Shown here piece after piece: positions 1 through 64,000 of a stretch of 64,000 bases of DNA. Source of the DNA: Candidatus Nezhaarchaeota archaeon (GTDB taxonomy: Archaea > Thermoproteota > Methanomethylicia > Nezhaarchaeales > WYZ-LMO8); the NCBI GenBank assembly GCA_025059375.1, contig JANXDO010000004.1, positions 62,001 to 126,000 of the forward strand, given 5' to 3'. How positions within the stretch are numbered: position 1 is the first letter of the stretch; every line of letters begins with the position of its first letter. The translations under genes were made by a program, and so were the position numbers. Under the pieces are notes generated by a model. That model searched no databases. It was not told the origin of the DNA and saw only the letters and a list, made by a program, of their open reading frames with translations.

Positions 1-184
1 TTCTCAGCTCAAACATGGCCTTCTTAACCTCTTCCCAAGAGATGTGACCTTTCTCCTTTAAGACCTCTTCACGTACCACGTTACCCATTGAATATACTCT
101 AAGACCTAGCTCTCGTGCTACTTCTGCCACTACAGTCTTTCCAGCACCTGGCATTCCAGTTAAGCAGATGAGCTTCCTTGCCAT
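1..184 (-). CDS. Nucleotide kinase-like P-loop protein (UPF0200/COG0237 type), partial
   Basis: This is the N-terminal 61 codons of a gene that continues past the left edge. The ATG at 184 follows a GGTG ribosome-binding site that lies inside the stop region of the upstream radical SAM gene, so the two are probably co-transcribed. Residues 10-17 read GMPGAGKT, a Walker A loop close to the N-terminus, as in adenylate/cytidylate kinase-like and dephospho-CoA-kinase-like archaeal proteins. The substrate cannot be decided because the LID and base-binding regions lie outside the window. Confidence 0.75.
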   Translation of the reverse strand, partial: MARKLICLTGMPGAGKTVVAEVARELGLRVYSMGNVVREEVLKEKGHISWEEVKKAMFELR

Positions 185-185
185 T

Positions 186-950
186 TCACCTCGCAACCCT
201 CTCAAGACCGTTCTCTCGTGTCCTTATGTAAACGTTTTTAACTCCTTCACTAAGAGCTGCCTTCGCCATTATAAGAAGCTCCTGTTTGGTGGGTGGCCTC
301 ATGGACTTAAGGCTTTGATCTAATAAATCAGCTTCGGGTCTAAATTGCTGTATTACGAACTTTGTGACTCCTACTATTCTTCTCGCTATCATCCTGATAC
401 TATCAACATCATCCAAAAAGCCAGGAACTATAAGAGTTCTCACCTCAACTTCAACATTTGATCTCAAGAGGATGTCAAGGGTCTTCTCAACCTCCTTAAT
501 AACCCTCTCCCCATGACCTGGCAAGCCTATTGCCTTTTCATACGCTTTTGAGTCCAAAGGCGCCTTAACATCAAGGGCCACTCTATTTATAATGTTCTCC
601 TCCAATAGGAGCTCGATGACTTCTGGTGTTGATCCATTAGTGTCTACACCTACCTCTAGACCCTGCCTTCTTAGCTCTCTGCATAGTTCAATTAGCCCCT
701 CGCGTTGTAGAGTGCACTCACCACCTGTTATTACAACTCCATCGATTAGTGGCTTGCTTTTAAGGATCAGATTAACTAGGCTCCTTACCTCTATCTCTCT
801 CCCATAACTTGCATCTACAAGTTTACCATTTTGACAAAAGGGGCATCTAAAGTTACACCCAGAAAAAAATATTACGCTGCAAACTTTTAACGGCCAGTCA
901 ACCGTTGATAAATCAATAATGCCACCCACTCGTATCTTTTTGCTACTCAA
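186..950 (-). CDS. Radical SAM activating enzyme, NrdG/PflA-like
   Basis: A 254-residue radical SAM protein. The cluster-binding motif is C32-x3-C36-x2-C39 (GCNFRCPFCQN) near the N-terminus, followed by a GGE motif (VITGGECTL, about residue 74) that contacts the SAM amino group. The short length and lack of extra Fe-S domains match the archaeal family annotated as anaerobic ribonucleotide reductase activating protein, which installs a glycyl radical. No NrdD or glycyl-radical partner lies in this window, so the substrate is inferred from family resemblance. It is followed 1 bp later by the kinase-like gene on the same strand. Confidence 0.8.
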   Translation of the reverse strand: MSSKKIRVGGIIDLSTVDWPLKVCSVIFFSGCNFRCPFCQNGKLVDASYGREIEVRSLVNLILKSKPLIDGVVITGGECTLQREGLIELCRELRRQGLEVGVDTNGSTPEVIELLLEENIINRVALDVKAPLDSKAYEKAIGLPGHGERVIKEVEKTLDILLRSNVEVEVRTLIVPGFLDDVDSIRMIARRIVGVTKFVIQQFRPEADLLDQSLKSMRPPTKQELLIMAKAALSEGVKNVYIRTRENGLERVAR

Positions 951-1032
951 GAAGTAACACCACTAGAACACTCTCATACCTCTACCCGAAAGCATTTTTC
1001 TTCTTTACGCTAGATAAGTTTAGGGGCTATCA

Positions 1033-1920
1033 ATGCCAGTCCTAGTGCCAGGACCTGCATCTCCATCCTTAACACAACGTATGGCGATGCTCAGCAACTT
1101 TGCAATGGTTAAGGTAAGTTATAAGGTCTTCCCCGACGGTGAGTCCTACATTCGATTGGAAGAACCCATTAAGGATGACGTAGCAATAGTCGTCCAGTCG
1201 TGCCCTCCCCCTCAAGACAAGAGGATTATAGAGCTACTTCAATTGATAGACGCCTCTCTGCGGGCAGGAGCTTCAAAAGTTGTGGTTATAGTTCCATACC
1301 TTGCCTATTCAAGGCAAGATAAAGTCTTCTTAAACTATGAAGCCTTAAGTTCTAAGATAGTAGCAAGAGTTATAGAGTCCGTGGGAGCCCATGCTTTCAT
1401 CACAGTTAATGCTCACAGCGAGATGGTGTTAAGCTACTTCAAGATTAAGGCCTTAAGTGCTGATGCCTTTCCGGAGATAGCTGCTTACCTATCATCATTA
1501 AACTTGAAGAACCCACTCATTCTATCGCCAGATAAGAAGCGATACCCTGAAGCTCAACGCGTTGCTAAGCTACTCAATGCTGAGGCAACTTTTTTCGAGA
1601 AGAAGAGAGACTTGGTGACAGGAGGTATAACAACTGAAGAAAGACCCTTAAATGTCGAGGATAGGGATGTGATAATAATTGATGATATAATAAGTAGCGG
1701 GGGGACAGTGGCGAACGCAGCAAGAATAGTCTCTAGAGGTAATCCAAAAAGGATAGTTGCAGCATGCATTCATGGTCTTTATGCAGCAGGTGCTGTAGAC
1801 AAGCTGGTAGCGGCAGGAGTCCAAGAGATCATAAGCACTGACACCATAGAAACCAAGACGTCAAGAATAAGTGTAGCAAGACCTTTGTTAGAATCACTAA
1901 GGCAAGTAGTGGAGGATTAG
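1033..1920 (+). CDS. prs: Ribose-phosphate pyrophosphokinase
   Basis: A 295-residue archaeal PRPP synthetase, making 5-phosphoribosyl-1-pyrophosphate from ribose 5-phosphate and ATP for nucleotide, histidine and tryptophan synthesis. The N-terminus (VLVPGPAS) and the FPDGESYIRL segment are typical. The PRPP-binding loop IIDDIISSGGT lies near residues 214-224. The ATG start has little room upstream: about 80 bp separate it from the divergent radical SAM gene. The next gene (thpR) starts 1 bp after the stop, so this gene heads an operon running to the COG2112 kinase at 4694. rpiA, which supplies its substrate, is also in the window at 52.1 kb. Confidence 0.95.
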   Translation: MPVLVPGPASPSLTQRMAMLSNFAMVKVSYKVFPDGESYIRLEEPIKDDVAIVVQSCPPPQDKRIIELLQLIDASLRAGASKVVVIVPYLAYSRQDKVFLNYEALSSKIVARVIESVGAHAFITVNAHSEMVLSYFKIKALSADAFPEIAAYLSSLNLKNPLILSPDKKRYPEAQRVAKLLNAEATFFEKKRDLVTGGITTEERPLNVEDRDVIIIDDIISSGGTVANAARIVSRGNPKRIVAACIHGLYAAGAVDKLVAAGVQEIISTDTIETKTSRISVARPLLESLRQVVED

Positions 1921-1921
1921 G

Positions 1922-2485
1922 ATGTCAAGCAGCCTCATCCGGTGCTTCATAGCAATTGACGTTGATGACCCTAAGGTAGTAAGCAAGATTATGGAGATAC
2001 AAAGAGAGCTTCAGACTGGAGGATCAAAGTTAAAACTAGTAGAGCCCGAGAATCTCCACTTAACCCTATTCTTTCTAGGCGAGCAACCCCCCAAAATCGT
2101 CGAAAAAGTCCAAGAAGCTATGTCCACCATATCATTTAAGCCGTTTGTCATAAAGATTCAAGGGCTAGGAGCATTCCCATCCCCCGATAGACCTCGGGTC
2201 ATATGGGTGGGAGTAGTAGAAGGATTTGATGAAGTTAAAAGAATATATGCCGAGTTAAGACCAAAGCTTAAAGCAGTACCCCTTAGGTTAGAACCTGAAT
2301 CCTCCTTCGTACCTCACATAACTATTGCTAGAGTTAAGTTTTCAGGTTATGCCTTAAGAAAGGCCATTACGAGCTTAAAGGACATAGAGTTCGGCTTTCA
2401 AGAGGTCAAAGCAATAAAGCTTAAGAGGAGCACCTTAACTCCAAGAGGTCCCATATACGACACTATCTATGAAGCAAGAGGGTGA
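1922..2485 (+). CDS. thpR: RNA 2',3'-cyclic phosphodiesterase (LigT/ThpR)
   Basis: A 187-residue member of the 2H phosphoesterase family, which opens 2',3'-cyclic phosphates at RNA ends. Both catalytic H-x-T-x motifs are present: HLTL near residue 46 and HITI near residue 133. The length is normal. It sits between prs and the CCA-adding enzyme gene and its TGA overlaps the GTG start of cca by 4 bp, suggesting translational coupling. The pairing of a 2',3'-cyclic phosphate enzyme with a tRNA 3'-end enzyme is consistent with RNA end repair, though that link is inference. Confidence 0.9.
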   Translation: MSSSLIRCFIAIDVDDPKVVSKIMEIQRELQTGGSKLKLVEPENLHLTLFFLGEQPPKIVEKVQEAMSTISFKPFVIKIQGLGAFPSPDRPRVIWVGVVEGFDEVKRIYAELRPKLKAVPLRLEPESSFVPHITIARVKFSGYALRKAITSLKDIEFGFQEVKAIKLKRSTLTPRGPIYDTIYEARG

Positions 2486-3936
2486 TACAATCTGCCATGA
2501 CAAATAACGTGAAGATTGAGGTACTCCTATCAGAGGTACTTCAAGAACTTACACCAAGAGACGATGAAAGGGCTAAGGTTAATTCGATAGTCAATGAGGT
2601 CACTCAAAAAATAAATGAAATATGTAATCAGATGAACGTAAAAGCGAGGGCTGAGCTTCAAGGCTCAGTAGCTAAGGATACTTGGATAAGCGGTGATAAA
2701 GACATAGACATATTTATAATATTCTCTAAGGACACGCCAATAACTGAAGTGAGAACCCTAGGACTTCAAATAGCAAGAAAAGCAGCTGGTACTAATTACG
2801 TAGAGTGTTATGCCGAGCATCCATATGTAAGAGCTTTTATAAACAGCTACACGGTGGACATAGTCCCTTGTAGCGAGTTCGATCTAAGTAGCGGTAGACC
2901 ACAAACTGCTACTGATAGGACTCCACTACACACACGCTTTATAAAAGATAGGCTGGTTGAACACCTAAAAGGTGAGGTACGCCTCTTAAAGGGCTTTATG
3001 AAAGGTATAGGAGCTTATGGCGCTGAAATAAAGATATCAGGTTTTTCTGGTTATCTCTGCGAGCTTTTGACGTTACATTACGGGTCTTTCCTAAATGTTG
3101 TAAGCAACGCTAAAAGCTGGAAGCCCTTCTCAACAGTTATAGACCTAGTTAATCATTACGACGATCCAAAGCAAGCACTAAAGATCTTTAAATCACCACT
3201 TGTAGTAATAGACCCCATAGACAAGAACAGAAACGTCGCTGCAGCCCTATCACTTGAGAAGCTCGCTCTGTTTATGCTTGCTTGTCATGTGTTCACCTTA
3301 AAACCTAGCAAGATGTTTTTTAAGCCTGAAACGCATAGCATGAAAGAGGCTACAAGAGATGATGTGAAGAAGTACCTCGAAAAAAGCAAGACCACGCTTC
3401 TTGCAATTGCAACTACACTAGAGCCCTCTCCTCCTGACATCTTATGGGGGCAAATTAAGCGGTCATGTAATGGGATAGTTAAGCTGCTTGAGCATGAGGG
3501 CTTCAAGGTCTTAAGATGGTCTGCATGGTCTGATGACTGGGGAGAGTCAATAACCATAATTGAAGTTGAGAGTCCCACAATAACGCCGACGGTTAAACAT
3601 CTAGGCCCTCCAATCGCCTCGATGGAAGACGTCATGAAGTTCCTAATCAAGCATACTTCATCTCAAAGAACCGTAGCTGGGCCGTACATTGAAGGTGACA
3701 GACTCGTTGTCTTAACATCTAAGAGGGCCAGTGATGTTGTATCCTTCCTTAGAAACAACATACACAAGGCTGAGCTCAGTAAAGAATTTGCTGAAGCTCT
3801 AAAGCGTCGATTTGACATAGCAGTAAATGAAGAAATAATTGATGTATGTAAGAAGGAGTGCAGTAAGTATAGACTATTTGTAACCTCGTACCTAAGGGGT
3901 TCGCCACATTGGTTGCAACTATTACAACAGTCCTGA
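2482..3936 (+). CDS. cca: CCA-adding tRNA nucleotidyltransferase, archaeal class I
   Basis: A 484-residue enzyme that adds or repairs the CCA tail of tRNAs. The nucleotidyltransferase signature GS-x10-D-x-D is visible at about residues 61-77 (GSVAKDTW then KDIDIFI), and the archaeal class I tail extends to the C-terminus. The GTG start at 2482 overlaps the thpR stop; an ATG at 2497 is possible. This activity is needed here because tRNA-Pro, both tRNA-Thr genes and tRNA-His in this window do not encode CCA. Confidence 0.93.
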   Translation: MIQSAMTNNVKIEVLLSEVLQELTPRDDERAKVNSIVNEVTQKINEICNQMNVKARAELQGSVAKDTWISGDKDIDIFIIFSKDTPITEVRTLGLQIARKAAGTNYVECYAEHPYVRAFINSYTVDIVPCSEFDLSSGRPQTATDRTPLHTRFIKDRLVEHLKGEVRLLKGFMKGIGAYGAEIKISGFSGYLCELLTLHYGSFLNVVSNAKSWKPFSTVIDLVNHYDDPKQALKIFKSPLVVIDPIDKNRNVAAALSLEKLALFMLACHVFTLKPSKMFFKPETHSMKEATRDDVKKYLEKSKTTLLAIATTLEPSPPDILWGQIKRSCNGIVKLLEHEGFKVLRWSAWSDDWGESITIIEVESPTITPTVKHLGPPIASMEDVMKFLIKHTSSQRTVAGPYIEGDRLVVLTSKRASDVVSFLRNNIHKAELSKEFAEALKRRFDIAVNEEIIDVCKKECSKYRLFVTSYLRGSPHWLQLLQQS

Positions 3937-4694
3937 GGATTGAAGATACGAAGAATAACTTACTACTTAAATTGCTATGTTATCCAAGACCCACTCAAGA
4001 AGAATTTCATAGGAGGCTTAAGCAATTACGGGCCCTTGAAATAGAGGAACTTGTTCTAGACGGCCCCTGTAAGGTTAATGGGATTAGTGTTGTAGGGAGG
4101 GGTTGTGACAGTCTCGTAGTTAAGACCCTAATGAAAGGCAAGCTTGCAGCTCTTAAGATTAGGAGAGTAGACTCTCATGTTAAGACACTATTGAAAGAGG
4201 CTAAGCACCAGGAAATAGCAAATAGCATTGGTATAGGAGCTAAGCTTTACCTCTTTAGTGAAGACTTCATTGTGATGGAGTTCATAGATGGCACTCACAT
4301 AGACCGCTTTATACATCAGGCGCCAAAAGACCGCATAATGGTTGTTATAAAAGACTTGCTTGAGCAGTGTAGAAGACTAGATCTGGCTGGTTTAGACCAT
4401 GGAGAACTCTCAAGAGCAAGAAGACATGTAATAGTAAGCCATCTAAGACCCGTAATTATAGATTTCGGTAGCTCAAGCATGCAAAGGAGGCCCTCGAACA
4501 TACCATCGATATTCAGCTTTCTCTTCTTATCGAAGACAGAGCTCTCACGCCTCCTTCATCAAAAACTCGATATTTCCTTCTCAAGAGAGGAGGCTATTAG
4601 GATTATACACGAGTATAAGAGATCCCTCTCGAATGATTCATTCGAGAGGATGCTTGAACTTATAGCGCTAAGTTATGGAGGCAAAGATAAATAA
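3909..4694 (+). CDS. Predicted Ser/Thr protein kinase, COG2112 family
   Basis: A 261-residue kinase-like protein. After an N-terminal YPRPTQEEFHRRL segment typical of COG2112 comes a glycine-containing loop (GRGCDSLVVK), an ALKIRR lysine strand, a catalytic-loop-like LDHGELSRARRHV and a DFGSS magnesium-binding motif. HGEL replaces the usual H/Y-R/G-D-x-x-x-x-N, so the Asp of the catalytic loop appears as Glu and the Asn as His; activity needs testing. It is distinct from Bud32 and RIO kinases. The TTG start overlaps cca by 28 bp. Substrate unknown. Confidence 0.75.
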   Translation: MVATITTVLRIEDTKNNLLLKLLCYPRPTQEEFHRRLKQLRALEIEELVLDGPCKVNGISVVGRGCDSLVVKTLMKGKLAALKIRRVDSHVKTLLKEAKHQEIANSIGIGAKLYLFSEDFIVMEFIDGTHIDRFIHQAPKDRIMVVIKDLLEQCRRLDLAGLDHGELSRARRHVIVSHLRPVIIDFGSSSMQRRPSNIPSIFSFLFLSKTELSRLLHQKLDISFSREEAIRIIHEYKRSLSNDSFERMLELIALSYGGKDK

Positions 4695-4718
4695 CCTCTC
4701 TAACCTCCATCATAAGGA

Positions 4719-4817
4719 GGGGCCGTAGTCTAGCCTGGACTAGGATGCCAGCCTGGGGAGAAGTCCCCAACTTTCACAGATCGCTGGTGATCGGGGGTTC
4801 AAATCCCCCCGGCCCCA
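4719..4817 (+). tRNA. tRNA-Pro(GGG) with intron
   Basis: Acceptor GGGGCCG/CGGCCCC, anticodon stem CCAGC/GCTGG, T arm GGGGG-TTCAAAT-CCCCC, discriminator A. The anticodon is GGG at 4755-4757. An intron of 23 nt at about 4759-4781 (position 37/38) is needed to give a 7-nt loop; its ends fit a bulge-helix-bulge with helix GAAG/TTTC and bulges GGA and ATC. CCA is not encoded. An AT-rich box (AAAGATAAATAA, 4684-4695) about 25-35 nt upstream may be the TATA element. The 3' end overlaps the stop codon of hel308 on the other strand. Confidence 0.95.
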
Positions 4818-6952
4818 CTATCTAACTTCTCACCTATCCTCATTGCTTGGCTAATCACCTTTTGTGCTATCTTTGGTCCTAATTTAGGGAGTTTAGCTAA
4901 CTCAGTGACGCTTGCTTTGGCTACATCCTTAATCTTCTTGTATCCATGCTTAAAGAGTATTCGGGCTCTAACTCTTCCTATACCCTCAAGTTGCAGTAGC
5001 TCCAATAACTCCTCCTTAACCCCCCACCTTATTCTTGGTGTTAAGGAGCTCAACACATTTGAGTGTACCGATAATCCAGTCAATTTTGCTACTTCACTAG
5101 CAGCATAGCATATCCATTCTGCAGCCTGTGTTATTGTGTGTATATCCCCAGGCCCGACATCATACCTTAAGACAATGTCATCTTCAGGCACTTCGTTTAT
5201 CCAGTCATAGATTAGTAGTGCTGTTTTTACCTCCGACACAACTGTGACGAGGTCTTCATCACCCTCTAACACCTCATTACTTTCTAGCACAAAGCTCCCT
5301 ATCTTGTCTACATCCCTCTTACTCGCGTGAAGCTTTGGTACTTCGGGAGTCTTGCAGATTAGATGTAGATACCCTAGATTACTCTCTCTCCTCATCTTCT
5401 TGAGGTATCTCAGTAAAATTACAGCTGATAGCGGGTCTATGTAAAGCTCTGAGACCCTACGACCTAGATTAGTTGCTTTAACCACATCTCTACCTTTGAG
5501 GCTCACAAACCCCTCTCTCTCTAAGAACTTTAAAACTCCCTGCACGCTTAGAAATGCACCTAAAGGGCTGAACTGATGAGCATAGAAGGTTTTCGATACG
5601 AAGTTCATCACGTCGTTTACTGTCGCCTCTCCCATTGATGCTATTATCGCTAGCACATGCTTCCTCAAGGAGGCTTCATTAGTCAGCTGTGAGATAACCT
5701 CCTCCGGCTTGGAGTTTATGTAGTGTAAAAATATATCAAAAGCTTCAACCTCGTTCTTAGCTACGGCTATAGCCTCACCATAACTATCATACTGAGGTCT
5801 TCCAGCTCTACCAGCCATTTGATGGAACTCTAGTATTGGTATCCTCTGCATACCACGATTAACTTCATATCTCCTATAATCCTGTATGATGACCCTTCTA
5901 GCTGGCAAGTTGACACCTGCTGCCAACGTTGGTGTTGAGCAGGTTACCTTTATCTTAAACCCCCTAAAACCATCCTCTATTATCTTTCTCTGTCTTGCAG
6001 ATAGTCCAGCATGATGGAAGGCAACTCCCTTCGCCATAACCTTTACGAGCTCCTCATTAACTATTGATGCCTCCTCACCTTCCTCCATCTCTTCACAAAG
6101 CTCTCTAGTTTCCTTGGGGTCTATGAGGGGCTCTAAGTACTTAGCAATCTTGTTAGCGTACTTAACAGCATTTTGACGTGTATTAGCAAATATTAGACAT
6201 TGACCGCCATCCTTTACAACCTCTAACGTCATGTCCACTATGGGATCACCTGACACGTTCATGAAGAGGTGCTCTTCGCCTGTGCTAAAGATTATTCTAC
6301 TTCCAATACAAACCCCCATTCTTAATGGTACTGGACGCCAATCAGATTTAACGAGAGAGGCATTAAGCCACTCAGCTATTACCTCAGCGTTGCTTATCGT
6401 GGCACTAAGCGCTATAATCTGCAAGTTCTCTATTAAGCTCTTCAATCTAGCCAAAACAACTTCTAATGTTGGTCCTCTCTCAGAGTCGTTTACTAGATGT
6501 ACCTCATCAGAGACCACTATGCCCACGTCTTTTAACCAGGGGGCATTATGACGCATCAAGCTGTCAAGCTTCTCGTTTGTACAGACCACTACATCATAAT
6601 TGCTTAACCACCTATCATCACTATCATAGTCCCCCGTTGTTACAGCAACCCTCAGTAATCCCTCCTCCTCATATTTCTTAAATTCGAGCCACTTCTCATA
6701 CGCCAATGCTCTCAGTGGTGTTAGGTAGAGGGCCTTAACCTTCTGCTCCAAAACCTTCTTAGTTATAGCAAGCTCGGCTATGAGGGTCTTACCTGATGCA
6801 GTGGGCGCTGAGATTACAAGACTCTTGCCTTTTAATACGCCTGTTTTAATAGCTTCTTCTTGAGGTGGATACAGCTTTTTAATTCCTTTTCGAAGTAATA
6901 GCTTCTTCACCTCAAATGGTACGTCTAACTCTTCAACCTCTATAGCTATCAC
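4799..6952 (-). CDS. hel308: ATP-dependent DNA helicase Hel308
   Basis: A 717-residue superfamily 2 helicase that unwinds forked DNA 3'-5' and acts at stalled replication forks. Visible motifs: Q-motif PPQEEA (residues 29-34), Walker A SAPTASGKT (48-56), DEVH box near 150, LSATISN (motif III), and QMAGRAGRPQ (motif VI). A C-terminal helix-hairpin-helix region (LEGIGRVRARILFKHG, LPKLGPKIAQK) matches the family. It lies 15 bp after mcm on the same strand, forming a gins-mcm-hel308 operon. The last seven codons including the stop are antisense to the 3' end of tRNA-Pro. Confidence 0.95.
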   Translation of the reverse strand: MIAIEVEELDVPFEVKKLLLRKGIKKLYPPQEEAIKTGVLKGKSLVISAPTASGKTLIAELAITKKVLEQKVKALYLTPLRALAYEKWLEFKKYEEEGLLRVAVTTGDYDSDDRWLSNYDVVVCTNEKLDSLMRHNAPWLKDVGIVVSDEVHLVNDSERGPTLEVVLARLKSLIENLQIIALSATISNAEVIAEWLNASLVKSDWRPVPLRMGVCIGSRIIFSTGEEHLFMNVSGDPIVDMTLEVVKDGGQCLIFANTRQNAVKYANKIAKYLEPLIDPKETRELCEEMEEGEEASIVNEELVKVMAKGVAFHHAGLSARQRKIIEDGFRGFKIKVTCSTPTLAAGVNLPARRVIIQDYRRYEVNRGMQRIPILEFHQMAGRAGRPQYDSYGEAIAVAKNEVEAFDIFLHYINSKPEEVISQLTNEASLRKHVLAIIASMGEATVNDVMNFVSKTFYAHQFSPLGAFLSVQGVLKFLEREGFVSLKGRDVVKATNLGRRVSELYIDPLSAVILLRYLKKMRRESNLGYLHLICKTPEVPKLHASKRDVDKIGSFVLESNEVLEGDEDLVTVVSEVKTALLIYDWINEVPEDDIVLRYDVGPGDIHTITQAAEWICYAASEVAKLTGLSVHSNVLSSLTPRIRWGVKEELLELLQLEGIGRVRARILFKHGYKKIKDVAKASVTELAKLPKLGPKIAQKVISQAMRIGEKLDSGAGGI

Positions 6953-6967
6953 CTAAGTTTATAGCCA

Positions 6968-9031
6968 TTAGACTTTCTTGTAGTAGCCATCACGAGGCTG
7001 GAAAATAACGCCATCACCTAACAACTGTCTAAGCGTCTTTTCAACGAAGGTCTTGTCAATCCCTTCTTGCTGAGCTCTCTCAATTATGAGCTCCTTACTT
7101 ACAGGTCCCCCTTGAAGCTCTTTCTGAAGTTCTCCAAGTATCTCTATGATTTTAGCTATTTTCTGTTGTACGGTTCTCGGCTTACCCGTCATTATGATGT
7201 CAATGTCAGGTCTTCCAGCTGCATCACTACCCACAGTCCTTAGATAGTAGTCCATCAGTTCAATCACGGCTTCGGCATCCTCAGCCGTTACCTCACTTCT
7301 TAGAGCTATACGCGCCCTTGCTTCAGCCGCTCTCACAAGAGTTTCCAATTGTCTAACAGTTATTGGTACTGGACTATCCTCTGAAGCCTTTTCCCTTAAC
7401 CCTAAGAAGTAGGATTTTATTCTATCAATAGCTGCTTCAGTAAGCTTAGGCATCACGTTTCTCCTTGCATATGCGATGTACTTTCTTAAGAAATCTGGTG
7501 GGAAGGGAGTAGTTTTCTCACTTTTCATGGCTCTAAGGTTTAAGACATGATCTGCGAGAGCAGCATCTCTAACTTTACTAGGCTTATCAGTGATTATGAA
7601 GATAAAGTCAAACCTCGATAGTATCGTTACTGGCAAGTTTATGTTCTCAGATAGAGGTCTATTCGACATATACCTACCAAGAGTAGGGTTTGCCGCAGCT
7701 AGAATTGACGTGCGTGCATTCAAAGTAGCCACTATTCCGGCCTTAGCTATGCTGACTGTTTGCTGCTCCATGGCTTCATGTATAGCTACCCTATCGTCTT
7801 GCCTCATCTTATCAATCTCATCTATACATGACACTCCATTATCAGCTAGAACTAATGCTCCTGCCTCTAAGAAGAACTCACCAGTATTCTTATCTCTAAT
7901 GACAGTGGCCGTAAGACCTGCAGCTGTTGAACCCTTGCCAGAAGTATATATCCCTCGAGGAGCTAATTTAGCGACATACTGAAGAAGTTGGCTCTTTGCT
8001 GTTCCAGGATCCCCAATTATCAGGACGTGGAGGTCTCCTCTAACTTTAATCCCATCGGGCATCACCTTTGGAACCCCGCCGAACAGCATGTATGCTATGG
8101 CTTCCTTGACCTCTTCCATGCCGTAGATCGATGGCGCTATTGACCTAACTATCTTATCCACTATGTCCGGGTCTTTAGCAACCTCTCTTATCTCTCTCTC
8201 GTCTTCGGGTGTTATCTCAACGTCCTCATACCCCTTCGTTGATACCTCAACGTAGTTTGCCTCTAGATATGTAGTGAAGGTTGTTAACTTACCAAGCTTG
8301 AGAGAGCTTTCTTGCTTAAGAGTAACTATCCCACTAATCAAAATCCTATCTCCAGGTCTTGCACTATCAACCAGATCCTCTGTCACAAGAACTTCTATGG
8401 AACGTGGTAATTGACCTGGAGGCAGCTCTTCAGGTTTCTCTTGGACAATAAAGATCTGAGCATCAATGTAGCTTGAATTCTCAGGGCTAAATTCTAGAGT
8501 GCCTTTCCTCCCGCACTTTGGACATATAGATGGTGTTGTAAATGATCTTGAGACTTGCGGTATCCTTATGACTTCTCTACAATCGACGTTCTTGCATATG
8601 AAGGTACTCTCAACGAGCCTTTGTTTTATACTACTAGATCTGACAAGCACCCCCTCTATGGTAATCATTTTATTTATATGTTCAGCTCTTATCTTCCTTA
8701 TTGGAACTACATCACCAGCCCCTCTAAACCTGGCATGGAATCTTCCTATTTTTTCAGCATAATCTTTATACTCAGTCTTAACTACTTCATAGAGCGCTAA
8801 TGATGCATACTCTAAGTACTCACGAGGTCTGTCAACAATCCCTTTTGCTAAATTGACATCGAAAAGTAGCAAGTCATCAAAATCTACGGTTAAAGACTTA
8901 GATCCTAAAACTACCATCTGCCTGACTCTTTCTCTATACTTGAAGCTACCTTTACCATCAAGAAATGACTTAAAGAATTCTGCGAACTGCCCAATGGGGT
9001 CTTCAAGCTTAGCTTCAACCACTACCCTCAC
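6968..9031 (-). CDS. mcm: Replicative DNA helicase MCM
   Basis: A 687-residue MCM subunit that forms the hexameric replicative helicase. The N-terminal domain holds a zinc site (CKNVDCREV ... CPKCG, about residues 146-178). The AAA+ domain has Walker A GDPGTAKSQLL, Walker B CIDEIDKM, sensor 1 and the LSRFD arginine finger. A C-terminal winged-helix segment follows (GPVSKELIIERAQQEG). Length is standard. Its start overlaps the GINS gene by 17 bp, which places two CMG-helicase components in one transcript. Confidence 0.97.
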   Translation of the reverse strand: MRVVVEAKLEDPIGQFAEFFKSFLDGKGSFKYRERVRQMVVLGSKSLTVDFDDLLLFDVNLAKGIVDRPREYLEYASLALYEVVKTEYKDYAEKIGRFHARFRGAGDVVPIRKIRAEHINKMITIEGVLVRSSSIKQRLVESTFICKNVDCREVIRIPQVSRSFTTPSICPKCGRKGTLEFSPENSSYIDAQIFIVQEKPEELPPGQLPRSIEVLVTEDLVDSARPGDRILISGIVTLKQESSLKLGKLTTFTTYLEANYVEVSTKGYEDVEITPEDEREIREVAKDPDIVDKIVRSIAPSIYGMEEVKEAIAYMLFGGVPKVMPDGIKVRGDLHVLIIGDPGTAKSQLLQYVAKLAPRGIYTSGKGSTAAGLTATVIRDKNTGEFFLEAGALVLADNGVSCIDEIDKMRQDDRVAIHEAMEQQTVSIAKAGIVATLNARTSILAAANPTLGRYMSNRPLSENINLPVTILSRFDFIFIITDKPSKVRDAALADHVLNLRAMKSEKTTPFPPDFLRKYIAYARRNVMPKLTEAAIDRIKSYFLGLREKASEDSPVPITVRQLETLVRAAEARARIALRSEVTAEDAEAVIELMDYYLRTVGSDAAGRPDIDIIMTGKPRTVQQKIAKIIEILGELQKELQGGPVSKELIIERAQQEGIDKTFVEKTLRQLLGDGVIFQPRDGYYKKV

Positions 9032-9560
9032 CTAATACGTCCTGCCTCCACCTCGATATCGCACTGCTGAGCTCATTAAATAACATCCTCTCTTCAGGGG
9101 TTAAGCTTTCAATTACCTCCTTCGGTGGTTGAGCGCTGGCTAGAGCCATCGCAACTATTTTCTGTAACCTACAATTGACTATATCGATTAACTTAACCTC
9201 AGCCGTCTTCTTCTCACTTAAAGCTTCTGGACTAACCTTTGCTTTTTCGCTTAAGCTTTTAAGGTACTTCTTCACCTTAACGTAAAATGAGGGCTCAAGT
9301 GAAGTCAGCTGAGAACTTCTACTTTCTCTCCAAGCAATTTTAGAAAGCAACGGAAGGTCGACACTCTTCTCATCTATTATCTCAACGTAACCCTCCTCCT
9401 TTAAAACCCTAGCAATCCAACGTTCAATTTCTACTTCTTGACCCTGAGCTAAAGGTCCTATAACTCCACCCCCTACTTTAATTTCTGGAATACTCTTTAG
9501 AACCCTTACCTTCACCTTTTCCATGTCGTAAAAGGGCTCTCCACTTAAAGTACCACTCAT
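9015..9560 (-). CDS. GINS complex subunit, probably Gins23 type
   Basis: A 181-residue protein upstream of and overlapping mcm. The N-terminal part (VRVLKSIPEIKVGGGVIGPL ... EGYVEII) resembles the small GINS B-domain, and the C-terminal two thirds is helical and resembles the A-domain. B before A is the arrangement of Psf2/Psf3 (archaeal Gins23), whereas Gins51 has A before B; the subtype call rests on this order. GINS joins MCM and Cdc45/RecJ in the replicative helicase. The start (ATG at 9560) faces rfcS across a 116-bp divergent promoter region. Confidence 0.8.
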   Translation of the reverse strand: MSGTLSGEPFYDMEKVKVRVLKSIPEIKVGGGVIGPLAQGQEVEIERWIARVLKEEGYVEIIDEKSVDLPLLSKIAWRESRSSQLTSLEPSFYVKVKKYLKSLSEKAKVSPEALSEKKTAEVKLIDIVNCRLQKIVAMALASAQPPKEVIESLTPEERMLFNELSSAISRWRQDVLGEGSG

Positions 9561-9676
9561 TACGCTCAGTTTACCTTTTCTCTCTCACTCTACTAAAACA
9601 CTACTTTCCCATAAATTACAGTACCGTCTCGGTTAAACCCTATAAGAGAGTAAGGCAATAACATATCCGGGGCGAT

Positions 9677-10657
9677 ATGGCCTTTAAGGAAGAAGTACCA
9701 GCTCTCTGGGTTGAGAAGTATAGACCTAGAAGGCTTGATGAGATCGTTAATCAAAAAGAGGTTGTTGAGAGATTAAAGAGGTTTGTTGAAGATAAAAATA
9801 TTCCACATCTACTGTTTGTTGGCCCACCTGGAACAGGTAAAACAACCGCAGCTTTGTGCTTAGTTTACGAACTTTATGGTGAGAATTGGAGGCAGAACGT
9901 TTTAGAGCTTAATGCTTCCGATGAAAGGGGAATTCAAACAATAAGAGAGAGAGTTAAAGATTATGCGAGGACCGTAGCACTAGGCGATGTACCCTTCAAG
10001 ACAATAATATTAGATGAATGCGATGCCATGACATCTGAAGCTCAATGGAGCCTTCGACGCATAATGGAAATGTTTTGGAGAACCACAAGGTTCATACTGA
10101 TAGCCAATTACGGCTCAAGGATAATAGAGCCAATACAATCACGATGCGCCATATTCAGATTCTCCATTCTATCGAAAGAAGATATTGCGGAGAGATTGAA
10201 ACTCATCGCAGCTAAGGAAGGTGTAACCCTAACTCAAAAGGGCATCGATGCTATATGGTATGTGGCTGGAGGAGACCTTAGAAGGGCCATAAACCTTATT
10301 CAGGCTGCCGCCGCGTATGGAGGAACAGTTGACGACATGACTGTTTATAGAGTGGCCGGTAGAGCGAGCCCTACAGAAGTTCATGAGATGCTTAAGCTTG
10401 CCCTTAAGGGCGACATAATGTCTGCAAGGCAAAAAATATACGAATTAATGATAAATTACGGCTTAACCGGCTCCGACATAATAAGGCAGGTGCACATTGA
10501 GGTCTTTAAGCTCGATATACCTGAACCGATTAAAGTTGAGATAGAGGATCTAGTAGCAGAAGCGGATTATAGATTAACTGAAGGGGCTAACGAGGACATA
10601 CAGCTCACGGCCTTCCTAGCCCAACTAGTTAAGTTAGGCAAGAAACTGGTGGGCTAA
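9677..10657 (+). CDS. rfcS: Replication factor C small subunit
   Basis: A 326-residue AAA+ clamp-loader subunit. Motifs: RFC box II-like WVEKYRPRRLDEIV (residues 11-24), Walker A GPPGTGKTT near 53-61, Walker B ILDECDAM, and the SRC motif (QSRC) carrying the arginine finger. With the large subunit it loads the PCNA sliding clamp onto primed DNA. The gene is 4 bp upstream of rfcL. A CTATAAGA stretch at 9640-9647, about 30 nt before the ATG, is the likely TATA box, implying a very short leader. Confidence 0.97.
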   Translation: MAFKEEVPALWVEKYRPRRLDEIVNQKEVVERLKRFVEDKNIPHLLFVGPPGTGKTTAALCLVYELYGENWRQNVLELNASDERGIQTIRERVKDYARTVALGDVPFKTIILDECDAMTSEAQWSLRRIMEMFWRTTRFILIANYGSRIIEPIQSRCAIFRFSILSKEDIAERLKLIAAKEGVTLTQKGIDAIWYVAGGDLRRAINLIQAAAAYGGTVDDMTVYRVAGRASPTEVHEMLKLALKGDIMSARQKIYELMINYGLTGSDIIRQVHIEVFKLDIPEPIKVEIEDLVAEADYRLTEGANEDIQLTAFLAQLVKLGKKLVG

Positions 10658-10661
10658 AACA

Positions 10662-11897
10662 ATGTCAGTGTCACGCCATATCCCCTGGACTGAAAAACAT
10701 AAACCACGTACAGTAGCTGAAATCAAGGAAATAGTCGGTGAGGCCGACTACATAGACAGATTCATATCGTGGTTGAAGGATTGGAGGCCTGGAGAAAAAG
10801 CAGCTTTGCTCTATGGACCACCGGGTGTGGGCAAGACTCTCTTAGTTGAGGTTGTGGCTGAGGAGTTTAATTACGAGCTAATAGAGCTTAATGCTAGCGA
10901 TACACGAACTGAGAGCACTCTTAAGAAACTTGTTGGACAGCCATCACGCACGGTAAGTCTCTACAACGTCAAGAGCAAGCTCATTTTCCTGGATGAAGTT
11001 GACGGCTTAACGGGGACTGAAGACAGGGGTGGTGTAGGAGCAATAGTCGAGCTAGTAAAGGAGTCAAGATTTCCTATAGTAATGGCGGCAAACGATCCGT
11101 GGGACATAAAGCTGAGGCCTCTCCGGGACGTATCGGTCATGATAGAGTTTAGACGCTTAAAGACGTACTCAATCATAAAGCACTTAAAGAAGATATGTAC
11201 TCGAGAGGGCATAACAGCTGATGAGAAGGCGTTGAAGATAATTGCTGAATTATCTGAGGGGGACATGAGGTCTGCTGTAATTGATCTTCAAGCTGCAGCT
11301 CAAGGCAAAAGACGGTTAACAGTTGATGATGTATCGTGGCTTAGGTCTAGGAATAGGCAGTACCAAGCTTTTGACGTATTGAGAATGTTATTTTCCGCTA
11401 GGAGATGTGATGATGCTAGAGGGGTCATGAACTCTTCCATCATAGACTACGAAACACTCATGTTGTGGATAGATGAGAATTTACCAAGGCAATACACAGA
11501 CCCCGAAGAACTTGCTAAAGCATACTACTACCTTGCAAGGGCAGACATATTTCTCGGTAGAATGAGTAAGAGGCAAAGATGGGAGCTACTAAAATACGTC
11601 ATAGACTTTATGACAGCTGGCGTGGCTATGGCCAAAATAAAGCCCTATAAATTCACCAAGTATGGCTTTCCACAGAAATTACTCCTTATGGCTAAAGCAA
11701 AGCAAATGAGAGCTTTAAGGGAGGCATTATGTGAGAGAATCTCTGCTAAATGCCATTTATCAAAGAGGAAGGCAAGCGTGGAAATGATACCCTTTCTCCA
11801 CGTGATATACGAAGCACCCGGCCTAGCTAAGCGTGAAATCTCTAAGTGGCTTGAATTGGATGAGACGATGGAGGACTTCCTCAAGAAGCAAGGCTAA
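10662..11897 (+). CDS. rfcL: Replication factor C large subunit
   Basis: A 411-residue AAA+ protein, partner of rfcS. It has WTEKHKPRTVAEIKEIVG at the N-terminus, Walker A GPPGVGKT, Walker B FLDEVDGL and the helical collar region. The C-terminus ends MEDFLKKQG; I see no standard PIP box (Q-x-x-h-x-x-a-a) there, so PCNA contact may use a degenerate tail. It overlaps the convergent MobB-like gene by 4 bp at 11894-11897, so the two operons meet tail to tail without a spacer. Confidence 0.96.
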   Translation: MSVSRHIPWTEKHKPRTVAEIKEIVGEADYIDRFISWLKDWRPGEKAALLYGPPGVGKTLLVEVVAEEFNYELIELNASDTRTESTLKKLVGQPSRTVSLYNVKSKLIFLDEVDGLTGTEDRGGVGAIVELVKESRFPIVMAANDPWDIKLRPLRDVSVMIEFRRLKTYSIIKHLKKICTREGITADEKALKIIAELSEGDMRSAVIDLQAAAQGKRRLTVDDVSWLRSRNRQYQAFDVLRMLFSARRCDDARGVMNSSIIDYETLMLWIDENLPRQYTDPEELAKAYYYLARADIFLGRMSKRQRWELLKYVIDFMTAGVAMAKIKPYKFTKYGFPQKLLLMAKAKQMRALREALCERISAKCHLSKRKASVEMIPFLHVIYEAPGLAKREISKWLELDETMEDFLKKQG

Positions 11898-12613
11898 TTA
11901 AAGCTTATGTCTATGGTCGCTTTTTGAATGGATTTAGGCACTCCCTTTAGTATCGACAAGAGCCCTTTTACAACTTCAGTGAACATTTTGGTTGTGAAGG
12001 GATTTAGTGGGATTAGCATTCCATTAACTAGTACCTTGACCGGTAACCTTAACTTTGTACATCTAAGAGGTGTCTCCCCTCCTTTAACTACTCTCTCAGC
12101 CAATTCTTGGCAGTTTTCATAACCACACCCACCACAGTTCTCTTGAGCTAGTAGGTTCAATACATCCTTTAAGGCTCGATCGATTATCATCTTAACAACC
12201 TCATCGACGTCTACGATCTTCTCCTTCACAGTTATGCTATCCTCCACATCACTGGAAACCGGGATTATTGCTATACTGTTTGCTCCATATTCTCTCACAT
12301 CGTCGATGGTCGACGCAGCTACTACATAGTCATCAACTTGCAAGCCTTCAACTATCATAAACCACCATGTAGTCGGAATTAGACTTTTAACGTCATCCAT
12401 ACTCAACTTAAAGTTGCACTTGACGAATGTTGCTGATTTCGTTGTTGTAATGCTCATCACTCTCCCACACATAGCTTCCTTCGCTTCGCTCTCTCCGAGA
12501 TGCGCAATCGATATGACGTTATATCCCCTCTTTACAAGCTTCATTGAAATTTCTGATAATAGCTTTAGCCTAGCCTCTCTCTTAGAACCTACGATACCAA
12601 TGCTTGTCATCAC
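11894..12613 (-). CDS. MobB-like protein with C-terminal Fe-S (CGGCGYENC) domain
   Basis: A 239-residue protein, last gene of the cdc6-wHTH-moaC-moaB operon. The N-terminal half resembles MobB, the GTPase that assists molybdopterin dinucleotide formation, but where MobB has a P-loop this protein reads VGSKREARLKLL, lacking the GK[ST]. The C-terminal half has CGGCGYENC-x18-C (about residues 161-188), the four-cysteine pattern of the PF04060-type 4Fe-4S domain. The neighbours moaB and moaC support a role in molybdenum or tungsten cofactor assembly; the fused cluster may give a redox or delivery function. The exact role is inference. Confidence 0.7.
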   Translation of the reverse strand: MMTSIGIVGSKREARLKLLSEISMKLVKRGYNVISIAHLGESEAKEAMCGRVMSITTTKSATFVKCNFKLSMDDVKSLIPTTWWFMIVEGLQVDDYVVAASTIDDVREYGANSIAIIPVSSDVEDSITVKEKIVDVDEVVKMIIDRALKDVLNLLAQENCGGCGYENCQELAERVVKGGETPLRCTKLRLPVKVLVNGMLIPLNPFTTKMFTEVVKGLLSILKGVPKSIQKATIDISFN

Positions 12614-12617
12614 ACTA

Positions 12618-13148
12618 TCATTCCCTCACATGAGCTACTATGTGGCCAGCTTCTGGAATTATTAGCTTACTTAAAGCCATCTCAATGGCATGAGGTGATC
12701 CAGGAATTGAAAAGATCACAGTTCCCTTGTAAACTCCCGCAATCGCTCTCGTCAGCATTGCTGAGCTGCCTATCTCATTGTAACTTATAAACCTAAATAG
12801 CTCTCCAAAGCCAGGTATCTTCTTTTCAACAAGCCCCTCCACAACCTCAATGGTTACGTCCCTCTTCCCCAACCCGGTACCGCCAGTGGTTATTATCACA
12901 TCAGGTTTAAGATTATCCACAACCCTCTCTATTTCTTGTTTTATAATGTTCGGGTCGTTTGGAACTATGGACCTACCTTTAAAGTCGTGGCCTTTCGTAG
13001 TCACCAAGTTCATGATCCTTAAGCCATTCTCATCTTCAACCTTCTCTCCCATCTTAATCATCCTGTAAAGAGTATCACTAGTTACTATGACGTAGAAGGA
13101 AATCTTTGGTGGGGCCCTCTTCTTATGTTCATGAGTTGTCCTGCTCAT
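12618..13148 (-). CDS. moaB: Molybdenum cofactor biosynthesis protein MoaB
   Basis: A 176-residue MoaB/MogA-family protein, which adenylates molybdopterin before metal insertion. The family motif TTGGTGLGKRDVT lies near residues 90-102, and a second conserved patch reads SIPGSPHAIEMAL near the C-terminus. The start overlaps moaC by 20 bp and the stop lies 4 bp before the MobB-like gene, giving a tight operon. In archaea the cofactor usually ends up as tungsto- or molybdopterin in aldehyde oxidoreductase-type enzymes; none is encoded in this window. Confidence 0.93.
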   Translation of the reverse strand: MSRTTHEHKKRAPPKISFYVIVTSDTLYRMIKMGEKVEDENGLRIMNLVTTKGHDFKGRSIVPNDPNIIKQEIERVVDNLKPDVIITTGGTGLGKRDVTIEVVEGLVEKKIPGFGELFRFISYNEIGSSAMLTRAIAGVYKGTVIFSIPGSPHAIEMALSKLIIPEAGHIVAHVRE

Positions 13149-13602
13149 TTAGATCCCCCTTTACTTTACTCTTCACCTTTATGTTAGTAATCTCGGTGTG
13201 AGGGTATTGACCATTTTCATCCTTCTCATACTTCTTCACCATGTCCCATACATTGAGGAGCGCTATGCTGACAGCAACTAGAGCCTCCATTTCGACCCCG
13301 GTCTTGCTCACAGTTTTAGCTTTAGCCTTAACTCTTATACCATCATCCTCTATGTCAAACTTTATGGAGACATTAGTTAAGGGCAGTGGATGGCATAGCG
13401 GCAATAAATCCGATGTTCTTTTAGCTGCTAATATCGCAGCAGCACTTGAAACAGAAAATACATCGCCCTTCTCTATCTTACCTTCACGTATTATCTCTAA
13501 AGTCTTAGGTCCCAATTTTATGAAGCCTTCAGCTTCAGCTTCCCTGTAAACATCGTTCTTATGAGTTATGTCAACCATCCTTACCTTCAAGCCCTTCACC
13601 AA
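13129..13602 (-). CDS. moaC: Cyclic pyranopterin monophosphate synthase MoaC
   Basis: A 157-residue MoaC that converts the MoaA product into cyclic pyranopterin monophosphate, the first stable molybdopterin precursor. The conserved LLPLCHPLPL motif is at about residues 67-76 and the MEALVAVSIALLNVWDMVK helix, with the active-site region, follows. The length is standard. It overlaps the upstream winged-helix gene by 32 bp and moaB by 20 bp. moaA itself is not in the window. Confidence 0.95.
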   Translation of the reverse strand: MVKGLKVRMVDITHKNDVYREAEAEGFIKLGPKTLEIIREGKIEKGDVFSVSSAAAILAAKRTSDLLPLCHPLPLTNVSIKFDIEDDGIRVKAKAKTVSKTGVEMEALVAVSIALLNVWDMVKKYEKDENGQYPHTEITNIKVKSKVKGDLNEQDNS

Positions 13603-13852
13603 GAGATTTAAATAGCTTCCTTAGAGCCTCGACTCTTATGTTAGATGCATTAACTCTAAATATTCTTACTCTCCCAAATACCTTTTCCGTAATTATCCCC
13701 ATTTTCTTCAACTCTTCCAAGTGACGCATGGCCGTCCTGTGATTTATCCCAGCTTCCCTAGCAATAGCACTTATGTTAAGCTCCTCCCTATCTATTAAGA
13801 TCTTTAGTATCCTCACCTTCGCCTTAGAGCCAAGTATATCCTCTACTTCCAA
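13571..13852 (-). CDS. Small winged-helix transcriptional regulator (ArsR-like)
   Basis: A 93-residue single-domain DNA-binding protein. Residues about 8-75 form a winged helix (KVRILKILIDREELNISAIA then HRTAMRHLEELKKMGII and a wing with KVFGRVRIFRVN). There is no obvious ligand or dimer domain and no cysteine metal site. It overlaps the Cdc6-like gene upstream by 10 bp and moaC downstream by 32 bp, so it is co-expressed with both. It may control this operon or cofactor genes; target unknown. Confidence 0.8.
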   Translation of the reverse strand: MEVEDILGSKAKVRILKILIDREELNISAIAREAGINHRTAMRHLEELKKMGIITEKVFGRVRIFRVNASNIRVEALRKLFKSLGEGLEGKDG

Positions 13853-15090
13853 ACCTCTTTCCCCTCAACCTCCTCAATAAGGAGCTTTAATACTTCTTTC
13901 TCAAGTAGAAAGGCTGGTATTGTGGGCAAGCCTATTAACGTCGTTCGCCCCCTCCTAGTGCTCGTAGTCTTTGTTGATATGAAACCCATACCTTCCAAGT
14001 TTTTGACCGTTTTCCATAGCTGTGTATGCTTCCTAGCCTTTAACCCCCAAAGCTCACATTCACTTCTATATTTATCCTCTAAATCGCCCATCTTTATGTA
14101 GGCTTTCCCCTTCTTTAGCTCCCTCGCTATCGTTAAGAGGACCATCTTCTCATGCGCCAGTAAGTTCCTTAACTCTTCAGTTCTTATAGCTGGATGAATA
14201 AAGCCACTAGCTTCTCTTACATCGTCAGGAGTGACCTCCCTCCTCCCTCTCATATCTGCAATCTTCCCCGCCCGCCACAACAGCTCTATGGCAAGCCTTG
14301 CATCTCCACTTCCTCCTCTATCAACCCCAACACTATCAGCTATTACCTCAATTGCTTCTGGTGATACAGCTCCATCCTTAAATGCCATCTTAACTCTATC
14401 TTGAAGGATCGTCATTAATTGGCTTGAAACATATGGCTCAAACTCTATTATATTCCTAGTCAAGCTGCTTCTTAACACATCATCCAACTCGTAAATAAAC
14501 TCTTTACCCCTCGAAATGAAGATTAAGCCTATCTTAACTTCTCTCTCGTCATATCCCTCTAATACCCTCAATAGGTTATAGAAGGCATCTTGTCCTGCAG
14601 TCTTCACAAAGTAATGTACCTCATCCAGCACCAGCATCATTGAGGCCCTCTTTTCTTCAAGGAGTGAAAGCGTTACCCTCAAAAGTTCTTGAGGCGATAA
14701 CCCTCTAGTAGGAAGAGATGGAGTTAGAGTTTCAATAATCTTTTGACACACGAGAAAAAGAGTTCTTTCACGATAACAGTTCACATACACAAATCTAAAA
14801 TTCTTCCCCCTCTCATCCATCTCCTTCTTTAAAATTTTACCAAAAAGCCTAGAGGTGGCTGTCTTCCCTGTGCCCACGTGCCCGGTGAGCAAGGCTTTTT
14901 GACAAAAGCTTGACTCCCCCTCAACCATAAAGCTAAAGAAGTTCATTAGCATTTTCAGCTGCTTCTCTCTATGAGGTAAACTTGAAGGTATATACTCAAA
15001 CGATAATGCCCCCTCATCCTTGAATACCGTTTCATCCTTAGTACGCTCAGAATATTCCATGTCCATGGCTTCCCTCACATGTCTCCACAC
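13843..15090 (-). CDS. Orc1/Cdc6-family AAA+ protein
   Basis: A 415-residue protein with the full archaeal Orc1/Cdc6 layout. It has Walker A TGHVGTGKTATSRLF (about residues 69-83), Walker B MLVLDEVHYF (about 152-161), sensor 1 LIFISRG, an arginine-containing LTRNIIEFEPY box, sensor 2 GSGDARLAIELL, and a C-terminal winged helix (KMVLLTIARELKKG ... RRGRTTLIGLP). These proteins bind origins and load MCM. It heads an overlapping operon with a winged-helix protein and molybdopterin genes. No repeated origin-recognition boxes are evident in the 50-bp spacer before it, so replication initiation at this site is uncertain. Confidence 0.9.
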   Translation of the reverse strand: MWRHVREAMDMEYSERTKDETVFKDEGALSFEYIPSSLPHREKQLKMLMNFFSFMVEGESSFCQKALLTGHVGTGKTATSRLFGKILKKEMDERGKNFRFVYVNCYRERTLFLVCQKIIETLTPSLPTRGLSPQELLRVTLSLLEEKRASMMLVLDEVHYFVKTAGQDAFYNLLRVLEGYDEREVKIGLIFISRGKEFIYELDDVLRSSLTRNIIEFEPYVSSQLMTILQDRVKMAFKDGAVSPEAIEVIADSVGVDRGGSGDARLAIELLWRAGKIADMRGRREVTPDDVREASGFIHPAIRTEELRNLLAHEKMVLLTIARELKKGKAYIKMGDLEDKYRSECELWGLKARKHTQLWKTVKNLEGMGFISTKTTSTRRGRTTLIGLPTIPAFLLEKEVLKLLIEEVEGKEVWK

Positions 15091-15140
15091 CGTATTACAC
15101 TCTATCTAAAATATAAACTCGTAGATGAAACCAAGATAAG

Positions 15141-15629
15141 TTAAACGGCCCCCCTCAACTTTAAAACCTTCATACTCACACTATCTAGGAGAGATAAACC
15201 AACAACGTCCCAGACAACCTCTACCAGTAGCCTCTTCTTACCTCCAAGACAATTAAGCCCTCCAATCAAGATATCTTTAAGCTCCTTTTCACTAATCCCT
15301 AAATAATCGCCACGTACCTCAACCTCAACGCTAAAATCTCTTGCCCCCTTCACAACTCTCCTTGCAGAAAGCATTATATCTCTGATTCTTGCTGGACAGC
15401 AATCATCAAAACATATAAGCTTATAAGTTTTGGTTAACCTTTTCGCTAAAATACTTAATATCTGATCTCCAGACAATTTCGACCATACCAGTAAGGTACC
15501 TCTTCGACCAAAGCCCCTAACACGAACATCAACATCGTAGGGGAACACCGTGTCAAGTATTTCCCAATAAGTCCACTCCTCCTTCCCAACATCAGTTGTT
15601 ACAAGAACTCTCCACATGACAAGATCCAT
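15141..15629 (-). CDS. THUMP-domain RNA-binding protein (COG1818 type)
   Basis: A 162-residue protein matching the short archaeal THUMP-domain family related to Tan1, which in eukaryotes assists tRNA acetylation. The sequence runs from RVLVTTDVGKEEWTYWEIL through the DCCPAR region to VEVEVRGDYLGIS, the THUMP-like segment. No catalytic domain is attached. It is on the same strand as the Cdc6 operon, 50 bp upstream of it, and may be its first gene. Two adjacent cysteines (DDCC) are conserved-looking but their role is unclear. Confidence 0.7.
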   Translation of the reverse strand: MDLVMWRVLVTTDVGKEEWTYWEILDTVFPYDVDVRVRGFGRRGTLLVWSKLSGDQILSILAKRLTKTYKLICFDDCCPARIRDIMLSARRVVKGARDFSVEVEVRGDYLGISEKELKDILIGGLNCLGGKKRLLVEVVWDVVGLSLLDSVSMKVLKLRGAV

Positions 15630-15676
15630 AGGTTTAAGCGACTGTATAAAAGTATTCTTTTCAAGGGAGCTGAGGA

Positions 15677-15712
15677 CTAATGGTAGTAAATCGTAACTAC
15701 ATCCACCATTAG
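15677..15712 (+). promoter_or_regulatory. Inverted repeat upstream of radical SAM/SPASM gene
   Basis: CTAATGGT (15677-15684) and ACCATTAG (15705-15712) form a perfect 8-bp inverted repeat with a 20-nt spacer, ending 10 nt before the TTG start of the next gene. A second inverted pair, GTAGT/ACTAC (15683-15687 and 15696-15700), is an alternative inner stem. It lies in the 93-bp divergent region between the THUMP and radical SAM genes and could be a dimeric operator or a 5'-leader hairpin. Function unproven. Confidence 0.45.
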
Positions 15713-15722
15713 AAGGACTAAC

Positions 15723-16826
15723 TTGAGAGGAGACGAAGGTGAACTTAGAGTGTTATGTTATGTGCTAACAACAGGGAGATGCAATTTAAAGTGTAGCTAT
15801 TGTGGTGGAAGTTTTCCAGAGCATCTAGTACCAGCTAATGTCAAATACAGGATAGAGGACCTAAAAGACTTCCTAAGTGGTGCTAAAGATCTCACAATAG
15901 CCTTCTATGGTGGAGAACCACTACTTAACCCGCAAGTAATATCAAGCATCATGGATAGGATCGAGGCAAAGCACTTCGTAATCCAAACCAACGGTCTCTT
16001 AATCGAGAGGCTACCAAGAGACTACTGGCTTCAAATGGATGCAGTCTTACTATCAATTGATGGGGTCGAGCACATTACGGACCTCAGCAGAGGTAGAGGA
16101 GTTTACAAGATGGTTATTGAAGCCGCTAAGAAGCTGAGGGCAATGAACTATGAAGGTGACCTCATAGCGAGAATGACCGTAACGGAACTAAGCGATATAC
16201 ATCGAGACGTCATGCATATCTTGTCCCTCGAAGTCTTTGATCATGTACATTGGCAACTCAATGCTGTATGGAACCCTAACAAATCCAGCTTTAGTTCTTG
16301 GCTTAAAGAGAGTTACATACCGAAGATGAGCACATTAATAGAGACGTGGACCGTAAAGGCGTTGAGAGGGAAGTTGATGGGTATAGCCCCATTTAAAGCA
16401 CTACTATACGCTATGATTAAAGAGCAAAGTCTAGGAATGCCTCCCTGCGGAGCTGGGTGGCACGCTTTGGCTGTGAATACCAACGGTGACGTCCTAGCCT
16501 GCCCAATAGCAGTTGACGCTAAATGGGCAAAACTTGGAAATGTGAGGTCCTCAACTTGTCAAGAACTTCTCGAAAAGGTGAAGATAGAAGAACCTTGCAT
16601 TAGCTGTCACTACGTTAATTTGTGTGGAGGTCGCTGCCTCTACTCATACTACGAGAGATTATGGGGTGATGATGGCTTCAAATTATTATGCCTCACCACT
16701 CAATCCCTCATAGATAAGCTTCATGAGATCAAACCGAGAATCAAGAAGGCAGTTAAGAAAAGCATCATTAAGCTAGAGGAATTAAGGTACCCTCCCTTCC
16801 TTAACACGATAGAGATAATACCATAA
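15723..16826 (+). CDS. Radical SAM/SPASM-like enzyme, possibly peptide- or protein-modifying
   Basis: A 367-residue protein with the radical SAM motif C-N-L-K-C-S-Y-C near residue 20 and GGEPL near 66. The C-terminal part has a SPASM/twitch-like cysteine set (PPCGAGWHALAVN, LACP, EEPCISCHYVNLCGGRC, LCLTT) for auxiliary Fe-S clusters. It looks like the archaeal family known as AF1577-type putative peptide-modifying enzymes; that subfamily name is recalled, not searched. The start is TTG with a weak ribosome-binding site. I see no small Cys-rich precursor beside it. The upstream inverted repeat may regulate it. Confidence 0.75.
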   Translation: MRGDEGELRVLCYVLTTGRCNLKCSYCGGSFPEHLVPANVKYRIEDLKDFLSGAKDLTIAFYGGEPLLNPQVISSIMDRIEAKHFVIQTNGLLIERLPRDYWLQMDAVLLSIDGVEHITDLSRGRGVYKMVIEAAKKLRAMNYEGDLIARMTVTELSDIHRDVMHILSLEVFDHVHWQLNAVWNPNKSSFSSWLKESYIPKMSTLIETWTVKALRGKLMGIAPFKALLYAMIKEQSLGMPPCGAGWHALAVNTNGDVLACPIAVDAKWAKLGNVRSSTCQELLEKVKIEEPCISCHYVNLCGGRCLYSYYERLWGDDGFKLLCLTTQSLIDKLHEIKPRIKKAVKKSIIKLEELRYPPFLNTIEIIP

Positions 16827-16942
16827 CTAGGACTTAGACCCCTCTATAACCTTTCGTTCATATAGGCTCAGCACTCAAGATCCCACTCATCAACGTCGTT
16901 GAGGCCAGAGTCATCATTGCCTAAAAATATTTACCTCCTACC

Positions 16943-17620
16943 TCAATAAACTTTCTCACGCTCATTGTAGGGACATACAACCTGACATAGAGAACATAAG
17001 ATCAACGAGTTCTTCGTTGGTTTACTGAGGAGCTTTGACGCCATCTTCAACGTCTCCTCTGACACCTCTCTCCGTGGAGGCGGTAATGAGTTAACACATC
17101 TACTAGGGTCAACCTTATACGGCTCATATATCGCTTCAAGTGGACAAGCCTTAATACAATTATCACAGTTACCGCAAAGGTCCTCCTCTAATGGACTATC
17201 CGGCTCCACATCAGCATCCGTAATAACACACGTAAACCTCACTCTAGATCCATAAGTTGGGTTTATGATTAGAGAATTCTTACCATAGGCTCCAACACCA
17301 GCCTTGCAAGCAACAACCTTCAATGGCAACCTATATGGCTCATGTTGAGCCCTAAAGCCCATGTCCCTCAGATAAAGGCACAACCTTAATGCCTTCTCAG
17401 CCAAGATAACCTCATAAACGTAGTAAACTTCAACCTTGTTACCCTTATTTCTAAAAAGGACTAAGTCAAAGGCCTCATCCCAAACATCAATTCCAAGCGC
17501 GATAATAGTCTTAACCCACTCATCAACATACCCTCTAAAATCATTGGGTGAGGCAAAGCCAACAACACTAAATCCTAGAGTCTTAGTGGTATAATCCAAT
17601 ATCTTACTCTTCAAATTCAT
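16943..17620 (-). CDS. QueG-like 4Fe-4S protein
   Basis: A 225-residue Fe-S protein with two ferredoxin-like clusters near the C-terminus. The first is CGNCDNCIKACP (about residues 149-160); the second set is C172 plus CSLCQVVCP near the end. The layout is that of epoxyqueuosine reductase (COG1600) without its C-terminal HEAT repeats. Upstream, ACKAGVGAYGKNSLIINP matches the conserved GWIGKN-type cobalamin-contact region of that family, in altered form. As archaea do not normally make queuosine by this route, the physiological reaction is uncertain. It stands alone between spacers. Confidence 0.65.
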   Translation of the reverse strand: MNLKSKILDYTTKTLGFSVVGFASPNDFRGYVDEWVKTIIALGIDVWDEAFDLVLFRNKGNKVEVYYVYEVILAEKALRLCLYLRDMGFRAQHEPYRLPLKVVACKAGVGAYGKNSLIINPTYGSRVRFTCVITDADVEPDSPLEEDLCGNCDNCIKACPLEAIYEPYKVDPSRCVNSLPPPRREVSEETLKMASKLLSKPTKNSLILCSLCQVVCPYNEREKVY

Positions 17621-17982
17621 GATAGCTACTGATATGTGCGCAAAAATAAAGGTTATTATAACAGCAGTCCATCCATCTTAACAAACCTGGTTGAAGTTAC
17701 GATGAATGAGGACAATCTTTAAAGTTCCATCGTTAAAGAATTAAAACTCTGCAATACCCTAAGAGTTGCAGTAGCTACGCGTAGGGGTGTCAGCTGTACT
17801 ATAATACAAGAACGTTTAAAAAGTTTTGAGTCACGTCTCTACAAGCCTTTCTCCCACGCGTAATCCCTTTTCTCCATTCAATAAAAGCTTAGTGGTGCTT
17901 GTTAGATCTATTCTAACTTTGACTGGTAAGTTACTTGTAGTGGATTATAAATACTAAGCGTACAGATAAAAAAGCTGTGAAG
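17621..17982. other. Intergenic spacer, 362 bp
   Basis: No convincing gene. It lies downstream of the ETF genes and upstream of the QueG-like gene. It holds a short inverted repeat CTGCAA/TTGCAG at about 17750-17775 and AT-rich stretches (GTTTAAAAAGTTTT) that could act as promoter elements or a terminator. No tRNA or stable RNA fold was recognised. Confidence 0.4.
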
Positions 17983-18972
17983 TCACGCTCTTTTAGTCTT
18001 TAACTCCTCAATCTTACTCTTTAGCACTGGCACTATCTTAAATAGGTCCTCAACGACGCCATAGTCTGAATATCCAAATATTGGAGCCCTTGCATCCTTA
18101 TTTATTGCTATTACTAAGTCGGAGCCCTTCATACCCATCACATGCTGGAAAGCACCGCTGATCCCCAAGGCAAGATAGAGCTTTGGCTTGACGGTCTTTC
18201 CACTCATCCCTACTTGACGGTCAGATGGGAGCCACCCCAAGTCAACGATTGGACGTGAGCAGGCTAACACTCCACCAAGCACATTGGCTAGCTCCTCAGC
18301 GAGTGGGATGTTACTCTTATCCTTTATCCCCCTTCCTATTGAGACTATGATGCTAGCAGCTGTTATATCCACTCCTCCCGGTGGTGGAGGAACGTATTCT
18401 ACAAAACGTTTCTTAGAGACGACCCCTTCTAGAGGCAATGAGATTTTCTCTACTTTACCACTCAAAGGTGGGGATGGCTTCTGAATTCGAAAACTTCCTG
18501 GTCTTATGCTCACTATGTAGCTCTCAGATTTACGTACTCTCACTATAGCATTAACCTTTCCACCATACATCTGGCGTGTGACTACGAGAGATCCATCCTC
18601 AAAACGAAGATCCATACAGTCAGTAGCTATTGGGATATTTAGTGCAGCTGCAAGTCTAGGTGCAAGATCAAGGCCATAATATGTGTGCCCAATCAATGTT
18701 AATAGTGGCCTCCTATCATTAATGATCTTCGAAAGGGCAGCTTGATAGAAGTCCGAATTGAAGACCTCGAACACTGGATCTTCAACACAGATAACTCTAT
18801 TCGAGAAATCAGCTAAAGCCTCTATGAGTTGTTTCGTCTCCTTACCGAGTACTACAGACGTCACCTCGGCACCGATCTTGCCGGCAAGGTCAAGAGCCTT
18901 AGTTAACATCTCAAAAGTGACATCTCTTAGTTGACCTTGTCTATGCTCAGCAAGAACAAGCAACTCAACCAC
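17983..18972 (-). CDS. etfA: Electron transfer flavoprotein alpha subunit
   Basis: A 329-residue ETF alpha (FixB-like) subunit. The C-terminal FAD domain is clear: SIGRGIKDKSNIPLAEELAN, CSRPIVDLGWLPSDRQVGMSG and LYLALGISGAFQHVMGM. With ETF beta it carries electrons from acyl-CoA or other dehydrogenases to a quinone reductase or, in bifurcating systems, splits them between two acceptors. It starts 1 bp after the beta-subunit stop. No FixC/ETF-QO or acyl-CoA dehydrogenase gene is adjacent. There is no N-terminal ferredoxin extension. Confidence 0.95.
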   Translation of the reverse strand: MVELLVLAEHRQGQLRDVTFEMLTKALDLAGKIGAEVTSVVLGKETKQLIEALADFSNRVICVEDPVFEVFNSDFYQAALSKIINDRRPLLTLIGHTYYGLDLAPRLAAALNIPIATDCMDLRFEDGSLVVTRQMYGGKVNAIVRVRKSESYIVSIRPGSFRIQKPSPPLSGKVEKISLPLEGVVSKKRFVEYVPPPPGGVDITAASIIVSIGRGIKDKSNIPLAEELANVLGGVLACSRPIVDLGWLPSDRQVGMSGKTVKPKLYLALGISGAFQHVMGMKGSDLVIAINKDARAPIFGYSDYGVVEDLFKIVPVLKSKIEELKTKRA

Positions 18973-19761
18973 TTATATCAACCCCCTCTGCCTCAAGATC
19001 TCAACTATCCTCGAAGCTATTTGATCTGGGCTTCCAGTGATAAATTCAACCTTCTTCTCGGCTGGTGGAATGAATAACTTCTCAACCCTTAACCATGAAG
19101 CAGCCTCTCCAACATCCTGCTCAGTTAAACCTATGTCAGATAGCTTCAGAACCTTTATCTCCTTCCGCATTGCTCTTCGAATAGCCATAAGTGAAACATA
19201 CCTCAACTCAACCACTCCACTTTGAATCGTAAACAGCGCCGGTAAACCGACCTCTAATACCTCCTCATACCCTCCCTCAAGTTCTCGGTTCACAATCGCC
19301 CTCCCGTCCTTGAAGCTTATCCTCTTCACCATTGTGACATGCGGAATCCTGAGAAGCTCAGCTAAGACCGGTCCAACGACGGCGCTGCCATCATCACTCG
19401 TTTGAACTCCAGTGAATACTAAGTCAAAGCGCATGTTCTTAATGACATTGTAGAGTATCCTCGCTATTACGTAAGCATCAGAGCCTAGTATCTTAGGGTC
19501 TGTTATGCGAATAGCTGCATCTGCACCACGAGCTAAGCATCTACGTAGCGTACTATCAGCATCTTCAGGTCCAACAGTTATGGCCGTGACAGTCCCGCCA
19601 TACTGCTCTTTAATGCGCACAGCCGCCTCAACAGCATAATCATCCCACTCATTTATACTATAAACTAAGTTACTCTTGTCTATGTCCCTGCCACTGGGAT
19701 CTATCTTTATTTCTGCCTCTGCCGTCTCCGGCACATGCTTAACACAAACGATGATATCCAC
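18973..19761 (-). CDS. etfB: Electron transfer flavoprotein beta subunit
   Basis: A 262-residue ETF beta (FixA-like) subunit with the family N-terminus MDIIVCVKHVPETAEAEI, NEWDDYAVEAAVRIKE, the nucleotide-binding loop region (GPEDADSTLRRCLARGADAA) and VFTGVQTSDDGSAVVGP. It is the first gene of the two-gene etfBA operon. The 320-bp divergent spacer upstream is shared with a PLP enzyme. Whether it is bifurcating cannot be settled by eye: the second flavin or AMP site needs an alignment. Confidence 0.95.
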   Translation of the reverse strand: MDIIVCVKHVPETAEAEIKIDPSGRDIDKSNLVYSINEWDDYAVEAAVRIKEQYGGTVTAITVGPEDADSTLRRCLARGADAAIRITDPKILGSDAYVIARILYNVIKNMRFDLVFTGVQTSDDGSAVVGPVLAELLRIPHVTMVKRISFKDGRAIVNRELEGGYEEVLEVGLPALFTIQSGVVELRYVSLMAIRRAMRKEIKVLKLSDIGLTEQDVGEAASWLRVEKLFIPPAEKKVEFITGSPDQIASRIVEILRQRGLI

Positions 19762-20081
19762 TTGGGATCACCGCTAGCCACATTAAAAATGCTTCCCTTA
19801 TTTAATTTTCGACGAGTGGAATCATTAAATGATCCATCGTACCCCTGTAACTCACTACTCCAACATACTACTCGCGTTGCCCCGCGTCAAACCTTGATTA
19901 GCAGCAGGAAGCTAAAACAGCATTAAGAAAGATTAGCTAGCTATCAGATCTTGAACTTTAACGTTATGAGCGCCCCGCTCTTATCTTGTAGCAGCTGTAC
20001 GATGTTATTATGAGATGAAGGCTGGTTAGACCATCGAAAGGAATAAAAGAATTGTGGAAAACCATACTACGTGGAGGGAGG
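19762..20081. other. Divergent intergenic region between etfB and PLP lyase
   Basis: About 320 bp between oppositely oriented genes, so it must carry both promoters. AT-rich candidates are ATTTAATTTT near 19800 for etfB and GGAATAAAAGAATT near 20040 for the plus-strand gene. The PLP gene is preceded by a strong purine run (GTGGAGGGAGG) directly before the ATG at 20082. No further gene was found. Confidence 0.4.
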
Positions 20082-21419
20082 ATGGAGGGAGGGATCAGCA
20101 GATTACTGAATGAAGCTGAAAAACTAGACGTCTTGATGCCCGGCAAGTTCTTCGCTTACATATATGAAACCGGTGATGAGAAGCTCAAGGAAGTGGCTTT
20201 TAAAGCTCTGCTACGTTTCTACGATAAGAACATGCTTGACTTCACAGTTTATAGAAGTGCAATATTCTTTGAGAGAGCGATCATCAACTTCTGCAAGAAA
20301 CTCCTCCATGGAGAAGAAGCTCTTGGAACCTTTACTTACGGAGGAACAGAAAGCATAATCCTAGCTGTCTTATCAGCTAGAAATAATTTCTGGAAGAGAA
20401 AGGGGAGGGATAACGTTCCAGAACTTGTCGTTCCATTTACTATACACCCATCATTCTTTAAAGCTGCACATTACCTCGGGCTTAAAGTGAAGGTCTTTGA
20501 CGTAAATGAGAAGTTAAAAGCCGATGTTGAGAGCCTAAAAGCCTCAATAAGTGATCATACAGCTCTCATAGCTCTTTCAGCTCCAAACTGGCCCTATGGT
20601 ACAATTGACCCAGTAAGAGAGATAGCTGAAATAGCTATGGACAAGAAAGTCTTACTCCACGTGGATGCATGTCTTGGAGGTCTCATACTCCCCTTCTTCG
20701 AAAAGCTTGGTGAGAAAGTTGAATTATTTGATTTCAGAGTTAACGGTGTAACCTCAATATCTGCGGATATCCATAAGTACGGTTATTCACCTAAAGGAGC
20801 CTCAGTAGTTCTCTTTAGCTCAGAGGAGCTCAAAAAGGACTCCATGTTCGTTAACACATCAAATCCAGGATACGTCTTCGTAAATACTGCGGTTCTCTCC
20901 TCTCGTTCAGTGGGCCCTTTAGCTGCAGCATTTGCTGTCATAAATTACTTAGGAGAAGAAGGCTACATGAGGTTAGCCAAAGACGTGCTGTTTGCCAGGG
21001 AGAGGATATATAGGGGGATGAAGGAGTTGGGCTTCGAAAGCGTCGCACCCATAGAGTCTTCAATCCTTAGTCTCTACAACAAAAGCGTGGACATAGTTTC
21101 ATTTGTCACCACAATGAGGGAATTTGGATGGCACTTCCACCTCCAAAGAGGTATTAAGAAGTATAATGTCCCTCCAAATATCCACTTAACCATTCTGCCA
21201 ATTCATAAAAAGACAGCCGATGAATTCGTAAATGATTCAAAGAAAGCTTTAGAAAGAAAAGTAGAGCTTAAGATGGAAGGACTTTCAATTGAAGAGATAA
21301 TAGATGAGGTCAAAAGCGGAAGAATGGACTCCAGCCTAGCTTCTCTATTAATAGATCTGTTCGAGCCCGAAGTGGTAGATGAAATAGTCAAGAACCTGGT
21401 CGTGGAGTGGTATCGATGA
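20082..21419 (+). CDS. PLP-dependent decarboxylase/lyase, sphingosine-1-phosphate-lyase-like
   Basis: A fold-type I PLP enzyme of about 445 residues. The pyridoxal lysine lies in SADIHKYGYSPKG, a motif shared by sphingosine-1-phosphate lyases and related group II amino-acid decarboxylases; FTYGGTESI and LLHVDACLGG are the phosphate- and ring-contact regions. Archaea lack sphingolipids, so a decarboxylase or aldolase role on another phosphorylated amino compound is more likely. I prefer the ATG at 20082 behind a purine-rich ribosome-binding site; an in-frame TTG at 20052 would add 10 residues. Its stop overlaps the start of an MFS gene (ATGA). Confidence 0.8.
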   Translation: MEGGISRLLNEAEKLDVLMPGKFFAYIYETGDEKLKEVAFKALLRFYDKNMLDFTVYRSAIFFERAIINFCKKLLHGEEALGTFTYGGTESIILAVLSARNNFWKRKGRDNVPELVVPFTIHPSFFKAAHYLGLKVKVFDVNEKLKADVESLKASISDHTALIALSAPNWPYGTIDPVREIAEIAMDKKVLLHVDACLGGLILPFFEKLGEKVELFDFRVNGVTSISADIHKYGYSPKGASVVLFSSEELKKDSMFVNTSNPGYVFVNTAVLSSRSVGPLAAAFAVINYLGEEGYMRLAKDVLFARERIYRGMKELGFESVAPIESSILSLYNKSVDIVSFVTTMREFGWHFHLQRGIKKYNVPPNIHLTILPIHKKTADEFVNDSKKALERKVELKMEGLSIEEIIDEVKSGRMDSSLASLLIDLFEPEVVDEIVKNLVVEWYR

Positions 21420-22579
21420 GGGGTGGCATTGGAGTACTAATCCTTCTAATAGGATATGTGATGATAACCTTCGCTTCACAATCAATCTGGGTAACTTTCT
21501 CTCCTGTAGTAACGAATGTGGCTTTGGAACTGCAAGTCTCAAAAGAACTTGTCGGTTACTTAGCAGTTCTTTACCCCCTCTTCTTCTTAATTTTAACAAT
21601 TCCATCAGGACTTCTACTGGACAGGAACTTCCGTCTATGGCTAACATTCGGCGCATTCACAACATTCTTAGGCGGCTTCAACAGGCTATTCATGCCACAC
21701 TCGTATCCATGGCTCCTCACTTGTCAATTACTCTCAGCAATTGGGCAACCGTTCTTACTTAATGGGTTTGTTCCATTCGCAACGAGGATTTATGAGGAAA
21801 GAAGAGCACTTATAGTCTCGATATTGAGTCTATCTATGTACCTTGGAACCATATCTGCTCTAGCTACGGGGTACATCCTTTACACAAGTGGTGGAATTCT
21901 AATGTTGATTTTACCAACCTCAATAATCTCTATCCTCGGCATGCTCATATTTGCCTTTGGAATTCAAAGCATTAAGGAGATCAAACATCAAGCAACATTT
22001 AAGTTTCAATTTAAAGATGTCATAAACAAAAAAGATCTATGGCTTATCGGATGCATCCTAGGTCTAGGAATTGCAACATTTGACAACCTAGCTACTTGGC
22101 TTCAACCAGCACTTGAAACTATAGGGCTCGGGTACATTGCTGGAGATGCTGTAGCTTTAGCCATAATCTCTGGTTTAATTGGGGTTACCTTCATTCCAAG
22201 TGTTGTGGCTAAAGCCAATCTTAGAACTCTCTACATTAGAGGCATAGCTCCACTGATAACCATCTTCTATTTAACCTTATCAGCATATCACGATGTAATC
22301 ATGGTGCTCCTGCTTCTCACATCCTCAGGCTTCCTCATGCTTCCAGCTTACCCAATAATAATGGACTGGATAGGGAAGTTCCATAAAAAAGAAGTTCAAG
22401 GAAGCGCTACAGGATTCGTTGGCTTAGTAAGCAGAGTTATATCTGTGATACTGCTATTCGTGGCTCCTAGCTTCATTCACGGCGCAGACGTCTTCTTCTA
22501 CTTCTTAACAGCTATTGTAGCCTCAGCCTTCATCTTTGCACTACTAATGCCAAATGACAGGAAAGTACTTAGAGAATGA
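21416..22579 (+). CDS. MFS transporter
   Basis: A hydrophobic protein of 387 residues with about 11-12 membrane segments typical of the major facilitator superfamily. The loop after the second segment reads PSGLLLDRNFR, a version of the family motif A region. The ATG at 21416 overlaps the TGA of the PLP lyase gene (ATGA), so the pair is translationally coupled and the transporter probably moves a substrate or product of that enzyme. Substrate unknown. Confidence 0.85.
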   Translation: MRGGIGVLILLIGYVMITFASQSIWVTFSPVVTNVALELQVSKELVGYLAVLYPLFFLILTIPSGLLLDRNFRLWLTFGAFTTFLGGFNRLFMPHSYPWLLTCQLLSAIGQPFLLNGFVPFATRIYEERRALIVSILSLSMYLGTISALATGYILYTSGGILMLILPTSIISILGMLIFAFGIQSIKEIKHQATFKFQFKDVINKKDLWLIGCILGLGIATFDNLATWLQPALETIGLGYIAGDAVALAIISGLIGVTFIPSVVAKANLRTLYIRGIAPLITIFYLTLSAYHDVIMVLLLLTSSGFLMLPAYPIIMDWIGKFHKKEVQGSATGFVGLVSRVISVILLFVAPSFIHGADVFFYFLTAIVASAFIFALLMPNDRKVLRE

Positions 22580-22692
22580 CAAGCCAAAATCTCATAAACC
22601 CACTTAATAGAAGTTTAAGCTCTTACAACCACCATTAACCTCCATTAAAATCTCCTATGTGAAAGACCATCAGGGATGAATGTGGGTAAAAT

Positions 22693-22900
22693 ATGAGTAA
22701 ATGTCCAAGTTGTAGATAGTGAAAATAGAGAACATGGAAATACGGAAACCTCGCAGTTCAAGCATACACGTGTAGCGATTGCGAGATGTAGTGCTTAGAA
22801 TGCTGCGATAAAGGCTGAGAGCATAGCTTTACATTAAAGTTTGAAAGGGGGAAGGCTACATTAAGGTATGGCTTAAGTACCTATTTCACCTTTCCTCTTA
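22693..22900 (+). pseudogene. Zinc-ribbon protein remnant with in-frame stops
   Basis: From the ATG at 22693 a single frame reads MSKCPSCR, then stops, then RTWKYGNLAVQAYTCSDCEM, a stop, CLECCDKG, a stop, EHSFTLKFERGKATLRYGL. The two CxxC pairs and WKYG spacing look like a zinc ribbon of the type CPSCGS-x-WKYG...YTCxDCG. Five stop codons (TAG, TGA, TAG, TAG, TGA) occur without any frameshift. This is best read as a decayed gene. The rest of the 520-bp spacer (to 23100) shows no other gene; a CTCTATAGAG palindrome is near 23012. Confidence 0.55.
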
Positions 22901-23100
22901 TCTGCATCCGAATCATACTTAAACCTATACTCACTTCCCATCTTACACCATAACCACTAATCGATTATACAATAGCCCTATGAGTAATAAATCATTTATC
23001 TCTAAAACTCTTTTCTCTATAGAGATGGCGAAGTATCCTTAGATGAAAAGAGCATTTTTGAATGGAGGTTTCCATACCAAAAAGGTTTCGAGTCGATAGG

Positions 23101-23775
23101 TTATATTTCGATGATATACGGCTCTATCTTATCCTCCGTTATTACTAATAATCCGACAGTCCGCTTCACAAAGAGGGGTGGCAGTGGGTTAATGGGGCTG
23201 CCTGGATTTATGAAAATAACATCCCCCTTTATTTTGAGAAACGGCTTATGAGTGTGGCCAAAGACGAGTACGTCAAGGTTATTTTCGCTCGCTATTCTTT
23301 CCATTTTATCTGTTCCCCAGAGAGGGGGAACACCGACGTCGTGTATAACTCCTACCCTCTTACCATTCACCTCAATTATGGCCATAGCGGGCATAAGGGC
23401 CCTTATTTCGGGCGGATCCGTATTCCCGTAAACTGCCACTACAGCAGCTATTCTTTCCAACTCTCTGATAACATTGAGATCAACTATATCTCCAGCATGT
23501 ATTATCAAGCTTACATTAGCTTCTTTAAATATCTCAAAAACTCTCTCAGGAAGTTTAATGCCTAAAATTGGAAGATGCGTATGAGTGTCAGATATCAACC
23601 CTACAACTTTTACATTAATGCCGTGGATAGTTGTGGGCAATTTCTGTGTGATTGGAGGAACATCCCAAAATGAGTAAACCATAGTCGATAAGGCTAGTAT
23701 GATTAATATTAAAGCAAGAACCCACAAACTAGGGCGCCCACAAATATAGCTAAGTGTCTCCTCTCCTCTACTCAT
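23101..23775 (-). CDS. Membrane-anchored metallophosphoesterase (YfcE/MJ0936-like)
   Basis: A 224-residue protein. Residues about 16-36 form one hydrophobic segment (LWVLALILIILALSTMVYSF), followed by a calcineurin-like phosphoesterase domain with SDTHTH, HAGDIVD, GNTD, VIHDVG and FGHTHKP metal-ligand motifs, ending GSPINP. The domain matches small archaeal phosphodiesterases; the N-terminal anchor is unusual for that subfamily and would place it on the membrane. TTTATTTAAAACC upstream (about 23790-23805) is a candidate TATA region. Substrate unknown. Confidence 0.85.
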   Translation of the reverse strand: MSRGEETLSYICGRPSLWVLALILIILALSTMVYSFWDVPPITQKLPTTIHGINVKVVGLISDTHTHLPILGIKLPERVFEIFKEANVSLIIHAGDIVDLNVIRELERIAAVVAVYGNTDPPEIRALMPAMAIIEVNGKRVGVIHDVGVPPLWGTDKMERIASENNLDVLVFGHTHKPFLKIKGDVIFINPGSPINPLPPLFVKRTVGLLVITEDKIEPYIIEI

Positions 23776-23823
23776 CTTTAGTCTATATTCTCTTTATTTA
23801 AAACCTCAAAAACATTCCTGCAA

Positions 23824-24061
23824 TGAAGCTCTTCTGGATTTAAGAGAAAAAATGATGGATACACATGTAAGGTTGCTAAGAAGCCTGGAGAAATAGCTAA
23901 CCTGATAGAGGTGGGCTTCAAGTACATCTGTTAACACAACCCCTAAAATTCTTCAGGAAGATTGGAGATGTCGCGGACCGGAGTAATGGTGCCGCGAGCC
24001 GGATTTGAGTATGTATGCGAACTTCAACGGAAACAAAATTTTCAAGAACGCAAATAACCCG
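23824..24061 (+). pseudogene. Decayed integrase-like fragments with orphan tRNA 3' end
   Basis: One open stretch (23827-23934) ends NDGYTCKVAKKPGEIANLIE and VGFKYIC before a stop. A second stretch (about 23998-24060) reads AGFEYVCE and, after a one-base shift, NGNKIFKNANNPKL. Both resemble the linker segment (LIEAGFEYVCE...) that I recall from archaeal tyrosine recombinases. Inside the second, bases 23987-24008 on the minus strand read as a tRNA 3' end: T-loop TCAAAT, stem CCGGC, acceptor TCGCGGC, A, CCA. That is what an attachment site left by a tRNA-targeting integrase looks like. No matching full tRNA is in the window. Confidence 0.45.
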
Positions 24062-24083
24062 AAGCTGTAAGGGTGTCGCTCAA

Positions 24084-24196
24084 TGGTGCGGGGGGTGGGA
24101 TTTGAACCCACGCAGGCCTACGCCACGGGAGTCGAGCAACCGTAAGAACGGTTGTGCCTCAGTCCCGCGCCTTTGACCTAGCTCGGCCACCCCCGC
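24084..24196 (-). tRNA. tRNA-Leu(GAG) with intron, CCA encoded
   Basis: Acceptor GCGGGGG/CCCCCGC, a long variable arm (14 nt, TGGCGTAGGCCTGC), T arm GTGGG-TTCAAAT-CCCAC, discriminator A followed by genomic CCA (24084-24086). The anticodon is GAG. An intron of 25 nt at about 24131-24155 contains the hairpin CAACCG/CGGTTG next to TGAG/CTCG, a good bulge-helix-bulge at position 37/38. A TATA-like CCAATATAATAC lies about 25-35 nt upstream (minus strand). Confidence 0.95.
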
Positions 24197-24374
24197 TCCG
24201 CTACTTGTGGTCTCTGAGGTGTATTATATTGGTTTCGTGATTGAACTTTAGCCTTGTGATAAACAAGCTGGAAGATGCTATTGTTATGTTACAATAAGAG
24301 CTTTTCAATTGGAGGAGACAAAAGCGGTAGAATCATTGCTTGAACTTAGGGAAGTCGCCTCATTAGTGATGTTA

Positions 24375-24448
24375 AGCCCCGGGCGGGATTTGAACCCGCG
24401 ACCTGCCGCTTACGAGGCGGCCGCCCTAACCAGCTAGGCAACCGGGGC
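24375..24448 (-). tRNA. tRNA-Thr(CGT)
   Basis: A 74-nt uninterrupted gene: acceptor GCCCCGG/CCGGGGC, D stem GCC/GGC, anticodon stem GCCGC/GCGGC with loop CTCGTAA (anticodon CGT), T arm GCGGG-TTCAAAT-CCCGC and discriminator T. CCA is not encoded. It shares its acceptor and T arm with the tRNA-Thr(GGT) gene at 53.2 kb. Confidence 0.96.
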
Positions 24449-24636
24449 CCACCCTCATCTACTAAAGGGCTTGAAATAAAGCTTGCCCAATGATCCTTGA
24501 TATCGCGATACCCCCACCCTCATTACAGGGCTGAGAGATCTCGCCTTAAGGCGTCACTTAATAGCAGATCACAAGAAGTAGTGTAAGCTTTAGCTGTAAT
24601 GTTTTTAGGGTGTGCTTAGAACCCTGCTGGGTTAAG

Positions 24637-25620
24637 TTAATGACTTTTAAAGTGCTCCCATCCACATGGTTCTACCTCTCTCTCCTCTCCATTCACAAGC
24701 AGCCTTACTTTCTTCTCAGTAACTACTTCACCCAGCACATGGATCCTTTTGGCTAAGCTACTTGGTATCGCCTTTATGGCATCGCGCCTCAATGTGAATA
24801 CGAGAGCATACTCTTCACCGCCATACAGTGCTAAATCCCAGGGATCAAGATTATACCTTTCAGCATATAACCAAACTTCACGTGGTATTGGTATTGACCT
24901 TATAATCATCCCGATGCCATTTATAGAACATAGAGTGTGTAAGCTCCATGCAAGTCCGTCACTGCAATCGAGAGACGACGTCACTACTCCTAATCGAGCT
25001 AACCTTAAGCCCTCCCTCAAATACGCCTTAGGATAGTAAACAGCTCTCTTTGCCCTCAACCCCACCCTCTTTGTGGGAGCCTCTTTGCCCTCAAGAAGTA
25101 TTTTATAGGCCACACTCGTCAGTCCAAACTCTCCTACGCAGGCCACTAGGTCTCCCGCTCTGGCACCTACCCTCTTCACTATAACATTTTCACTAGCAAC
25201 GCCAACTATAGCACCGGTCACAATGAGCTCGGGTGCTTCAGTGATGTCACCTCCCCACACATGGAGCTTGTACTTAGCAGCTGCATCCCTCCACCCCCTA
25301 GCTATCTCCTCCACATCTCTAACACTGTAGCTTTTTGGTAATCCAAGGGAGAAGAGGATGCCTAGAGGTCTCACTCCTTTAGCAGCCATGTCGCTCACAT
25401 TCATAACCACTGATTTGAACCCTATGCTGTGAGGCGACATCCCTGGGAGAACATCTGTGCTCCATGTGAGCGTGTCGACGTGGACGACAAGCAACCTCTT
25501 CCTTCTAACTCTTCGGGCAACGACATCATCGTTTGAACCCATAATCTCCTTAGGATCCCTCATTAAAATTCTCCATATTTTATCAATGAGCAGCCACTCC
25601 CCAACATCGGAGACCTTCAC
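24637..25620 (-). CDS. thiL: Thiamine-monophosphate kinase
   Basis: A 327-residue ThiL/PurM-fold enzyme that phosphorylates thiamine monophosphate to the cofactor thiamine pyrophosphate. Seen: HVDTLTWSTDVLPGMSPHSIG (metal and ATP region), KSVVMNVSDMAAKGVRPLG, VWGGDITE, SLDCSDGLAWSL and the GGEEYALVFTL motif near the C-terminus. The length and motif order fit ThiL better than selenophosphate synthetase or AIR synthase. It is divergent from the COG1031 radical SAM gene, with 53 bp between them. Confidence 0.93.
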   Translation of the reverse strand: MKVSDVGEWLLIDKIWRILMRDPKEIMGSNDDVVARRVRRKRLLVVHVDTLTWSTDVLPGMSPHSIGFKSVVMNVSDMAAKGVRPLGILFSLGLPKSYSVRDVEEIARGWRDAAAKYKLHVWGGDITEAPELIVTGAIVGVASENVIVKRVGARAGDLVACVGEFGLTSVAYKILLEGKEAPTKRVGLRAKRAVYYPKAYLREGLRLARLGVVTSSLDCSDGLAWSLHTLCSINGIGMIIRSIPIPREVWLYAERYNLDPWDLALYGGEEYALVFTLRRDAIKAIPSSLAKRIHVLGEVVTEKKVRLLVNGEEREVEPCGWEHFKSH

Positions 25621-25673
25621 TTAACTCCACCTCTGCTTTTATTAAGGCTTAGAGCCACTCTTCTTTAAGAAGT

Positions 25674-27380
25674 ATGCCACCTAGAGTATGCATCATTGAC
25701 GGCTACGATGACGAACCTAGTGGTTTAGGTGTACCTCCATACCTCGACATCTACGCTAGATATACTGCCGGCGCAGTATGGCTTGCTAACCCATATGCAG
25801 AGATCCTCTACTTAACTGTCGATCAATTAAGAGAGAACTTAAGCTATTACCTAAAAATGTTGTCGAGGTTCGATTGTATAATTTTCATAGCTGGAGTCGC
25901 TGTTCCAGGACGATACTTAGGTGGAACACCCATAAAGCTCAGCGAGCTTAAAGCCTGGTCTAGGCTTCTAATAGAACCTGTTAAGGTTCTAATAGGACCA
26001 GTAGTATCTTTCGGCTTTGGTGTTGAAGGTGGTCGAACTGCCATCTTATCTAAAGAAATAAGACGCGACTTCGATTACATGTTTCACCCTTCATTTGAGA
26101 AGCAAGTCTACGAGCTAGCGTTAAGCGGCTTTAAGAGAGATCTTAGATTAGAGGCCAGTGAAAGGGATGCGAGCTTCATAGCTAAAGCAGCTATTCGCGG
26201 AGCTAAAATAGTGACGCAGCACCCGAACTATGGCTTCAACTTAATATGTGAGGTAGAGACCTACTGGGGTTGCCCTAGATACATAGTCGGAGGATGTTCC
26301 TTCTGTATTGAGCCTCTCTATGGCGAGCCAAGATTTAGAGCTGTAGAAGACATAGTTGAGGAAGTGAGAGCGCTATATCTCAACGGTGTGAGACATATAA
26401 GGCTTGGTAGGCAACCAGACTTGTTTATATACCAATCGAGAGAGGTTGGTGAGAGAGAATTTCCAAAACCTAATGTCGAAGCTATTAGGAGCCTCTTCAA
26501 GGGTGTGAAGACTGTAGCCCCAGACCTCGAGACCCTACACATAGACAACGTCAACCCTGGAACTGTGTACCACCACAAGGAGGAGTCCATGGAGATATGC
26601 AAAATAATAGTGGAGCACCATACACCCGGTGACGTTGCAGCACTCGGTATTGAGTCAGCAGACCCGGTTGTCGTGAAGCTAAACAATCTCAAAGTCTATC
26701 CTGAAGAGGCTCTAGAAGCCATACGAATAATAAACATTGTAGGTGCTAAGAGAGGTTACAATGGACTCCCTCACCTACTGCCTGGCGTAAATTTCGTCTA
26801 TGGGTTAAAGGGTGAGACTGAAAAGACATATGAAGATAACCTAGAGTTTATGAAAAGGGTCTTAGAAGAAGGATTAATGGTTCGTAGAATAAACATAAGA
26901 CAAGTAATGGCATTTCCAAACACACCCATGTGGGAAGTAGGAGACTCCATAATAAAAAGGAATAAGAGGATCTTCAAAATCTATAAGAGGCGAATGAGAG
27001 TCGAAGTTGACCTACCGATGATTAAAAGAGTTGTGCCTCAATGGACTAAGTTAAGGGATTGTTACGTCGAGAAGCAAGGCAAAGGAGGAACTTATGCTAG
27101 ACAAGCAGGATCCTATCCAATACTAGTCTTCTTACCATATTACCGTAACACCAGAGAAAAGATAGACGTAATCGTTTTGTCACATGGCTTTAGGTCCATC
27201 GTCGGTGTTGAAACACCAATAAACATAAACAACGCCCCCCTTAAACTCCTTGAAAGCTTACCAGGTTTCTCAAAGCCAATCATACACTTAATTGCGAAGA
27301 AGAGGCCCCTCAAAGATCTTAATGAAATTAGGAAGCTTATACCGAAGGAAGTGACCGACAAGTTAGAACTAAAGATTTAA
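25674..27380 (+). CDS. Radical SAM protein of the COG1031 family with C-terminal HhH
   Basis: A 568-residue archaeal radical SAM protein. The cluster cysteines are in a wide motif, YWGCPRYIVGGCSFC (about residues 198-212), with C-x7-C-x2-C spacing rather than the common C-x3-C-x2-C. Later conserved parts are LGRQPDLF, IDNVNPGT, LGIESADP, HLLPGVNFVYGLKGET and VRRINIRQVMAFPNTPMW. The C-terminal 60 residues (NINNAPLKLLESLPGFSKP) form a helix-hairpin-helix, suggesting a nucleic-acid substrate. The family is widespread in archaea and, as far as I know, uncharacterised. Confidence 0.8.
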   Translation: MPPRVCIIDGYDDEPSGLGVPPYLDIYARYTAGAVWLANPYAEILYLTVDQLRENLSYYLKMLSRFDCIIFIAGVAVPGRYLGGTPIKLSELKAWSRLLIEPVKVLIGPVVSFGFGVEGGRTAILSKEIRRDFDYMFHPSFEKQVYELALSGFKRDLRLEASERDASFIAKAAIRGAKIVTQHPNYGFNLICEVETYWGCPRYIVGGCSFCIEPLYGEPRFRAVEDIVEEVRALYLNGVRHIRLGRQPDLFIYQSREVGEREFPKPNVEAIRSLFKGVKTVAPDLETLHIDNVNPGTVYHHKEESMEICKIIVEHHTPGDVAALGIESADPVVVKLNNLKVYPEEALEAIRIINIVGAKRGYNGLPHLLPGVNFVYGLKGETEKTYEDNLEFMKRVLEEGLMVRRINIRQVMAFPNTPMWEVGDSIIKRNKRIFKIYKRRMRVEVDLPMIKRVVPQWTKLRDCYVEKQGKGGTYARQAGSYPILVFLPYYRNTREKIDVIVLSHGFRSIVGVETPININNAPLKLLESLPGFSKPIIHLIAKKRPLKDLNEIRKLIPKEVTDKLELKI

Positions 27381-27628
27381 GGGCATAGACTTTAACAAGT
27401 CCTCGCTACTCTCTCTTGAGATATTTAGACTCTTTTAAAGAACTAAATGAACTCTCATAAATTTTCAAGTAAACGTCCTTTCAAATAGAGGAATGCTTAA
27501 TGATATTCTCGGCTCTTACATAGTCTTAACACTTCATTCACACTATCAACCTATGAGAGGTCACGTGCGAAACACTTAAAGGTTAAGGGGGTCTCATAAG
27601 CGAATGGATATGAGGAAAGGAGGCTGAG

Positions 27629-27643
27629 ATGAGAATTGGCTAG
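27629..27643 (+). promoter_or_regulatory. Possible leader mini-ORF (MRIG) overlapping speD start
   Basis: A strong Shine-Dalgarno sequence GGAGG (27619-27623) lies 5 nt before ATG AGA ATT GGC TAG (27629-27643). The speD TTG start at 27636 lies inside this mini-ORF in another frame, and the codon two before it is an in-frame TGA, so speD cannot start further upstream. Ribosomes guided by this site should meet the ATG first. It may reduce or tune SpeD translation, or be chance. Confidence 0.35.
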
Positions 27644-28016
27644 AGGAGGGCCAAAAATAGAATTAGGAAGACACATAATAATTGAGTTATACAGCTGCCC
27701 TCCAAATCTTATAAACGATGAAGCCTTCATAAAAAATGTTATGATCGAAGCAGTAAAAGTAGCTAACGGCAATGTATGTGGAGCCTTCTTTCACAAGTTT
27801 AATCCCCAAGGTCTAACGGGTGTAGTAATAATATCGGAGTCACACATATCAATACACACGTGGCCTGAATATGGCTATGCTGCTGTTGACGTCTTTACGT
27901 GTGGTGAACGCATGGATCCATGGAAAGCCTACAATTACATAGTCAAAAACCTTAAACCATCAAACGTCAACGTCTTAGAGATAAAGAGAGGATTAATACC
28001 AAGAGTAAAACACTAA
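27636..28016 (+). CDS. speD: S-adenosylmethionine decarboxylase proenzyme (SpeD/SpeH type)
   Basis: A 126-residue pyruvoyl enzyme precursor. The self-cleavage motif SESHISIHTWPE (about residues 68-79) contains the serine that becomes the pyruvoyl group, and CGER-x-D and the FTCG region follow. The enzyme makes decarboxylated SAM, the aminopropyl donor; the adjacent speE uses it. In some crenarchaea a homologue has become an arginine decarboxylase, and this cannot be excluded by eye. Start is TTG. The leader has an unusual mini-ORF (separate entry). Confidence 0.9.
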   Translation: MARGGPKIELGRHIIIELYSCPPNLINDEAFIKNVMIEAVKVANGNVCGAFFHKFNPQGLTGVVIISESHISIHTWPEYGYAAVDVFTCGERMDPWKAYNYIVKNLKPSNVNVLEIKRGLIPRVKH

Positions 28017-28026
28017 TCCTTCGCGG

Positions 28027-28944
28027 GTGGTCATCACGACAAAGTGGAGATGGATAGTTGAGTACCAGACAAACTCCGTCGCAGTAATCCACATGGTGAA
28101 GAACCTCCTCTATAGTGGTAGTTCCAAGTATCAAAACATAGATGTTATTGAAACAGAAGATTATGGTACATGCCTGGTTCTTGATGGTAAGATTCAATCA
28201 GCAACAGTTGATGAATTTATATATCACGAAGCTTTAGTTCATCCAGCCATGACCACTCACCCCTCACCAGAAGTCACCCTCATAATTGGTGGTGGTGAGG
28301 GAGCTACTGCACGTGAAGTCTTAAAACATAAGATTGTTAAAAGAGTGGTCATGGTGGACTTAGATGAAGAGGTAGTCCAGGTTTCTAGAAAATACATCCC
28401 CCAGCTTAGCGCTGGAGCATTTGAAGATAAGAGGCTCAACCTCATCTTCGATGATGGGAGAGCTTATCTTGAAAAGAGTCGTGAGAAATACGACGTGATC
28501 ATTATTGACGTAACTGACCCCTTAAGGGGAGGCCCCTCATACCTCCTCTACACCAAGCAATTCTATGAACTTGTAAGAAGATCTCTTAACCCGGATGGGA
28601 TCATGGTTACACAGGCAACATCAACATTTTACAGCCGAAAGTCGTATACCGTCATTTACAATACTATAAGGCAAGTCTTTCCAATAACTAGGGCTTACTC
28701 TGCTTGGATTCCATCATATATATCTTCATGGGGATTTGTCTTAGCATCCCTTAAATACGACCCTCTAGCTCTAACGGAAGATGAGATAAAAGCTAGGTTA
28801 AGTGGAAGGGGGGTCATAGATCTTAAGTTTTACTCTTCTGAGTATCATAAACCTCTATTTGCACTACCAACGTACCTACGAAAGGCTTTAGAAGAGGAAA
28901 AGGATGTAGCGACAGATGAGAACCCAACCTTCATGCCAGCATAG
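28027..28944 (+). CDS. speE: Polyamine aminopropyltransferase (spermidine synthase)
   Basis: A 305-residue enzyme that transfers the aminopropyl group of decarboxylated SAM to putrescine, agmatine or cadaverine. Visible: LDGKIQSATVDEFIYHEALVH, the GGGEGATAREVLKH nucleotide loop (about residues 89-102), VDLDEEVVQVSRKY and the catalytic DVTDPLRGGP. It starts GTG 10 bp after speD, forming a polyamine operon. Spermidine and longer or branched polyamines stabilise RNA in thermophiles. Specificity for agmatine or putrescine is not decidable here. Confidence 0.94.
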   Translation: MVITTKWRWIVEYQTNSVAVIHMVKNLLYSGSSKYQNIDVIETEDYGTCLVLDGKIQSATVDEFIYHEALVHPAMTTHPSPEVTLIIGGGEGATAREVLKHKIVKRVVMVDLDEEVVQVSRKYIPQLSAGAFEDKRLNLIFDDGRAYLEKSREKYDVIIIDVTDPLRGGPSYLLYTKQFYELVRRSLNPDGIMVTQATSTFYSRKSYTVIYNTIRQVFPITRAYSAWIPSYISSWGFVLASLKYDPLALTEDEIKARLSGRGVIDLKFYSSEYHKPLFALPTYLRKALEEEKDVATDENPTFMPA

Positions 28945-28961
28945 TAAAGTAGGGAGTTAAT

Positions 28962-29174
28962 GTGAATGAAGAGCGGAGAGAGCTATACAGGGAAGGTATA
29001 GTAGTGGATGTTGAAAAAACGAAGAGAGGTTATGCCATAAGCATTAAAGATGGCTTCGTAATAGAATACTTCTTCTCCGAAAAACCCCTTGAAAAAGGTA
29101 AGAGAGTCAAGGTTTACTGTATATATGGCAAGAAACACCTAAAGTCAAAGTTCGAATTAGTACCGTGCGACTAA
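28962..29174 (+). CDS. Hypothetical small protein (70 aa)
   Basis: A 70-residue protein 17 bp after speE, probably in the polyamine operon. The sequence (REGIVVDVEKTKRGYAISIK ... EKGKRVKVYCIYGKK) is rich in alternating beta-strand residues and lysine, and may be a small OB- or SH3-like barrel. No catalytic motif is evident and I do not recognise the family. It ends about 10 bp before the 3' end of tRNA-Arg on the other strand. Confidence 0.6.
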   Translation: MNEERRELYREGIVVDVEKTKRGYAISIKDGFVIEYFFSEKPLEKGKRVKVYCIYGKKHLKSKFELVPCD

Positions 29175-29180
29175 CATGAG

Positions 29181-29280
29181 TGGCGGGCCCGGGGGGATTT
29201 GAACCCCCGACCGTCAGCTTAGAAGGCTTGCGGCAACCTCAACAGTTGATGCCGCGCTATCCGGGCTGCGCCACGGGCCC
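29181..29280 (-). tRNA. tRNA-Arg(TCT) with non-canonical intron at 29/30, CCA encoded
   Basis: Acceptor GGGCCCG/CGGGCCC, D stem GCGC/GCGC, T arm GGGGG-TTCAAAT-CCCCC, discriminator G and genomic CCA (29181-29183). The anticodon loop CTTCTAA (anticodon TCT) and 3' stem GCTGA are continuous, but the 5' stem is split. Removing 22 nt at 29228-29249 joins GCA to GC and restores CAGC/GCTG, leaving one G-A at the stem top. The cut sites fit bulges CAT and AAG beside helices GCGG/CCGC and CAAC/GTTG. A GATTTATAATC box lies about 25-35 nt upstream. Confidence 0.9.
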
Positions 29281-29344
29281 CAATTAAGTTTATGATTCGC
29301 TGTATTAAAGATTATAAATCCCCTTCTTAAACTTAGACCTCCAT

Positions 29345-32068
29345 CTAGGATGTTAGAAGCCTATTTCTAAGTTCATCAATAACTTCCTTAGCTTTCTTTA
29401 GATCCTGTACAACACCCTGAGCATACTCTCTTCTTCCTCCAGCTCTTCCTCCAGCTCTTCTCGTAATCTCTATGGCTATTTTGTCAGCTGCAAAGCCTCT
29501 GCTTAATGCCTCTCTACCACATGAGACTACAAGTAGGTTTCTATCATTAAGCCTCGAGACAATTATGAGAACCACATCCTTCATCTCCTTAATTATCTTC
29601 TCAGAGAGCATTGACATCCCCTCATAATCAATACCAGATAACTCAACATCTATTATGAACTCTCCTCTTCTATATCTCTCCGCGATGCTTGGAATTAATG
29701 CTTCAATGACCTTAGACTTAAGCCCCTCAATTTCCTTTCTTAACTGCTTAATTTCAAGCTTCAATTTACCAGAAACACTTGGAACCTGCTCTAGAGGGCA
29801 CTCCAAGACTTGAGCAGTACTACGTAATTGCTTCTCTAACTGTTCTATATAGTCCAGTACAGCCCTCCCCGCCTTAAACTCAAACCTCAAGATACCATCT
29901 TGTATCTTGTCAACCTTAATTATCTTGATTAACCCTATCTCGCCGGTTGAATCTACGTGCATCCCACCACAAGCTTGTGCATTCCAACCTTCTATCTCAA
30001 CAACCCTGATTATCCTACCGGGTACAACACCGCCTTGATATATCTCTAAACCGTATGTCTTCTCAGCTTTATCCCTCTCTACAAAGTTCTTCTTAACTAG
30101 AAGGTTCTTAAAGACAACATCATTGGCCATACTCTCTATCAACTTAATCTGCTCTTCTGTTGGGACCTTATAGTGGGTTACATCGATGTGTGCACGGTCA
30201 GGCCATTTTTGTGCACCAGCTTGCCATACATGATCCCCCAAGACTCTACGTATAGCCTCTAACAAGACGTGAGTTGCAGAGTGATGCCTCATAAGGTCAA
30301 GTCTCCTTCCAGCCTTCACTTCACCCTTAACGTGAGCTCCTTCAGGCACCTCACCATTAATTAAGTGTAAGATGACGTCCCCTATCTTCAAGACCTCCGA
30401 GACCTCAAACCTAGAATTTTCGAAAATTATGAAGCCCTCGTCATGTTCTTGACCACCACCCCTAGGATAGAAGCATGTTTGATCTAGGATGACGAAACCC
30501 TTACCACTTCTAAGAACCTTCGCTTCAAAGGACAACTGGCGTGGATTATCATAGTACAGGGTCTTGGTTGGCGGCAGACCTGACACATCATATCGTGGCT
30601 CTTCTTTTAAAACTCTTGGAGACTGATGAAGTCGAGCCACAAGGCCGTAAAAGTTATCAGGAACCTCGATTTTCATTCCATGCTTCTCCGCTTCCTCCTT
30701 CACTACTTCAGGTGGAAGTCCATGAGAATCGTAGAGCTTAAGAAGCATGTCTGTAGGGATTCTTTTCCCCTCAAGGCTTTTGACGATCCTCGAAGCCATG
30801 GCTCTTCCACGACTAATAAGTTCTTTAAACTTCTCCTCCTCTAAGTTAAGCTCCTCGAGTACAATGTTCCGCTTCTTAAGTAGCTTGGGGTAATCATTCC
30901 CCCAAAACTCTATTTGCCTTTCAACAAGCTTAATCAGATATCCTTCCTCTAAACCCAATGAGTTGCATAATTTAAGAGCTCTCCTAATAACGAGCCTAGC
31001 GAGGTAGCCCTCACCAACATTTGATGGTACTATGCCATCAGCTAACATGAATGCGATGCACTTTGCATGGTCAGTTAGAGCGAACACCTTCTCGATAGGC
31101 ACTATCTCTTTCTCTAAATCTTTTATTGGAACTCCTATGATGCTTGCTAGTTCCCTTCTAAGCTCATCAACGGTTCTACCCCTCTCGACCCTCATGAGGG
31201 CTGAGGCTTTAGCAACCTTAATTAACAGCTCATGGGCGGGGGGCATCACATCAGCATCAGAGCATATACGATCTACAAGGTTACCATACACAGCATGGAA
31301 TGCTGTAGGCTTCCCGCTTAAAAACCACGTGAACCTCTCAATACCATAACCGGTATCAACTATCCTAATAGGCATTGGAATGTAATTGTCCTCCTCAACC
31401 TTGAAGCACATGAAGACGAGAGTCGCAAGCTCTAATCCATCAATGCATACCTCTAAATCAGGACCTGCATTCCCCCCACCAACCCAGAAGTCCTCCTTGT
31501 ACGTTATCGCTTTTTCATCAACACCAACAACATTAATTAAGAAGTCATGGCAGTACTCAACAGTTTCCTCTTTCCAATAGACCTCTCTATCAGGATAGTT
31601 AAAGGCGTGGTGTCCGCCCATTTCAAATATCGTCAAGTGTCTACCTGCAGTTAAACCGACATTATCTATATCGACTAACCTGATGCAAGGTTGCGATATA
31701 ACTAGGGGATTCGCAGGAGGCGGTACCACGCCATCCGTAACAAAGGGTTGAAAGACAGCTATGCTAGCTATAGTCAAATATATGTCCTCACGCCACCTTG
31801 CAACCACTGGATAGGGCTCAATGACCTCATGCCCTTTCCCTCTAAAAAAATCTAGGAACATCTTTCTCACAAAGGAGACATCAACTCCGGCTTTCAGCTC
31901 CCTACCTATGAAGGTGTAGTCTTGACAAGGAGCATCTCCACACACATCCCTACTCTCATTAAGGGTCCAGAATGCTGAATTACAAACCTTGCACCTTCTC
32001 CTCACAAAACCTCTCTTCACAAAAAACTTTAGCTTATACTCTTCTTCCGGTACAATCATTCTCTTCAA
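29345..32068 (-). CDS. alaS: Alanyl-tRNA synthetase (archaeal type)
   Basis: A 907-residue AlaRS. The N-terminal zinc-like cysteines (CKVCNSAFW ... CGDAPCQDY) mark the archaeal form; the class II core follows (YPVVARWREDIYLT, GRHLTIFEMGGHHAF). The editing domain has HHSATHVLLEA and CGGMHV zinc ligands, and a C-terminal coiled-coil plus oligomerisation region ends the protein. It lies 51 bp after the P1 gene on the same strand. Its cognate tRNA-Ala, with the G3-U70 pair, is also in the window (38.9 kb). Confidence 0.97.
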   Translation of the reverse strand: MKRMIVPEEEYKLKFFVKRGFVRRRCKVCNSAFWTLNESRDVCGDAPCQDYTFIGRELKAGVDVSFVRKMFLDFFRGKGHEVIEPYPVVARWREDIYLTIASIAVFQPFVTDGVVPPPANPLVISQPCIRLVDIDNVGLTAGRHLTIFEMGGHHAFNYPDREVYWKEETVEYCHDFLINVVGVDEKAITYKEDFWVGGGNAGPDLEVCIDGLELATLVFMCFKVEEDNYIPMPIRIVDTGYGIERFTWFLSGKPTAFHAVYGNLVDRICSDADVMPPAHELLIKVAKASALMRVERGRTVDELRRELASIIGVPIKDLEKEIVPIEKVFALTDHAKCIAFMLADGIVPSNVGEGYLARLVIRRALKLCNSLGLEEGYLIKLVERQIEFWGNDYPKLLKKRNIVLEELNLEEEKFKELISRGRAMASRIVKSLEGKRIPTDMLLKLYDSHGLPPEVVKEEAEKHGMKIEVPDNFYGLVARLHQSPRVLKEEPRYDVSGLPPTKTLYYDNPRQLSFEAKVLRSGKGFVILDQTCFYPRGGGQEHDEGFIIFENSRFEVSEVLKIGDVILHLINGEVPEGAHVKGEVKAGRRLDLMRHHSATHVLLEAIRRVLGDHVWQAGAQKWPDRAHIDVTHYKVPTEEQIKLIESMANDVVFKNLLVKKNFVERDKAEKTYGLEIYQGGVVPGRIIRVVEIEGWNAQACGGMHVDSTGEIGLIKIIKVDKIQDGILRFEFKAGRAVLDYIEQLEKQLRSTAQVLECPLEQVPSVSGKLKLEIKQLRKEIEGLKSKVIEALIPSIAERYRRGEFIIDVELSGIDYEGMSMLSEKIIKEMKDVVLIIVSRLNDRNLLVVSCGREALSRGFAADKIAIEITRRAGGRAGGRREYAQGVVQDLKKAKEVIDELRNRLLTS

Positions 32069-32119
32069 CCCTAATAAATTAAGGGTAAGTCAAAGTTAAT
32101 TTCGAGTGAAGATTTTTCA

Positions 32120-32443
32120 TTAACCAAAGAGGGCACTTAAACCTTCAGCAACAGTCTCGTCAGAGGCAACTTCCTTCTTCTCCTCTTCCTTCTTCTCCTC
32201 TTTAGGTTTCTCTGCTGGTGTTTGAGCGGCTGTTGGTTGTGGTGCAACTGCTGGTGATATTGCTGGAAGTACAGCTCCTCTAATTGCTTCGTCAATGTTG
32301 ATTTCTCTTAGGGCTGCACATAAGGCCTTAATTCTAACCTCATCCACCTCTATACCAGCGGCTCTAAGTATTGATTTTACGGCGTCCTCAGTTATCTTCT
32401 TACCAGCATGATGAAGCAGTAAAGCAGCATAGACGTACTCCAA
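32120..32443 (-). CDS. rpl12: Ribosomal protein P1 (L12)
   Basis: A 107-residue acidic stalk protein. The N-terminal dimerisation domain ([20 protein letters not shown]) is followed by an alanine/proline hinge, a charged EEKKEEE run and the conserved C-terminal [10 protein letters not shown] that binds translational GTPases. Dimers attach to P0 (L10), encoded just upstream. Part of the L11-L1-L10-P1 stalk operon. Confidence 0.97.
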
Positions 32444-32504
32444 ACCTACGAACCCCCTCGTTATTGACTGCTAAGCATTTACTAGAACCTTTATAAATTT
32501 TTAC

Positions 32505-33374
32505 TTACGTAATCATACCTCTCACTAGATTACTTAGTGCTGTAGCCTGCGCTTGAGCTTTAGCTAAGATGTAACCTATGGTCTCACTTGTGGGATAACA
32601 AGTATTTATTGCTAAACTCTTTGCCTCCATAACGGCTCTGGCAATTATGTAAGGTGCACTTTCAGTCGTAATGAAGGTTGCGTTTATTGCTAACGAGAGT
32701 GCTTTAGAAGCAGCATCAGATAACATCCTCCTGTAACCTTCTATATCTATTTTTAAGTCACTTAATTTAAAGATCAGTCCATCCGAATAAGCTACCTTGA
32801 CCTTCAATCCAATTTCCATAGGCTCTATGCCAAACTTGCCTAGAAGATCAGCTATTTCTGCAGGTATGGTCTCACCAGCCTTTACGACTACAGAGTCTTT
32901 AGTTATGTGGATTGAGCCCTCTTCTATCTTAATTGGCACCTTAAACTTCTTGAATACGCTCAAAATAGGACCTGGGGTAAGGCCCGTATTACCAGCTGGT
33001 AGCACTATGTCTTTAGGCGCTATGTCACCTGGTTTAGCCTTAGCATTAACTTTGCTCCTCTCAAGAATATTATAGACCTCAAATGGATTCAAGTTGGATG
33101 CTATAACAGCTGTTTGCCCCTCTAAGAACTCCTTTAAGGAAGATAAATTTAACCCCTTCCCCTCCAGTTCTTCTATGGCCTTTCTGATAAGGCTGTTCTT
33201 GGCAACCTTGATCTTAACTGTCTCTCTTAGCTTACTCCTAAGTCTTTGAAGTTGCAATGCCCGCAGTCCCGCTATATCAGCCAACACTACCGTCCTGTGC
33301 TCACCAATCATTCTTATTAACTCATCAATTAACCTCCTCTTCTTATCAATTGACCTCAAAACTTGTAAAGCCAA
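32505..33374 (-). CDS. rpl10: Ribosomal protein L10 (P0), short form
   Basis: A 289-residue stalk base protein. The N-terminal rRNA-binding domain (LADIAGLRALQLQRLRSKLR) and the insert domain (KPGDIAPKDIVLPAGNTGLT) are present, then helices that bind P1 dimers. It ends ATALSNLVRGMIT and lacks the long charged hinge and terminal LFG motif that many archaeal P0 proteins share with P1. The start is 5 bp after the L1 stop. Whether the short tail is normal for the lineage or a loss needs an alignment. Confidence 0.94.
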   Translation of the reverse strand: MALQVLRSIDKKRRLIDELIRMIGEHRTVVLADIAGLRALQLQRLRSKLRETVKIKVAKNSLIRKAIEELEGKGLNLSSLKEFLEGQTAVIASNLNPFEVYNILERSKVNAKAKPGDIAPKDIVLPAGNTGLTPGPILSVFKKFKVPIKIEEGSIHITKDSVVVKAGETIPAEIADLLGKFGIEPMEIGLKVKVAYSDGLIFKLSDLKIDIEGYRRMLSDAASKALSLAINATFITTESAPYIIARAVMEAKSLAINTCYPTSETIGYILAKAQAQATALSNLVRGMIT

Positions 33375-33378
33375 CTTC

Positions 33379-34047
33379 TTAACCTCCTCGTCCTATTGGT
33401 ATCTTAACTGGCGGTCCCATGGTTAACTTCACATATGCATTACTTATTCTAGCTGGGTACCTTATTTTTTCTTGAAGAAAGTCTATTACAGCTTTTATGT
33501 TCTCTGCAACCTCCTCATCATCCATACTCTCAACACCAACGCGGCATTGAACAACAGGGTTATTTCTAATCCTCACCCTAATGGAACTCCTAAACTTGTT
33601 CAATAAGCCTACCAAATCCATTCCTAAAGTTATCGTCGTAGGCATCTTTCCTCTAGGCCCTAAATACGGACCTAGAGTCCTACCAATAATTGGCATTAAG
33701 TCAGCTTGAGCAAGGAAGAAATCGTAAACTTTAGCCAAGCTCTTTGCTTGCTTCTTATCTGCTTGGTATTTTTGTACATCAGCCTTACTTAATATCAGAT
33801 CAGCCTTAGCCTCCTTGGCCTTTAAGGCTAAATCCCCCTCAGCTATCACACATATCTTAGCCTCCTTACCCTTAATCGGATTGGGTAACGCTAGGACCTC
33901 ATTGATCCTGGCAGCTGGATCCTTTAAGTTGAGCCCCTCATAAGCTATTATTAGCTCAAAGGATTGTTCAAAACGTCTCTTATTAGCCCCTCTTCTCGCC
34001 TCTTTAACAGCCTCAATTATGCTACCCAGTGACACGCTCATCGCCAC
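33379..34047 (-). CDS. rpl1: Ribosomal protein L1
   Basis: A 222-residue L1 protein of the large-subunit stalk that moves tRNA out of the E site. Family segments seen: GRTLGPYLGPRGKMPTTI (the conserved GRxLGPRGxMP region) and the C-terminal VKLTMGPPVKIP. In many archaea L1 also represses its own operon by binding the mRNA. The start overlaps the L11 stop by 10 bp. Confidence 0.97.
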   Translation of the reverse strand: MAMSVSLGSIIEAVKEARRGANKRRFEQSFELIIAYEGLNLKDPAARINEVLALPNPIKGKEAKICVIAEGDLALKAKEAKADLILSKADVQKYQADKKQAKSLAKVYDFFLAQADLMPIIGRTLGPYLGPRGKMPTTITLGMDLVGLLNKFRSSIRVRIRNNPVVQCRVGVESMDDEEVAENIKAVIDFLQEKIRYPARISNAYVKLTMGPPVKIPIGRGG

Positions 34048-34538
34048 TCAACCTCATACTTTGCTAGCACCTCATCATAGAGCCCCTCATTAATTTCCTT
34101 CTGAACATCCTTAGGGCTCTTACCATCAACTGTTATTCCTAAGCTAAGACACGTACCCAAAATCTCTTTAACAGCTGCTTTCAAAGTTTTCGATAATAAA
34201 TTCGGCCTCTTAATTAAGGCAACTTTTATTATTTGTTCGATAGTTAAGTCACCAATTCTCTGCTTTGCAGGTGATGGAGAGCCTTTCTCAGCTCTCAGCT
34301 CTCTTAATAGTAAAGCAGCTGTCGTTGGTATTCCAACCTTTACTTCGAACTCCTTAGTGTCGGGATCGTACATCACGTCAACCGGTACTCTCATACCTCC
34401 GAACTCCTTAGTTAACTCATTAATCTTGTTAACTACAGCCATGACGTTTAAGCCAGTGGGGCTGAGAGCTGGCCCTATAGGTGGACCTGCAGTTGCTTTA
34501 CCCCCTTCAACTATGAACCTAACAGTTTTCTTCACCAC
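34038..34538 (-). CDS. rpl11: Ribosomal protein L11
   Basis: A 166-residue L11 that binds the GTPase-associated centre of 23S rRNA. The N-terminal motif GGKATAGPPIGPALSPTGLN (about residues 12-31) and the RNA-binding region LTIEQIIKVALIKRPNL are typical. The C-terminal extension is archaeal. It follows nusG by 2 bp, the usual archaeal secE-nusG-L11-L1-L10-P1 order. Confidence 0.97.
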   Translation of the reverse strand: MVKKTVRFIVEGGKATAGPPIGPALSPTGLNVMAVVNKINELTKEFGGMRVPVDVMYDPDTKEFEVKVGIPTTAALLLRELRAEKGSPSPAKQRIGDLTIEQIIKVALIKRPNLLSKTLKAAVKEILGTCLSLGITVDGKSPKDVQKEINEGLYDEVLAKYEVEWR

Positions 34539-34540
34539 AG

Positions 34541-35008
34541 CTAACTCACCTTTTTGGTCTTCTCAACAACCTTAACGTAATCACCATGAACGGTTATTGG
34601 GAGGGAATAGCTGGTTTCATGAAGCTCGAGGGTTACCTCCTCTTTACCTCTATCAACTCTAGTTATCGTACCCCTAAGCCCCTTTAAGGGTCCAGCTATT
34701 ATTTCAACTATATCTCCTACTTCTATCCCCTCTATTGACGGTCTGGGAACTAAGAAGCTCTCAACTTCATCAAAGCTTACCTTCTTTGCAACTATTCCCC
34801 TCATGTGTTTAATCCCATAAAAGACCTTGTCAAGTAGATCAGGTCTATCAGTTTCAACCACTACGTAGCCCCTCATGCCATCAACAACAACAATGGACTT
34901 GATTGGGATGCCTGCACGTCTAACTCTATCTTCAGCGATCATTGCTACACTCTTCTCTTGACCTATTGTTGTCCTAATAAGATAGAAACTTGGCTTCACC
35001 TCAGACAC
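34541..35008 (-). CDS. spt5: Transcription elongation factor NusG/Spt5
   Basis: A 155-residue NusG-family factor with an N-terminal NGN domain (FYLIRTTIGQEKSVAMIAED, then GYVVVETDRPDLLDKV) and a C-terminal KOW domain (VGDIVEIIAGPLKGLRGTI). It binds the RNA polymerase clamp with Spt4 and couples transcription to translation. It lies 12 bp after secE. Confidence 0.96.
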   Translation of the reverse strand: MSEVKPSFYLIRTTIGQEKSVAMIAEDRVRRAGIPIKSIVVVDGMRGYVVVETDRPDLLDKVFYGIKHMRGIVAKKVSFDEVESFLVPRPSIEGIEVGDIVEIIAGPLKGLRGTITRVDRGKEEVTLELHETSYSLPITVHGDYVKVVEKTKKVS

Positions 35009-35020
35009 TCCCTCACCCCC

Positions 35021-35197
35021 TCATGGAGCACCAAATAGGAATAGGAACGATAAGTAGAGGATTATGAAGCTGTAAACTCCAAGCAGTAGAAGACCTAAGC
35101 TGCATATCTTCAACATGAGTGTAAACTCCCTTCTGTCAGGTCTTCGCGCCACTCTAAGTATCCTGATTACATCCCAAAGTGCTTGCTTAATTGCCAA
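35021..35197 (-). CDS. secE: Protein translocase subunit SecE/Sec61 gamma
   Basis: A 58-residue protein read from a TTG at 35197: an N-terminal amphipathic helix with basic residues (QALWDVIRILRVARRPDRRE) followed by one membrane helix (CSLGLLLLGVYSFIILYLSF). This size, the layout, and the position directly before nusG identify SecE of the Sec translocon. TTG is the only sensible start: the stretch before it to the preceding gene is short and AT-rich. Confidence 0.9.
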   Translation of the reverse strand: MAIKQALWDVIRILRVARRPDRREFTLMLKICSLGLLLLGVYSFIILYLSFLFLFGAP

Positions 35198-35271
35198 GCT
35201 TCAAGACCCCTACCTTGTTGTCTCCAGTACCGTCCTCTATTATATTTATTTTCCTTATAAGCTGCAAGCCA

Positions 35272-36096
35272 TTAAACCCTCCTAATCTGAACCCTCACTT
35301 TATTGCATGTATCAACAACTAACTGTCTTTCATTAGACTTAAGACCTTTCCAATCGACCAAGGCCATTGAAGGCCTAATCACACTTCTTTCAATAGCCAA
35401 CATTATCTCCCTCTCAGTAATAAAGGGGAACGTATACTTTGGGATTATGTGCGAGATAGCTACACCCTCATGAAGGAGGACTCTATTGAATTGAGGTGCA
35501 TAGTGAGGTCCTCCAAAACCGACAGCTACCAGCCCCTCATTTCTTACATTCAAGAGCTCAGCTATCGCTTGAGCAACAATTACGGCAGCTCTTTCACTAG
35601 TCCACTCACTCAAGGTACTGCCAAGCTCTATAAACATAGCTGGAGTCTTCTCTAAATAAGGTCCGTGATGTGTAACTTCTAACCCGCACTTCCACTCATC
35701 AAAACCCTCCTCAACTCGAAGCTTTTCAAGAGATACAATAGCCCTTCTTAAGTGAATTGGCATGGCTATACATACGCTTCTGGGTCTACCTCCATACAGA
35801 GCTTGATCAGTCCAGTTTCCAGGTGTGTGAGCTAAGAATGCTGGCATGGCTGATTCAGCTGCATGGCGGGATGCAAATATTAAGCCATCAGCTTCTACAA
35901 AGCCCTCAATGTCATCTGCGTATATGGTTTCACGATCTATTGTTATTATGGCCACGTCATCTAGCCTGTAGACATCCTCATTAAACACTTTCTCCATAGA
36001 CCTCTTAAACCCAAGAATATCTAAGAGCTTTTTCCGAATATTCATGCTTGCAGGATCAACTTTAGAGCAGATTATGGCTAAGCGAGCTTTTAGCAC
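35272..36096 (-). CDS. dtdA: D-aminoacyl-tRNA deacylase, archaeal type (DtdA)
   Basis: A 274-residue enzyme that removes D-amino acids from tRNA. It shows the archaeal/plant family signatures: EVTHHGPYLEKTPAMFIELGST (about residues 137-158, with the HHG core) and VGFGGPHYAPQF. The length is normal for the family. It lies 11 bp after argF on the same strand and upstream of secE. The function is assigned from family signatures. Confidence 0.9.
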   Translation of the reverse strand: MLKARLAIICSKVDPASMNIRKKLLDILGFKRSMEKVFNEDVYRLDDVAIITIDRETIYADDIEGFVEADGLIFASRHAAESAMPAFLAHTPGNWTDQALYGGRPRSVCIAMPIHLRRAIVSLEKLRVEEGFDEWKCGLEVTHHGPYLEKTPAMFIELGSTLSEWTSERAAVIVAQAIAELLNVRNEGLVAVGFGGPHYAPQFNRVLLHEGVAISHIIPKYTFPFITEREIMLAIERSVIRPSMALVDWKGLKSNERQLVVDTCNKVRVQIRRV

Positions 36097-36107
36097 AAAC
36101 CTTACCT

Positions 36108-37043
36108 CTACATTACCAAGCTGAGTATGGCTCTAGCCATGTGCAACTTATTCTCAGCTTGAAGCCAAACTACAGAGTGTTTAGCATCATCGATTACCTC
36201 GTCAGTTACCTCCTCACCTCTCTTAGCTGGAAGACAGTGCATGAATATGTAATCACTTAGTGCCTTTTCTAAAAGCTCCTTATTGACTTGGTATTTATAC
36301 AGGAACTTCTTTAGCCTAGCTTCTCTCTCCTCTTCAAAACCCATGCTAACAAACACATCAGTGTAAATGACGTCAGCATACTTAACCGCTAAGACTGGGT
36401 CCTCAACTATTTCAATGTTAGATCCGCTAACTTTAGAGTTTTTCATAGCTATTTCCAACACGCTACTTCTAGGTCTAAACTCATTAGGACAAGCAACCAC
36501 AATATCCAGTCCTAATTTACTACAACATATTAATAAGCTATGACAAGTATTAGCACCTCCATCACCTATGAAGGCGACTTTAAGCTTCCTCCTACCCTTC
36601 ACCTCAAACATTGTGAATACGTCGGTTAAAGCTTGAGTTGGATGATGCAGGTCACTAAGACCATTAATTATTGGCACACTAGAATGTTTAGCGAGCTCTT
36701 CAAGAAATGCATGGCTTCTCACTCTAGCTACAATACAGTCAACCATCCTTGAAAGAACTTCAGCTGTATCAGAAATAGTTTCACCACGCGCAAGTTGAAG
36801 CTCTGAAGCAGAAGCATATATTGGATGAGCACCCAAGCTACTTGCAGCAATTTCAAAAGCAAGCCTCGTTCTAGTAGAAGGCCTCTCAAAAAGTAAGCAC
36901 ACACTCTTACCTTCCAAATCCTCCCTCTTCCTCAACCCTCTAATCCATTCATTCTTTAATTCAAAGCACCTATCAATGATGTTGAGGATCTCATTGGGCG
37001 ATAGCTCCTGAAGCGTTAAAATGTCTCGCCCCTTAATGCTCAT
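36108..37043 (-). CDS. argF: Ornithine carbamoyltransferase
   Basis: A 311-residue enzyme from the ATG at 37043 (MSIKGRDILTLQEL), making citrulline from ornithine and carbamoyl phosphate in arginine synthesis. Motifs: carbamoyl-phosphate loop FERPSTRTRLAFE, RVRSHAFLEEL, HPTQALTD, and HCLPAKRGEEVTDEV near the C-terminus, which marks ornithine rather than aspartate specificity. A longer reading to 37166 would run through the pdxS promoter and is unlikely. It shares a 91-bp divergent promoter with pdxS. Confidence 0.94.
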   Translation of the reverse strand: MSIKGRDILTLQELSPNEILNIIDRCFELKNEWIRGLRKREDLEGKSVCLLFERPSTRTRLAFEIAASSLGAHPIYASASELQLARGETISDTAEVLSRMVDCIVARVRSHAFLEELAKHSSVPIINGLSDLHHPTQALTDVFTMFEVKGRRKLKVAFIGDGGANTCHSLLICCSKLGLDIVVACPNEFRPRSSVLEIAMKNSKVSGSNIEIVEDPVLAVKYADVIYTDVFVSMGFEEEREARLKKFLYKYQVNKELLEKALSDYIFMHCLPAKRGEEVTDEVIDDAKHSVVWLQAENKLHMARAILSLVM

Positions 37044-37082
37044 ATAACTCCACCGCCAAGTAGTAACGAGATTGACACCAAT

Positions 37083-37092
37083 ACTTATAAGT
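37083..37092. promoter_or_regulatory. Palindromic shared TATA box between argF and pdxS
   Basis: ACTTATAAGT at 37083-37092 is a perfect 10-bp palindrome containing an archaeal TATA-like core. It is centred in the 91-bp region: 40 bp from the argF start and 43 bp from the pdxS start. The same box could place TBP/TFB for both directions, with transcription starts about 25 bp away on each side and leaders of roughly 15 nt. This is inference from spacing. Confidence 0.5.
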
Positions 37093-37134
37093 GGTTCTGT
37101 CAACTTATTCGGTACAGTAAAAGGGGTCTTCGTG

Positions 37135-38130
37135 ATGGATAGGCTTGAAGAGCTTAAGGACTTCATCTATGGACTACTAGAGGTAAGAGATAGGCTGAAG
37201 GGATTATTCTCACCACAACCATTACCATCAGAACTGAGAATTCCAGCTAAAGGTACGATCGTGGTCAAGAGAGGGTTCGCTAAGATGCAGAAGGGTGGTG
37301 TCTGCATGGACGTCACAAGCGTTGAACAAGCACAGATAGCTGAAGATGCAGGAGCAGTCTCAGTCATGGTGCTCGACAAGCTTCCATATGACGTAAGAAG
37401 AGCTGGTGGAGTAGCTAGGATGGCTGACGTCAAGGTGATAGAGGACGTCATGGATCATATAACCATACCAGTCATGGCTAAGTGTAGGATAGGTCACTAC
37501 ATGGAGGCTAAGGTGCTGGAGGCCGTAGGAGTAGATATGATCGATGAGAGTGAAGTTCTAACACCGGCTGACGAGAAACATCACATTAACAAGTGGCTAT
37601 TTAAGACACCTTTCGTAAACGGTGCTAGAAACCTTGGTGAGGCGCTAAGAAGGATTTACGAAGGTGCATCAATGATTAGAACAAAAGGGGAGGCAGGGAC
37701 GGGCAATGTATCTGAAGCTGTTAAGCACATGAAGATAATAATGGGTGAGATAAGAGCCCTAAGAGCCATGAATGATGAAGAGCTACTTGATGCTGCTAAG
37801 AACTATGATGTACCATACGAATTAGTGAAGGAGACAGCTAGGCTAGGTAGACTCCCAGTGGTCAACTTCGCCGCTGGAGGAATAGCTACTCCAGCCGACG
37901 CTGCCCTGATGATGCTCCTTGGTGCAGACGGCGTCTTTGTGGGCTCAGGGATATTCAAATCGTCAGACCCGGATTTAAGAGCTCAAGCAATAGTGCTTGC
38001 AACCACTTATTGGGATGACCCTGAAGTAGTGGTTGAAGCCTGTAGAATGGTGTCAGAGAGGAAGTCCATGGTCGGAATGGACATCAAGACGCTAAAGCCG
38101 GAAGAGCTGCTTCAGTTAAGAGGTGCATAA
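37135..38130 (+). CDS. pdxS: Pyridoxal 5'-phosphate synthase lyase subunit PdxS
   Basis: A 331-residue PdxS (from the ATG at 37135), which builds PLP from ribulose/ribose 5-phosphate, glyceraldehyde 3-phosphate and ammonia. Family blocks: [54 protein letters not shown] (with an active-site lysine), [11 protein letters not shown] and [17 protein letters not shown]. It is followed directly by its glutaminase partner pdxT. The PLP lyase at 20.1 kb is one consumer of the product. Confidence 0.97.
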
Positions 38131-38131
38131 C

Positions 38132-38737
38132 TTGCTTAAGCTTGGCGTAGTAGCAATACAGGGAGCAGTCTCAGAACATATACATTCACTAAAGCTAGCA
38201 CTAGCAAAACTAAACCTGATTGGAGATGTAAAGTCCGTTAAGAAGCCAATAGACCTAGAGGACGTACAAGGTATAGTAATACCGGGAGGTGAAAGCACAG
38301 TGATAGGTAGAATCGCAGAGAGGATGAGCCTACTAAAAGTCTTAAGAGAGAAAATAGAAGGCGGTTTTCCAGTTCTTGGTACGTGTGCCGGAACAATATT
38401 GCTAGCTAAGGAGGTCTATGATGCGAAGGTTGGCAAGGTCAACCAACCCCTCATAGGCGTCATGAACATCAAGGTCATAAGGAACTATTATGGTAGACAA
38501 AAAGAGTCCTTTGAAGTAGACCTCGAAATACCACTATTGGGTAATAAACCATTTAGAGGAGTATTCATAAGAGCTCCTGCAATAGAATCCGTTGGAGATA
38601 ACGTAAAAGTCCTAGCATTACACGAGGGTCTCCCAGTCCTAGTACAACAAGACAAAATTTTAGCAGCAACATTTCACCCAGAACTAACAGAAGATACAAG
38701 GATCCATGAACTATTCATAAAGAACATTTTAAACTAA
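38132..38737 (+). CDS. pdxT: Pyridoxal 5'-phosphate synthase glutaminase subunit PdxT
   Basis: A class I-type glutamine amidotransferase of about 201 residues that feeds ammonia to PdxS. The N-terminus (LGVVAIQGAVSEHIHSL), PGGEST loop, nucleophile region LGTCAGTI and the C-terminal ATFHPELTED catalytic His-Glu are all present. The TTG at 38132, 1 bp after the pdxS stop, gives a standard N-terminus; a GTG at 38123 overlapping pdxS is the alternative. Confidence 0.95.
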   Translation: MLKLGVVAIQGAVSEHIHSLKLALAKLNLIGDVKSVKKPIDLEDVQGIVIPGGESTVIGRIAERMSLLKVLREKIEGGFPVLGTCAGTILLAKEVYDAKVGKVNQPLIGVMNIKVIRNYYGRQKESFEVDLEIPLLGNKPFRGVFIRAPAIESVGDNVKVLALHEGLPVLVQQDKILAATFHPELTEDTRIHELFIKNILN

Positions 38738-38833
38738 CCTTACGATGTACATAGGGCCCTCGCTCACAGATAGGCTATCCAATAAACCATGCGGCTCTAT
38801 ATAGAGGGCTTGAACTTAAGTATTTACTTAAAA

Positions 38834-38910
38834 TGGTGGACCGGGCGGGACTTGAACCCGCGACCTCCCGCTTGCAAAGCGGGCGATCCACCAGGCTGAT
38901 CTACCGGCCC
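38834..38910 (-). tRNA. tRNA-Ala(TGC), CCA encoded
   Basis: Acceptor GGGCCGG/CCGGTCC with the G3-U70 wobble pair that AlaRS recognises, anticodon stem CCCGC/GCGGG with loop TTTGCAA (anticodon TGC), T arm GCGGG-TTCAAGT-CCCGC, discriminator A and genomic CCA (38834-38836). No intron. A T-run (CCATTTTAAG on the minus strand) follows and may end transcription of the tRNA-His/tRNA-Ala pair. Confidence 0.97.
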
Positions 38911-38922
38911 ACTATGCGTGAA

Positions 38923-39027
38923 GGCCGAGGGCGGGACTTGAACCCGCGATCTCCGGCTCCTTACCCCCACAAGCTGGATGCTTAGTGGCACAGGCCGGCG
39001 CGTTAGCCAGTCTACGCCACCTCGGCC
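38923..39027 (-). tRNA. tRNA-His(GTG) with intron and encoded G-1
   Basis: Acceptor GCCGAGG/CCTCGGC with discriminator C73 and a genomic G at position -1 (39027), the His identity pair. D stem GCGT/ACGC, anticodon stem CCGGC/GCCGG, anticodon GTG, T arm GCGGG-TTCAAGT-CCCGC. An intron of about 29 nt at 38959-38987 (37/38) folds as CCAC-AAGC/GCTT-GTGG. CCA is not encoded. It lies 12 bp upstream of tRNA-Ala on the same strand. Confidence 0.94.
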
Positions 39028-39055
39028 CCTTCCGCTATCGCAAGGCATCAATTTC

Positions 39056-39775
39056 TCACTTAAATGTTTCTACATTAGTGGGTTCGTATAAGCCAAGTGT
39101 AAACTCGAGGGCCCTCATGATAATTGATATGGCTATGAAACCTTGAAGAACACCACTATAAAAGGAGACTTCTTCATCTGCTACATTCTTCACTTCTTCA
39201 CTAAAGTCTCCATGAGGAAATGCTCCAACCATTATCATGGTTCTTGCGCCATCACTTAGTAATTCACTGGCCAACTTCAAAGGCGACTTACGCACACCCT
39301 TCTCTGATAACAATACAATCCTTTCCGGCCTAAAGTCATCCACCACCCCATTTATACCATTACCTATAATCTCAAGAAGAGCCTCGCCTTGAAACGGCAC
39401 CCTACCCGAAACGAGTAATTGCTCCATTAAGCCTAAGAATCTATTGTAGTTCTTTGGGAACCTAACATCACTTCTAACCCTTATGACTTGTCCCATAACA
39501 GTATGAACGTAAAGTGAGACAAGCCCCCTCATATTTAGAGGGGACTCAAGCACCTCAAGCATGCACAAGTGTACTATATCCGGTCTTCCCCTCTTCTCTT
39601 GATTTGGCAATCTTTTCATGGCATGATAGTGAAGAGACTTATCAAGCATCATGGCCAAAGGCCTCTTACCCCTTCTTCTAGCTGTCTTCTCAACAGCTGG
39701 ATGCTTAGCAATCTCTTTCGGGACTAATTCCAGTGAAGCATCAACGAGCGCCAAAGCAATCTTAGGCGGAGACAT
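39056..39775 (-). CDS. nep1: rRNA small-subunit pseudouridine N1-methyltransferase Nep1 (Emg1)
   Basis: A 239-residue SPOUT-class methyltransferase that N1-methylates a hypermodified pseudouridine in 16S rRNA helix 35. Typical segments: KRPLAMMLDKSLHYHAMKRL, RGRPDIVHLCMLEVLESPLN, YVHTVMGQVIRVRSDVRFPK and the SAM knot near VGAFPHGDF. It is divergent from the RNase P gene with a 56-bp spacer, so rRNA and tRNA maturation genes share a promoter region. Confidence 0.95.
   Translation of the reverse strand: MSPPKIALALVDASLELVPKEIAKHPAVEKTARRRGKRPLAMMLDKSLHYHAMKRLPNQEKRGRPDIVHLCMLEVLESPLNMRGLVSLYVHTVMGQVIRVRSDVRFPKNYNRFLGLMEQLLVSGRVPFQGEALLEIIGNGINGVVDDFRPERIVLLSEKGVRKSPLKLASELLSDGARTMIMVGAFPHGDFSEEVKNVADEEVSFYSGVLQGFIAISIIMRALEFTLGLYEPTNVETFK
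39059..39070 (-). promoter_or_regulatory. TATA box of tRNA-His/tRNA-Ala inside the 3' end of nep1
   Basis: On the minus strand GAAACATTTAAG, ending about 32 nt before the tRNA-His 5' end, matches the spacing of an archaeal TATA/BRE element. These bases also encode the last residues of Nep1 (ETFK, then the stop), so promoter and coding sequence overlap. Inferred from position only. Confidence 0.4.
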
Positions 39776-39831
39776 TAAGTCACCTCAAGTTCACTTAATA
39801 ACTTGACCCTCACTCTAATTAGTAGATTGTA

Positions 39832-40170
39832 GTGCCCTGCAAAAAGCAGAGAGTCAAGATCAATAAGATAGCATTAGAAAGAATTAGGATACTATTTGAG
39901 ATGGCTGATAAAATGTTTCACGTAGACCCAATGCTATCTCATAGATACGTCATGTTAGCCAGAAGGATAGCTATGCGATGTAGGGTTCGAATACCAAGAG
40001 ATCTCAGGAGAAGGTTCTGTCACTACTGCTACAAATTTCTCAAGTTAGGAGTAAATTGTAGGGTAAGGTTAGCTAAAAAGCGAGAACCCCACATAGCCAT
40101 AACTTGCTTAGAGTGCGGAAACACTATGAGACTTAACTTGAGGGGGTTAAGGTTTGAGAAAAGGCATTAA
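39832..40170 (+). CDS. rnp4: Ribonuclease P protein component 4 (Rpp21)
   Basis: A 112-residue subunit of archaeal RNase P, which trims tRNA 5' leaders. The zinc-binding cysteines are FCHYCYKFL (about residues 62-70) and CLECGN near the C-terminus; the N-terminal helices ([16 protein letters not shown]) contact Rpp29. GTG start. It overlaps the YhbY gene by 17 bp, the usual archaeal order. Confidence 0.94.
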
Positions 40171-40441
40171 GAAAGCAGTTAAGAACAAGATGACTAGTAG
40201 AGCTGACGTGAACATAGGTAAGAAGGGTTTAACGAGCTCGGTGTTAAACGAAATAGATAAAAGACTTGACACCAACGAGATCGTAAAAGTCAGGGTGTTA
40301 AAGTCAGCATTAGCAGCTGAAGGCATTGAAGACAGAAAACAATTTGCACGTATTTTAGCTGAAAAGCTTAAAGCCAGTCTTATGGAGGTGAGAGGGTACA
40401 CTGTTGTCCTCTACAGGAGGCGAAGGAGAAAAACAGTTTAA
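40154..40441 (+). CDS. YhbY/CRM-domain RNA-binding protein
   Basis: A 95-residue single CRM (CRS1-YhbY) domain protein. The basic N-terminus, [20 protein letters not shown] and the conserved GYTVVLYRR end fit the family, which in bacteria binds pre-50S particles. It overlaps rnp4 and precedes S19e, so a ribosome-assembly role is likely. Confidence 0.9.
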
Positions 40442-40490
40442 TAAGCCAGAGCCCTTATCAACTATGCTCAACAAAGTAGAGTGAGAATCC

Positions 40491-40955
40491 ATGTCTGAAG
40501 TTCAAAAGGTCCCTCCAGCACTACTAATAGAAGAATTAGCTCACTACCTAGAGGAGAATCTATCCGACATCATAAAGCCCCCACCATGGGCGCACATAGT
40601 TAAAACAGGGCCTGGCAAAGAAAGACCACCAGCTAGAAAAGACTGGTGGTACGTTAGATGTGCCGCCATACTCAGAAAGCTCTATCTACATGGACCTGTT
40701 GGTGTTGGAAGCCTAAGAGTAGCCTTTGGCTGTAGACAAAGACGCGGAGCTAAAGGTCGAGAACACCATAAGAGAGCTGGTGGAGCAATAATAAGAAAAA
40801 TCCTTCAACAGTTAGAGCAAGCACAACTTGTTGAAAAACAGGGTACTAAGGGTCGCGTACTATCACCTAAGGGTAAGTCACTGCTAGATAGACTAGCTCA
40901 TAAGATCTTTAGAGACCTTCAAAGGAGTATGGTAGAGCTAAAGAAATACGCCTAG
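40491..40955 (+). CDS. rps19e: Ribosomal protein S19e
   Basis: A 154-residue S19e, an archaeal/eukaryotic small-subunit protein needed for 18S/16S rRNA maturation. Characteristic blocks: RDWWYVRCAAILRKLYLHGP in slightly altered form, VGSLRVAFGCRQRRGAKGRE and AGGAIIRKILQQLE. It is 50 bp after the YhbY gene and directly precedes the PDCD5 gene. Confidence 0.97.
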   Translation: MSEVQKVPPALLIEELAHYLEENLSDIIKPPPWAHIVKTGPGKERPPARKDWWYVRCAAILRKLYLHGPVGVGSLRVAFGCRQRRGAKGREHHKRAGGAIIRKILQQLEQAQLVEKQGTKGRVLSPKGKSLLDRLAHKIFRDLQRSMVELKKYA

Positions 40956-40958
40956 GTG

Positions 40959-41303
40959 ATGGCTATGTCTGAAGTGAGCGACAAGGAACTTGAAGAGATT
41001 AGGCAGCGAAAGCTAATGGAGCTTCAAAGGAGAATAGTTTCAGCTGAAGAGCAGGAGAGACTTAAGAGGGAATATGAGGCGAAAAAGCAAGCAGCACTTA
41101 GAGCAATACTTACACCCGAAGCTAGAATGAGGTTGGCTAACATCAAGATGGTAAGACCAGAATTTGCAGAGCAGTTAGAGGTACAATTAATACAGCTTGC
41201 ACAGAGTGGCAGGGTCCCTGTTCCCATAACTGATGAACAATTAAAGAAGATCTTAGAAATGCTTCAACCCCCTCGTAGAGAAATAAGGATAAGGAGGATT
41301 TAA
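40959..41303 (+). CDS. PDCD5-family DNA/RNA-binding protein
   Basis: A protein of about 114 residues of the archaeal PDCD5 (TFAR19) family: a helical, highly charged protein ([53 protein letters not shown]). The start could be GTG 40956, ATG 40959 or ATG 40965; a GGTG sits just before. It lies between S19e and L39e in the conserved archaeal cluster. Molecular role is not established, but nucleic-acid or chaperonin binding is reported for the family. Confidence 0.9.
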
Positions 41304-41304
41304 A

Positions 41305-41460
41305 TTGGCTAGGTATAAGCCAAAAGCTAAGAAGATGAGACTAGCCAAGGCATGTAAACAGAATAGCGCAGTCCCAGTTTGGGTTGTAGTCAGAACTGGT
41401 AGACACTTTAGATCTCATCCCAAGCTTAGACATTGGAGAAGAGTTAAGTTAAAGCTATAG
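41305..41460 (+). CDS. rpl39e: Ribosomal protein L39e
   Basis: A 51-residue basic protein from the TTG at 41305: starts [20 protein letters not shown] and continues with [10 protein letters not shown] and a basic tail WRRVKLKL. These are the hallmarks of L39e, which lines the ribosome exit tunnel. The TTG lies 1 bp after the PDCD5 stop, behind AAGGAGG. Confidence 0.95.
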
Positions 41461-41478
41461 AATTGGTGGGCGTCCTCA

Positions 41479-41751
41479 ATGTCTGAAGAGAGGGAAGTCG
41501 AGGTAGAGATTGAAAGGCTCTACACAATACCACTAAAAACAGCATTAAAGGTACCGAGGTGGAGAAGGGCAGCTCGCGCAACCAGGCTCATAAGATCTTT
41601 CATATCCAGACATATGAAGTCAAAAGTCGTCAAAATAAACCCCAAGATATCCGAAATGGTTTGGAGTAAAGGGGCTAAGAAACCTCCGAGGAGAATTAAA
41701 GTCAAAGCTATCAAGTATAAGGATGGCACTGTCAACGTTGAGCCCATTTGA
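41479..41751 (+). CDS. rpl31e: Ribosomal protein L31e
   Basis: A 90-residue large-subunit protein near the tunnel exit. Conserved: YTIPLKTALKVPRWRRAARA, HMKSKVVKINPKISEMVWSK and a C-terminal basic strand. It follows L39e by 18 bp and precedes aIF6 in the standard archaeal order. Confidence 0.96.
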   Translation: MSEEREVEVEIERLYTIPLKTALKVPRWRRAARATRLIRSFISRHMKSKVVKINPKISEMVWSKGAKKPPRRIKVKAIKYKDGTVNVEPI

Positions 41752-41762
41752 GGGGTTCTTAA

Positions 41763-42428
41763 TTGCCAATAGAGCTTGCATCAATTTATGGCAGTGAGTA
41801 TGTAGGAGCGTTCTGCCTAGCTACCGACAAATATGCATTAATACCAAGAGATGCAGACAGCAAATTTCAGAGGTTATTAGAAGAGAATTTAGGTGTCCTA
41901 GCGTACAGGGTCACGATAGGTTCATCGCCAATAATAGGCATCTTAGCAGCTGGAAATTCTTACGGTATTGTACTACCATTCTTCATCCTGGATGATGAGC
42001 TAACTTTCATTAAGAAGGAGATAGGCGTGGAAGTAGTTACCATTCCGCCTGCTAAGACAGCTCTAGGTAACATGATACTCGTAAACGATAAAGCAGCTAT
42101 AGTGCACAACGACTTCACGAAGAATGAAATGAAGATGATAGAGGACGCTCTAAACGTTGAGGTTGTAAAGGGAAGCTTAGGAGGCATACGACTAGTTGGC
42201 TCAGTAGCTGTAGCAAATAACAAAGGAGCCCTCTTGCATCCCCTAACATCAGAGGATGAAGTGAAGTGGGTTTCTGAAGTCATGAAGGTAAGGGCAGACG
42301 TTGGCACGGTAATGATGGGCTCTCCTCTATTGAGGATAGCAATGGTTTTAAACTCTAAGGGAGCACTAATAGCACCAACAACTACAGGTCCTGAGCTAGC
42401 TAGAATTGAACAAATCCTCTTCCTCTAG
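41763..42428 (+). CDS. eif6: Translation initiation factor 6 (aIF6)
   Basis: A 221-residue anti-association factor that binds L14 on the large subunit and keeps the subunits apart. The five-fold repeated pentein fold shows in recurring N-x-x-G motifs (AAGNSYGIVLP, VNDKAAIVHN, VANNKGALLHP, LNSKGALIAP). TTG start 11 bp after L31e. The next gene, LX, starts 9 bp after the stop. Confidence 0.96.
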   Translation: MPIELASIYGSEYVGAFCLATDKYALIPRDADSKFQRLLEENLGVLAYRVTIGSSPIIGILAAGNSYGIVLPFFILDDELTFIKKEIGVEVVTIPPAKTALGNMILVNDKAAIVHNDFTKNEMKMIEDALNVEVVKGSLGGIRLVGSVAVANNKGALLHPLTSEDEVKWVSEVMKVRADVGTVMMGSPLLRIAMVLNSKGALIAPTTTGPELARIEQILFL

Positions 42429-42437
42429 GTGGTCACC

Positions 42438-42650
42438 ATGAACTTTGAGATCAAGACATTTGAGATACGTGGAAGAATGAGAATTAAAAACAGGTGGGTT
42501 AAATTCTCAAAAACCGTAAGGGCGCTTAAACCCGAAAACGCGATAGAGAGCATTCTCTCAAATTTGGGTAGCAGACATAAAATTAAGAGATTCGATATTA
42601 AAATAGAGAAAATAGAGGAGATGGTTGAAGTTGACAGGAGAGAAAATTAA
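42438..42650 (+). CDS. rplX: Ribosomal protein L18a/LX
   Basis: A 70-residue LX protein (archaeal L20e/L18ae N-terminal half). The sequence KTFEIRGRMRIKNRWVKFSK, then a C-terminal helix-strand (HKIKRFDIKIEKIEE), is diagnostic. ATG at 42438 behind GGTGG; a GTG at 42429 would add 3 residues. It overlaps the prefoldin gene by 26 bp. Confidence 0.94.
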   Translation: MNFEIKTFEIRGRMRIKNRWVKFSKTVRALKPENAIESILSNLGSRHKIKRFDIKIEKIEEMVEVDRREN

Positions 42651-43071
42651 GCCACCTCGTGAGGATGTAAGTAAGCTTGTAGCTGAGTGGCAGTATCTCC
42701 AAAGCTTAGCTGAGGTGCTAAAGCAGAGGATAGACTTAGCAAGTGCAGCTATAACAGAGATGGAGAGTACCATACAGGCAATCGATGAGCTAAGTAAGAT
42801 AACGGAAGAGGTAGAAACATTCTTCATGCTTGGTACAAATGCATATGCAAGAGGAAAGATAATTGATACTAAGAAGATCTTAGTTAATATTGGTGCTAAT
42901 GTGCTTGTTGAAAAGAGCCTTGAGGATGCCAAGAAGTTTTTTGAATCTAGAATAGACAGCTTAAGGAGGGTCATAGCTGAAACCCAGCAACAATTGGCTA
43001 GCATAGCGTCAAGGCTATCCAAGCTCGAACCTGAGCTTAGAAAGATAGCTGAATCTCAGAGTGGAGGCTAA
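42625..43071 (+). CDS. pfdA: Prefoldin alpha subunit
   Basis: A 148-residue prefoldin alpha (GimC) subunit with two long coiled-coil helices flanking a beta hairpin region (VETFFMLGTNAYARGKIIDTKK). It forms a hexamer with beta subunits that hands unfolded proteins to the thermosome. The start is TTG (42625 or 42631), overlapping LX. ftsY follows by 6 bp. This LX-pfdA-ftsY order is conserved in archaea. Confidence 0.93.
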   Translation: MKLTGEKIKPPREDVSKLVAEWQYLQSLAEVLKQRIDLASAAITEMESTIQAIDELSKITEEVETFFMLGTNAYARGKIIDTKKILVNIGANVLVEKSLEDAKKFFESRIDSLRRVIAETQQQLASIASRLSKLEPELRKIAESQSGG

Positions 43072-43077
43072 AAACGA

Positions 43078-43989
43078 TTGTTTGAGCAGCTTAAAAGGAA
43101 GCTGAAGTCACTAATTCAGGATATAGCCACAAAAGAGCTTAACGAGAAGAACCTCAGTGAGGCTGCTGAGAAGCTGCGCTTAACTCTCATCGAAAACGAC
43201 GTAGCCTTGCCCGTAGCGTTCAAGATAGTAGATGACTTAGTCTCCTCAATTAAAGGTTTGAGGATAGCGAGAACTGAAGACACTTACCGAGTAGTCTTAA
43301 AGAATCTTCGAGAAACGCTCTACAGCATGCTGGCTTCAAAACCTCAAATAAACTTAATTGAGGAGGCTAAAAAGAGGAAGGAGGAGGGCAAGCCCTTCAT
43401 AATAATGTTTGTGGGGCCCAACGGACATGGCAAAACACTTACCGTGGCTAAAGTGGCTAACTTAATCTTGAAGAACGGCTTCTCAGTTGTATTTGCATGC
43501 AGCGATACTTTTAGAGCTGGAGCTGAAGAGCAGCTCGACGTACATGCTGCTAGATTAGGGGTCAAGGCGATAAAGCATGGATACGGTTCTGACCCTGCTG
43601 CTGTAGCTTATGATGCGGTGATGCACGCTAAGTCAAGGGGCATAAACTGCGTGCTAATAGACACCGCAGGTCGTTTACAAACAGACAAGGGATTGATGGA
43701 TGAGCTTAGAAAAATAGCTCGTGTGGTAAAACCTGACTTAAAGATACTGGTTGTAGACGCTCTTACGGGCAATGATGCGTATGACATGGCATTAAAGTTC
43801 AACGAGGCCATAGGCATTGATGCCACAATCTTAACTAAGGTCGATGCTGATGTTAAGGGAGGAGCAGCAATCTCAATTTTTGCTGCAATAAACAAACCCA
43901 TATTGTACCTCGGAACTGGCCAGCAATATGATGACCTACAACCATTCGACGCTAGGTGGTTTATAGACAAAATACTCCCACTAGACTAA
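43078..43989 (+). CDS. ftsY: Signal recognition particle receptor FtsY
   Basis: A 303-residue SRP GTPase. An N-terminal four-helix N domain precedes the G domain: P-loop GPNGHGKTLTVAK (the usual GxNGxGKTTT with T replaced by L), DTFRAGAEEQL, DTAGRLQT, and TKVDADVKGGAAIS. There is no acidic A domain, as in many archaea. It docks ribosome-SRP complexes at the membrane; SecE of the translocon is at 35.1 kb. TTG start. It overlaps the convergent rtcA stop by 4 bp. Confidence 0.95.
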   Translation: MFEQLKRKLKSLIQDIATKELNEKNLSEAAEKLRLTLIENDVALPVAFKIVDDLVSSIKGLRIARTEDTYRVVLKNLRETLYSMLASKPQINLIEEAKKRKEEGKPFIIMFVGPNGHGKTLTVAKVANLILKNGFSVVFACSDTFRAGAEEQLDVHAARLGVKAIKHGYGSDPAAVAYDAVMHAKSRGINCVLIDTAGRLQTDKGLMDELRKIARVVKPDLKILVVDALTGNDAYDMALKFNEAIGIDATILTKVDADVKGGAAISIFAAINKPILYLGTGQQYDDLQPFDARWFIDKILPLD

Positions 43990-45059
43990 CCAAGAGACTT
44001 ATTTTCTAAGCCCACCCCCCTACACCTTATCACGGTAGGCTTGCCCTCCTCTATGCTAAATGCCACCTCAGGCAAAAGCTTCTTGCTAATTTCGATGCAA
44101 GTTAAAGTGTGCAACGTCATTTCACTCGTCTTTATTACGGATTCACCCTCAGCGAGGGCCATGTACACAATAAGCTGGTCAGCAGCATGCCTATCCACAG
44201 TAGCTCCGCCATGAATCTCATCAAGTAACCTCCTAGCAGCCTCCTCACCAACTCGCTCAGCAGGCTTACCCAACTCACCTAGGTTATCAGAGCCCAAAAT
44301 TGATCCTCCAGCCATTTCAGCCCAAAGCACTATACCACATCCAGGGCTTAAAGCACACTTATGGTGTCCTGGTTGAAGAATCTCAAGCTTTATATCAGCT
44401 TCAAAACCAGCCTCCTTCAAAACCTTCGATGCACTACTAGCCATTCTACGAGCAATGTGATCCGGTAACCTCGAGCTATAAGACAAACCTCTAATTACCT
44501 TGACATGATCATGCCTCTCAAGCCTTATTGGCTTTAATCTCGTGACAGGTGTCGTCAAAGCTCTAACGACTCCACCACCCTTGGGATAAAAGCCTCGCCG
44601 AAGGACATTAACCTCAAAGTTGTACCCCATCTTAGCTAGTATGGGTCTTAGAACGTTGTCTATGTAATCTATTGGTGGAGCTTGTGGGTTATCGGTCCCT
44701 CCAATGATCTCTACCTCAACCCTTGAAGGAGCAAGTGCTGCAGCAGGAAGGAGACTTTGAAGGACGAGAGATGTGGATCCAGCAGTCCCAACATCAAACC
44801 TAAACCTCCCACTCCTTATCGTCCTAGGCTTAAAGATTATCTCCCTTGACCCCAACTTTAAGCCCTCAACATCAGCATCAACTAAACTAGCCACAGCCTT
44901 CACAGCTGTTAAGTGCTGCGCCCTAAGTCCAGGCTCTTTTCTCTTTGCCCTAATATTAAAGATCCTTAAAGGAATTCCTGTAACAGCTGAGATAGCAATC
45001 GACATTCTGAGTATTTGACCTCCACCTTCAAGCATACTGCCATCGATCTCTACCGACAC
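43986..45059 (-). CDS. rtcA: RNA 3'-terminal phosphate cyclase
   Basis: A 357-residue cyclase that converts RNA 3'-phosphate to 2',3'-cyclic phosphate using ATP. Seen: EGGGQILRMSIAISAVTGIP at the N-terminus, RAQHLTAVKAVA, GTAGSTSLVLQSLLPAA, FYPKGGGVV and the catalytic histidine region VDRHAADQLIVYMALA. It overlaps the Nog1 GTPase gene by 32 bp. ThpR at 1.9 kb acts on the same type of RNA end. Confidence 0.95.
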   Translation of the reverse strand: MSVEIDGSMLEGGGQILRMSIAISAVTGIPLRIFNIRAKRKEPGLRAQHLTAVKAVASLVDADVEGLKLGSREIIFKPRTIRSGRFRFDVGTAGSTSLVLQSLLPAAALAPSRVEVEIIGGTDNPQAPPIDYIDNVLRPILAKMGYNFEVNVLRRGFYPKGGGVVRALTTPVTRLKPIRLERHDHVKVIRGLSYSSRLPDHIARRMASSASKVLKEAGFEADIKLEILQPGHHKCALSPGCGIVLWAEMAGGSILGSDNLGELGKPAERVGEEAARRLLDEIHGGATVDRHAADQLIVYMALAEGESVIKTSEMTLHTLTCIEISKKLLPEVAFSIEEGKPTVIRCRGVGLENKSLG

Positions 45060-46065
45060 TCTTCATCACCATATCCAATATCTCCTTCACAACCTCTTGC
45101 ACACCAATACACTTAAGAGTGCTGCACACCAAGACCTTCTCACCCCCCAACCTTTCAATAGCTCCCCTAATTTGTTCTTCAGAGGCAATATCGGCTTTAG
45201 TCAACGCTACTACCATTGGCTTCTCCCTAAACATCTCCTTCACGCTTCGAAACACATTGATCTGGTAATCTAGAGAGTACCCACAAGTCTCTGTGGGATC
45301 TATTAGAAACACTATGCCCCCTTCAAGGTTTTTAAGTGCAACAATGGCTTGAAGCTCTATCTTATTTCTCTCCCCTAACGGTCTATCAAGTAAACCCGGT
45401 GTATCTACAACCTGCGCTATGACTCCATGCTCTCCAATTATGTGTCCAACGCTTACACTCTTAGTTGTAAATGGGTACTCAGCAATCTCTGGTTTTGCTG
45501 TTGAGACACATCTAACAAATGAAGACTTTCCTACATTAGGAGCCCCGCTAATGATAATTATGGGCACTGAGAAGTGAAATGTTGGAAGCCTCTTGAACAT
45601 ACTAATTCCAGACAACAAGCTTAGCTCATCCTTAAGCTCCTTAATTATTGATGCAACACGTCCATAGTACTCCCTACGAGCAACCACGACCTCTGGAATC
45701 GTCTTAGCGCCCCTGATTTTAGACACATAGCTTCTACAAAGCTTCTCAACAAGTACGGTAGCCTTAGATACCTTAGCCATTGAGAGCTTGAACGTACTCG
45801 GATCAATAAAGATATAGAATATGTCCCTATAGAAAGGGTGGAGAGAATCTACCTTCGGTATACCAGTTTTAATTTCACTTAACTTACTGATGATAATGGA
45901 GGCTACAGTCTTCACCCTCTTAATCTCCTTGAGCTTAGCTATCAGTAGCCTATCCTTTCTAGTGGGCATCTTAATGGTTACCTTAGATGCTCTCCTGAAA
46001 GCCACATCTATTAGCTCCTCAGGGGACGGTATACTTGGTAACTTGCTGAATGGTTGTTGCTCCAT
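45028..46065 (-). CDS. Nog1-type GTPase (large-subunit biogenesis)
   Basis: A 345-residue GTP-binding protein of the Obg/Nog1 branch. An N-terminal helical domain (residues 1-160) precedes the G domain with ISGAPNVGKSSFVR (G1), YPFTTKSVSVGH (G2), DTPGLLDRP (G3) and LTKADIAS (G4). Archaeal Nog1 is thought to act in 50S assembly. It is divergent from the proteasome gene across a 100-bp spacer and overlaps rtcA. Confidence 0.92.
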   Translation of the reverse strand: MEQQPFSKLPSIPSPEELIDVAFRRASKVTIKMPTRKDRLLIAKLKEIKRVKTVASIIISKLSEIKTGIPKVDSLHPFYRDIFYIFIDPSTFKLSMAKVSKATVLVEKLCRSYVSKIRGAKTIPEVVVARREYYGRVASIIKELKDELSLLSGISMFKRLPTFHFSVPIIIISGAPNVGKSSFVRCVSTAKPEIAEYPFTTKSVSVGHIIGEHGVIAQVVDTPGLLDRPLGERNKIELQAIVALKNLEGGIVFLIDPTETCGYSLDYQINVFRSVKEMFREKPMVVALTKADIASEEQIRGAIERLGGEKVLVCSTLKCIGVQEVVKEILDMVMKSVGRDRWQYA

Positions 46066-46165
46066 AGCATCCTAATAGCATATGAGGACCTAGTATCCTT
46101 ATTAACCTGCTTAGTGAAAAAGGGTTTAAGCAGATCTAGGCTGCTAAAGTTAGGGAGGAAGCATC

Positions 46166-46795
46166 ATGTATAACATTAGAAGTGACGGTCAGATGGGAGC
46201 GCACTGGGCACTAGGCGCCACAACTGTAGGGCTTAGAGTCGAGGAGGGTGTAGTCCTTGCATCAGAGAAGAGGGTTAGCTATGGCTTTACTGTGACGAGC
46301 AAATCCGCAAAGAAGATTTTCAAGATAACAGATTACCTTGGAATAGCTTGTGCTGGACTAATAGGAGATATGCAAGCTATTGCTAGGAGCCTAAGAGCTG
46401 AGGTCAAGTTGTATGAGCTAGACGTAAGCAGGAGAATGCCCATTAAGGCAGCTGCAAAGTTACTAGCTAACATCCTATTCAGTCAAAGATACATGCCTCT
46501 AATGAGCGAGACACTGGTCGGTGGGTTAGATAACATTGGCCCCCACTTATACGTGCTAGATGCTATAGGCTCTCTCATAGAGGATGACTATGCAGCCCTT
46601 GGTAGTGGATCAACGATAGCCATAGGCGTATTGGAGACAAACTATAGAAAGAACATGTCTATAGAGGAAGCCATAAACCTAGCAATGAGATCGGTTAAAG
46701 CAGCCATAGAGCGGGACGCTTTAAGCGGCGATGGAATCGACATGCTAATAATAACTGAGAGTAAAGCTGAAGAGAGATTTGAACCAGTTAAGTAG
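46166..46795 (+). CDS. psmB: Proteasome beta subunit, apparently lacking catalytic Thr1
   Basis: A 209-residue 20S proteasome beta subunit with a 17-residue leader. The mature N-terminus of active subunits reads G|TTTVG; here it is LGATTVGLRVEEGVVLASEKR, so Ala takes the place of Thr1, while Lys33 (in SEKR) and the GSGSTIAIG and SGDGIDML regions remain. Related beta subunits with Ala at this position occur in crenarchaea and assemble with an active partner. A second, catalytic beta gene should lie elsewhere in the genome. Confidence 0.9.
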   Translation: MYNIRSDGQMGAHWALGATTVGLRVEEGVVLASEKRVSYGFTVTSKSAKKIFKITDYLGIACAGLIGDMQAIARSLRAEVKLYELDVSRRMPIKAAAKLLANILFSQRYMPLMSETLVGGLDNIGPHLYVLDAIGSLIEDDYAALGSGSTIAIGVLETNYRKNMSIEEAINLAMRSVKAAIERDALSGDGIDMLIITESKAEERFEPVK

Positions 46796-46796
46796 C

Positions 46797-47774
46797 TTAA
46801 GGCACTACCTTGACCGGTTGACCCACTCTAGAAAGCAGAGCCACTCGTGAAATCAAGCTATCAGCTATCAGCTGGTAACCGGTCAATTTACTCAATTTCT
46901 TTGCAACCTCAAGTACATGATGGTGCTTAGGCATATTCTCCAACTTCAATCTAAACCTTGAATACCCTAAATACATGTAACCCTTAACCTCCACGTACCA
47001 GGGCTCAGCGATGGATACTAACTTAGCAAAGCCCTCTAAGTCCCCTTCGCGGTCATTAATTCCTCTTATCAAAGTTATCCTAATGACTGTGGGGCACGAG
47101 AAATCCCTTAAAAGATCCAAGCTCCTCAATAGTCTATGCCAACAATCCTCGAGACTACTCCTTGATAATGCTTTAAACTTGTCTTCAGATGACGTGTTGA
47201 CGGAGATGTAGAGCTGTGATGGCTGCCCCCCACTTAATAACCTTACTAACCGCTCTGGATACATGCCATTAGTAACGAGAAATGTCGTGAAGCCCTTACT
47301 CCTACAAAGCTCTATGAATTCACTGAGCCTATCATAGAGAGTTGGCTCTCCGGCCAAACTTATTGCAAAGTGTCTTGGGTGTAAAGCCTCTACGTACCTC
47401 TTCTTTATCACCTTTGGATTTGACTTGTAACCACTCAATATCCTAAATTGAGCTTTAATCGCTTGATCAAAGAGGCTCTTCTCATCATCATAGGTGATAA
47501 AGTCCTCATTCTTTAACAAGGGGACGTTGGGATCCCCCCTTTCCACTCTCCAGCAATGAAGACAATTATTGGGGCAAGCTAATGTGGGGGTCATTTGTAT
47601 ACATCTATGACTCTCTATACCATACCAATTCTTATAGCAGAACCTGTCGGTGGTTAAGGCTACATGAAGCCAGTGACACTTCTTTACAGCTGCAGTCTTC
47701 CTAGTACCAATTAACTGATACTTCTGCTGTTTCAGCAGATTGATGACATCTGATTTAGCTGCTTGAGCTAGCAT
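46797..47774 (-). CDS. taw1: 4-demethylwyosine synthase (TYW1/Taw1)
   Basis: A 325-residue radical SAM enzyme that builds the tricyclic wyosine base at G37 of tRNA-Phe. The SAM cluster motif is CPNCLHCWR-like (LACPNNCLHCWRVERGDP, about residues 67-84), with the second cluster cysteines upstream (CHWL, FCYKNW, HRCIQM). ISLAGEPTLY and LVTNGMYPERL follow. It ends 1 bp from the psmB stop, convergent. Flavin-mononucleotide domains of eukaryotic TYW1 are absent, as usual in archaea. Confidence 0.94.
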   Translation of the reverse strand: MLAQAAKSDVINLLKQQKYQLIGTRKTAAVKKCHWLHVALTTDRFCYKNWYGIESHRCIQMTPTLACPNNCLHCWRVERGDPNVPLLKNEDFITYDDEKSLFDQAIKAQFRILSGYKSNPKVIKKRYVEALHPRHFAISLAGEPTLYDRLSEFIELCRSKGFTTFLVTNGMYPERLVRLLSGGQPSQLYISVNTSSEDKFKALSRSSLEDCWHRLLRSLDLLRDFSCPTVIRITLIRGINDREGDLEGFAKLVSIAEPWYVEVKGYMYLGYSRFRLKLENMPKHHHVLEVAKKLSKLTGYQLIADSLISRVALLSRVGQPVKVVP

Positions 47775-47843
47775 TTATGCCCTCTCTTGCCCTCCTAAAC
47801 CTGTAGACACTAAGCGAGATAAAGATGTTGGGGTGCCCGCTAA

Positions 47844-48620
47844 ATGGGCTTAACATTCGTGGGCATAGGACTAACAGAATCTGGACTAACAATAGAGGGA
47901 TTAAGAGAAGCTCTATGTGCTGACTACATATTCATTGATACCTACACAAGCATCTTACCCGAGGAGGCATTGGATACATTAAGCTCATTGATAGGTAAGA
48001 AGATAATCGCATTAAAAAGAGTTGACTTAGAAGGTCGGGGAATGGAAAGAATCATAGATTTAGCAAGGGAAAGCAAAGTTGTCCTCTTAGTAGCGGGTGA
48101 TCCATTCATAGCTACAACTCACGTGTCACTTAAAGTTGAAGCGGCTAAAGCAGGCGTACTAGTAAAGTACATACCCTCAGCATCTATACAGACAGTCATA
48201 CCAGGACTTACAGGCTTATCAAGCTACAAGCTCAGTAAATCCGCAACAATAGTGTTCCCAGATAAGGGCTCAAACATCACGGCCTACGAAACAGTCAAGG
48301 AGAACAAGTCGCGTGGATTACATACAATCCTATATTTAGATATCGATGTTGAAAATTCCAGAGCTATGACGATAAATGAAGGAGTAAAAATACTTTTAGA
48401 GCTTGAGAATGAGAGGGGTGAAGGAGTAATAAGCAGCGAAACACTCATGATTGGCATTGCAAGAGCCTGCTGGAGAGACAGTGTTATAAAGGCTGCAAAG
48501 CCACATAAACTCCTAAGCTATGATTTCGGCCCCCCACCTCACGTACTAGTAGTCCCTGGTCAGCTCCACTTCATGGAGCTTGAAGCCCTTAAAATCTTCG
48601 CAAATATGGAGGATCCCTAA
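47844..48620 (+). CDS. dphB: Diphthine synthase
   Basis: A 258-residue methyltransferase that trimethylates the modified histidine of elongation factor 2 on the way to diphthamide. Family blocks: LTFVGIGLTESGLTIEGL, LLVAGDPFIATTHVSL, IPSASIQTVIPGLTGLSSYK and FPDKGSNITAYETVKEN. The stop overlaps the DUF357 start (TAATG). Confidence 0.95.
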   Translation: MGLTFVGIGLTESGLTIEGLREALCADYIFIDTYTSILPEEALDTLSSLIGKKIIALKRVDLEGRGMERIIDLARESKVVLLVAGDPFIATTHVSLKVEAAKAGVLVKYIPSASIQTVIPGLTGLSSYKLSKSATIVFPDKGSNITAYETVKENKSRGLHTILYLDIDVENSRAMTINEGVKILLELENERGEGVISSETLMIGIARACWRDSVIKAAKPHKLLSYDFGPPPHVLVVPGQLHFMELEALKIFANMEDP

Positions 48621-48886
48621 TGAGTACATGGAGAAGCGATGAGGAGAGACTCTCAAAGTACTTTAATTACGTAGAGAGACTTATGAAGAGCATGTCCGTC
48701 AAGTCCCCTGAATTTCTTAAAGATAAAGTTGAGATGATAGTAGATAACGCAAAACGCTACTACGAGGACGCTAAATATTACATGAAGTTGAGGGACTACG
48801 CTACAAGCTACATATGCATAGCATACTGTGAAGGTCTACTGGATGCACTTAAACTCCTAAATCTAGTGGAAGTGACCGAGTCATGA
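48620..48886 (+). CDS. DUF357 family protein
   Basis: An 88-residue helical protein of the archaeal DUF357 family (YVERLMKSM ... IVDNAKRYYEDAKYYMKLRDY ... YCEGLLDALKLLNLV). Function unknown. It overlaps both dphB and ribL, a gene order seen repeatedly in archaea, so it may work with one of these enzymes. Confidence 0.85.
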   Translation: MSTWRSDEERLSKYFNYVERLMKSMSVKSPEFLKDKVEMIVDNAKRYYEDAKYYMKLRDYATSYICIAYCEGLLDALKLLNLVEVTES

Positions 48887-49344
48887 GCGAGAAGAGCAAG
48901 AAGGTAATGGTTGCAGGAGTCTTCGACATAATACATCCCGGTCACATACACCTCATATCAAAGGCATCAGAACTGGGGAACGTAGTAGTAGTCGTAGCCA
49001 GAGACTCTACCGTTGAAAGAATTAAGGGAAGGAAGCCCATAGTGCCCGAAGAACAGCGCCTAGAAGTCGTTAAAAACATAAAGTACGTCTCAAGTGCTGT
49101 CTTAGGGCATGAAGGGGAAGACATGCTCAAAATAGTTGAAGAAATAAAACCAGACATAATACTGCTAGGGCCAGATCAAAACTTTAATGAAGAAAAGCTG
49201 AAGAGAGATCTTGAAGCTAGGGGATTAAAGATAGAAGTGCTAAGACTTCATGAACCCTACAGAGCTCACAAGCTATGTAGCACCTCAAAGATAATAAAGG
49301 AGATAATAACGAGAAGTAAGGAATTTGAATTCCTACTAAAATGA
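48883..49344 (+). CDS. ribL: FAD synthetase RibL (cytidylyltransferase family)
   Basis: A 153-residue nucleotidyltransferase with the HxGH motif (VFDIIHPGHIHLISKA, about residues 14-29) and the ISSTSKII-like CSTSKIIKEI near the C-terminus. Archaeal RibL makes FAD from FMN and CTP or ATP. It overlaps DUF357 by 4 bp, closing a three-gene operon. FAD is used by the ETF and GMC-type flavoproteins in this window. Other members of the fold use glycerol phosphate, so specificity is likely rather than certain. Confidence 0.85.
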   Translation: MSEKSKKVMVAGVFDIIHPGHIHLISKASELGNVVVVVARDSTVERIKGRKPIVPEEQRLEVVKNIKYVSSAVLGHEGEDMLKIVEEIKPDIILLGPDQNFNEEKLKRDLEARGLKIEVLRLHEPYRAHKLCSTSKIIKEIITRSKEFEFLLK

Positions 49345-49554
49345 GCTGCCCCAAGCCACAACCATGCTCAGCAGGCTAAAATTAACAATAAACCACATAA
49401 GAAACTCAACTTAATAATTAAGCCCCTCAGTAAACCTCGCTAGGAGAGCCCTTAACATTATGGGGTGTAGTGAGTGTCAATGACCCTTAGATAGGTGAAG
49501 CCACATCAAGCCTACAAATTTGATGCGATATAAAAAAGCAAGGAGAGTAAGGTG

Positions 49555-49860
49555 TCATTCCACTTTTACCCTTACGCCCTTCAACGGCTTAGCTAGAGGG
49601 ACTGTGACCGTTAAAAGCCCCTCTTTAAATGAAGCTTTTGCCTCATTGGGTTTTACTGCGTGAGCTAGAAGCCAGCATCCAAAGTACTCAACATCATTCC
49701 TCGGAGCTTTAACGCATACACCCGTCTCCGTCACTTCAAGCTCTATATTCTTCTTGTCAACCCCCGGCAACTCTATCTCAATCGTATACTTCTCCTCATC
49801 ATGATAAAAGCAAGCAGTCGGCAGAATCGGTATCCTTATCTTCTCACTTTCCTTTGACAT
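49555..49860 (-). CDS. Hsp20/alpha-crystallin-like protein
   Basis: A 101-residue small heat-shock-like protein from the ATG at 49860 (MSKESEKIRIPILPTACFYH). The alpha-crystallin domain shows IEIELPGVDKKNIELEVTET, KASFKEGLLTVTVPLAKP, with the signature GLLTV(T/R)VP. The extension of the frame to 49938 looks like leader sequence. There is no C-terminal IxI motif, so it may form small oligomers only. Stands alone. Confidence 0.85.
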   Translation of the reverse strand: MSKESEKIRIPILPTACFYHDEEKYTIEIELPGVDKKNIELEVTETGVCVKAPRNDVEYFGCWLLAHAVKPNEAKASFKEGLLTVTVPLAKPLKGVRVKVE

Positions 49861-50136
49861 AGTTTTCTTAATCTTGAAACTAACAAATAAACCTCTCTCA
49901 ATTTTTCCCTCACCCCGATTTTTCAAGCCATAATGCACGCCTATTATAGTTCAAGTTAAAGACCCCCTATCGAAACTCGATGAGCTAAAGAAGACACCTC
50001 CACGTCAATGAGTTAGTCATCGACACTACGAGGACCTAAATTAATCGAATAGTTAAGCAACTTAAACCAAAGGATATAACGCTATTGGTCGCATCATAAA
50101 AAAATGACGAGGAGTGGCAAGGAAAAGCTCTTAGAG

Positions 50137-50562
50137 CTAAAGTTCCTCTAGAAGCGATGTGAAGAAGTCGTGATGTTCCTCTTCATCTTTTAAGATACCT
50201 TGGAATAGAAAGGCAGTCGTTACATCGCCCTCCTTTAAGGCCCTCTCTATTATCGTCTTGTAGAGCTTTATTGCATCCTCCTCGTCCCTCTTATCCTGCT
50301 CGATCATCTCCCTCAGAGTCTCTCCTACACGTACCTCTTTAGGCTTGGTTGTAGGCTTACCGCCCAAGTAAAAGAGCCTCTCAGCAATAGCCTCTGCATG
50401 CTTCATCTCCGTTATCGCTATCTTCTTCAACTCCTCCTGAACAGCAAAACCCTTAACGCCGCGCCACTGCACATGCTGCCACATGTACTGAATCGACACC
50501 TGAATTTCTCGCGCAATAGCATCATTCAATAGATCCAATAACTCCTTAGAGGCCAAGACCAA
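50137..50562 (-). CDS. Ferritin-like/bacterioferritin-like protein
   Basis: A 141-residue four-helix bundle protein. Metal ligands typical of ferritin-like di-iron centres are visible: E in AIAREIQVSIQYMWQH (about residue 18), EMKHAE (about 51-56), ERAL and KDEEEHHDFF near the C-terminus. No heme methionine can be assigned. Likely binds or oxidises iron, as in bacterioferritin or Dps-like cages. It is alone, with spacers on both sides. Confidence 0.8.
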   Translation of the reverse strand: MVLASKELLDLLNDAIAREIQVSIQYMWQHVQWRGVKGFAVQEELKKIAITEMKHAEAIAERLFYLGGKPTTKPKEVRVGETLREMIEQDKRDEEDAIKLYKTIIERALKEGDVTTAFLFQGILKDEEEHHDFFTSLLEEL

Positions 50563-51196
50563 CCCCTATTTGGTGGTACATCCTTGAGGCTTAAATAATT
50601 TGCTTTGAACCCTTCGTGCTTTCGACTTCAAATTTATTAGCCACTCAATTAAAAGATACACGCAGGTCATCATAATCCTTGCACTAGATAGCCAACACAA
50701 ATTTAAAACACATGCAGTTCTAACATCATGGGGATCAATAGACATGCCACTATCATCAAAACCGTTTATTGACAGGAGAAGAACTAGAACTTAGCCTTCA
50801 TACTAATGATCACCCTCTTACCTCTGATTACGTCATAGCTGATCACCCTTTTAAAGCTATATGGCAACTAATCATCAGTTTTGAATCAATCTACTAGAGG
50901 TGCAAGAAGCAGCTTACCTTAGGATGATGATAATTAAAGACTTCTTGAAACGGGAATGACAGGTAGAAGTAAATAACCCTCTGCTGACTTTAAGAAGCAT
51001 GAAGTGAGCTCTCATGCCTAGACCTAAGAGCAGCTTATAATCAGATAACAACCTCTTAAATTCAACATCCACTTACTTTGAGGTGTATATTAAAGTAGCT
51101 CTTAAAACCTAGATGGAATACTATAGCATGCGTGCACCTGCCATAGTTAAGTTTAATAAGTTAAAGAAGCTCTATTTTTGTGGTGGGTGTTAAAGA
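50563..51196. other. Intergenic spacer, 634 bp, no gene recognised
   Basis: AT-rich and broken by stops in all frames. It contains promoter-like strings (TTTAATAAGTTAAAG near 51150) before the interrupted gene at 51197. No RNA gene or repeat was recognised. Together with the decayed genes to its right it forms a low-coding patch that ends at tRNA-Met. Confidence 0.4.
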
Positions 51197-51715
51197 GTGT
51201 CGACGATATCTCCGGATGAGCTAATTAATGAGGTTAAACCTTGGGAGAAGGATTCTTGGAAAAGTTTCATCGAGAAACATGTTGTATCCATTTAGGTTCT
51301 TGCAGACACAGTTGCGAAGCAATTTGTTGGTGATTCATCCGCAGAAGTTGCAAAGGCTTTAGCAGAAAAGGCTTTAAGCGTTATGAAGGTAGCTGAAAGT
51401 GTGATTGGTGAAGTCAGAGCTGAATACGAGCCACCTGATGACCCCATCGAGTGCTTAAGACTCCTCGTAGAAAGATCAGGGAACACCTTCCTCGGTGTGG
51501 CTGGGGCCGGAAAGTACACATTATTCGCCTGGACCCTTAGGAAGGTTACACGCGAATACCTGTTAGAAGCCCTTTACCCCACTCTTAAAAATGAGGAACT
51601 AAAGGGAAAGGGGATATGCGTCAAATTCTTCTTACCCAACATTCATGCCAAGACGCTTATGCTGCTTGACGGAGTGGTAAAGAGCTTATTGTTGGTTGAG
51701 GGGCCTCACGACTAA
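51197..51715 (+). pseudogene. Interrupted gene of unknown family (in-frame TAG)
   Basis: From the GTG at 51197 one frame reads MSTISPDELINEVKPWEKDS and on to VVSI, a TAG at 51293-51295, then continues VLADTVAKQFVGDSSAEVAK through AGAGKYTLFAWTLRK to a stop at 51713-51715. Without the TAG it would encode about 171 residues. The intact part has an N-terminal helix and a basic, aromatic C-terminal half; I do not recognise the family. It is followed by more degraded coding-like sequence up to tRNA-Met. Recent inactivation is the simplest reading. Confidence 0.5.
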
Positions 51716-51941
51716 GCAATGGAGGACAATATGCAGATGTTTAAGTGAGCAAAGACATGAGCAGATGGAAAGGAGGCCGCCGCCGCATCGAATCACGACT
51801 GGAGGCGTTCTAAGATTCAACGATACTGTTGGAAGACGTGGCGTTAAGGGCGAATGGCTCTTGCTTGGCCCCTTGGGCAAGGGGCTTCTTCTTTAAGTTC
51901 CTGCGCTCAAAGGACCTCGAGGAGACGCTCGAGCTAGTTAT
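51716..51941 (+). pseudogene. Degraded coding-like fragment before tRNA-Met
   Basis: A frame reading GGVLRFNDTVGRRGVKGEWL then LLGPLGKG runs into a stop near 51896; shifting frame at about 51885 gives FFKFLRSKDLEETLELVIGA up to the tRNA. The region is richer in G and C than the spacers around it. This suggests one frameshifted gene remnant abutting the 3' end of tRNA-Met. Family unknown. Confidence 0.35.
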
Positions 51942-52065
51942 TGGTGCCGGGGGCGGGAGTTTCGGGTTATGACCCATTCGAACCCGCGATAACCGGACTC
52001 CACCTCTGGCCTCGTTTTAATGAGATTATGAGTCCGGCGCCCTAGGCCGCCTAGGCGACCCCGGC
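51942..52065 (-). tRNA. tRNA-Met(CAT), probably elongator, with two introns, CCA encoded
   Basis: Acceptor GCCGGGG/CCCCGGC, anticodon stem CCGGA/TCCGG, anticodon CAT, T stem GCGGG/CCCGC, discriminator A and genomic CCA (51942-51944). A first intron of about 28 nt lies in the anticodon loop (51999-52026, ends uncertain by 1-2 nt). A second, 18 nt (51959-51976), splits the T-loop at 59/60; it fits a perfect bulge-helix-bulge: TTCG/CGAA, GGGT/ACCC, bulges AAT and ACT. The acceptor suggests elongator Met rather than initiator or Ile. Confidence 0.93.
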
Positions 52066-52100
52066 ACCATGATAACAAGCGTAATTAAGGCTTTAAAACT

Positions 52101-52799
52101 TTACTTAGCTCTTTCGAGAACTTCAATACCATCAGGCTTACCAACGTAGATCACATCAGCTATATTACAGAATAAGCCAACCTCAATGACTCCGGTTATG
52201 CTTTTTATCCTAGCTTCCATGCTGCATGGATCGTCTATGGGGTTAAAGTACGCGTCCACTATGAAGTTGCCGTTATCAGTTACGAGGGGTCCATCCTTAA
52301 ATCTTCCAGCCCCCCTCAGTTCTGGTTTCCCATCAATCTCTCTAATCCTCCTCATTACGTACCTATAGGCGAACGGTAGGACCTCTATCGGTATGGGCTT
52401 CGTAGAGCACAACTTGTCAACAACCTTATCATAGCTCACAATGTACACCCTCCGTGAGGACATGCAGGCTACAACCTTTTCTCTCGCTAGAGCAGCTCCC
52501 CTGCCCTTAATCATGTTTAATTGGCGATCAACTTCATCAGCTCCATCAATAATAACATCAATGTAATCAACAAGCTCAACAGGTACAAGTTCAAACCCAT
52601 ACTTTATAGCCATTTGGATAGAGTGATACGATGTGGGAACAACCTTCACTTTCAAACCTCTCTTAACTTCACTTCTCAACAAAGAAGCAAAACATTCCAC
52701 AGTTGACCCTGTCCCCAACCCCAAAATCATTCCATCACGTACCTCACGCAAAGCAGCTTTAGCAGCTTGAATCTTACAACTTTCAATACTCACAAACAA
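52101..52799 (-). CDS. rpiA: Ribose-5-phosphate isomerase A
   Basis: A 232-residue RpiA that interconverts ribulose 5-phosphate and ribose 5-phosphate. Conserved: GLGTGSTVECFASLL (about residues 29-43), IDGADEVDRQLNMIKGRGAA and the catalytic glutamate with KVVA region. The product feeds prs (1.0 kb) and pdxS (37.1 kb). Its stop is 35 bp from the tRNA-Met 5' end, same strand, with a TTTTAAAG box between that may drive the tRNA. Confidence 0.95.
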   Translation of the reverse strand: MFVSIESCKIQAAKAALREVRDGMILGLGTGSTVECFASLLRSEVKRGLKVKVVPTSYHSIQMAIKYGFELVPVELVDYIDVIIDGADEVDRQLNMIKGRGAALAREKVVACMSSRRVYIVSYDKVVDKLCSTKPIPIEVLPFAYRYVMRRIREIDGKPELRGAGRFKDGPLVTDNGNFIVDAYFNPIDDPCSMEARIKSITGVIEVGLFCNIADVIYVGKPDGIEVLERAK

Positions 52800-53183
52800 C
52801 CCCTCGGAGAGGCTTACCTCATAGCTTTAGCGATTCACATTTATGAGATTATCCAAGCACACTATATAGAGTTCTAGTATCTTCCATAGTAATTAAGGTT
52901 TAAAGAAGGGTTAATGAGCTGAAACCATCTACACTGATCGCCTTTCACTCCTATACTCTCACTAAGTTCTCTAGCTCAAAACCAACATCATGGACCTTTA
53001 GGAGCAATCTCGTCTATCCTACGGACTCAATAGCGAGTCGTCGCACAGTTACTTGAACTCAAGCATGACATATCTTAGCTCTTATAGCCTCTTCTCAAAC
53101 CGACTTAAACTTCTACAGGTTTGCACTGTCCTTGCGATTAGTCGACAATTAGCAAGAGGGAGGTACTTACACTTCTAGTTTAA
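52800..53183. other. Intergenic spacer, 384 bp, no gene recognised
   Basis: Between the rpiA start and the 3' end of tRNA-Thr(GGT). Stops occur in all frames. Upstream of rpiA, CACTATATAGAG near 52860 is a TATA-like element. A short inverted pair (TTGCGA/TCG...TTAGCAA area, about 53133-53155) is imperfect. Nothing else was supported. Confidence 0.4.
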
Positions 53184-53267
53184 AGCCCCGGGCGGGATTT
53201 GAACCCGCGACCCCTGCCTATTTGACTTATACCAAGGCAGTGCTCCAGCCAGCTGAGCTACCGGGGC
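53184..53267 (-). tRNA. tRNA-Thr(GGT) with a very short intron
   Basis: Acceptor GCCCCGG/CCGGGGC, D stem GCTC/GAGC, anticodon stem CTGCC/GGCAG, T arm GCGGG-TTCAAAT-CCCGC, discriminator T, no encoded CCA. Seventeen bases lie between the anticodon stem halves, so about 10 nt (53220-53229, TAAGTCAAAT) must be removed to leave loop TTGGTAA. The site forms a bulge-helix-loop: helix TTGG/TCAA and 3-nt bulge ATA next to the stem. A CTTTAAGCTTG box lies about 30 nt upstream. Confidence 0.93.
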
Positions 53268-53311
53268 TCAACTACCCAAGTTTCGTCAAGTCAAGCTTAA
53301 AGTTTTTCTGT

Positions 53312-53335
53312 AAAAGGAGAGGAGGGGGGAGGGGG
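53312..53335 (+). repeat. Purine-only G-rich tract
   Basis: Twenty-four consecutive purines with runs GG, GG, GGGGGG and GGGGG lie 45 bp upstream of tRNA-Thr(GGT) and 120 bp upstream of the AbrB-PhoU gene, in otherwise AT-rich sequence. It could form a two- or three-layer G-quadruplex or a triplex. No function is assigned. Confidence 0.4.
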
Positions 53336-53401
53336 CCATCTTGATGTATTGATAAGTTTAACTACTTAAATTTAAACCAGACTAAGTAAGCAAAGAAGAA
53401 A

Positions 53402-53410
53402 AATATATAT
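53402..53410 (+). promoter_or_regulatory. TATA box of AbrB-PhoU gene
   Basis: AATATATAT at 53402-53410, flanked by an A-rich BRE-like stretch, lies 45-53 nt before the preferred ATG at 53455 and would start transcription near 53435. AAGGG at 53441-53445 is a ribosome-binding candidate. Confidence 0.5.
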
Positions 53411-53454
53411 CTTTAGTTTGTAAAAATTATAGTGCTATAAAAGGGATGATAGCG

Positions 53455-54489
53455 ATGGAAATTAGAAATATACAGCTTGTAGGCAAATACACCTTTACTT
53501 TATCGCTACCTAAGGAGTGGGTTCAAAGGTGGAATTTAAAGAAGGGAGATAGAGTAGTAATGATGGAGGAGGATGATGGATCTTTAAGAATATCTCCTGA
53601 AATCAAGGAGAAGGTAAGTCGAGCAGCAATTTTTAAAATAAATGTTGATAAATGTAATCAACCATGGCTCCTTGAAAGGCTTCTGATAGGTAGCTATATA
53701 CTGGGCAAAGAGACAATAGAGATAGTTTCAGAGAGAGGGATAAGACCTGAACATTTAATGGAGATGAGGAAAGCATTAAAGAAGCTTACAGGCCTCAACG
53801 TCGTTGAGGAGTCCCAGAAATACTTAGCTCTACAATGCCTCATAGAACCAATAAAGTTTCCAGTTGAAAGGCTCATTAAGAGGCTTTACAACTTAACGAC
53901 AATGATGCACTTAGATAGCATCAATGCTCTTATTAACGGAAGTAGAGAGCTTGCTATAAGCGTATTACAACGCGAAGCCGAAGTGGATACCGTCTACTGG
54001 CTTACAGTTAGGCAATTAGTGCTAGCAGCTGATGATAGATCCATAGCGAGAGAAATAGGAATTAAGGACATAAAGCATCAGCAAGCTATGAGGGTTGTAG
54101 CAAAGGTTCTCGAGTCGATGGCTGATCAAACAGAAAACATAGCTAGAACAGCATTAAACCTAATAGAGCTTAACTTAAAGCTGGATGAATCAACTTCAGC
54201 CATGATAAAGGAGTTTAGTGATGCTGTAAACAGGATACACGATAAAGCTTTGAGTGCATACCTAAAACGTGACCTTCACCTAGCTAATGAGGCGGTAAAC
54301 GAAAGTAAGGAAGTTGAGAAGTATGAGATTAAGATTAATGAAGCTGTAATTTCATCGGTTAAAAATGCAAGGCTTCTAATGGCAATTTATAGGATAACGA
54401 GCTCACTTAAAGCTATGAGCAGGTATGCTGCTGATATAGCCGAGATAGCAATAAATAGGTTTATAGCTGAAGAGGAGCCATCATCCTAG
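53455..54489 (+). CDS. PhoU-domain regulator with N-terminal AbrB/SpoVT domain
   Basis: About 344 residues. The N-terminal 45 residues (MEIRNIQLVGKYTFTLSLPK, WNLKKGDRVVMMEEDDGSL) form an AbrB/SpoVT-type DNA-binding swapped-hairpin domain. The rest is two three-helix PhoU-like repeats with metal-ligand-like acidic patches (REAEVDTVYW, ESMADQTENIARTAL). This fusion is common in archaea and is expected to act as a phosphate-uptake regulator, though no Pst genes are adjacent. An ATG at 53446 is possible but leaves no spacing to AAGGG. It overlaps the next, convergent gene by 9 bp. Confidence 0.85.
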   Translation: MEIRNIQLVGKYTFTLSLPKEWVQRWNLKKGDRVVMMEEDDGSLRISPEIKEKVSRAAIFKINVDKCNQPWLLERLLIGSYILGKETIEIVSERGIRPEHLMEMRKALKKLTGLNVVEESQKYLALQCLIEPIKFPVERLIKRLYNLTTMMHLDSINALINGSRELAISVLQREAEVDTVYWLTVRQLVLAADDRSIAREIGIKDIKHQQAMRVVAKVLESMADQTENIARTALNLIELNLKLDESTSAMIKEFSDAVNRIHDKALSAYLKRDLHLANEAVNESKEVEKYEIKINEAVISSVKNARLLMAIYRITSSLKAMSRYAADIAEIAINRFIAEEEPSS

Positions 54490-54954
54490 TCTTTCTAATC
54501 TTTTAACCCAATCTACCATTTTATGCCTTTCATAAACTCCAATAACTATGAATATAGCCTCCGCAATTAAACCCAATGGGAGCAGTAATACTGAAGGTGG
54601 AACCAAGACAATGTATGTAACGAGGAAGGCTGCATACACCATGGCAGCTAGAAAACCTCTAGGTATAATCCTGCTTCCCACTTTAGCATAGTGCTTAAAA
54701 GTGAAGTTGACAGCATCAGCTATCAACCTTGGAACATAGTACTTATCACCTCGCTTATCAACAATGCCAAGCCTCTTCATCTCGGCTAAACATTGATTTA
54801 TCAAGGCTTTATTAGAAAAACCCCCAAAATACTTCATCTCATCAATGGTATAACCACTACTCCTCTTCGATAAGTAGAGGAAGAGGCGTAAAGCCCTACC
54901 ACTAAGCTCCTTCCTCACCCTAACTAAGTCGACCTTGATCTCCACACCAACCAT
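54481..54954 (-). CDS. Membrane-bound winged-helix protein
   Basis: A 157-residue protein. Residues about 10-75 form a winged helix (LRLFLYLSKRSSGYTIDEMK, NKALINQCLAEMKRLGIVDK); two hydrophobic segments follow (GFLAAMVYAAFLVTYIVLV and VLLLPLGLIAEAIFIVIGVY), ending in a basic tail. It could be a membrane-tethered regulator. Its end overlaps the AbrB-PhoU gene by 9 bp. Function unknown. Confidence 0.7.
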   Translation of the reverse strand: MVGVEIKVDLVRVRKELSGRALRLFLYLSKRSSGYTIDEMKYFGGFSNKALINQCLAEMKRLGIVDKRGDKYYVPRLIADAVNFTFKHYAKVGSRIIPRGFLAAMVYAAFLVTYIVLVPPSVLLLPLGLIAEAIFIVIGVYERHKMVDWVKRLERLG

Positions 54955-55045
54955 GCTCCTTCCCTAATCACTACCCAACAACACTTTTTCTAAGAAGCAA
55001 CTATATAGCTGTCTCCTAATCAAGATTTGATGCTGGGGTGGGTGT

Positions 55046-55939
55046 TTGAGGGATTCACCATCCTATGAGGAGTTCATGGAGCTAGCTTATAAAGTTAGGG
55101 AGTTGCTGAGGAGAGAACGAAGTAGAGGAGGTGTGGGAAAATATCTCTCGCTAGGCTCTCTAGTTAAGATAAAAGATGATATCGATAGACTAGTGGTGAT
55201 TGGAGACATACATGGAGATTATGATGGCTTAACTAAGATTCTACTTAAAGCCGGTTTAAAGAACCACTTCCCCGACAATACAGTGCTGGTCTTCCTAGGA
55301 GATTACATTGATAGAGGGGTGAAATCACCTCACGTTGTCTACGAAGTCTTTAAGCTTAAGCTGCAACATTCAGACTTTGTGGTGTTACTGAGAGGTAACC
55401 ACGAAGGTCCTCCTGAACTACCTGTGTATCCACACGATTTCCCCATACACCTCAATTACATCTACTTAGAGCGGTGGAAAGAACTGTACGAGTCAATAGT
55501 CAACTGCTTCAATAACTTTTATGCATGCGCTTTTCTTGAAGGCTCACTATTCATGGTTCATGGAGGTCCTCCAACTAAGTTTACGCGACTTGAAGACTTA
55601 ATTAGAGCCCATGAAGACATATCCACGATTGAGGAGCTCTTATGGAATGACCCGATGGAACATAAAGGCAAAATTCCATCACCTAGAGGCGCTGGTTACC
55701 TCTTTGGCCCCGATGTAACTGACTATTTTCTAAAGACCATAGGGGCTAAAGTTATTGTTAGGAGCCACGAACCATGCGATGAAGGTTACGAAGTTCACCA
55801 TGGTGGCAAGCTAATAACAATATTCTCTAGAAAGGGTTATCCCTACCATAACAGCAATGCAGCTTACTTAGACATACATAAACCATCACTAATTGAGAAT
55901 GCCTTTCAATTAGCTAGAGAGTGCGTAAGAGTATTTTAG
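55046..55939 (+). CDS. PPP-family Ser/Thr protein phosphatase (archaeal PP1 type)
   Basis: A 297-residue metallophosphatase with the full PPP signature: GDIHGD (about residue 52-57), GDYIDRG (about 86-92), RGNHEG (about 115-120), a histidine in HGGPP, and RSHEP. These bind the two-metal centre and the phosphate. It removes phosphate from Ser/Thr in proteins and could oppose kinases such as the COG2112 protein at 3.9 kb (inference). TTG start behind GGTGGGTG. Alone on its strand. Confidence 0.9.
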   Translation: MRDSPSYEEFMELAYKVRELLRRERSRGGVGKYLSLGSLVKIKDDIDRLVVIGDIHGDYDGLTKILLKAGLKNHFPDNTVLVFLGDYIDRGVKSPHVVYEVFKLKLQHSDFVVLLRGNHEGPPELPVYPHDFPIHLNYIYLERWKELYESIVNCFNNFYACAFLEGSLFMVHGGPPTKFTRLEDLIRAHEDISTIEELLWNDPMEHKGKIPSPRGAGYLFGPDVTDYFLKTIGAKVIVRSHEPCDEGYEVHHGGKLITIFSRKGYPYHNSNAAYLDIHKPSLIENAFQLARECVRVF

Positions 55940-56032
55940 TCCTAGTATACTTACGTTGTCGGTTAAGGGCGTCTAGGACTAATAGCTCAAGATAAATCTC
56001 AAGAGTGATGTAACCCCATGTTGTACGTCTCA

Positions 56033-56764
56033 CTATCCATAGAGAAATCGAATGTTAAAGAGCGCTTTAAAGTTAGTTTCTATAGCTGACTCCAATCTTT
56101 CCCCCCTAATCTCTCTGGCTTTTGCTATCACCTCTAAGAGCTGAGGGATGAGCTTTGGGGTCAACTTGAGACCCTTATATTCATAAGGACCATCACTTTC
56201 TACGAGCACATGTCCAAGGCTTACCTCAACCGCTACCTTCATGTGCTTCTTCTGGAACAAGGCAGCAGGATTTATTGATACGTAGTACCCCTTGCTCGCT
56301 AACTCTTCAAGCAGATTAAGTGGTCCTGTGTACCAATGAAGTAATGCTCTCTCTACATCAAATCTCAATAGCATCTCATGGACATCAAACCAAGCATCTA
56401 CTGCATGAATATTGATTGGCAGCCCATAATCTACCGACAGCTTTACGAACTTCTCAAAGAATTTAAGTTGCTTTGAAAAGGTTTGAGGAACAAACCTTCT
56501 ATCAAGACCAACCTCTCCTATACCCTTCACTTCATACCGTGAAATAAGCTTTTCAACCTCATTAATGTGGCTTAATGGTGTTTCACCAACAACCCAGGGA
56601 TGAATACCTACACAAGGCAATACGTTTAAGTACCTTTTAGCAAGCTCAATAGTCTTAATGGAGGACTCAAGATCATCAGAAACAGCTACTATAACAAAGT
56701 CCTTAAAGTCCTTTACCTCCCCCTCACTAAATTCATGGAGGTGGCAATGCGCGTCGAAGTACAC
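56033..56764 (-). CDS. TatD-family metal-dependent hydrolase
   Basis: A 243-residue TIM-barrel hydrolase. Metal ligands: DAHCHLHE (residues 4-11), GEVGLDRR (Glu), NIHAVDAW, a histidine in LLHWYTGPL and ESDGPYE. Family members are nucleases acting on DNA 3' ends or related hydrolases. Length is a little short but complete. Stands alone after a 90-bp spacer. Confidence 0.88.
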   Translation of the reverse strand: MYFDAHCHLHEFSEGEVKDFKDFVIVAVSDDLESSIKTIELAKRYLNVLPCVGIHPWVVGETPLSHINEVEKLISRYEVKGIGEVGLDRRFVPQTFSKQLKFFEKFVKLSVDYGLPINIHAVDAWFDVHEMLLRFDVERALLHWYTGPLNLLEELASKGYYVSINPAALFQKKHMKVAVEVSLGHVLVESDGPYEYKGLKLTPKLIPQLLEVIAKAREIRGERLESAIETNFKALFNIRFLYG

Positions 56765-56988
56765 CTATACAAACCCCCCAAATAACTTCTATTTATCTCA
56801 AACCATATCATCTCACAAATACAAGGCGCATATAATAGGAGACACCTCAATGCAACTATACAGTTCTTGGCTCGCTAACTTTGGAAGTTCGACTCACCCA
56901 TGAAGGAGAACTCTAATCAACTGTCTCCTGTTATTACACGTTGAAGAGAAATTAACTCTAAACTTGTCTCACCCTACAAGCTGTAAAC

Positions 56989-57111
56989 TTAATAAAAGCA
57001 TCCAGAAGCATCATAACTTACTGTCTCACCTTTCCTTAAGAAACACTCCTCTAAGTGTCTCCGTAAGCTCTCCTCATCACCAAATTCCTTACGACAGAAG
57101 GGGCATAACAT
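56989..57111 (-). CDS. Micro zinc-finger protein (40 aa)
   Basis: A 40-residue protein from the ATG at 57111. It begins MLCPFCRKEFGDEESLRRHL and continues EECFLRKG. The spacing C-x2-C-x12-H-x3-C is that of a C2HC version of the C2H2 zinc finger. No other domain. It lies in a 1.6-kb stretch without large genes, near two other tiny Cys-rich genes. Probably a nucleic-acid- or protein-binding finger. Confidence 0.65.
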   Translation of the reverse strand: MLCPFCRKEFGDEESLRRHLEECFLRKGETVSYDASGCFY

Positions 57112-57515
57112 CTACAATCACCACCAACTAGCTTACCAGCTATAGCTTAAAAAGACTTCTCAACATTTTACTCCGACCCCTAAAGTAAATCCTCAACTCA
57201 ATTAGGTACTTAGATGGTAGTGGGGTTAATGGTAATTAAAGAGATTCGCGATGTATGTCATTATGTGTGAGGCTAGGAGGACCATGAGGACGACACAATC
57301 CATGGCTAGCTTGCCTCCTTGAGAAGAATTGTAGAGTATAGCTATCGAGTGAATCAACAAAGATCATGTTAAACGCAGTCTATAGAGACGTTTGATATAG
57401 GGGTTTTCCTCAACAATGTCTAAACTTTTAGAGAAGACCATGAAGTCCTTGAGTTAAGCTTTTTAATGTGAGTGGATATGAGGCGATATGAGGCAAGCAA
57501 TAGTATGGTGAGCTT
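57112..57515. other. Intergenic spacer, 404 bp
   Basis: Separates two micro zinc-finger genes. A short frame from the ATG at about 57213 (MVVGLMVIKEIRDVCHYV) stops early and looks like noise or a remnant. TTAATGTGAG near 57470 precedes the next gene. No RNA recognised. Confidence 0.35.
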
Positions 57516-57617
57516 ATGTCTCATAGCTGTGAAGTTTGTGGAAGAAAGTTTGGAAGTAAGAGGGGGTTATCAGTACACAAGGTGAGAGCTCATTTAAAAG
57601 CTAAGGCGAAAGCATAA
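57516..57617 (+). CDS. Micro C2H2 zinc-finger protein (33 aa)
   Basis: A 33-residue protein (57516-57617) behind a GGTGA ribosome-binding site. It reads MSHSCEVCGRKFGSKRGLSV and then HKVRAH followed by a lysine-rich tail. C-x2-C-x12-H-x4-H with Phe and Leu at the classical hydrophobic positions is a textbook C2H2 finger. Likely DNA or RNA binding. Confidence 0.75.
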   Translation: MSHSCEVCGRKFGSKRGLSVHKVRAHLKAKAKA

Positions 57618-57692
57618 TAATACGAAGCGCATCATACCTCGAGTCAATTAACATTAAACTCGATGAATAGTTATGCTAGGTGATTTAATGTG

Positions 57693-57821
57693 ATGAAATG
57701 TCACACGTGCAAGTATTATGGGTTAGGTAAGTGTAAATTAGGTCTTGAATTAAGACCAAACTGTGCCTTTTACAAACCTGGTAAAATCAGAACTATAGGG
57801 GTGAAGATGAGGAGCACGTAA
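57693..57821 (+). CDS. Micro four-cysteine protein (42 aa)
   Basis: A 42-residue protein from the ATG at 57693, with GGTGA 10 nt upstream. It begins MKCHTCKYYGLGKCKLG and has cysteines as C-x2-C-x7-C-x9-C, then a basic C-terminus (KPGKIRTIGVKMRST). Four cysteines suit one zinc or an Fe-S centre. It is 75 bp after the C2H2 micro-gene on the same strand and may be co-transcribed with it. Confidence 0.65.
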   Translation: MKCHTCKYYGLGKCKLGLELRPNCAFYKPGKIRTIGVKMRST

Positions 57822-58335
57822 ACAAATCAATGTCATTCCCACTAATCAGCACAACACTCACAATTAGAGTAGAGATTACTAAGTTAAAGAGAGTAAACCC
57901 TAAATAGCTTACAGCCTCATCGACAAGGTAGAGATAACACCATTAAGTACTTAATGATCATCGAGCACTTAGTATTAACCTAAGGTTGCGATGATAGGGT
58001 GATGGTCAGTAATTTTAGCCTCAACCGAATCCTTTGCCCCCTCACGATTAATGCTAAGCAATTTATCACTCAGCTCCGCTCAACCTATAAGTAATTTCTG
58101 AACTTCATGATCCTCGAATACATTTGGGCTGCGATGAAGATTGATATCGAGTTCTTTGATCCCACGTCATCAAAACTATAGACCAGCTATAACCTTACAT
58201 TCTCACGAGCATCTTAAGTACCAGTTTGTACAACAATGTTAACTAAACATTAAACGCCAAGGCCATCTAGGAAAAGTAGTTTCGCTAAGTCAGTAAACTT
58301 GATACCACTAATAAAGTAACATTAATCAAGCTTTA
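57822..58335. other. Intergenic spacer, 514 bp
   Basis: No convincing gene. A short frame at 57830-57907 (MSFPLISTTLTIRVEITKLK) ends after 25 codons; the TLTIRVEITK stretch faintly recalls ribbon-helix-helix antitoxins, too little to call. The rest is AT-rich with stops in all frames. Confidence 0.35.
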
Positions 58336-59592
58336 CTAGACCAAATACTCATAGACCTTATGTGAGACTTTCAATGCTAAAGCCATTATCAACAACATAG
58401 GTGGTCTCCCTAAGGGGGGCGGTACCAAGCTGGCATCCGCAATGAACACACCATCACAATCACTAATCGTGAGATCCTTCGACACAACATGACCTATAGC
58501 AGCAGTTCCTCCTGGGTGAGCCCCCCTGACATGTGTCACGACAATCTCACTTTCCTTAACCCCCATATCAACGAGTAGCGCCTTAGCTAACTCAATCCCC
58601 TTTCTAAGCATCTCTAAATCTCTCTTAGTCATACGAGCTTCAATGATCCCATTAGGCCAAACAGTACCTTTACCTTCATCTGCCACCTTCACCATGACAG
58701 AAGCCACATGCCTTCCTTCATGTTGCACTCCTCTACTCCTCAGTTGAAATGGTAAGAGACCTGAGTAATGCGGTGAAATTATGAACTCCCCAAAGTCAAC
58801 GTAGACTGACATCGGAATACCATCGCTAGATGAAGGTCCATCGTATGGCCCTCCCACAGTCACGAACGGATCAATAAAGAGGCCTTGACCTATTCTCTCA
58901 TCATCGCATATTTGACTTAGTAGACTTGGTACATCCAATGCACCAGCAGCTATAACTAAGGCTTCACAGTTAACCGTAACCTTCCCGCCGTCCTTAAAGC
59001 CCTCAATAATCCACGCACCATTAGGTGAACGTCTATGTAACCTTTTAACCTTAAACCCTGTCACTACAGTGAGGCCTCGCTTCCTAGCTGAAGCTATTAA
59101 GTCAAGAGCTGTGAACTTCGCATCATTTGGACATCCATAGGCACACCTTCCACAGGCTACGCATTTATCGAACCTTATGGACTTTGGCATAATCCTTGGA
59201 TTAAAACCCATACTTCTAGACACGTCAATAAACTTCTCTGAAAATGGGGATAACATGTGCTGTGGGACCTCAACCACCTGCATTAAATGCTTAACGATAT
59301 TAGCTTCTTCTGTAATATCTATGTTGCACGCCTTCAGCTTACTTATAATAAAGTCATCAAGAACCATATTTCCCAAGGATACGAGAGTAGATCCTCCTAG
59401 GCACTTCGTCCTAAGTATCTCAATTGATGAGAGGGTAGGATAGTACTTCCTATACGAATGCTTAACATCAACCTCCTCTTCCTCCTCAAGTAGAGTTACA
59501 TTAAATCCCCGTCTTGTGAGCTCAAATGCTGCTATGCTTCCTCCAGCACCACTACCGATAACAGCTACATCAACATTAAGCAAAAACACCAC
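58336..59592 (-). CDS. FAD-dependent oxidoreductase (GMC-like) with a 4Fe-4S motif
   Basis: A 418-residue flavoprotein. N-terminal Rossmann motif GSGAGGSIAAFELTRRGFNV with acidic end (LLEEEEE); GGSTLVSLGN; CVACGRCAYGCPNDAK (about residues 140-155), a four-cysteine ferredoxin-like motif; and the GMC-type C-terminus HPGGTAAIGHVV ... GVFIADASLVPPP. The Fe-S motif inside a GMC-type fold suggests electron transfer to or from a cluster. Substrate unknown. It has no close operon partner; long spacers lie on both sides. Confidence 0.85.
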   Translation of the reverse strand: MVFLLNVDVAVIGSGAGGSIAAFELTRRGFNVTLLEEEEEVDVKHSYRKYYPTLSSIEILRTKCLGGSTLVSLGNMVLDDFIISKLKACNIDITEEANIVKHLMQVVEVPQHMLSPFSEKFIDVSRSMGFNPRIMPKSIRFDKCVACGRCAYGCPNDAKFTALDLIASARKRGLTVVTGFKVKRLHRRSPNGAWIIEGFKDGGKVTVNCEALVIAAGALDVPSLLSQICDDERIGQGLFIDPFVTVGGPYDGPSSSDGIPMSVYVDFGEFIISPHYSGLLPFQLRSRGVQHEGRHVASVMVKVADEGKGTVWPNGIIEARMTKRDLEMLRKGIELAKALLVDMGVKESEIVVTHVRGAHPGGTAAIGHVVSKDLTISDCDGVFIADASLVPPPLGRPPMLLIMALALKVSHKVYEYLV

Positions 59593-60132
59593 CAGCCCTC
59601 ATGCACAATTAACCAGGGACACCTTCTAGAGCGTGAGCATGAAGATTAATTTACTCTACTTCTCACTTTAATATTAACACTGCTTTAAATTTCAAGTCCA
59701 TAAGCCCAAGATACCACACAATCTTACAATACACATGGAGGTAAGGAGGTCAGGGCACTGCAATGGGCCTTTAGTCTATTAGAGACTAAAGTAGATGAGG
59801 AGGCCCTCCAAGATACCTCTTCTCTAAATTACTTTAAGAGTTAAGCGACTTAGCTTAACTAGCTGCTCATGGGCCTATCGTCAATGGTTAAGATTAAGCA
59901 TTTAACGAAAAGTTAAAGAGCGCCATGTAGCGACCCCTTTGATATATAACCCGTAAGCACTGTTGAAATTTCAAGCTCCCTAAACCCGTTACCTAATACT
60001 TATGTAAACACTCAATAAACAATCTGTCCTCTACTGTGCCTTGAATAAACCATAAGTGATACCTGAAGCTGGAGAAAAAACTTTAATGATTAGTTAAAGT
60101 CTATCTTTTCTTTCGAAAAGAGCTGACTAATC
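59593..60132. other. Intergenic spacer, 540 bp, with a strong hairpin
   Basis: No gene recognised. At 59769-59791 CTTTAGTCT-ATTAG-AGACTAAAG is a perfect 9-bp stem with a 5-nt loop, framed by GGGCC (59765-59769) and GGCCC (59802-59806). The region also holds AT-rich boxes before the DtxR-like gene (ACTTTAATGATTAG near 60080). The hairpin could be a terminator, operator or small RNA. Confidence 0.45.
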
Positions 60133-60570
60133 TTGACTAAGAGAAGTAGGAGGGAAGAAGAGTACCTTGAAGCTCTATACTTATTATGGAGAAGAAATGG
60201 AGTTATAAGGGTCAAGAGCTTAGCTGAAACACTCAACGTTAAGCCTCCAAGCATCGTAGAGTACCTCGATAGATTAGCAAAGAAGAGGCTAGTCAGGTAC
60301 ATTAGACATGAAGCCATCACGCTAACTGATGAAGGAATAAGAGCTGCAGAATTAGTGTACGAGAGGCATAGAGCTCTTAAGGAGTTCCTAACAATTATAC
60401 TAAAGTTGCCTGAAGATATAGCTGAAAGCGATGCATGTAAAATCGAGCATGAACTTCATGGGCTTACTGTAGATAGGATAGTGAAACTGATGAACTTCTT
60501 TAAGGAGAACCCCGACATACTTTCAGCATTGAGAGGTATCGTAGAAAGCGCTTACAAGAATAGTGACTAA
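60133..60570 (+). CDS. DtxR/MntR-family metal-dependent repressor
   Basis: A 145-residue regulator. The N-terminal winged helix (EEYLEALYLLWRRNGVIRVK, LAETLNVKPPSIVEYLDRLA) binds DNA; the dimerisation domain has metal ligands in YERHRALKEFL and ESDACKIEHELH (Cys, Glu, His as in DtxR). There is no SH3-like third domain. It should respond to Fe(II) or Mn(II); the ferritin-like protein at 50.1 kb could be a target, but no direct link is visible. TTG start. Confidence 0.9.
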   Translation: MTKRSRREEEYLEALYLLWRRNGVIRVKSLAETLNVKPPSIVEYLDRLAKKRLVRYIRHEAITLTDEGIRAAELVYERHRALKEFLTIILKLPEDIAESDACKIEHELHGLTVDRIVKLMNFFKENPDILSALRGIVESAYKNSD

Positions 60571-60969
60571 ACCTTAGGTTCAGCTTGAGTGAAGGGTTAA
60601 AGCAACATTCTCTAAAACATCAGCCTTGATAGTCTTAGTAAAACCACAAGTTTGAACGAAGATATGAAGAGTTGCTTGAATTAATGAAGTTGTGGATGTT
60701 GAATATGCAAGGAGGCGATACATGCAGCTTCGGCTCGTGTCTCCACTCGATGGCGATAAGTCAACCTCAAAGTTTATGGTCACATGGAGATAGCTGGGAT
60801 CTCAAGTAAAAGCCGTGGGCTTGATACCAGCTACAAGAATCTTCGATAAGACTTAAAGACTTAATTAAGATCGTAGAGGTCATCGATCACCGCTAAGAAC
60901 ATAAAAAAGTGAGAAGGGCGTATAGGGCTGAATCGCTCCTCTCAACATCGACTACGCTCATTAAAGTTT
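60571..60969. other. Intergenic spacer, 399 bp, no gene recognised
   Basis: Short frames (for example 60720-60785, MQLRLVSPLDGDKSTSKFMV then a stop) are too short to support. No RNA gene, repeat or terminator hairpin was recognised. Confidence 0.35.
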
Positions 60970-61173
60970 TCACGGAGGAACTACATGCTTAAGCTTCTCA
61001 CTAGCTCGTTCTCCTCCAATACCCCAATTCTCCTTAGGCACCTCATGGATTAAAACTTCAACTGCCTCAGCTGGGATACCTAGCTCCGTGAAAACTCTAG
61101 TTATTCCAGCAATAACTTTCTTCTTCGCTTGATCTGAAAAGCCGCTCCAAACAAAGACGTGAACTATAGGCAT
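60970..61173 (-). CDS. 4-oxalocrotonate tautomerase-family protein
   Basis: A 67-residue tautomerase. After removal of Met the N-terminal Pro (MPIVHVFVWSGFSDQAKKKV) is the catalytic base; the GIPAEAVEVLIHEVPKENWG segment matches the family, including the ENWG turn. Such proteins form hexamers or dimers of trimers and tautomerise keto-enols; the natural substrate is unknown. Stands alone. Confidence 0.88.
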   Translation of the reverse strand: MPIVHVFVWSGFSDQAKKKVIAGITRVFTELGIPAEAVEVLIHEVPKENWGIGGERASEKLKHVVPP

Positions 61174-61273
61174 AACTCAATGTTCTTAGACCGTAGTTAA
61201 AAAACTTACTTAAGAAATAATGACTTAACCCCTGAACTCTGCCTTAAGGTTCACAGAACACGGCGTTTATTGA

Positions 61274-62554
61274 TTATGCTATTAGCAGGAACAGCATGTA
61301 GACAGCTACGTTGACGGCAGTCACCACACTTCCTATCTTAAAGAACTCTTTAAATGTTATCGTCATACCATACTTAGACTCAAGAACCTCAATAACTATA
61401 ATATTCGAGGCAGCTCCAAGAATGGTTAAGTTACCCGCAACCGTTAATGCGAAGGCCGCTGTAAGCCAGTAATCTATATCATAGCCTGAATAGCCGAGGC
61501 CCTTCATATACTCTATGTACACGCTCGTAAACGGCACGTTGCTCAAAGCTTGACTGAGCACAATGGAAAGTATCGTTATTGATGCGAAATCAATGGTGCA
61601 GCCAAACCTATCCGGGTGAATTGTGTTAAGAAGAGGTTGTAGTACACCACTTCTCCATACTCCATCCATCGTGATAAACATGGTCACAAAGAAAATTATC
61701 GTACCCCAATCAACGCCTGCAAGGACCTTTCTAGGTTCTGAAGTCACTATGTACATTGCTGCTGCTATCACGAAGGGTATGAAGCCTCTATGAGTTATGT
61801 GAGGCATTCCATTAAGCGCTAGGATGTCATTAACTGCTAATGCGATAACGGCGGACGTTAGACTAATAGCAGCCAATAAAGCATCCCTATTGTTATTTAA
61901 AGCCCCGCGTGAGCTTAAATGAAAGTTTATGGGTTTATTCTCAATCTTAAAGAACTTTATCACTACGTAACTCGTTAAGAATATGTTCACTATCGTTGGT
62001 AGTGCAAGCTTAGATAAGAAGTATATGAATGGAGCGTCCATACCAGACCTAACAGCAATTAATATGTTTTGAGGATTGCCTATGGGAGTCATCACTGAGC
62101 CTATAGTCAATGAAAACATTAATATGAGGAACATTACCTTGGGGCTCACCCCAGCAGTTCTAGCTATCACGTATGCTATTGGTGGTCCAATTAGAGCGAC
62201 AGTATCATTGACCATGAAGGCAGCAGTAATCCCAAAGAGAAAGGCAGACAAGTAGAGAATGGAGTAGATACTTTTAGCTTTTGAGAGAGCCCATTGCGCT
62301 ATAGCAGCTAAAAGACCTGAGCTCTCAGCTAGGCTCACAATGCTGAAGAAGCCCACTAGTAGTAGTATGACATTAAGATCAATGCTGTAAGCTATAGCTT
62401 CAATAGGTTCAAGACCCGAGACTACAACAATGAAGGATGCAAAGGCCATTATACCCCAGATAGGCATCTTAGGCTTCCTACTTCGAAGAATCAAAGAAGC
62501 GATGAGATAAACCACTATACCAAGACCTACAAGGAACTCGTAGCTTGGCATCAA
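61274..62554 (-). CDS. Ion transporter of the ArsB/NhaD (IT) superfamily
   Basis: A 426-residue membrane protein with about 11 hydrophobic segments. The double motif typical of the superfamily is visible: FMVNDTVALIGPPIAY in the first half with TPIGNPQNILIAVRSGM next, and LSNVPFTSVYIEYM in the second half. Members export arsenite or Na+ or move dicarboxylates. The specific ion is not decidable. No ArsR/ArsA neighbour. Confidence 0.88.
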   Translation of the reverse strand: MMPSYEFLVGLGIVVYLIASLILRSRKPKMPIWGIMAFASFIVVVSGLEPIEAIAYSIDLNVILLLVGFFSIVSLAESSGLLAAIAQWALSKAKSIYSILYLSAFLFGITAAFMVNDTVALIGPPIAYVIARTAGVSPKVMFLILMFSLTIGSVMTPIGNPQNILIAVRSGMDAPFIYFLSKLALPTIVNIFLTSYVVIKFFKIENKPINFHLSSRGALNNNRDALLAAISLTSAVIALAVNDILALNGMPHITHRGFIPFVIAAAMYIVTSEPRKVLAGVDWGTIIFFVTMFITMDGVWRSGVLQPLLNTIHPDRFGCTIDFASITILSIVLSQALSNVPFTSVYIEYMKGLGYSGYDIDYWLTAAFALTVAGNLTILGAASNIIVIEVLESKYGMTITFKEFFKIGSVVTAVNVAVYMLFLLIA

Positions 62555-62758
62555 TTCGCATCCGCACCGCTCGCACCATTACTAGCATCCGCTGAACCCT
62601 GCCACACTTAAACCCAGAATTTAAGGTTTTTCTCGATAATTTTACTATGAGAGAAGCCTTCAAACCTATGTAAGCTCCTCTTATCCCTTCATCTAGAGGG
62701 CGAAAGCTAGATGTCCTTGGAGGAAAAAAGAGATTGCTATTGAAGAGATGAATGCATT

Positions 62759-63408
62759 TTATGCTGAGGTAGACGAAGTTAGGGAGAGGTATAAGTGTAC
62801 TGCTGAAACTGTGAACATTGCGTTTATAAGCCAAGTTATTATCGTACTAATGTACGGCCCAACTACCGGAATCATAGAAAAGCCAAATGTGAATATTGCT
62901 CCCACAATTATCACTATAATGATATATATCAATACCTCACCGAGATTCTTAACGACGAAGTTGAATGTCTTCATAGCTCCTTCTATTGCACCTGCCCCCT
63001 CTATCATTACCACCACGACTATGAATATTGCTACTGGAAGTAGCAATATAGTAATAGCACATAGAGCTGCTATTATCGCAACAATAATTAATGTACTAAT
63101 TCTACTAATTACGAGGTTCAAGCTTCCTTTAAGGTCCACTGGACGGTTTTTGATGATATTGTTGGCCATATCAACAAGCATGCAGCTATGAAACCTAGAA
63201 TAGAAGCTATAAGGTAGCCAAGAAAGCTTATGTATGGGTTTGGTGCAACAACGATGTAAGTTTCAACAATATACCGTTCTGGTAATAGTCCTGCCAGAAC
63301 CCCAAAGAATAACTGTACAATTATGGGGACCGCGTACGGGACGAGCAAAATGGTATTCTTTATTACGATTTCTGGTCCCTTCAAGATACTTTCGATGGCC
63401 TTACTCAT
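62759..63408 (-). pseudogene. Multi-pass membrane protein split by a frameshift
   Basis: Two overlapping frames make one protein. The first (63408-63118) begins MSKAIESILKGPEIVIKNTI and reaches SILGFIAAC near 63190; its further tail is out of frame. The second (from about 63181) continues LVDMANNIIKNRPVDLKGSL with three or four more membrane segments to 62759. A single-base change near 63180 (or a -1 slip on CTTGTTGATATGG) would join them into about 213 residues resembling archaeal multi-helix membrane proteins with an internal LVDMA...NRP motif. Sequencing error, recent inactivation or recoding are all possible. Confidence 0.6.
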
Positions 63409-63728
63409 GATTTAAATGAGGTTTTTTCTTCATTTAAATGTTTCTGTCGACCAAGTAGAAAACAGACCTCAGTGCAATAAACCTAAATAATTGTAAGGAT
63501 CTTGATTGAATGCTTAGTGGGTTGACTGCTGTTGGTAACAACCCCCCATGAGTGATGAGACCCTAGGCTAAGTTTAGTTACCTTCTTAGGTATCCATTTA
63601 TGGTCTTCATTAAGTGAAAACTACCAATTCCACGAAATTGAGCTTAAGACGGCCCAAAACCTCCAACAAGTGGCTCATTTTTGCGTTATACTTAAGGACT
63701 AAGCTTCAAGCTATTTTCTAGAGGATAC
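63409..63728. other. Intergenic spacer, 320 bp
   Basis: Upstream of two divergent genes. CATTTAAATG (63430-63439) is a palindromic TATA-like box about 25 bp before the membrane-protein start and could serve it. No gene or RNA recognised. Confidence 0.4.
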
Positions 63729-64000
63729 TTGACTAAGCTTATAATTGAAAGACTAGGTGTGCTAAGTGAAGCTGAAGTAGAGAGCTCACTGAGCATACTG
63801 AGAAGATTCTATAACACTATTAATGATCCACCTCCTCTCGTCTATGTGCTTATAGTTGGCAATAGATCATCCTTCCTCTCATTACTCACAACATTACATC
63901 AAACATACTGCGTTCAAAACGTCCAAAGCTATGAGAATTTTGAGGCAGCTCACAATGCCTATACAGGAGCCCCTCAAATCATCATATGCCTTGAATCTCT
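63729..64000 (+). CDS. Hypothetical protein, partial at right edge
   Basis: An open frame of 90 codons from a TTG at 63729 with no stop to the window end. It begins MTKLIIERLGVLSEAEVESS and continues LSILRRFYNTIN, PPPLVYVLIVGNRSSFLSLL and APQIIICLES. Codon use is gene-like and the strand-helix pattern is sensible. I do not recognise the family. The rest lies outside the window. Confidence 0.6.
   Translation, partial: MTKLIIERLGVLSEAEVESSLSILRRFYNTINDPPPLVYVLIVGNRSSFLSLLTTLHQTYCVQNVQSYENFEAAHNAYTGAPQIIICLES

Follow-up and report, generated by a model that had tools for sequence, protein, structure and literature searches.

The only elongator tRNA-Met gene detected in this archaeal genome (elongator-type body, CAU anticodon) is interrupted by two introns, one in the T-loop, at position 59/60, and one in the anticodon loop. 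This two-intron structure is well supported by sequence comparison with relatives, and with high confidence we regard the gene as a functional, single-copy gene whose introns would be spliced out by the archaeal machinery. Positions refer to the window, namely the whole stretch of 64,000 nucleotides that was analysed, unless a contig is named. The features are as follows.

51945..52065, minus strand: precursor of the elongator tRNA-Met(CAU), exons plus two introns, 121 nt (sequence, two-intron search, ARAGORN on the spliced form)
51959..51976, minus strand: T-loop intron, position 59/60, 18 nt, TGGGTCATAACCCGAAAC (empty site in G002, sister introns, bulge-helix-bulge folding)
51998..52025, minus strand: anticodon-loop intron in the 38/39 register, 28 nt, TCTCATTAAAACGAGGCCAGAGGTGGAG (two-intron search, relatives; A38 kept in all relatives)
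52091..52098, minus strand: TATA-like box, TTTTAAAG, roughly 30 nt before the tRNA 5' end (TTTAAAG is the conserved form in the five family members)
52101..52799, minus strand: rpiA (encoding ribose-5-phosphate isomerase A), the syntenic gene next upstream, same strand (Pfam PF06026)

Specifically, the tRNA runs on the minus strand from G1 at 52065 to A73 at 51945 and is followed by a genomic CCA at 51944-51942. Its 5' part reads GCCGGGG-TC-GCCT-AGGCGGCCTA-GGGC-G-CCGGA-CTCATAA up to the 28-nt intron, and its 3' part reads TCCGG-TTATC-GCGGG-TTCGAA, then the 18-nt intron, then T-CCCGC-CCCCGGC-A. Neither an ARAGORN call nor a match to Rfam RF00005 was obtained with the unspliced precursor. In an exhaustive two-intron search, removal of both introns gave a 75-nt tRNA in which all stems are fully paired, and ARAGORN called this spliced form tRNA-Met(cat); when only the T-loop intron was taken out, ARAGORN run with the intron option reported a tRNA-Met with a 28-nt anticodon intron. 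Excision of 51959-51976 restores the T-loop TTCGAAT, with both coordinates and sequence as the earlier note on this DNA had given them. Among the other tRNAs of the genome, no T-loop intron was found by a pattern that demands GGG/CCC adjoining the loop.

The tRNA-Met gene is adjoined by rpiA in the other family members too, as in several genomes of the class. The region 3' of the tRNA varies among family members while the upstream rpiA is constant; here it holds a decayed open reading frame (window positions 51200-51720) with no Pfam match. An element integrated at the 3' end of the tRNA was ruled out, since no repeat of at least 11 bases of the tRNA region occurs in window positions 46000-56000.

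Three further family genomes, G001, G003 and G004, from two sister genera, carry both introns in the same gene; a source in chance insertion or assembly noise is ruled out by this conservation. The T-loop introns of the four carriers measure 18, 18, 19 and 20 nt. G002, likewise a family member, carries the anticodon intron and an empty T-loop site (TTCGAAT), and the T-loop intron is absent from the out-of-family relatives whose tRNA-Met was read. When G003 and G004 are spliced in silico, the products are identical 74-mers, identical also to the naturally T-intron-free tRNA of G002; this letter-for-letter match fixes the intron boundaries. The empty site, the conservation in sisters and the identical spliced products bear out the earlier proposal of a tRNA-Met with both a 59/60 and an anticodon-loop intron.

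The bulge-helix-bulge motif of the T-loop intron had been described as textbook, which holds for the sisters but not strictly for this copy: the pairing drawn uses one C twice, since AACCCGAA contains three Cs and the inner ACCC and the central CGAA both need the third. With a 4-bp central helix, this copy is left with a 4-nt 5' bulge and a 3-bp inner helix, or else with a 2-bp inner helix. At the same place G003 has four Cs and G004 five; the strict motif (4-bp central helix, two 3-nt bulges and an inner helix) fits G003 and G001, nearly fits G004, and is one C short here. The best bulge-helix-bulge of this genome folds at -11.0 kcal/mol, against -13.9 for the minimum-energy hairpin, a gap of 2.9 kcal/mol, while G003 and G004 have the bulge-helix-bulge as their minimum-energy fold. 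Because of the missing C and the more stable alternative hairpin, we regard this copy's motif as relaxed. Chance does not account for it: composition-preserving shuffles of the 18-mer yielded a comparable 59/60 bulge-helix-bulge in 0.3% of trials. The sister introns show a compensatory change in the inner helix (GGGU/ACCC in G003, GGGC/GCCC in G001), and in the central helix a U-A pair is replaced by U-G.

The preference for the hairpin would suit a mature tRNA that keeps the 18 nt as an enlarged T-loop, with no splicing at this site. We consider this very improbable: the empty site of G002 is exactly the spliced form, the sister inserts differ in sequence and length (18-20 nt) and retain the splice motif, and an enlarged T-loop is incompatible with the standard contact between D-loop and T-loop, which it would break. 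More improbable still is a decayed pseudogene, with another elongator tRNA-Met serving the cell. A 14-contig assembly that is 96% complete leaves some room for a missing copy; against this, no second elongator tRNA-Met was found among the tRNAs collected by search from its 1.47 Mb. The earlier note had raised the case of a better tRNA-Met elsewhere, and on checking, the remaining two CAU tRNAs proved to be distinct genes, the initiator (L012, acceptor AGCGGGG) and tRNA-Ile2 (L001); at this level of completeness, a missed second copy is unlikely. In addition, all exon stems of the tRNA-Met pair perfectly, and the gene, its adjacency to rpiA and the TATA-like box are kept across the family.

A further alternative accepts both introns and a spliced tRNA, and places the anticodon intron at 37/38 (51999-52026), with G38 in the mature molecule. 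This is the commonest intron site, and relatives from f6 and f2 allow a CTCA/TGGG pairing in a canonical 37/38 motif. In the present family, by contrast, the 37/38 register would make position 38 a G in four members and a C in G002, with no 4-bp central helix, whereas the 38/39 register gives A38 in every member. In this genome the latter provides, by eye, a TCAT/GTGG pairing with two G-U pairs, bulges AA|T and AG|T and an inner CTC/GAG; pairing of this type has one mismatch in G001 and one in G004. We therefore prefer 38/39, although it is not proven, and regard the canonical register as unlikely, if clearly less so than the two alternatives weighed above. The anticodon introns of tRNA-Met (51998-52026), tRNA-Leu(UAA) (L038) and tRNA-Ser(CGA) (L032) share ATCT...GAGGCCAGA, which suggests that introns may have been copied between tRNA genes.

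Returning to a functional gene with two spliced introns, two genes of the tRNA intron endonuclease family (PF01974) are present in the genome, one for an alpha and one for a beta subunit. The alpha subunit aligns over its length with Aeropyrum pernix EndA and retains the catalytic residues, including the histidine of DHAPF and the lysine of SVKK; the beta subunit has no catalytic histidine. A gap-free alignment places lysine 40 of the alpha subunit at K44 of A. pernix EndA (3p1z), in the Crenarchaea-specific loop, and a lysine occupies the equivalent place in all 14 alpha sequences printed from the class. The broad specificity of (alpha-beta)2 enzymes is reported to be due to this loop lysine (PMC6379350). 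A broad-specificity endonuclease, which the earlier note took the intron to imply, does not strictly follow from the intron; alpha and beta genes with the specificity-loop lysine are nonetheless encoded.

The gene, introns, boundaries, conservation, empty site and enzyme genes are read from sequence, and from these we infer the cuts, their order and the ligation. The transcript would most likely start at the TATA-like promoter just behind rpiA. Two rounds of cutting and ligation would follow, carried out by the EndA alpha-beta endonuclease and then by an RNA ligase, presumably RtcB. At the T-loop, the T-arm stem (49-53/61-65) would act as outer helix, the T-loop TTCG (54-57) would pair with CGAA near the intron 3' end as central helix, and cleavage after A59 and before U60 would restore TTCGAAT. 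The anticodon-loop intron would be removed likewise, with 38/39 as the best fit. In Cyanidioschyzon merolae, a T-arm intron blocks formation of pseudouridine-55 by Pus4 (PMC9602550); by analogy, T-loop modification may here wait for T-loop splicing.

Introns at 59/60 are a listed archaeal tRNA intron position (PMC4090602). To place this case in its phylum, 398 genomes were searched with a pattern modelled on a 59/60 intron, with the reversed pattern as control. Matches occurred in 114 genomes, with about 150 hits against about 50 in the control (our own count of the table), and 41 of the 70 loci inspected splice to a good tRNA of one of many isotypes, some with ambiguous anticodons. Such introns lie in the tRNA-Glu(TTC) genes of all six f12 genomes examined and, at L187 and L188, in further tRNAs from the same order as this genome. 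These data suggest that 59/60 introns are common in the phylum; across many families and isotypes of the sample they are not rare, which qualifies the earlier note's description of them as known mainly from intron-rich thermophilic Thermoproteota, and a trait unique to this family is ruled out. The two-intron gene is genuine, but of a kind already known from other archaea, as the position is listed in the literature and widespread in the sample. No publication that we found names this gene or this lineage.

The T-loop intron agrees with described archaeal 59/60 introns in position, bulge-helix-bulge recognition and short length, and differs in its slightly imperfect motif; several introns per tRNA have also been described among archaeal non-canonical introns. 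Elongator tRNA-Met genes with both a 59/60 and an anticodon-loop intron occur in two other families, in G101 (L259) and G204 (L260). As these families, the intron sequences and their lengths (23 and 28 nt) differ, the introns are probably independent gains. In Thermofilum pendens, the exons of tRNA-iMet and tRNA-Tyr are likewise joined at 59/60 via a bulge-helix-bulge, but from circularly permuted genes (PMC3218864), whereas this tRNA-Met is in normal order. The tRNA-Ile(UAU) of C. merolae shares T-loop and anticodon introns with bulge-helix-bulge motifs, yet it is a different tRNA, from a eukaryote, with a D-loop intron as a third (PMC9602550).

Other tRNAs of the genome also appear interrupted. 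The tRNA-Glu(UUC) gene L040 (G000:C2, ~318164-318225, minus) has a D-loop insertion of about 27 nt, and Rfam detects its 3' part only; tRNA-Trp (L031, G000:C4:45400-45560) apparently carries an intron in the anticodon stem and a second, long one in the anticodon loop, and scores below the Rfam cut-off. In tRNA-Arg(UCU) (29184-29280, minus) and tRNA-Arg(CCU) (L037), introns of about 22 nt interrupt the 5' strand of the anticodon stem near 29/30. ARAGORN annotates 53183-53268 (minus) as tRNA-Tyr(gta), but once a 10-nt intron is taken out the sequence reads as tRNA-Thr(GGU), in agreement with the acceptor stems of the other tRNA-Thr genes. The genome also encodes an MCR alpha subunit (PF02249; L189, G000:C3:318813-319193), a possible sign of methane or other alkane metabolism in the host.

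In a tree of AlaRS, MCM and RpiA, G001 is basal in the family and G002 lies inside it, among the carriers; the rpiA tree alone supports this placement more weakly. Holding the carriers together, with G005 included although it has no readable tRNA-Met and hence no readable intron state, was rejected (AU p = 0.019), which rules out a single origin without loss. The nesting of G002 implies that the T-loop intron was either present early in the family and then lost in G002, or gained twice. That gain and loss of the T-loop intron within the family are selected, for example because mobile elements could no longer integrate into the tRNA 3' end once the T-arm DNA is split, seems improbable.

In conclusion, ARAGORN and Rfam miss a real and essential gene, so that the genome would be annotated by those tools as having no elongator tRNA-Met, and the family offers an example of one T-loop intron that is present in some members and precisely absent from another, with identical spliced products.
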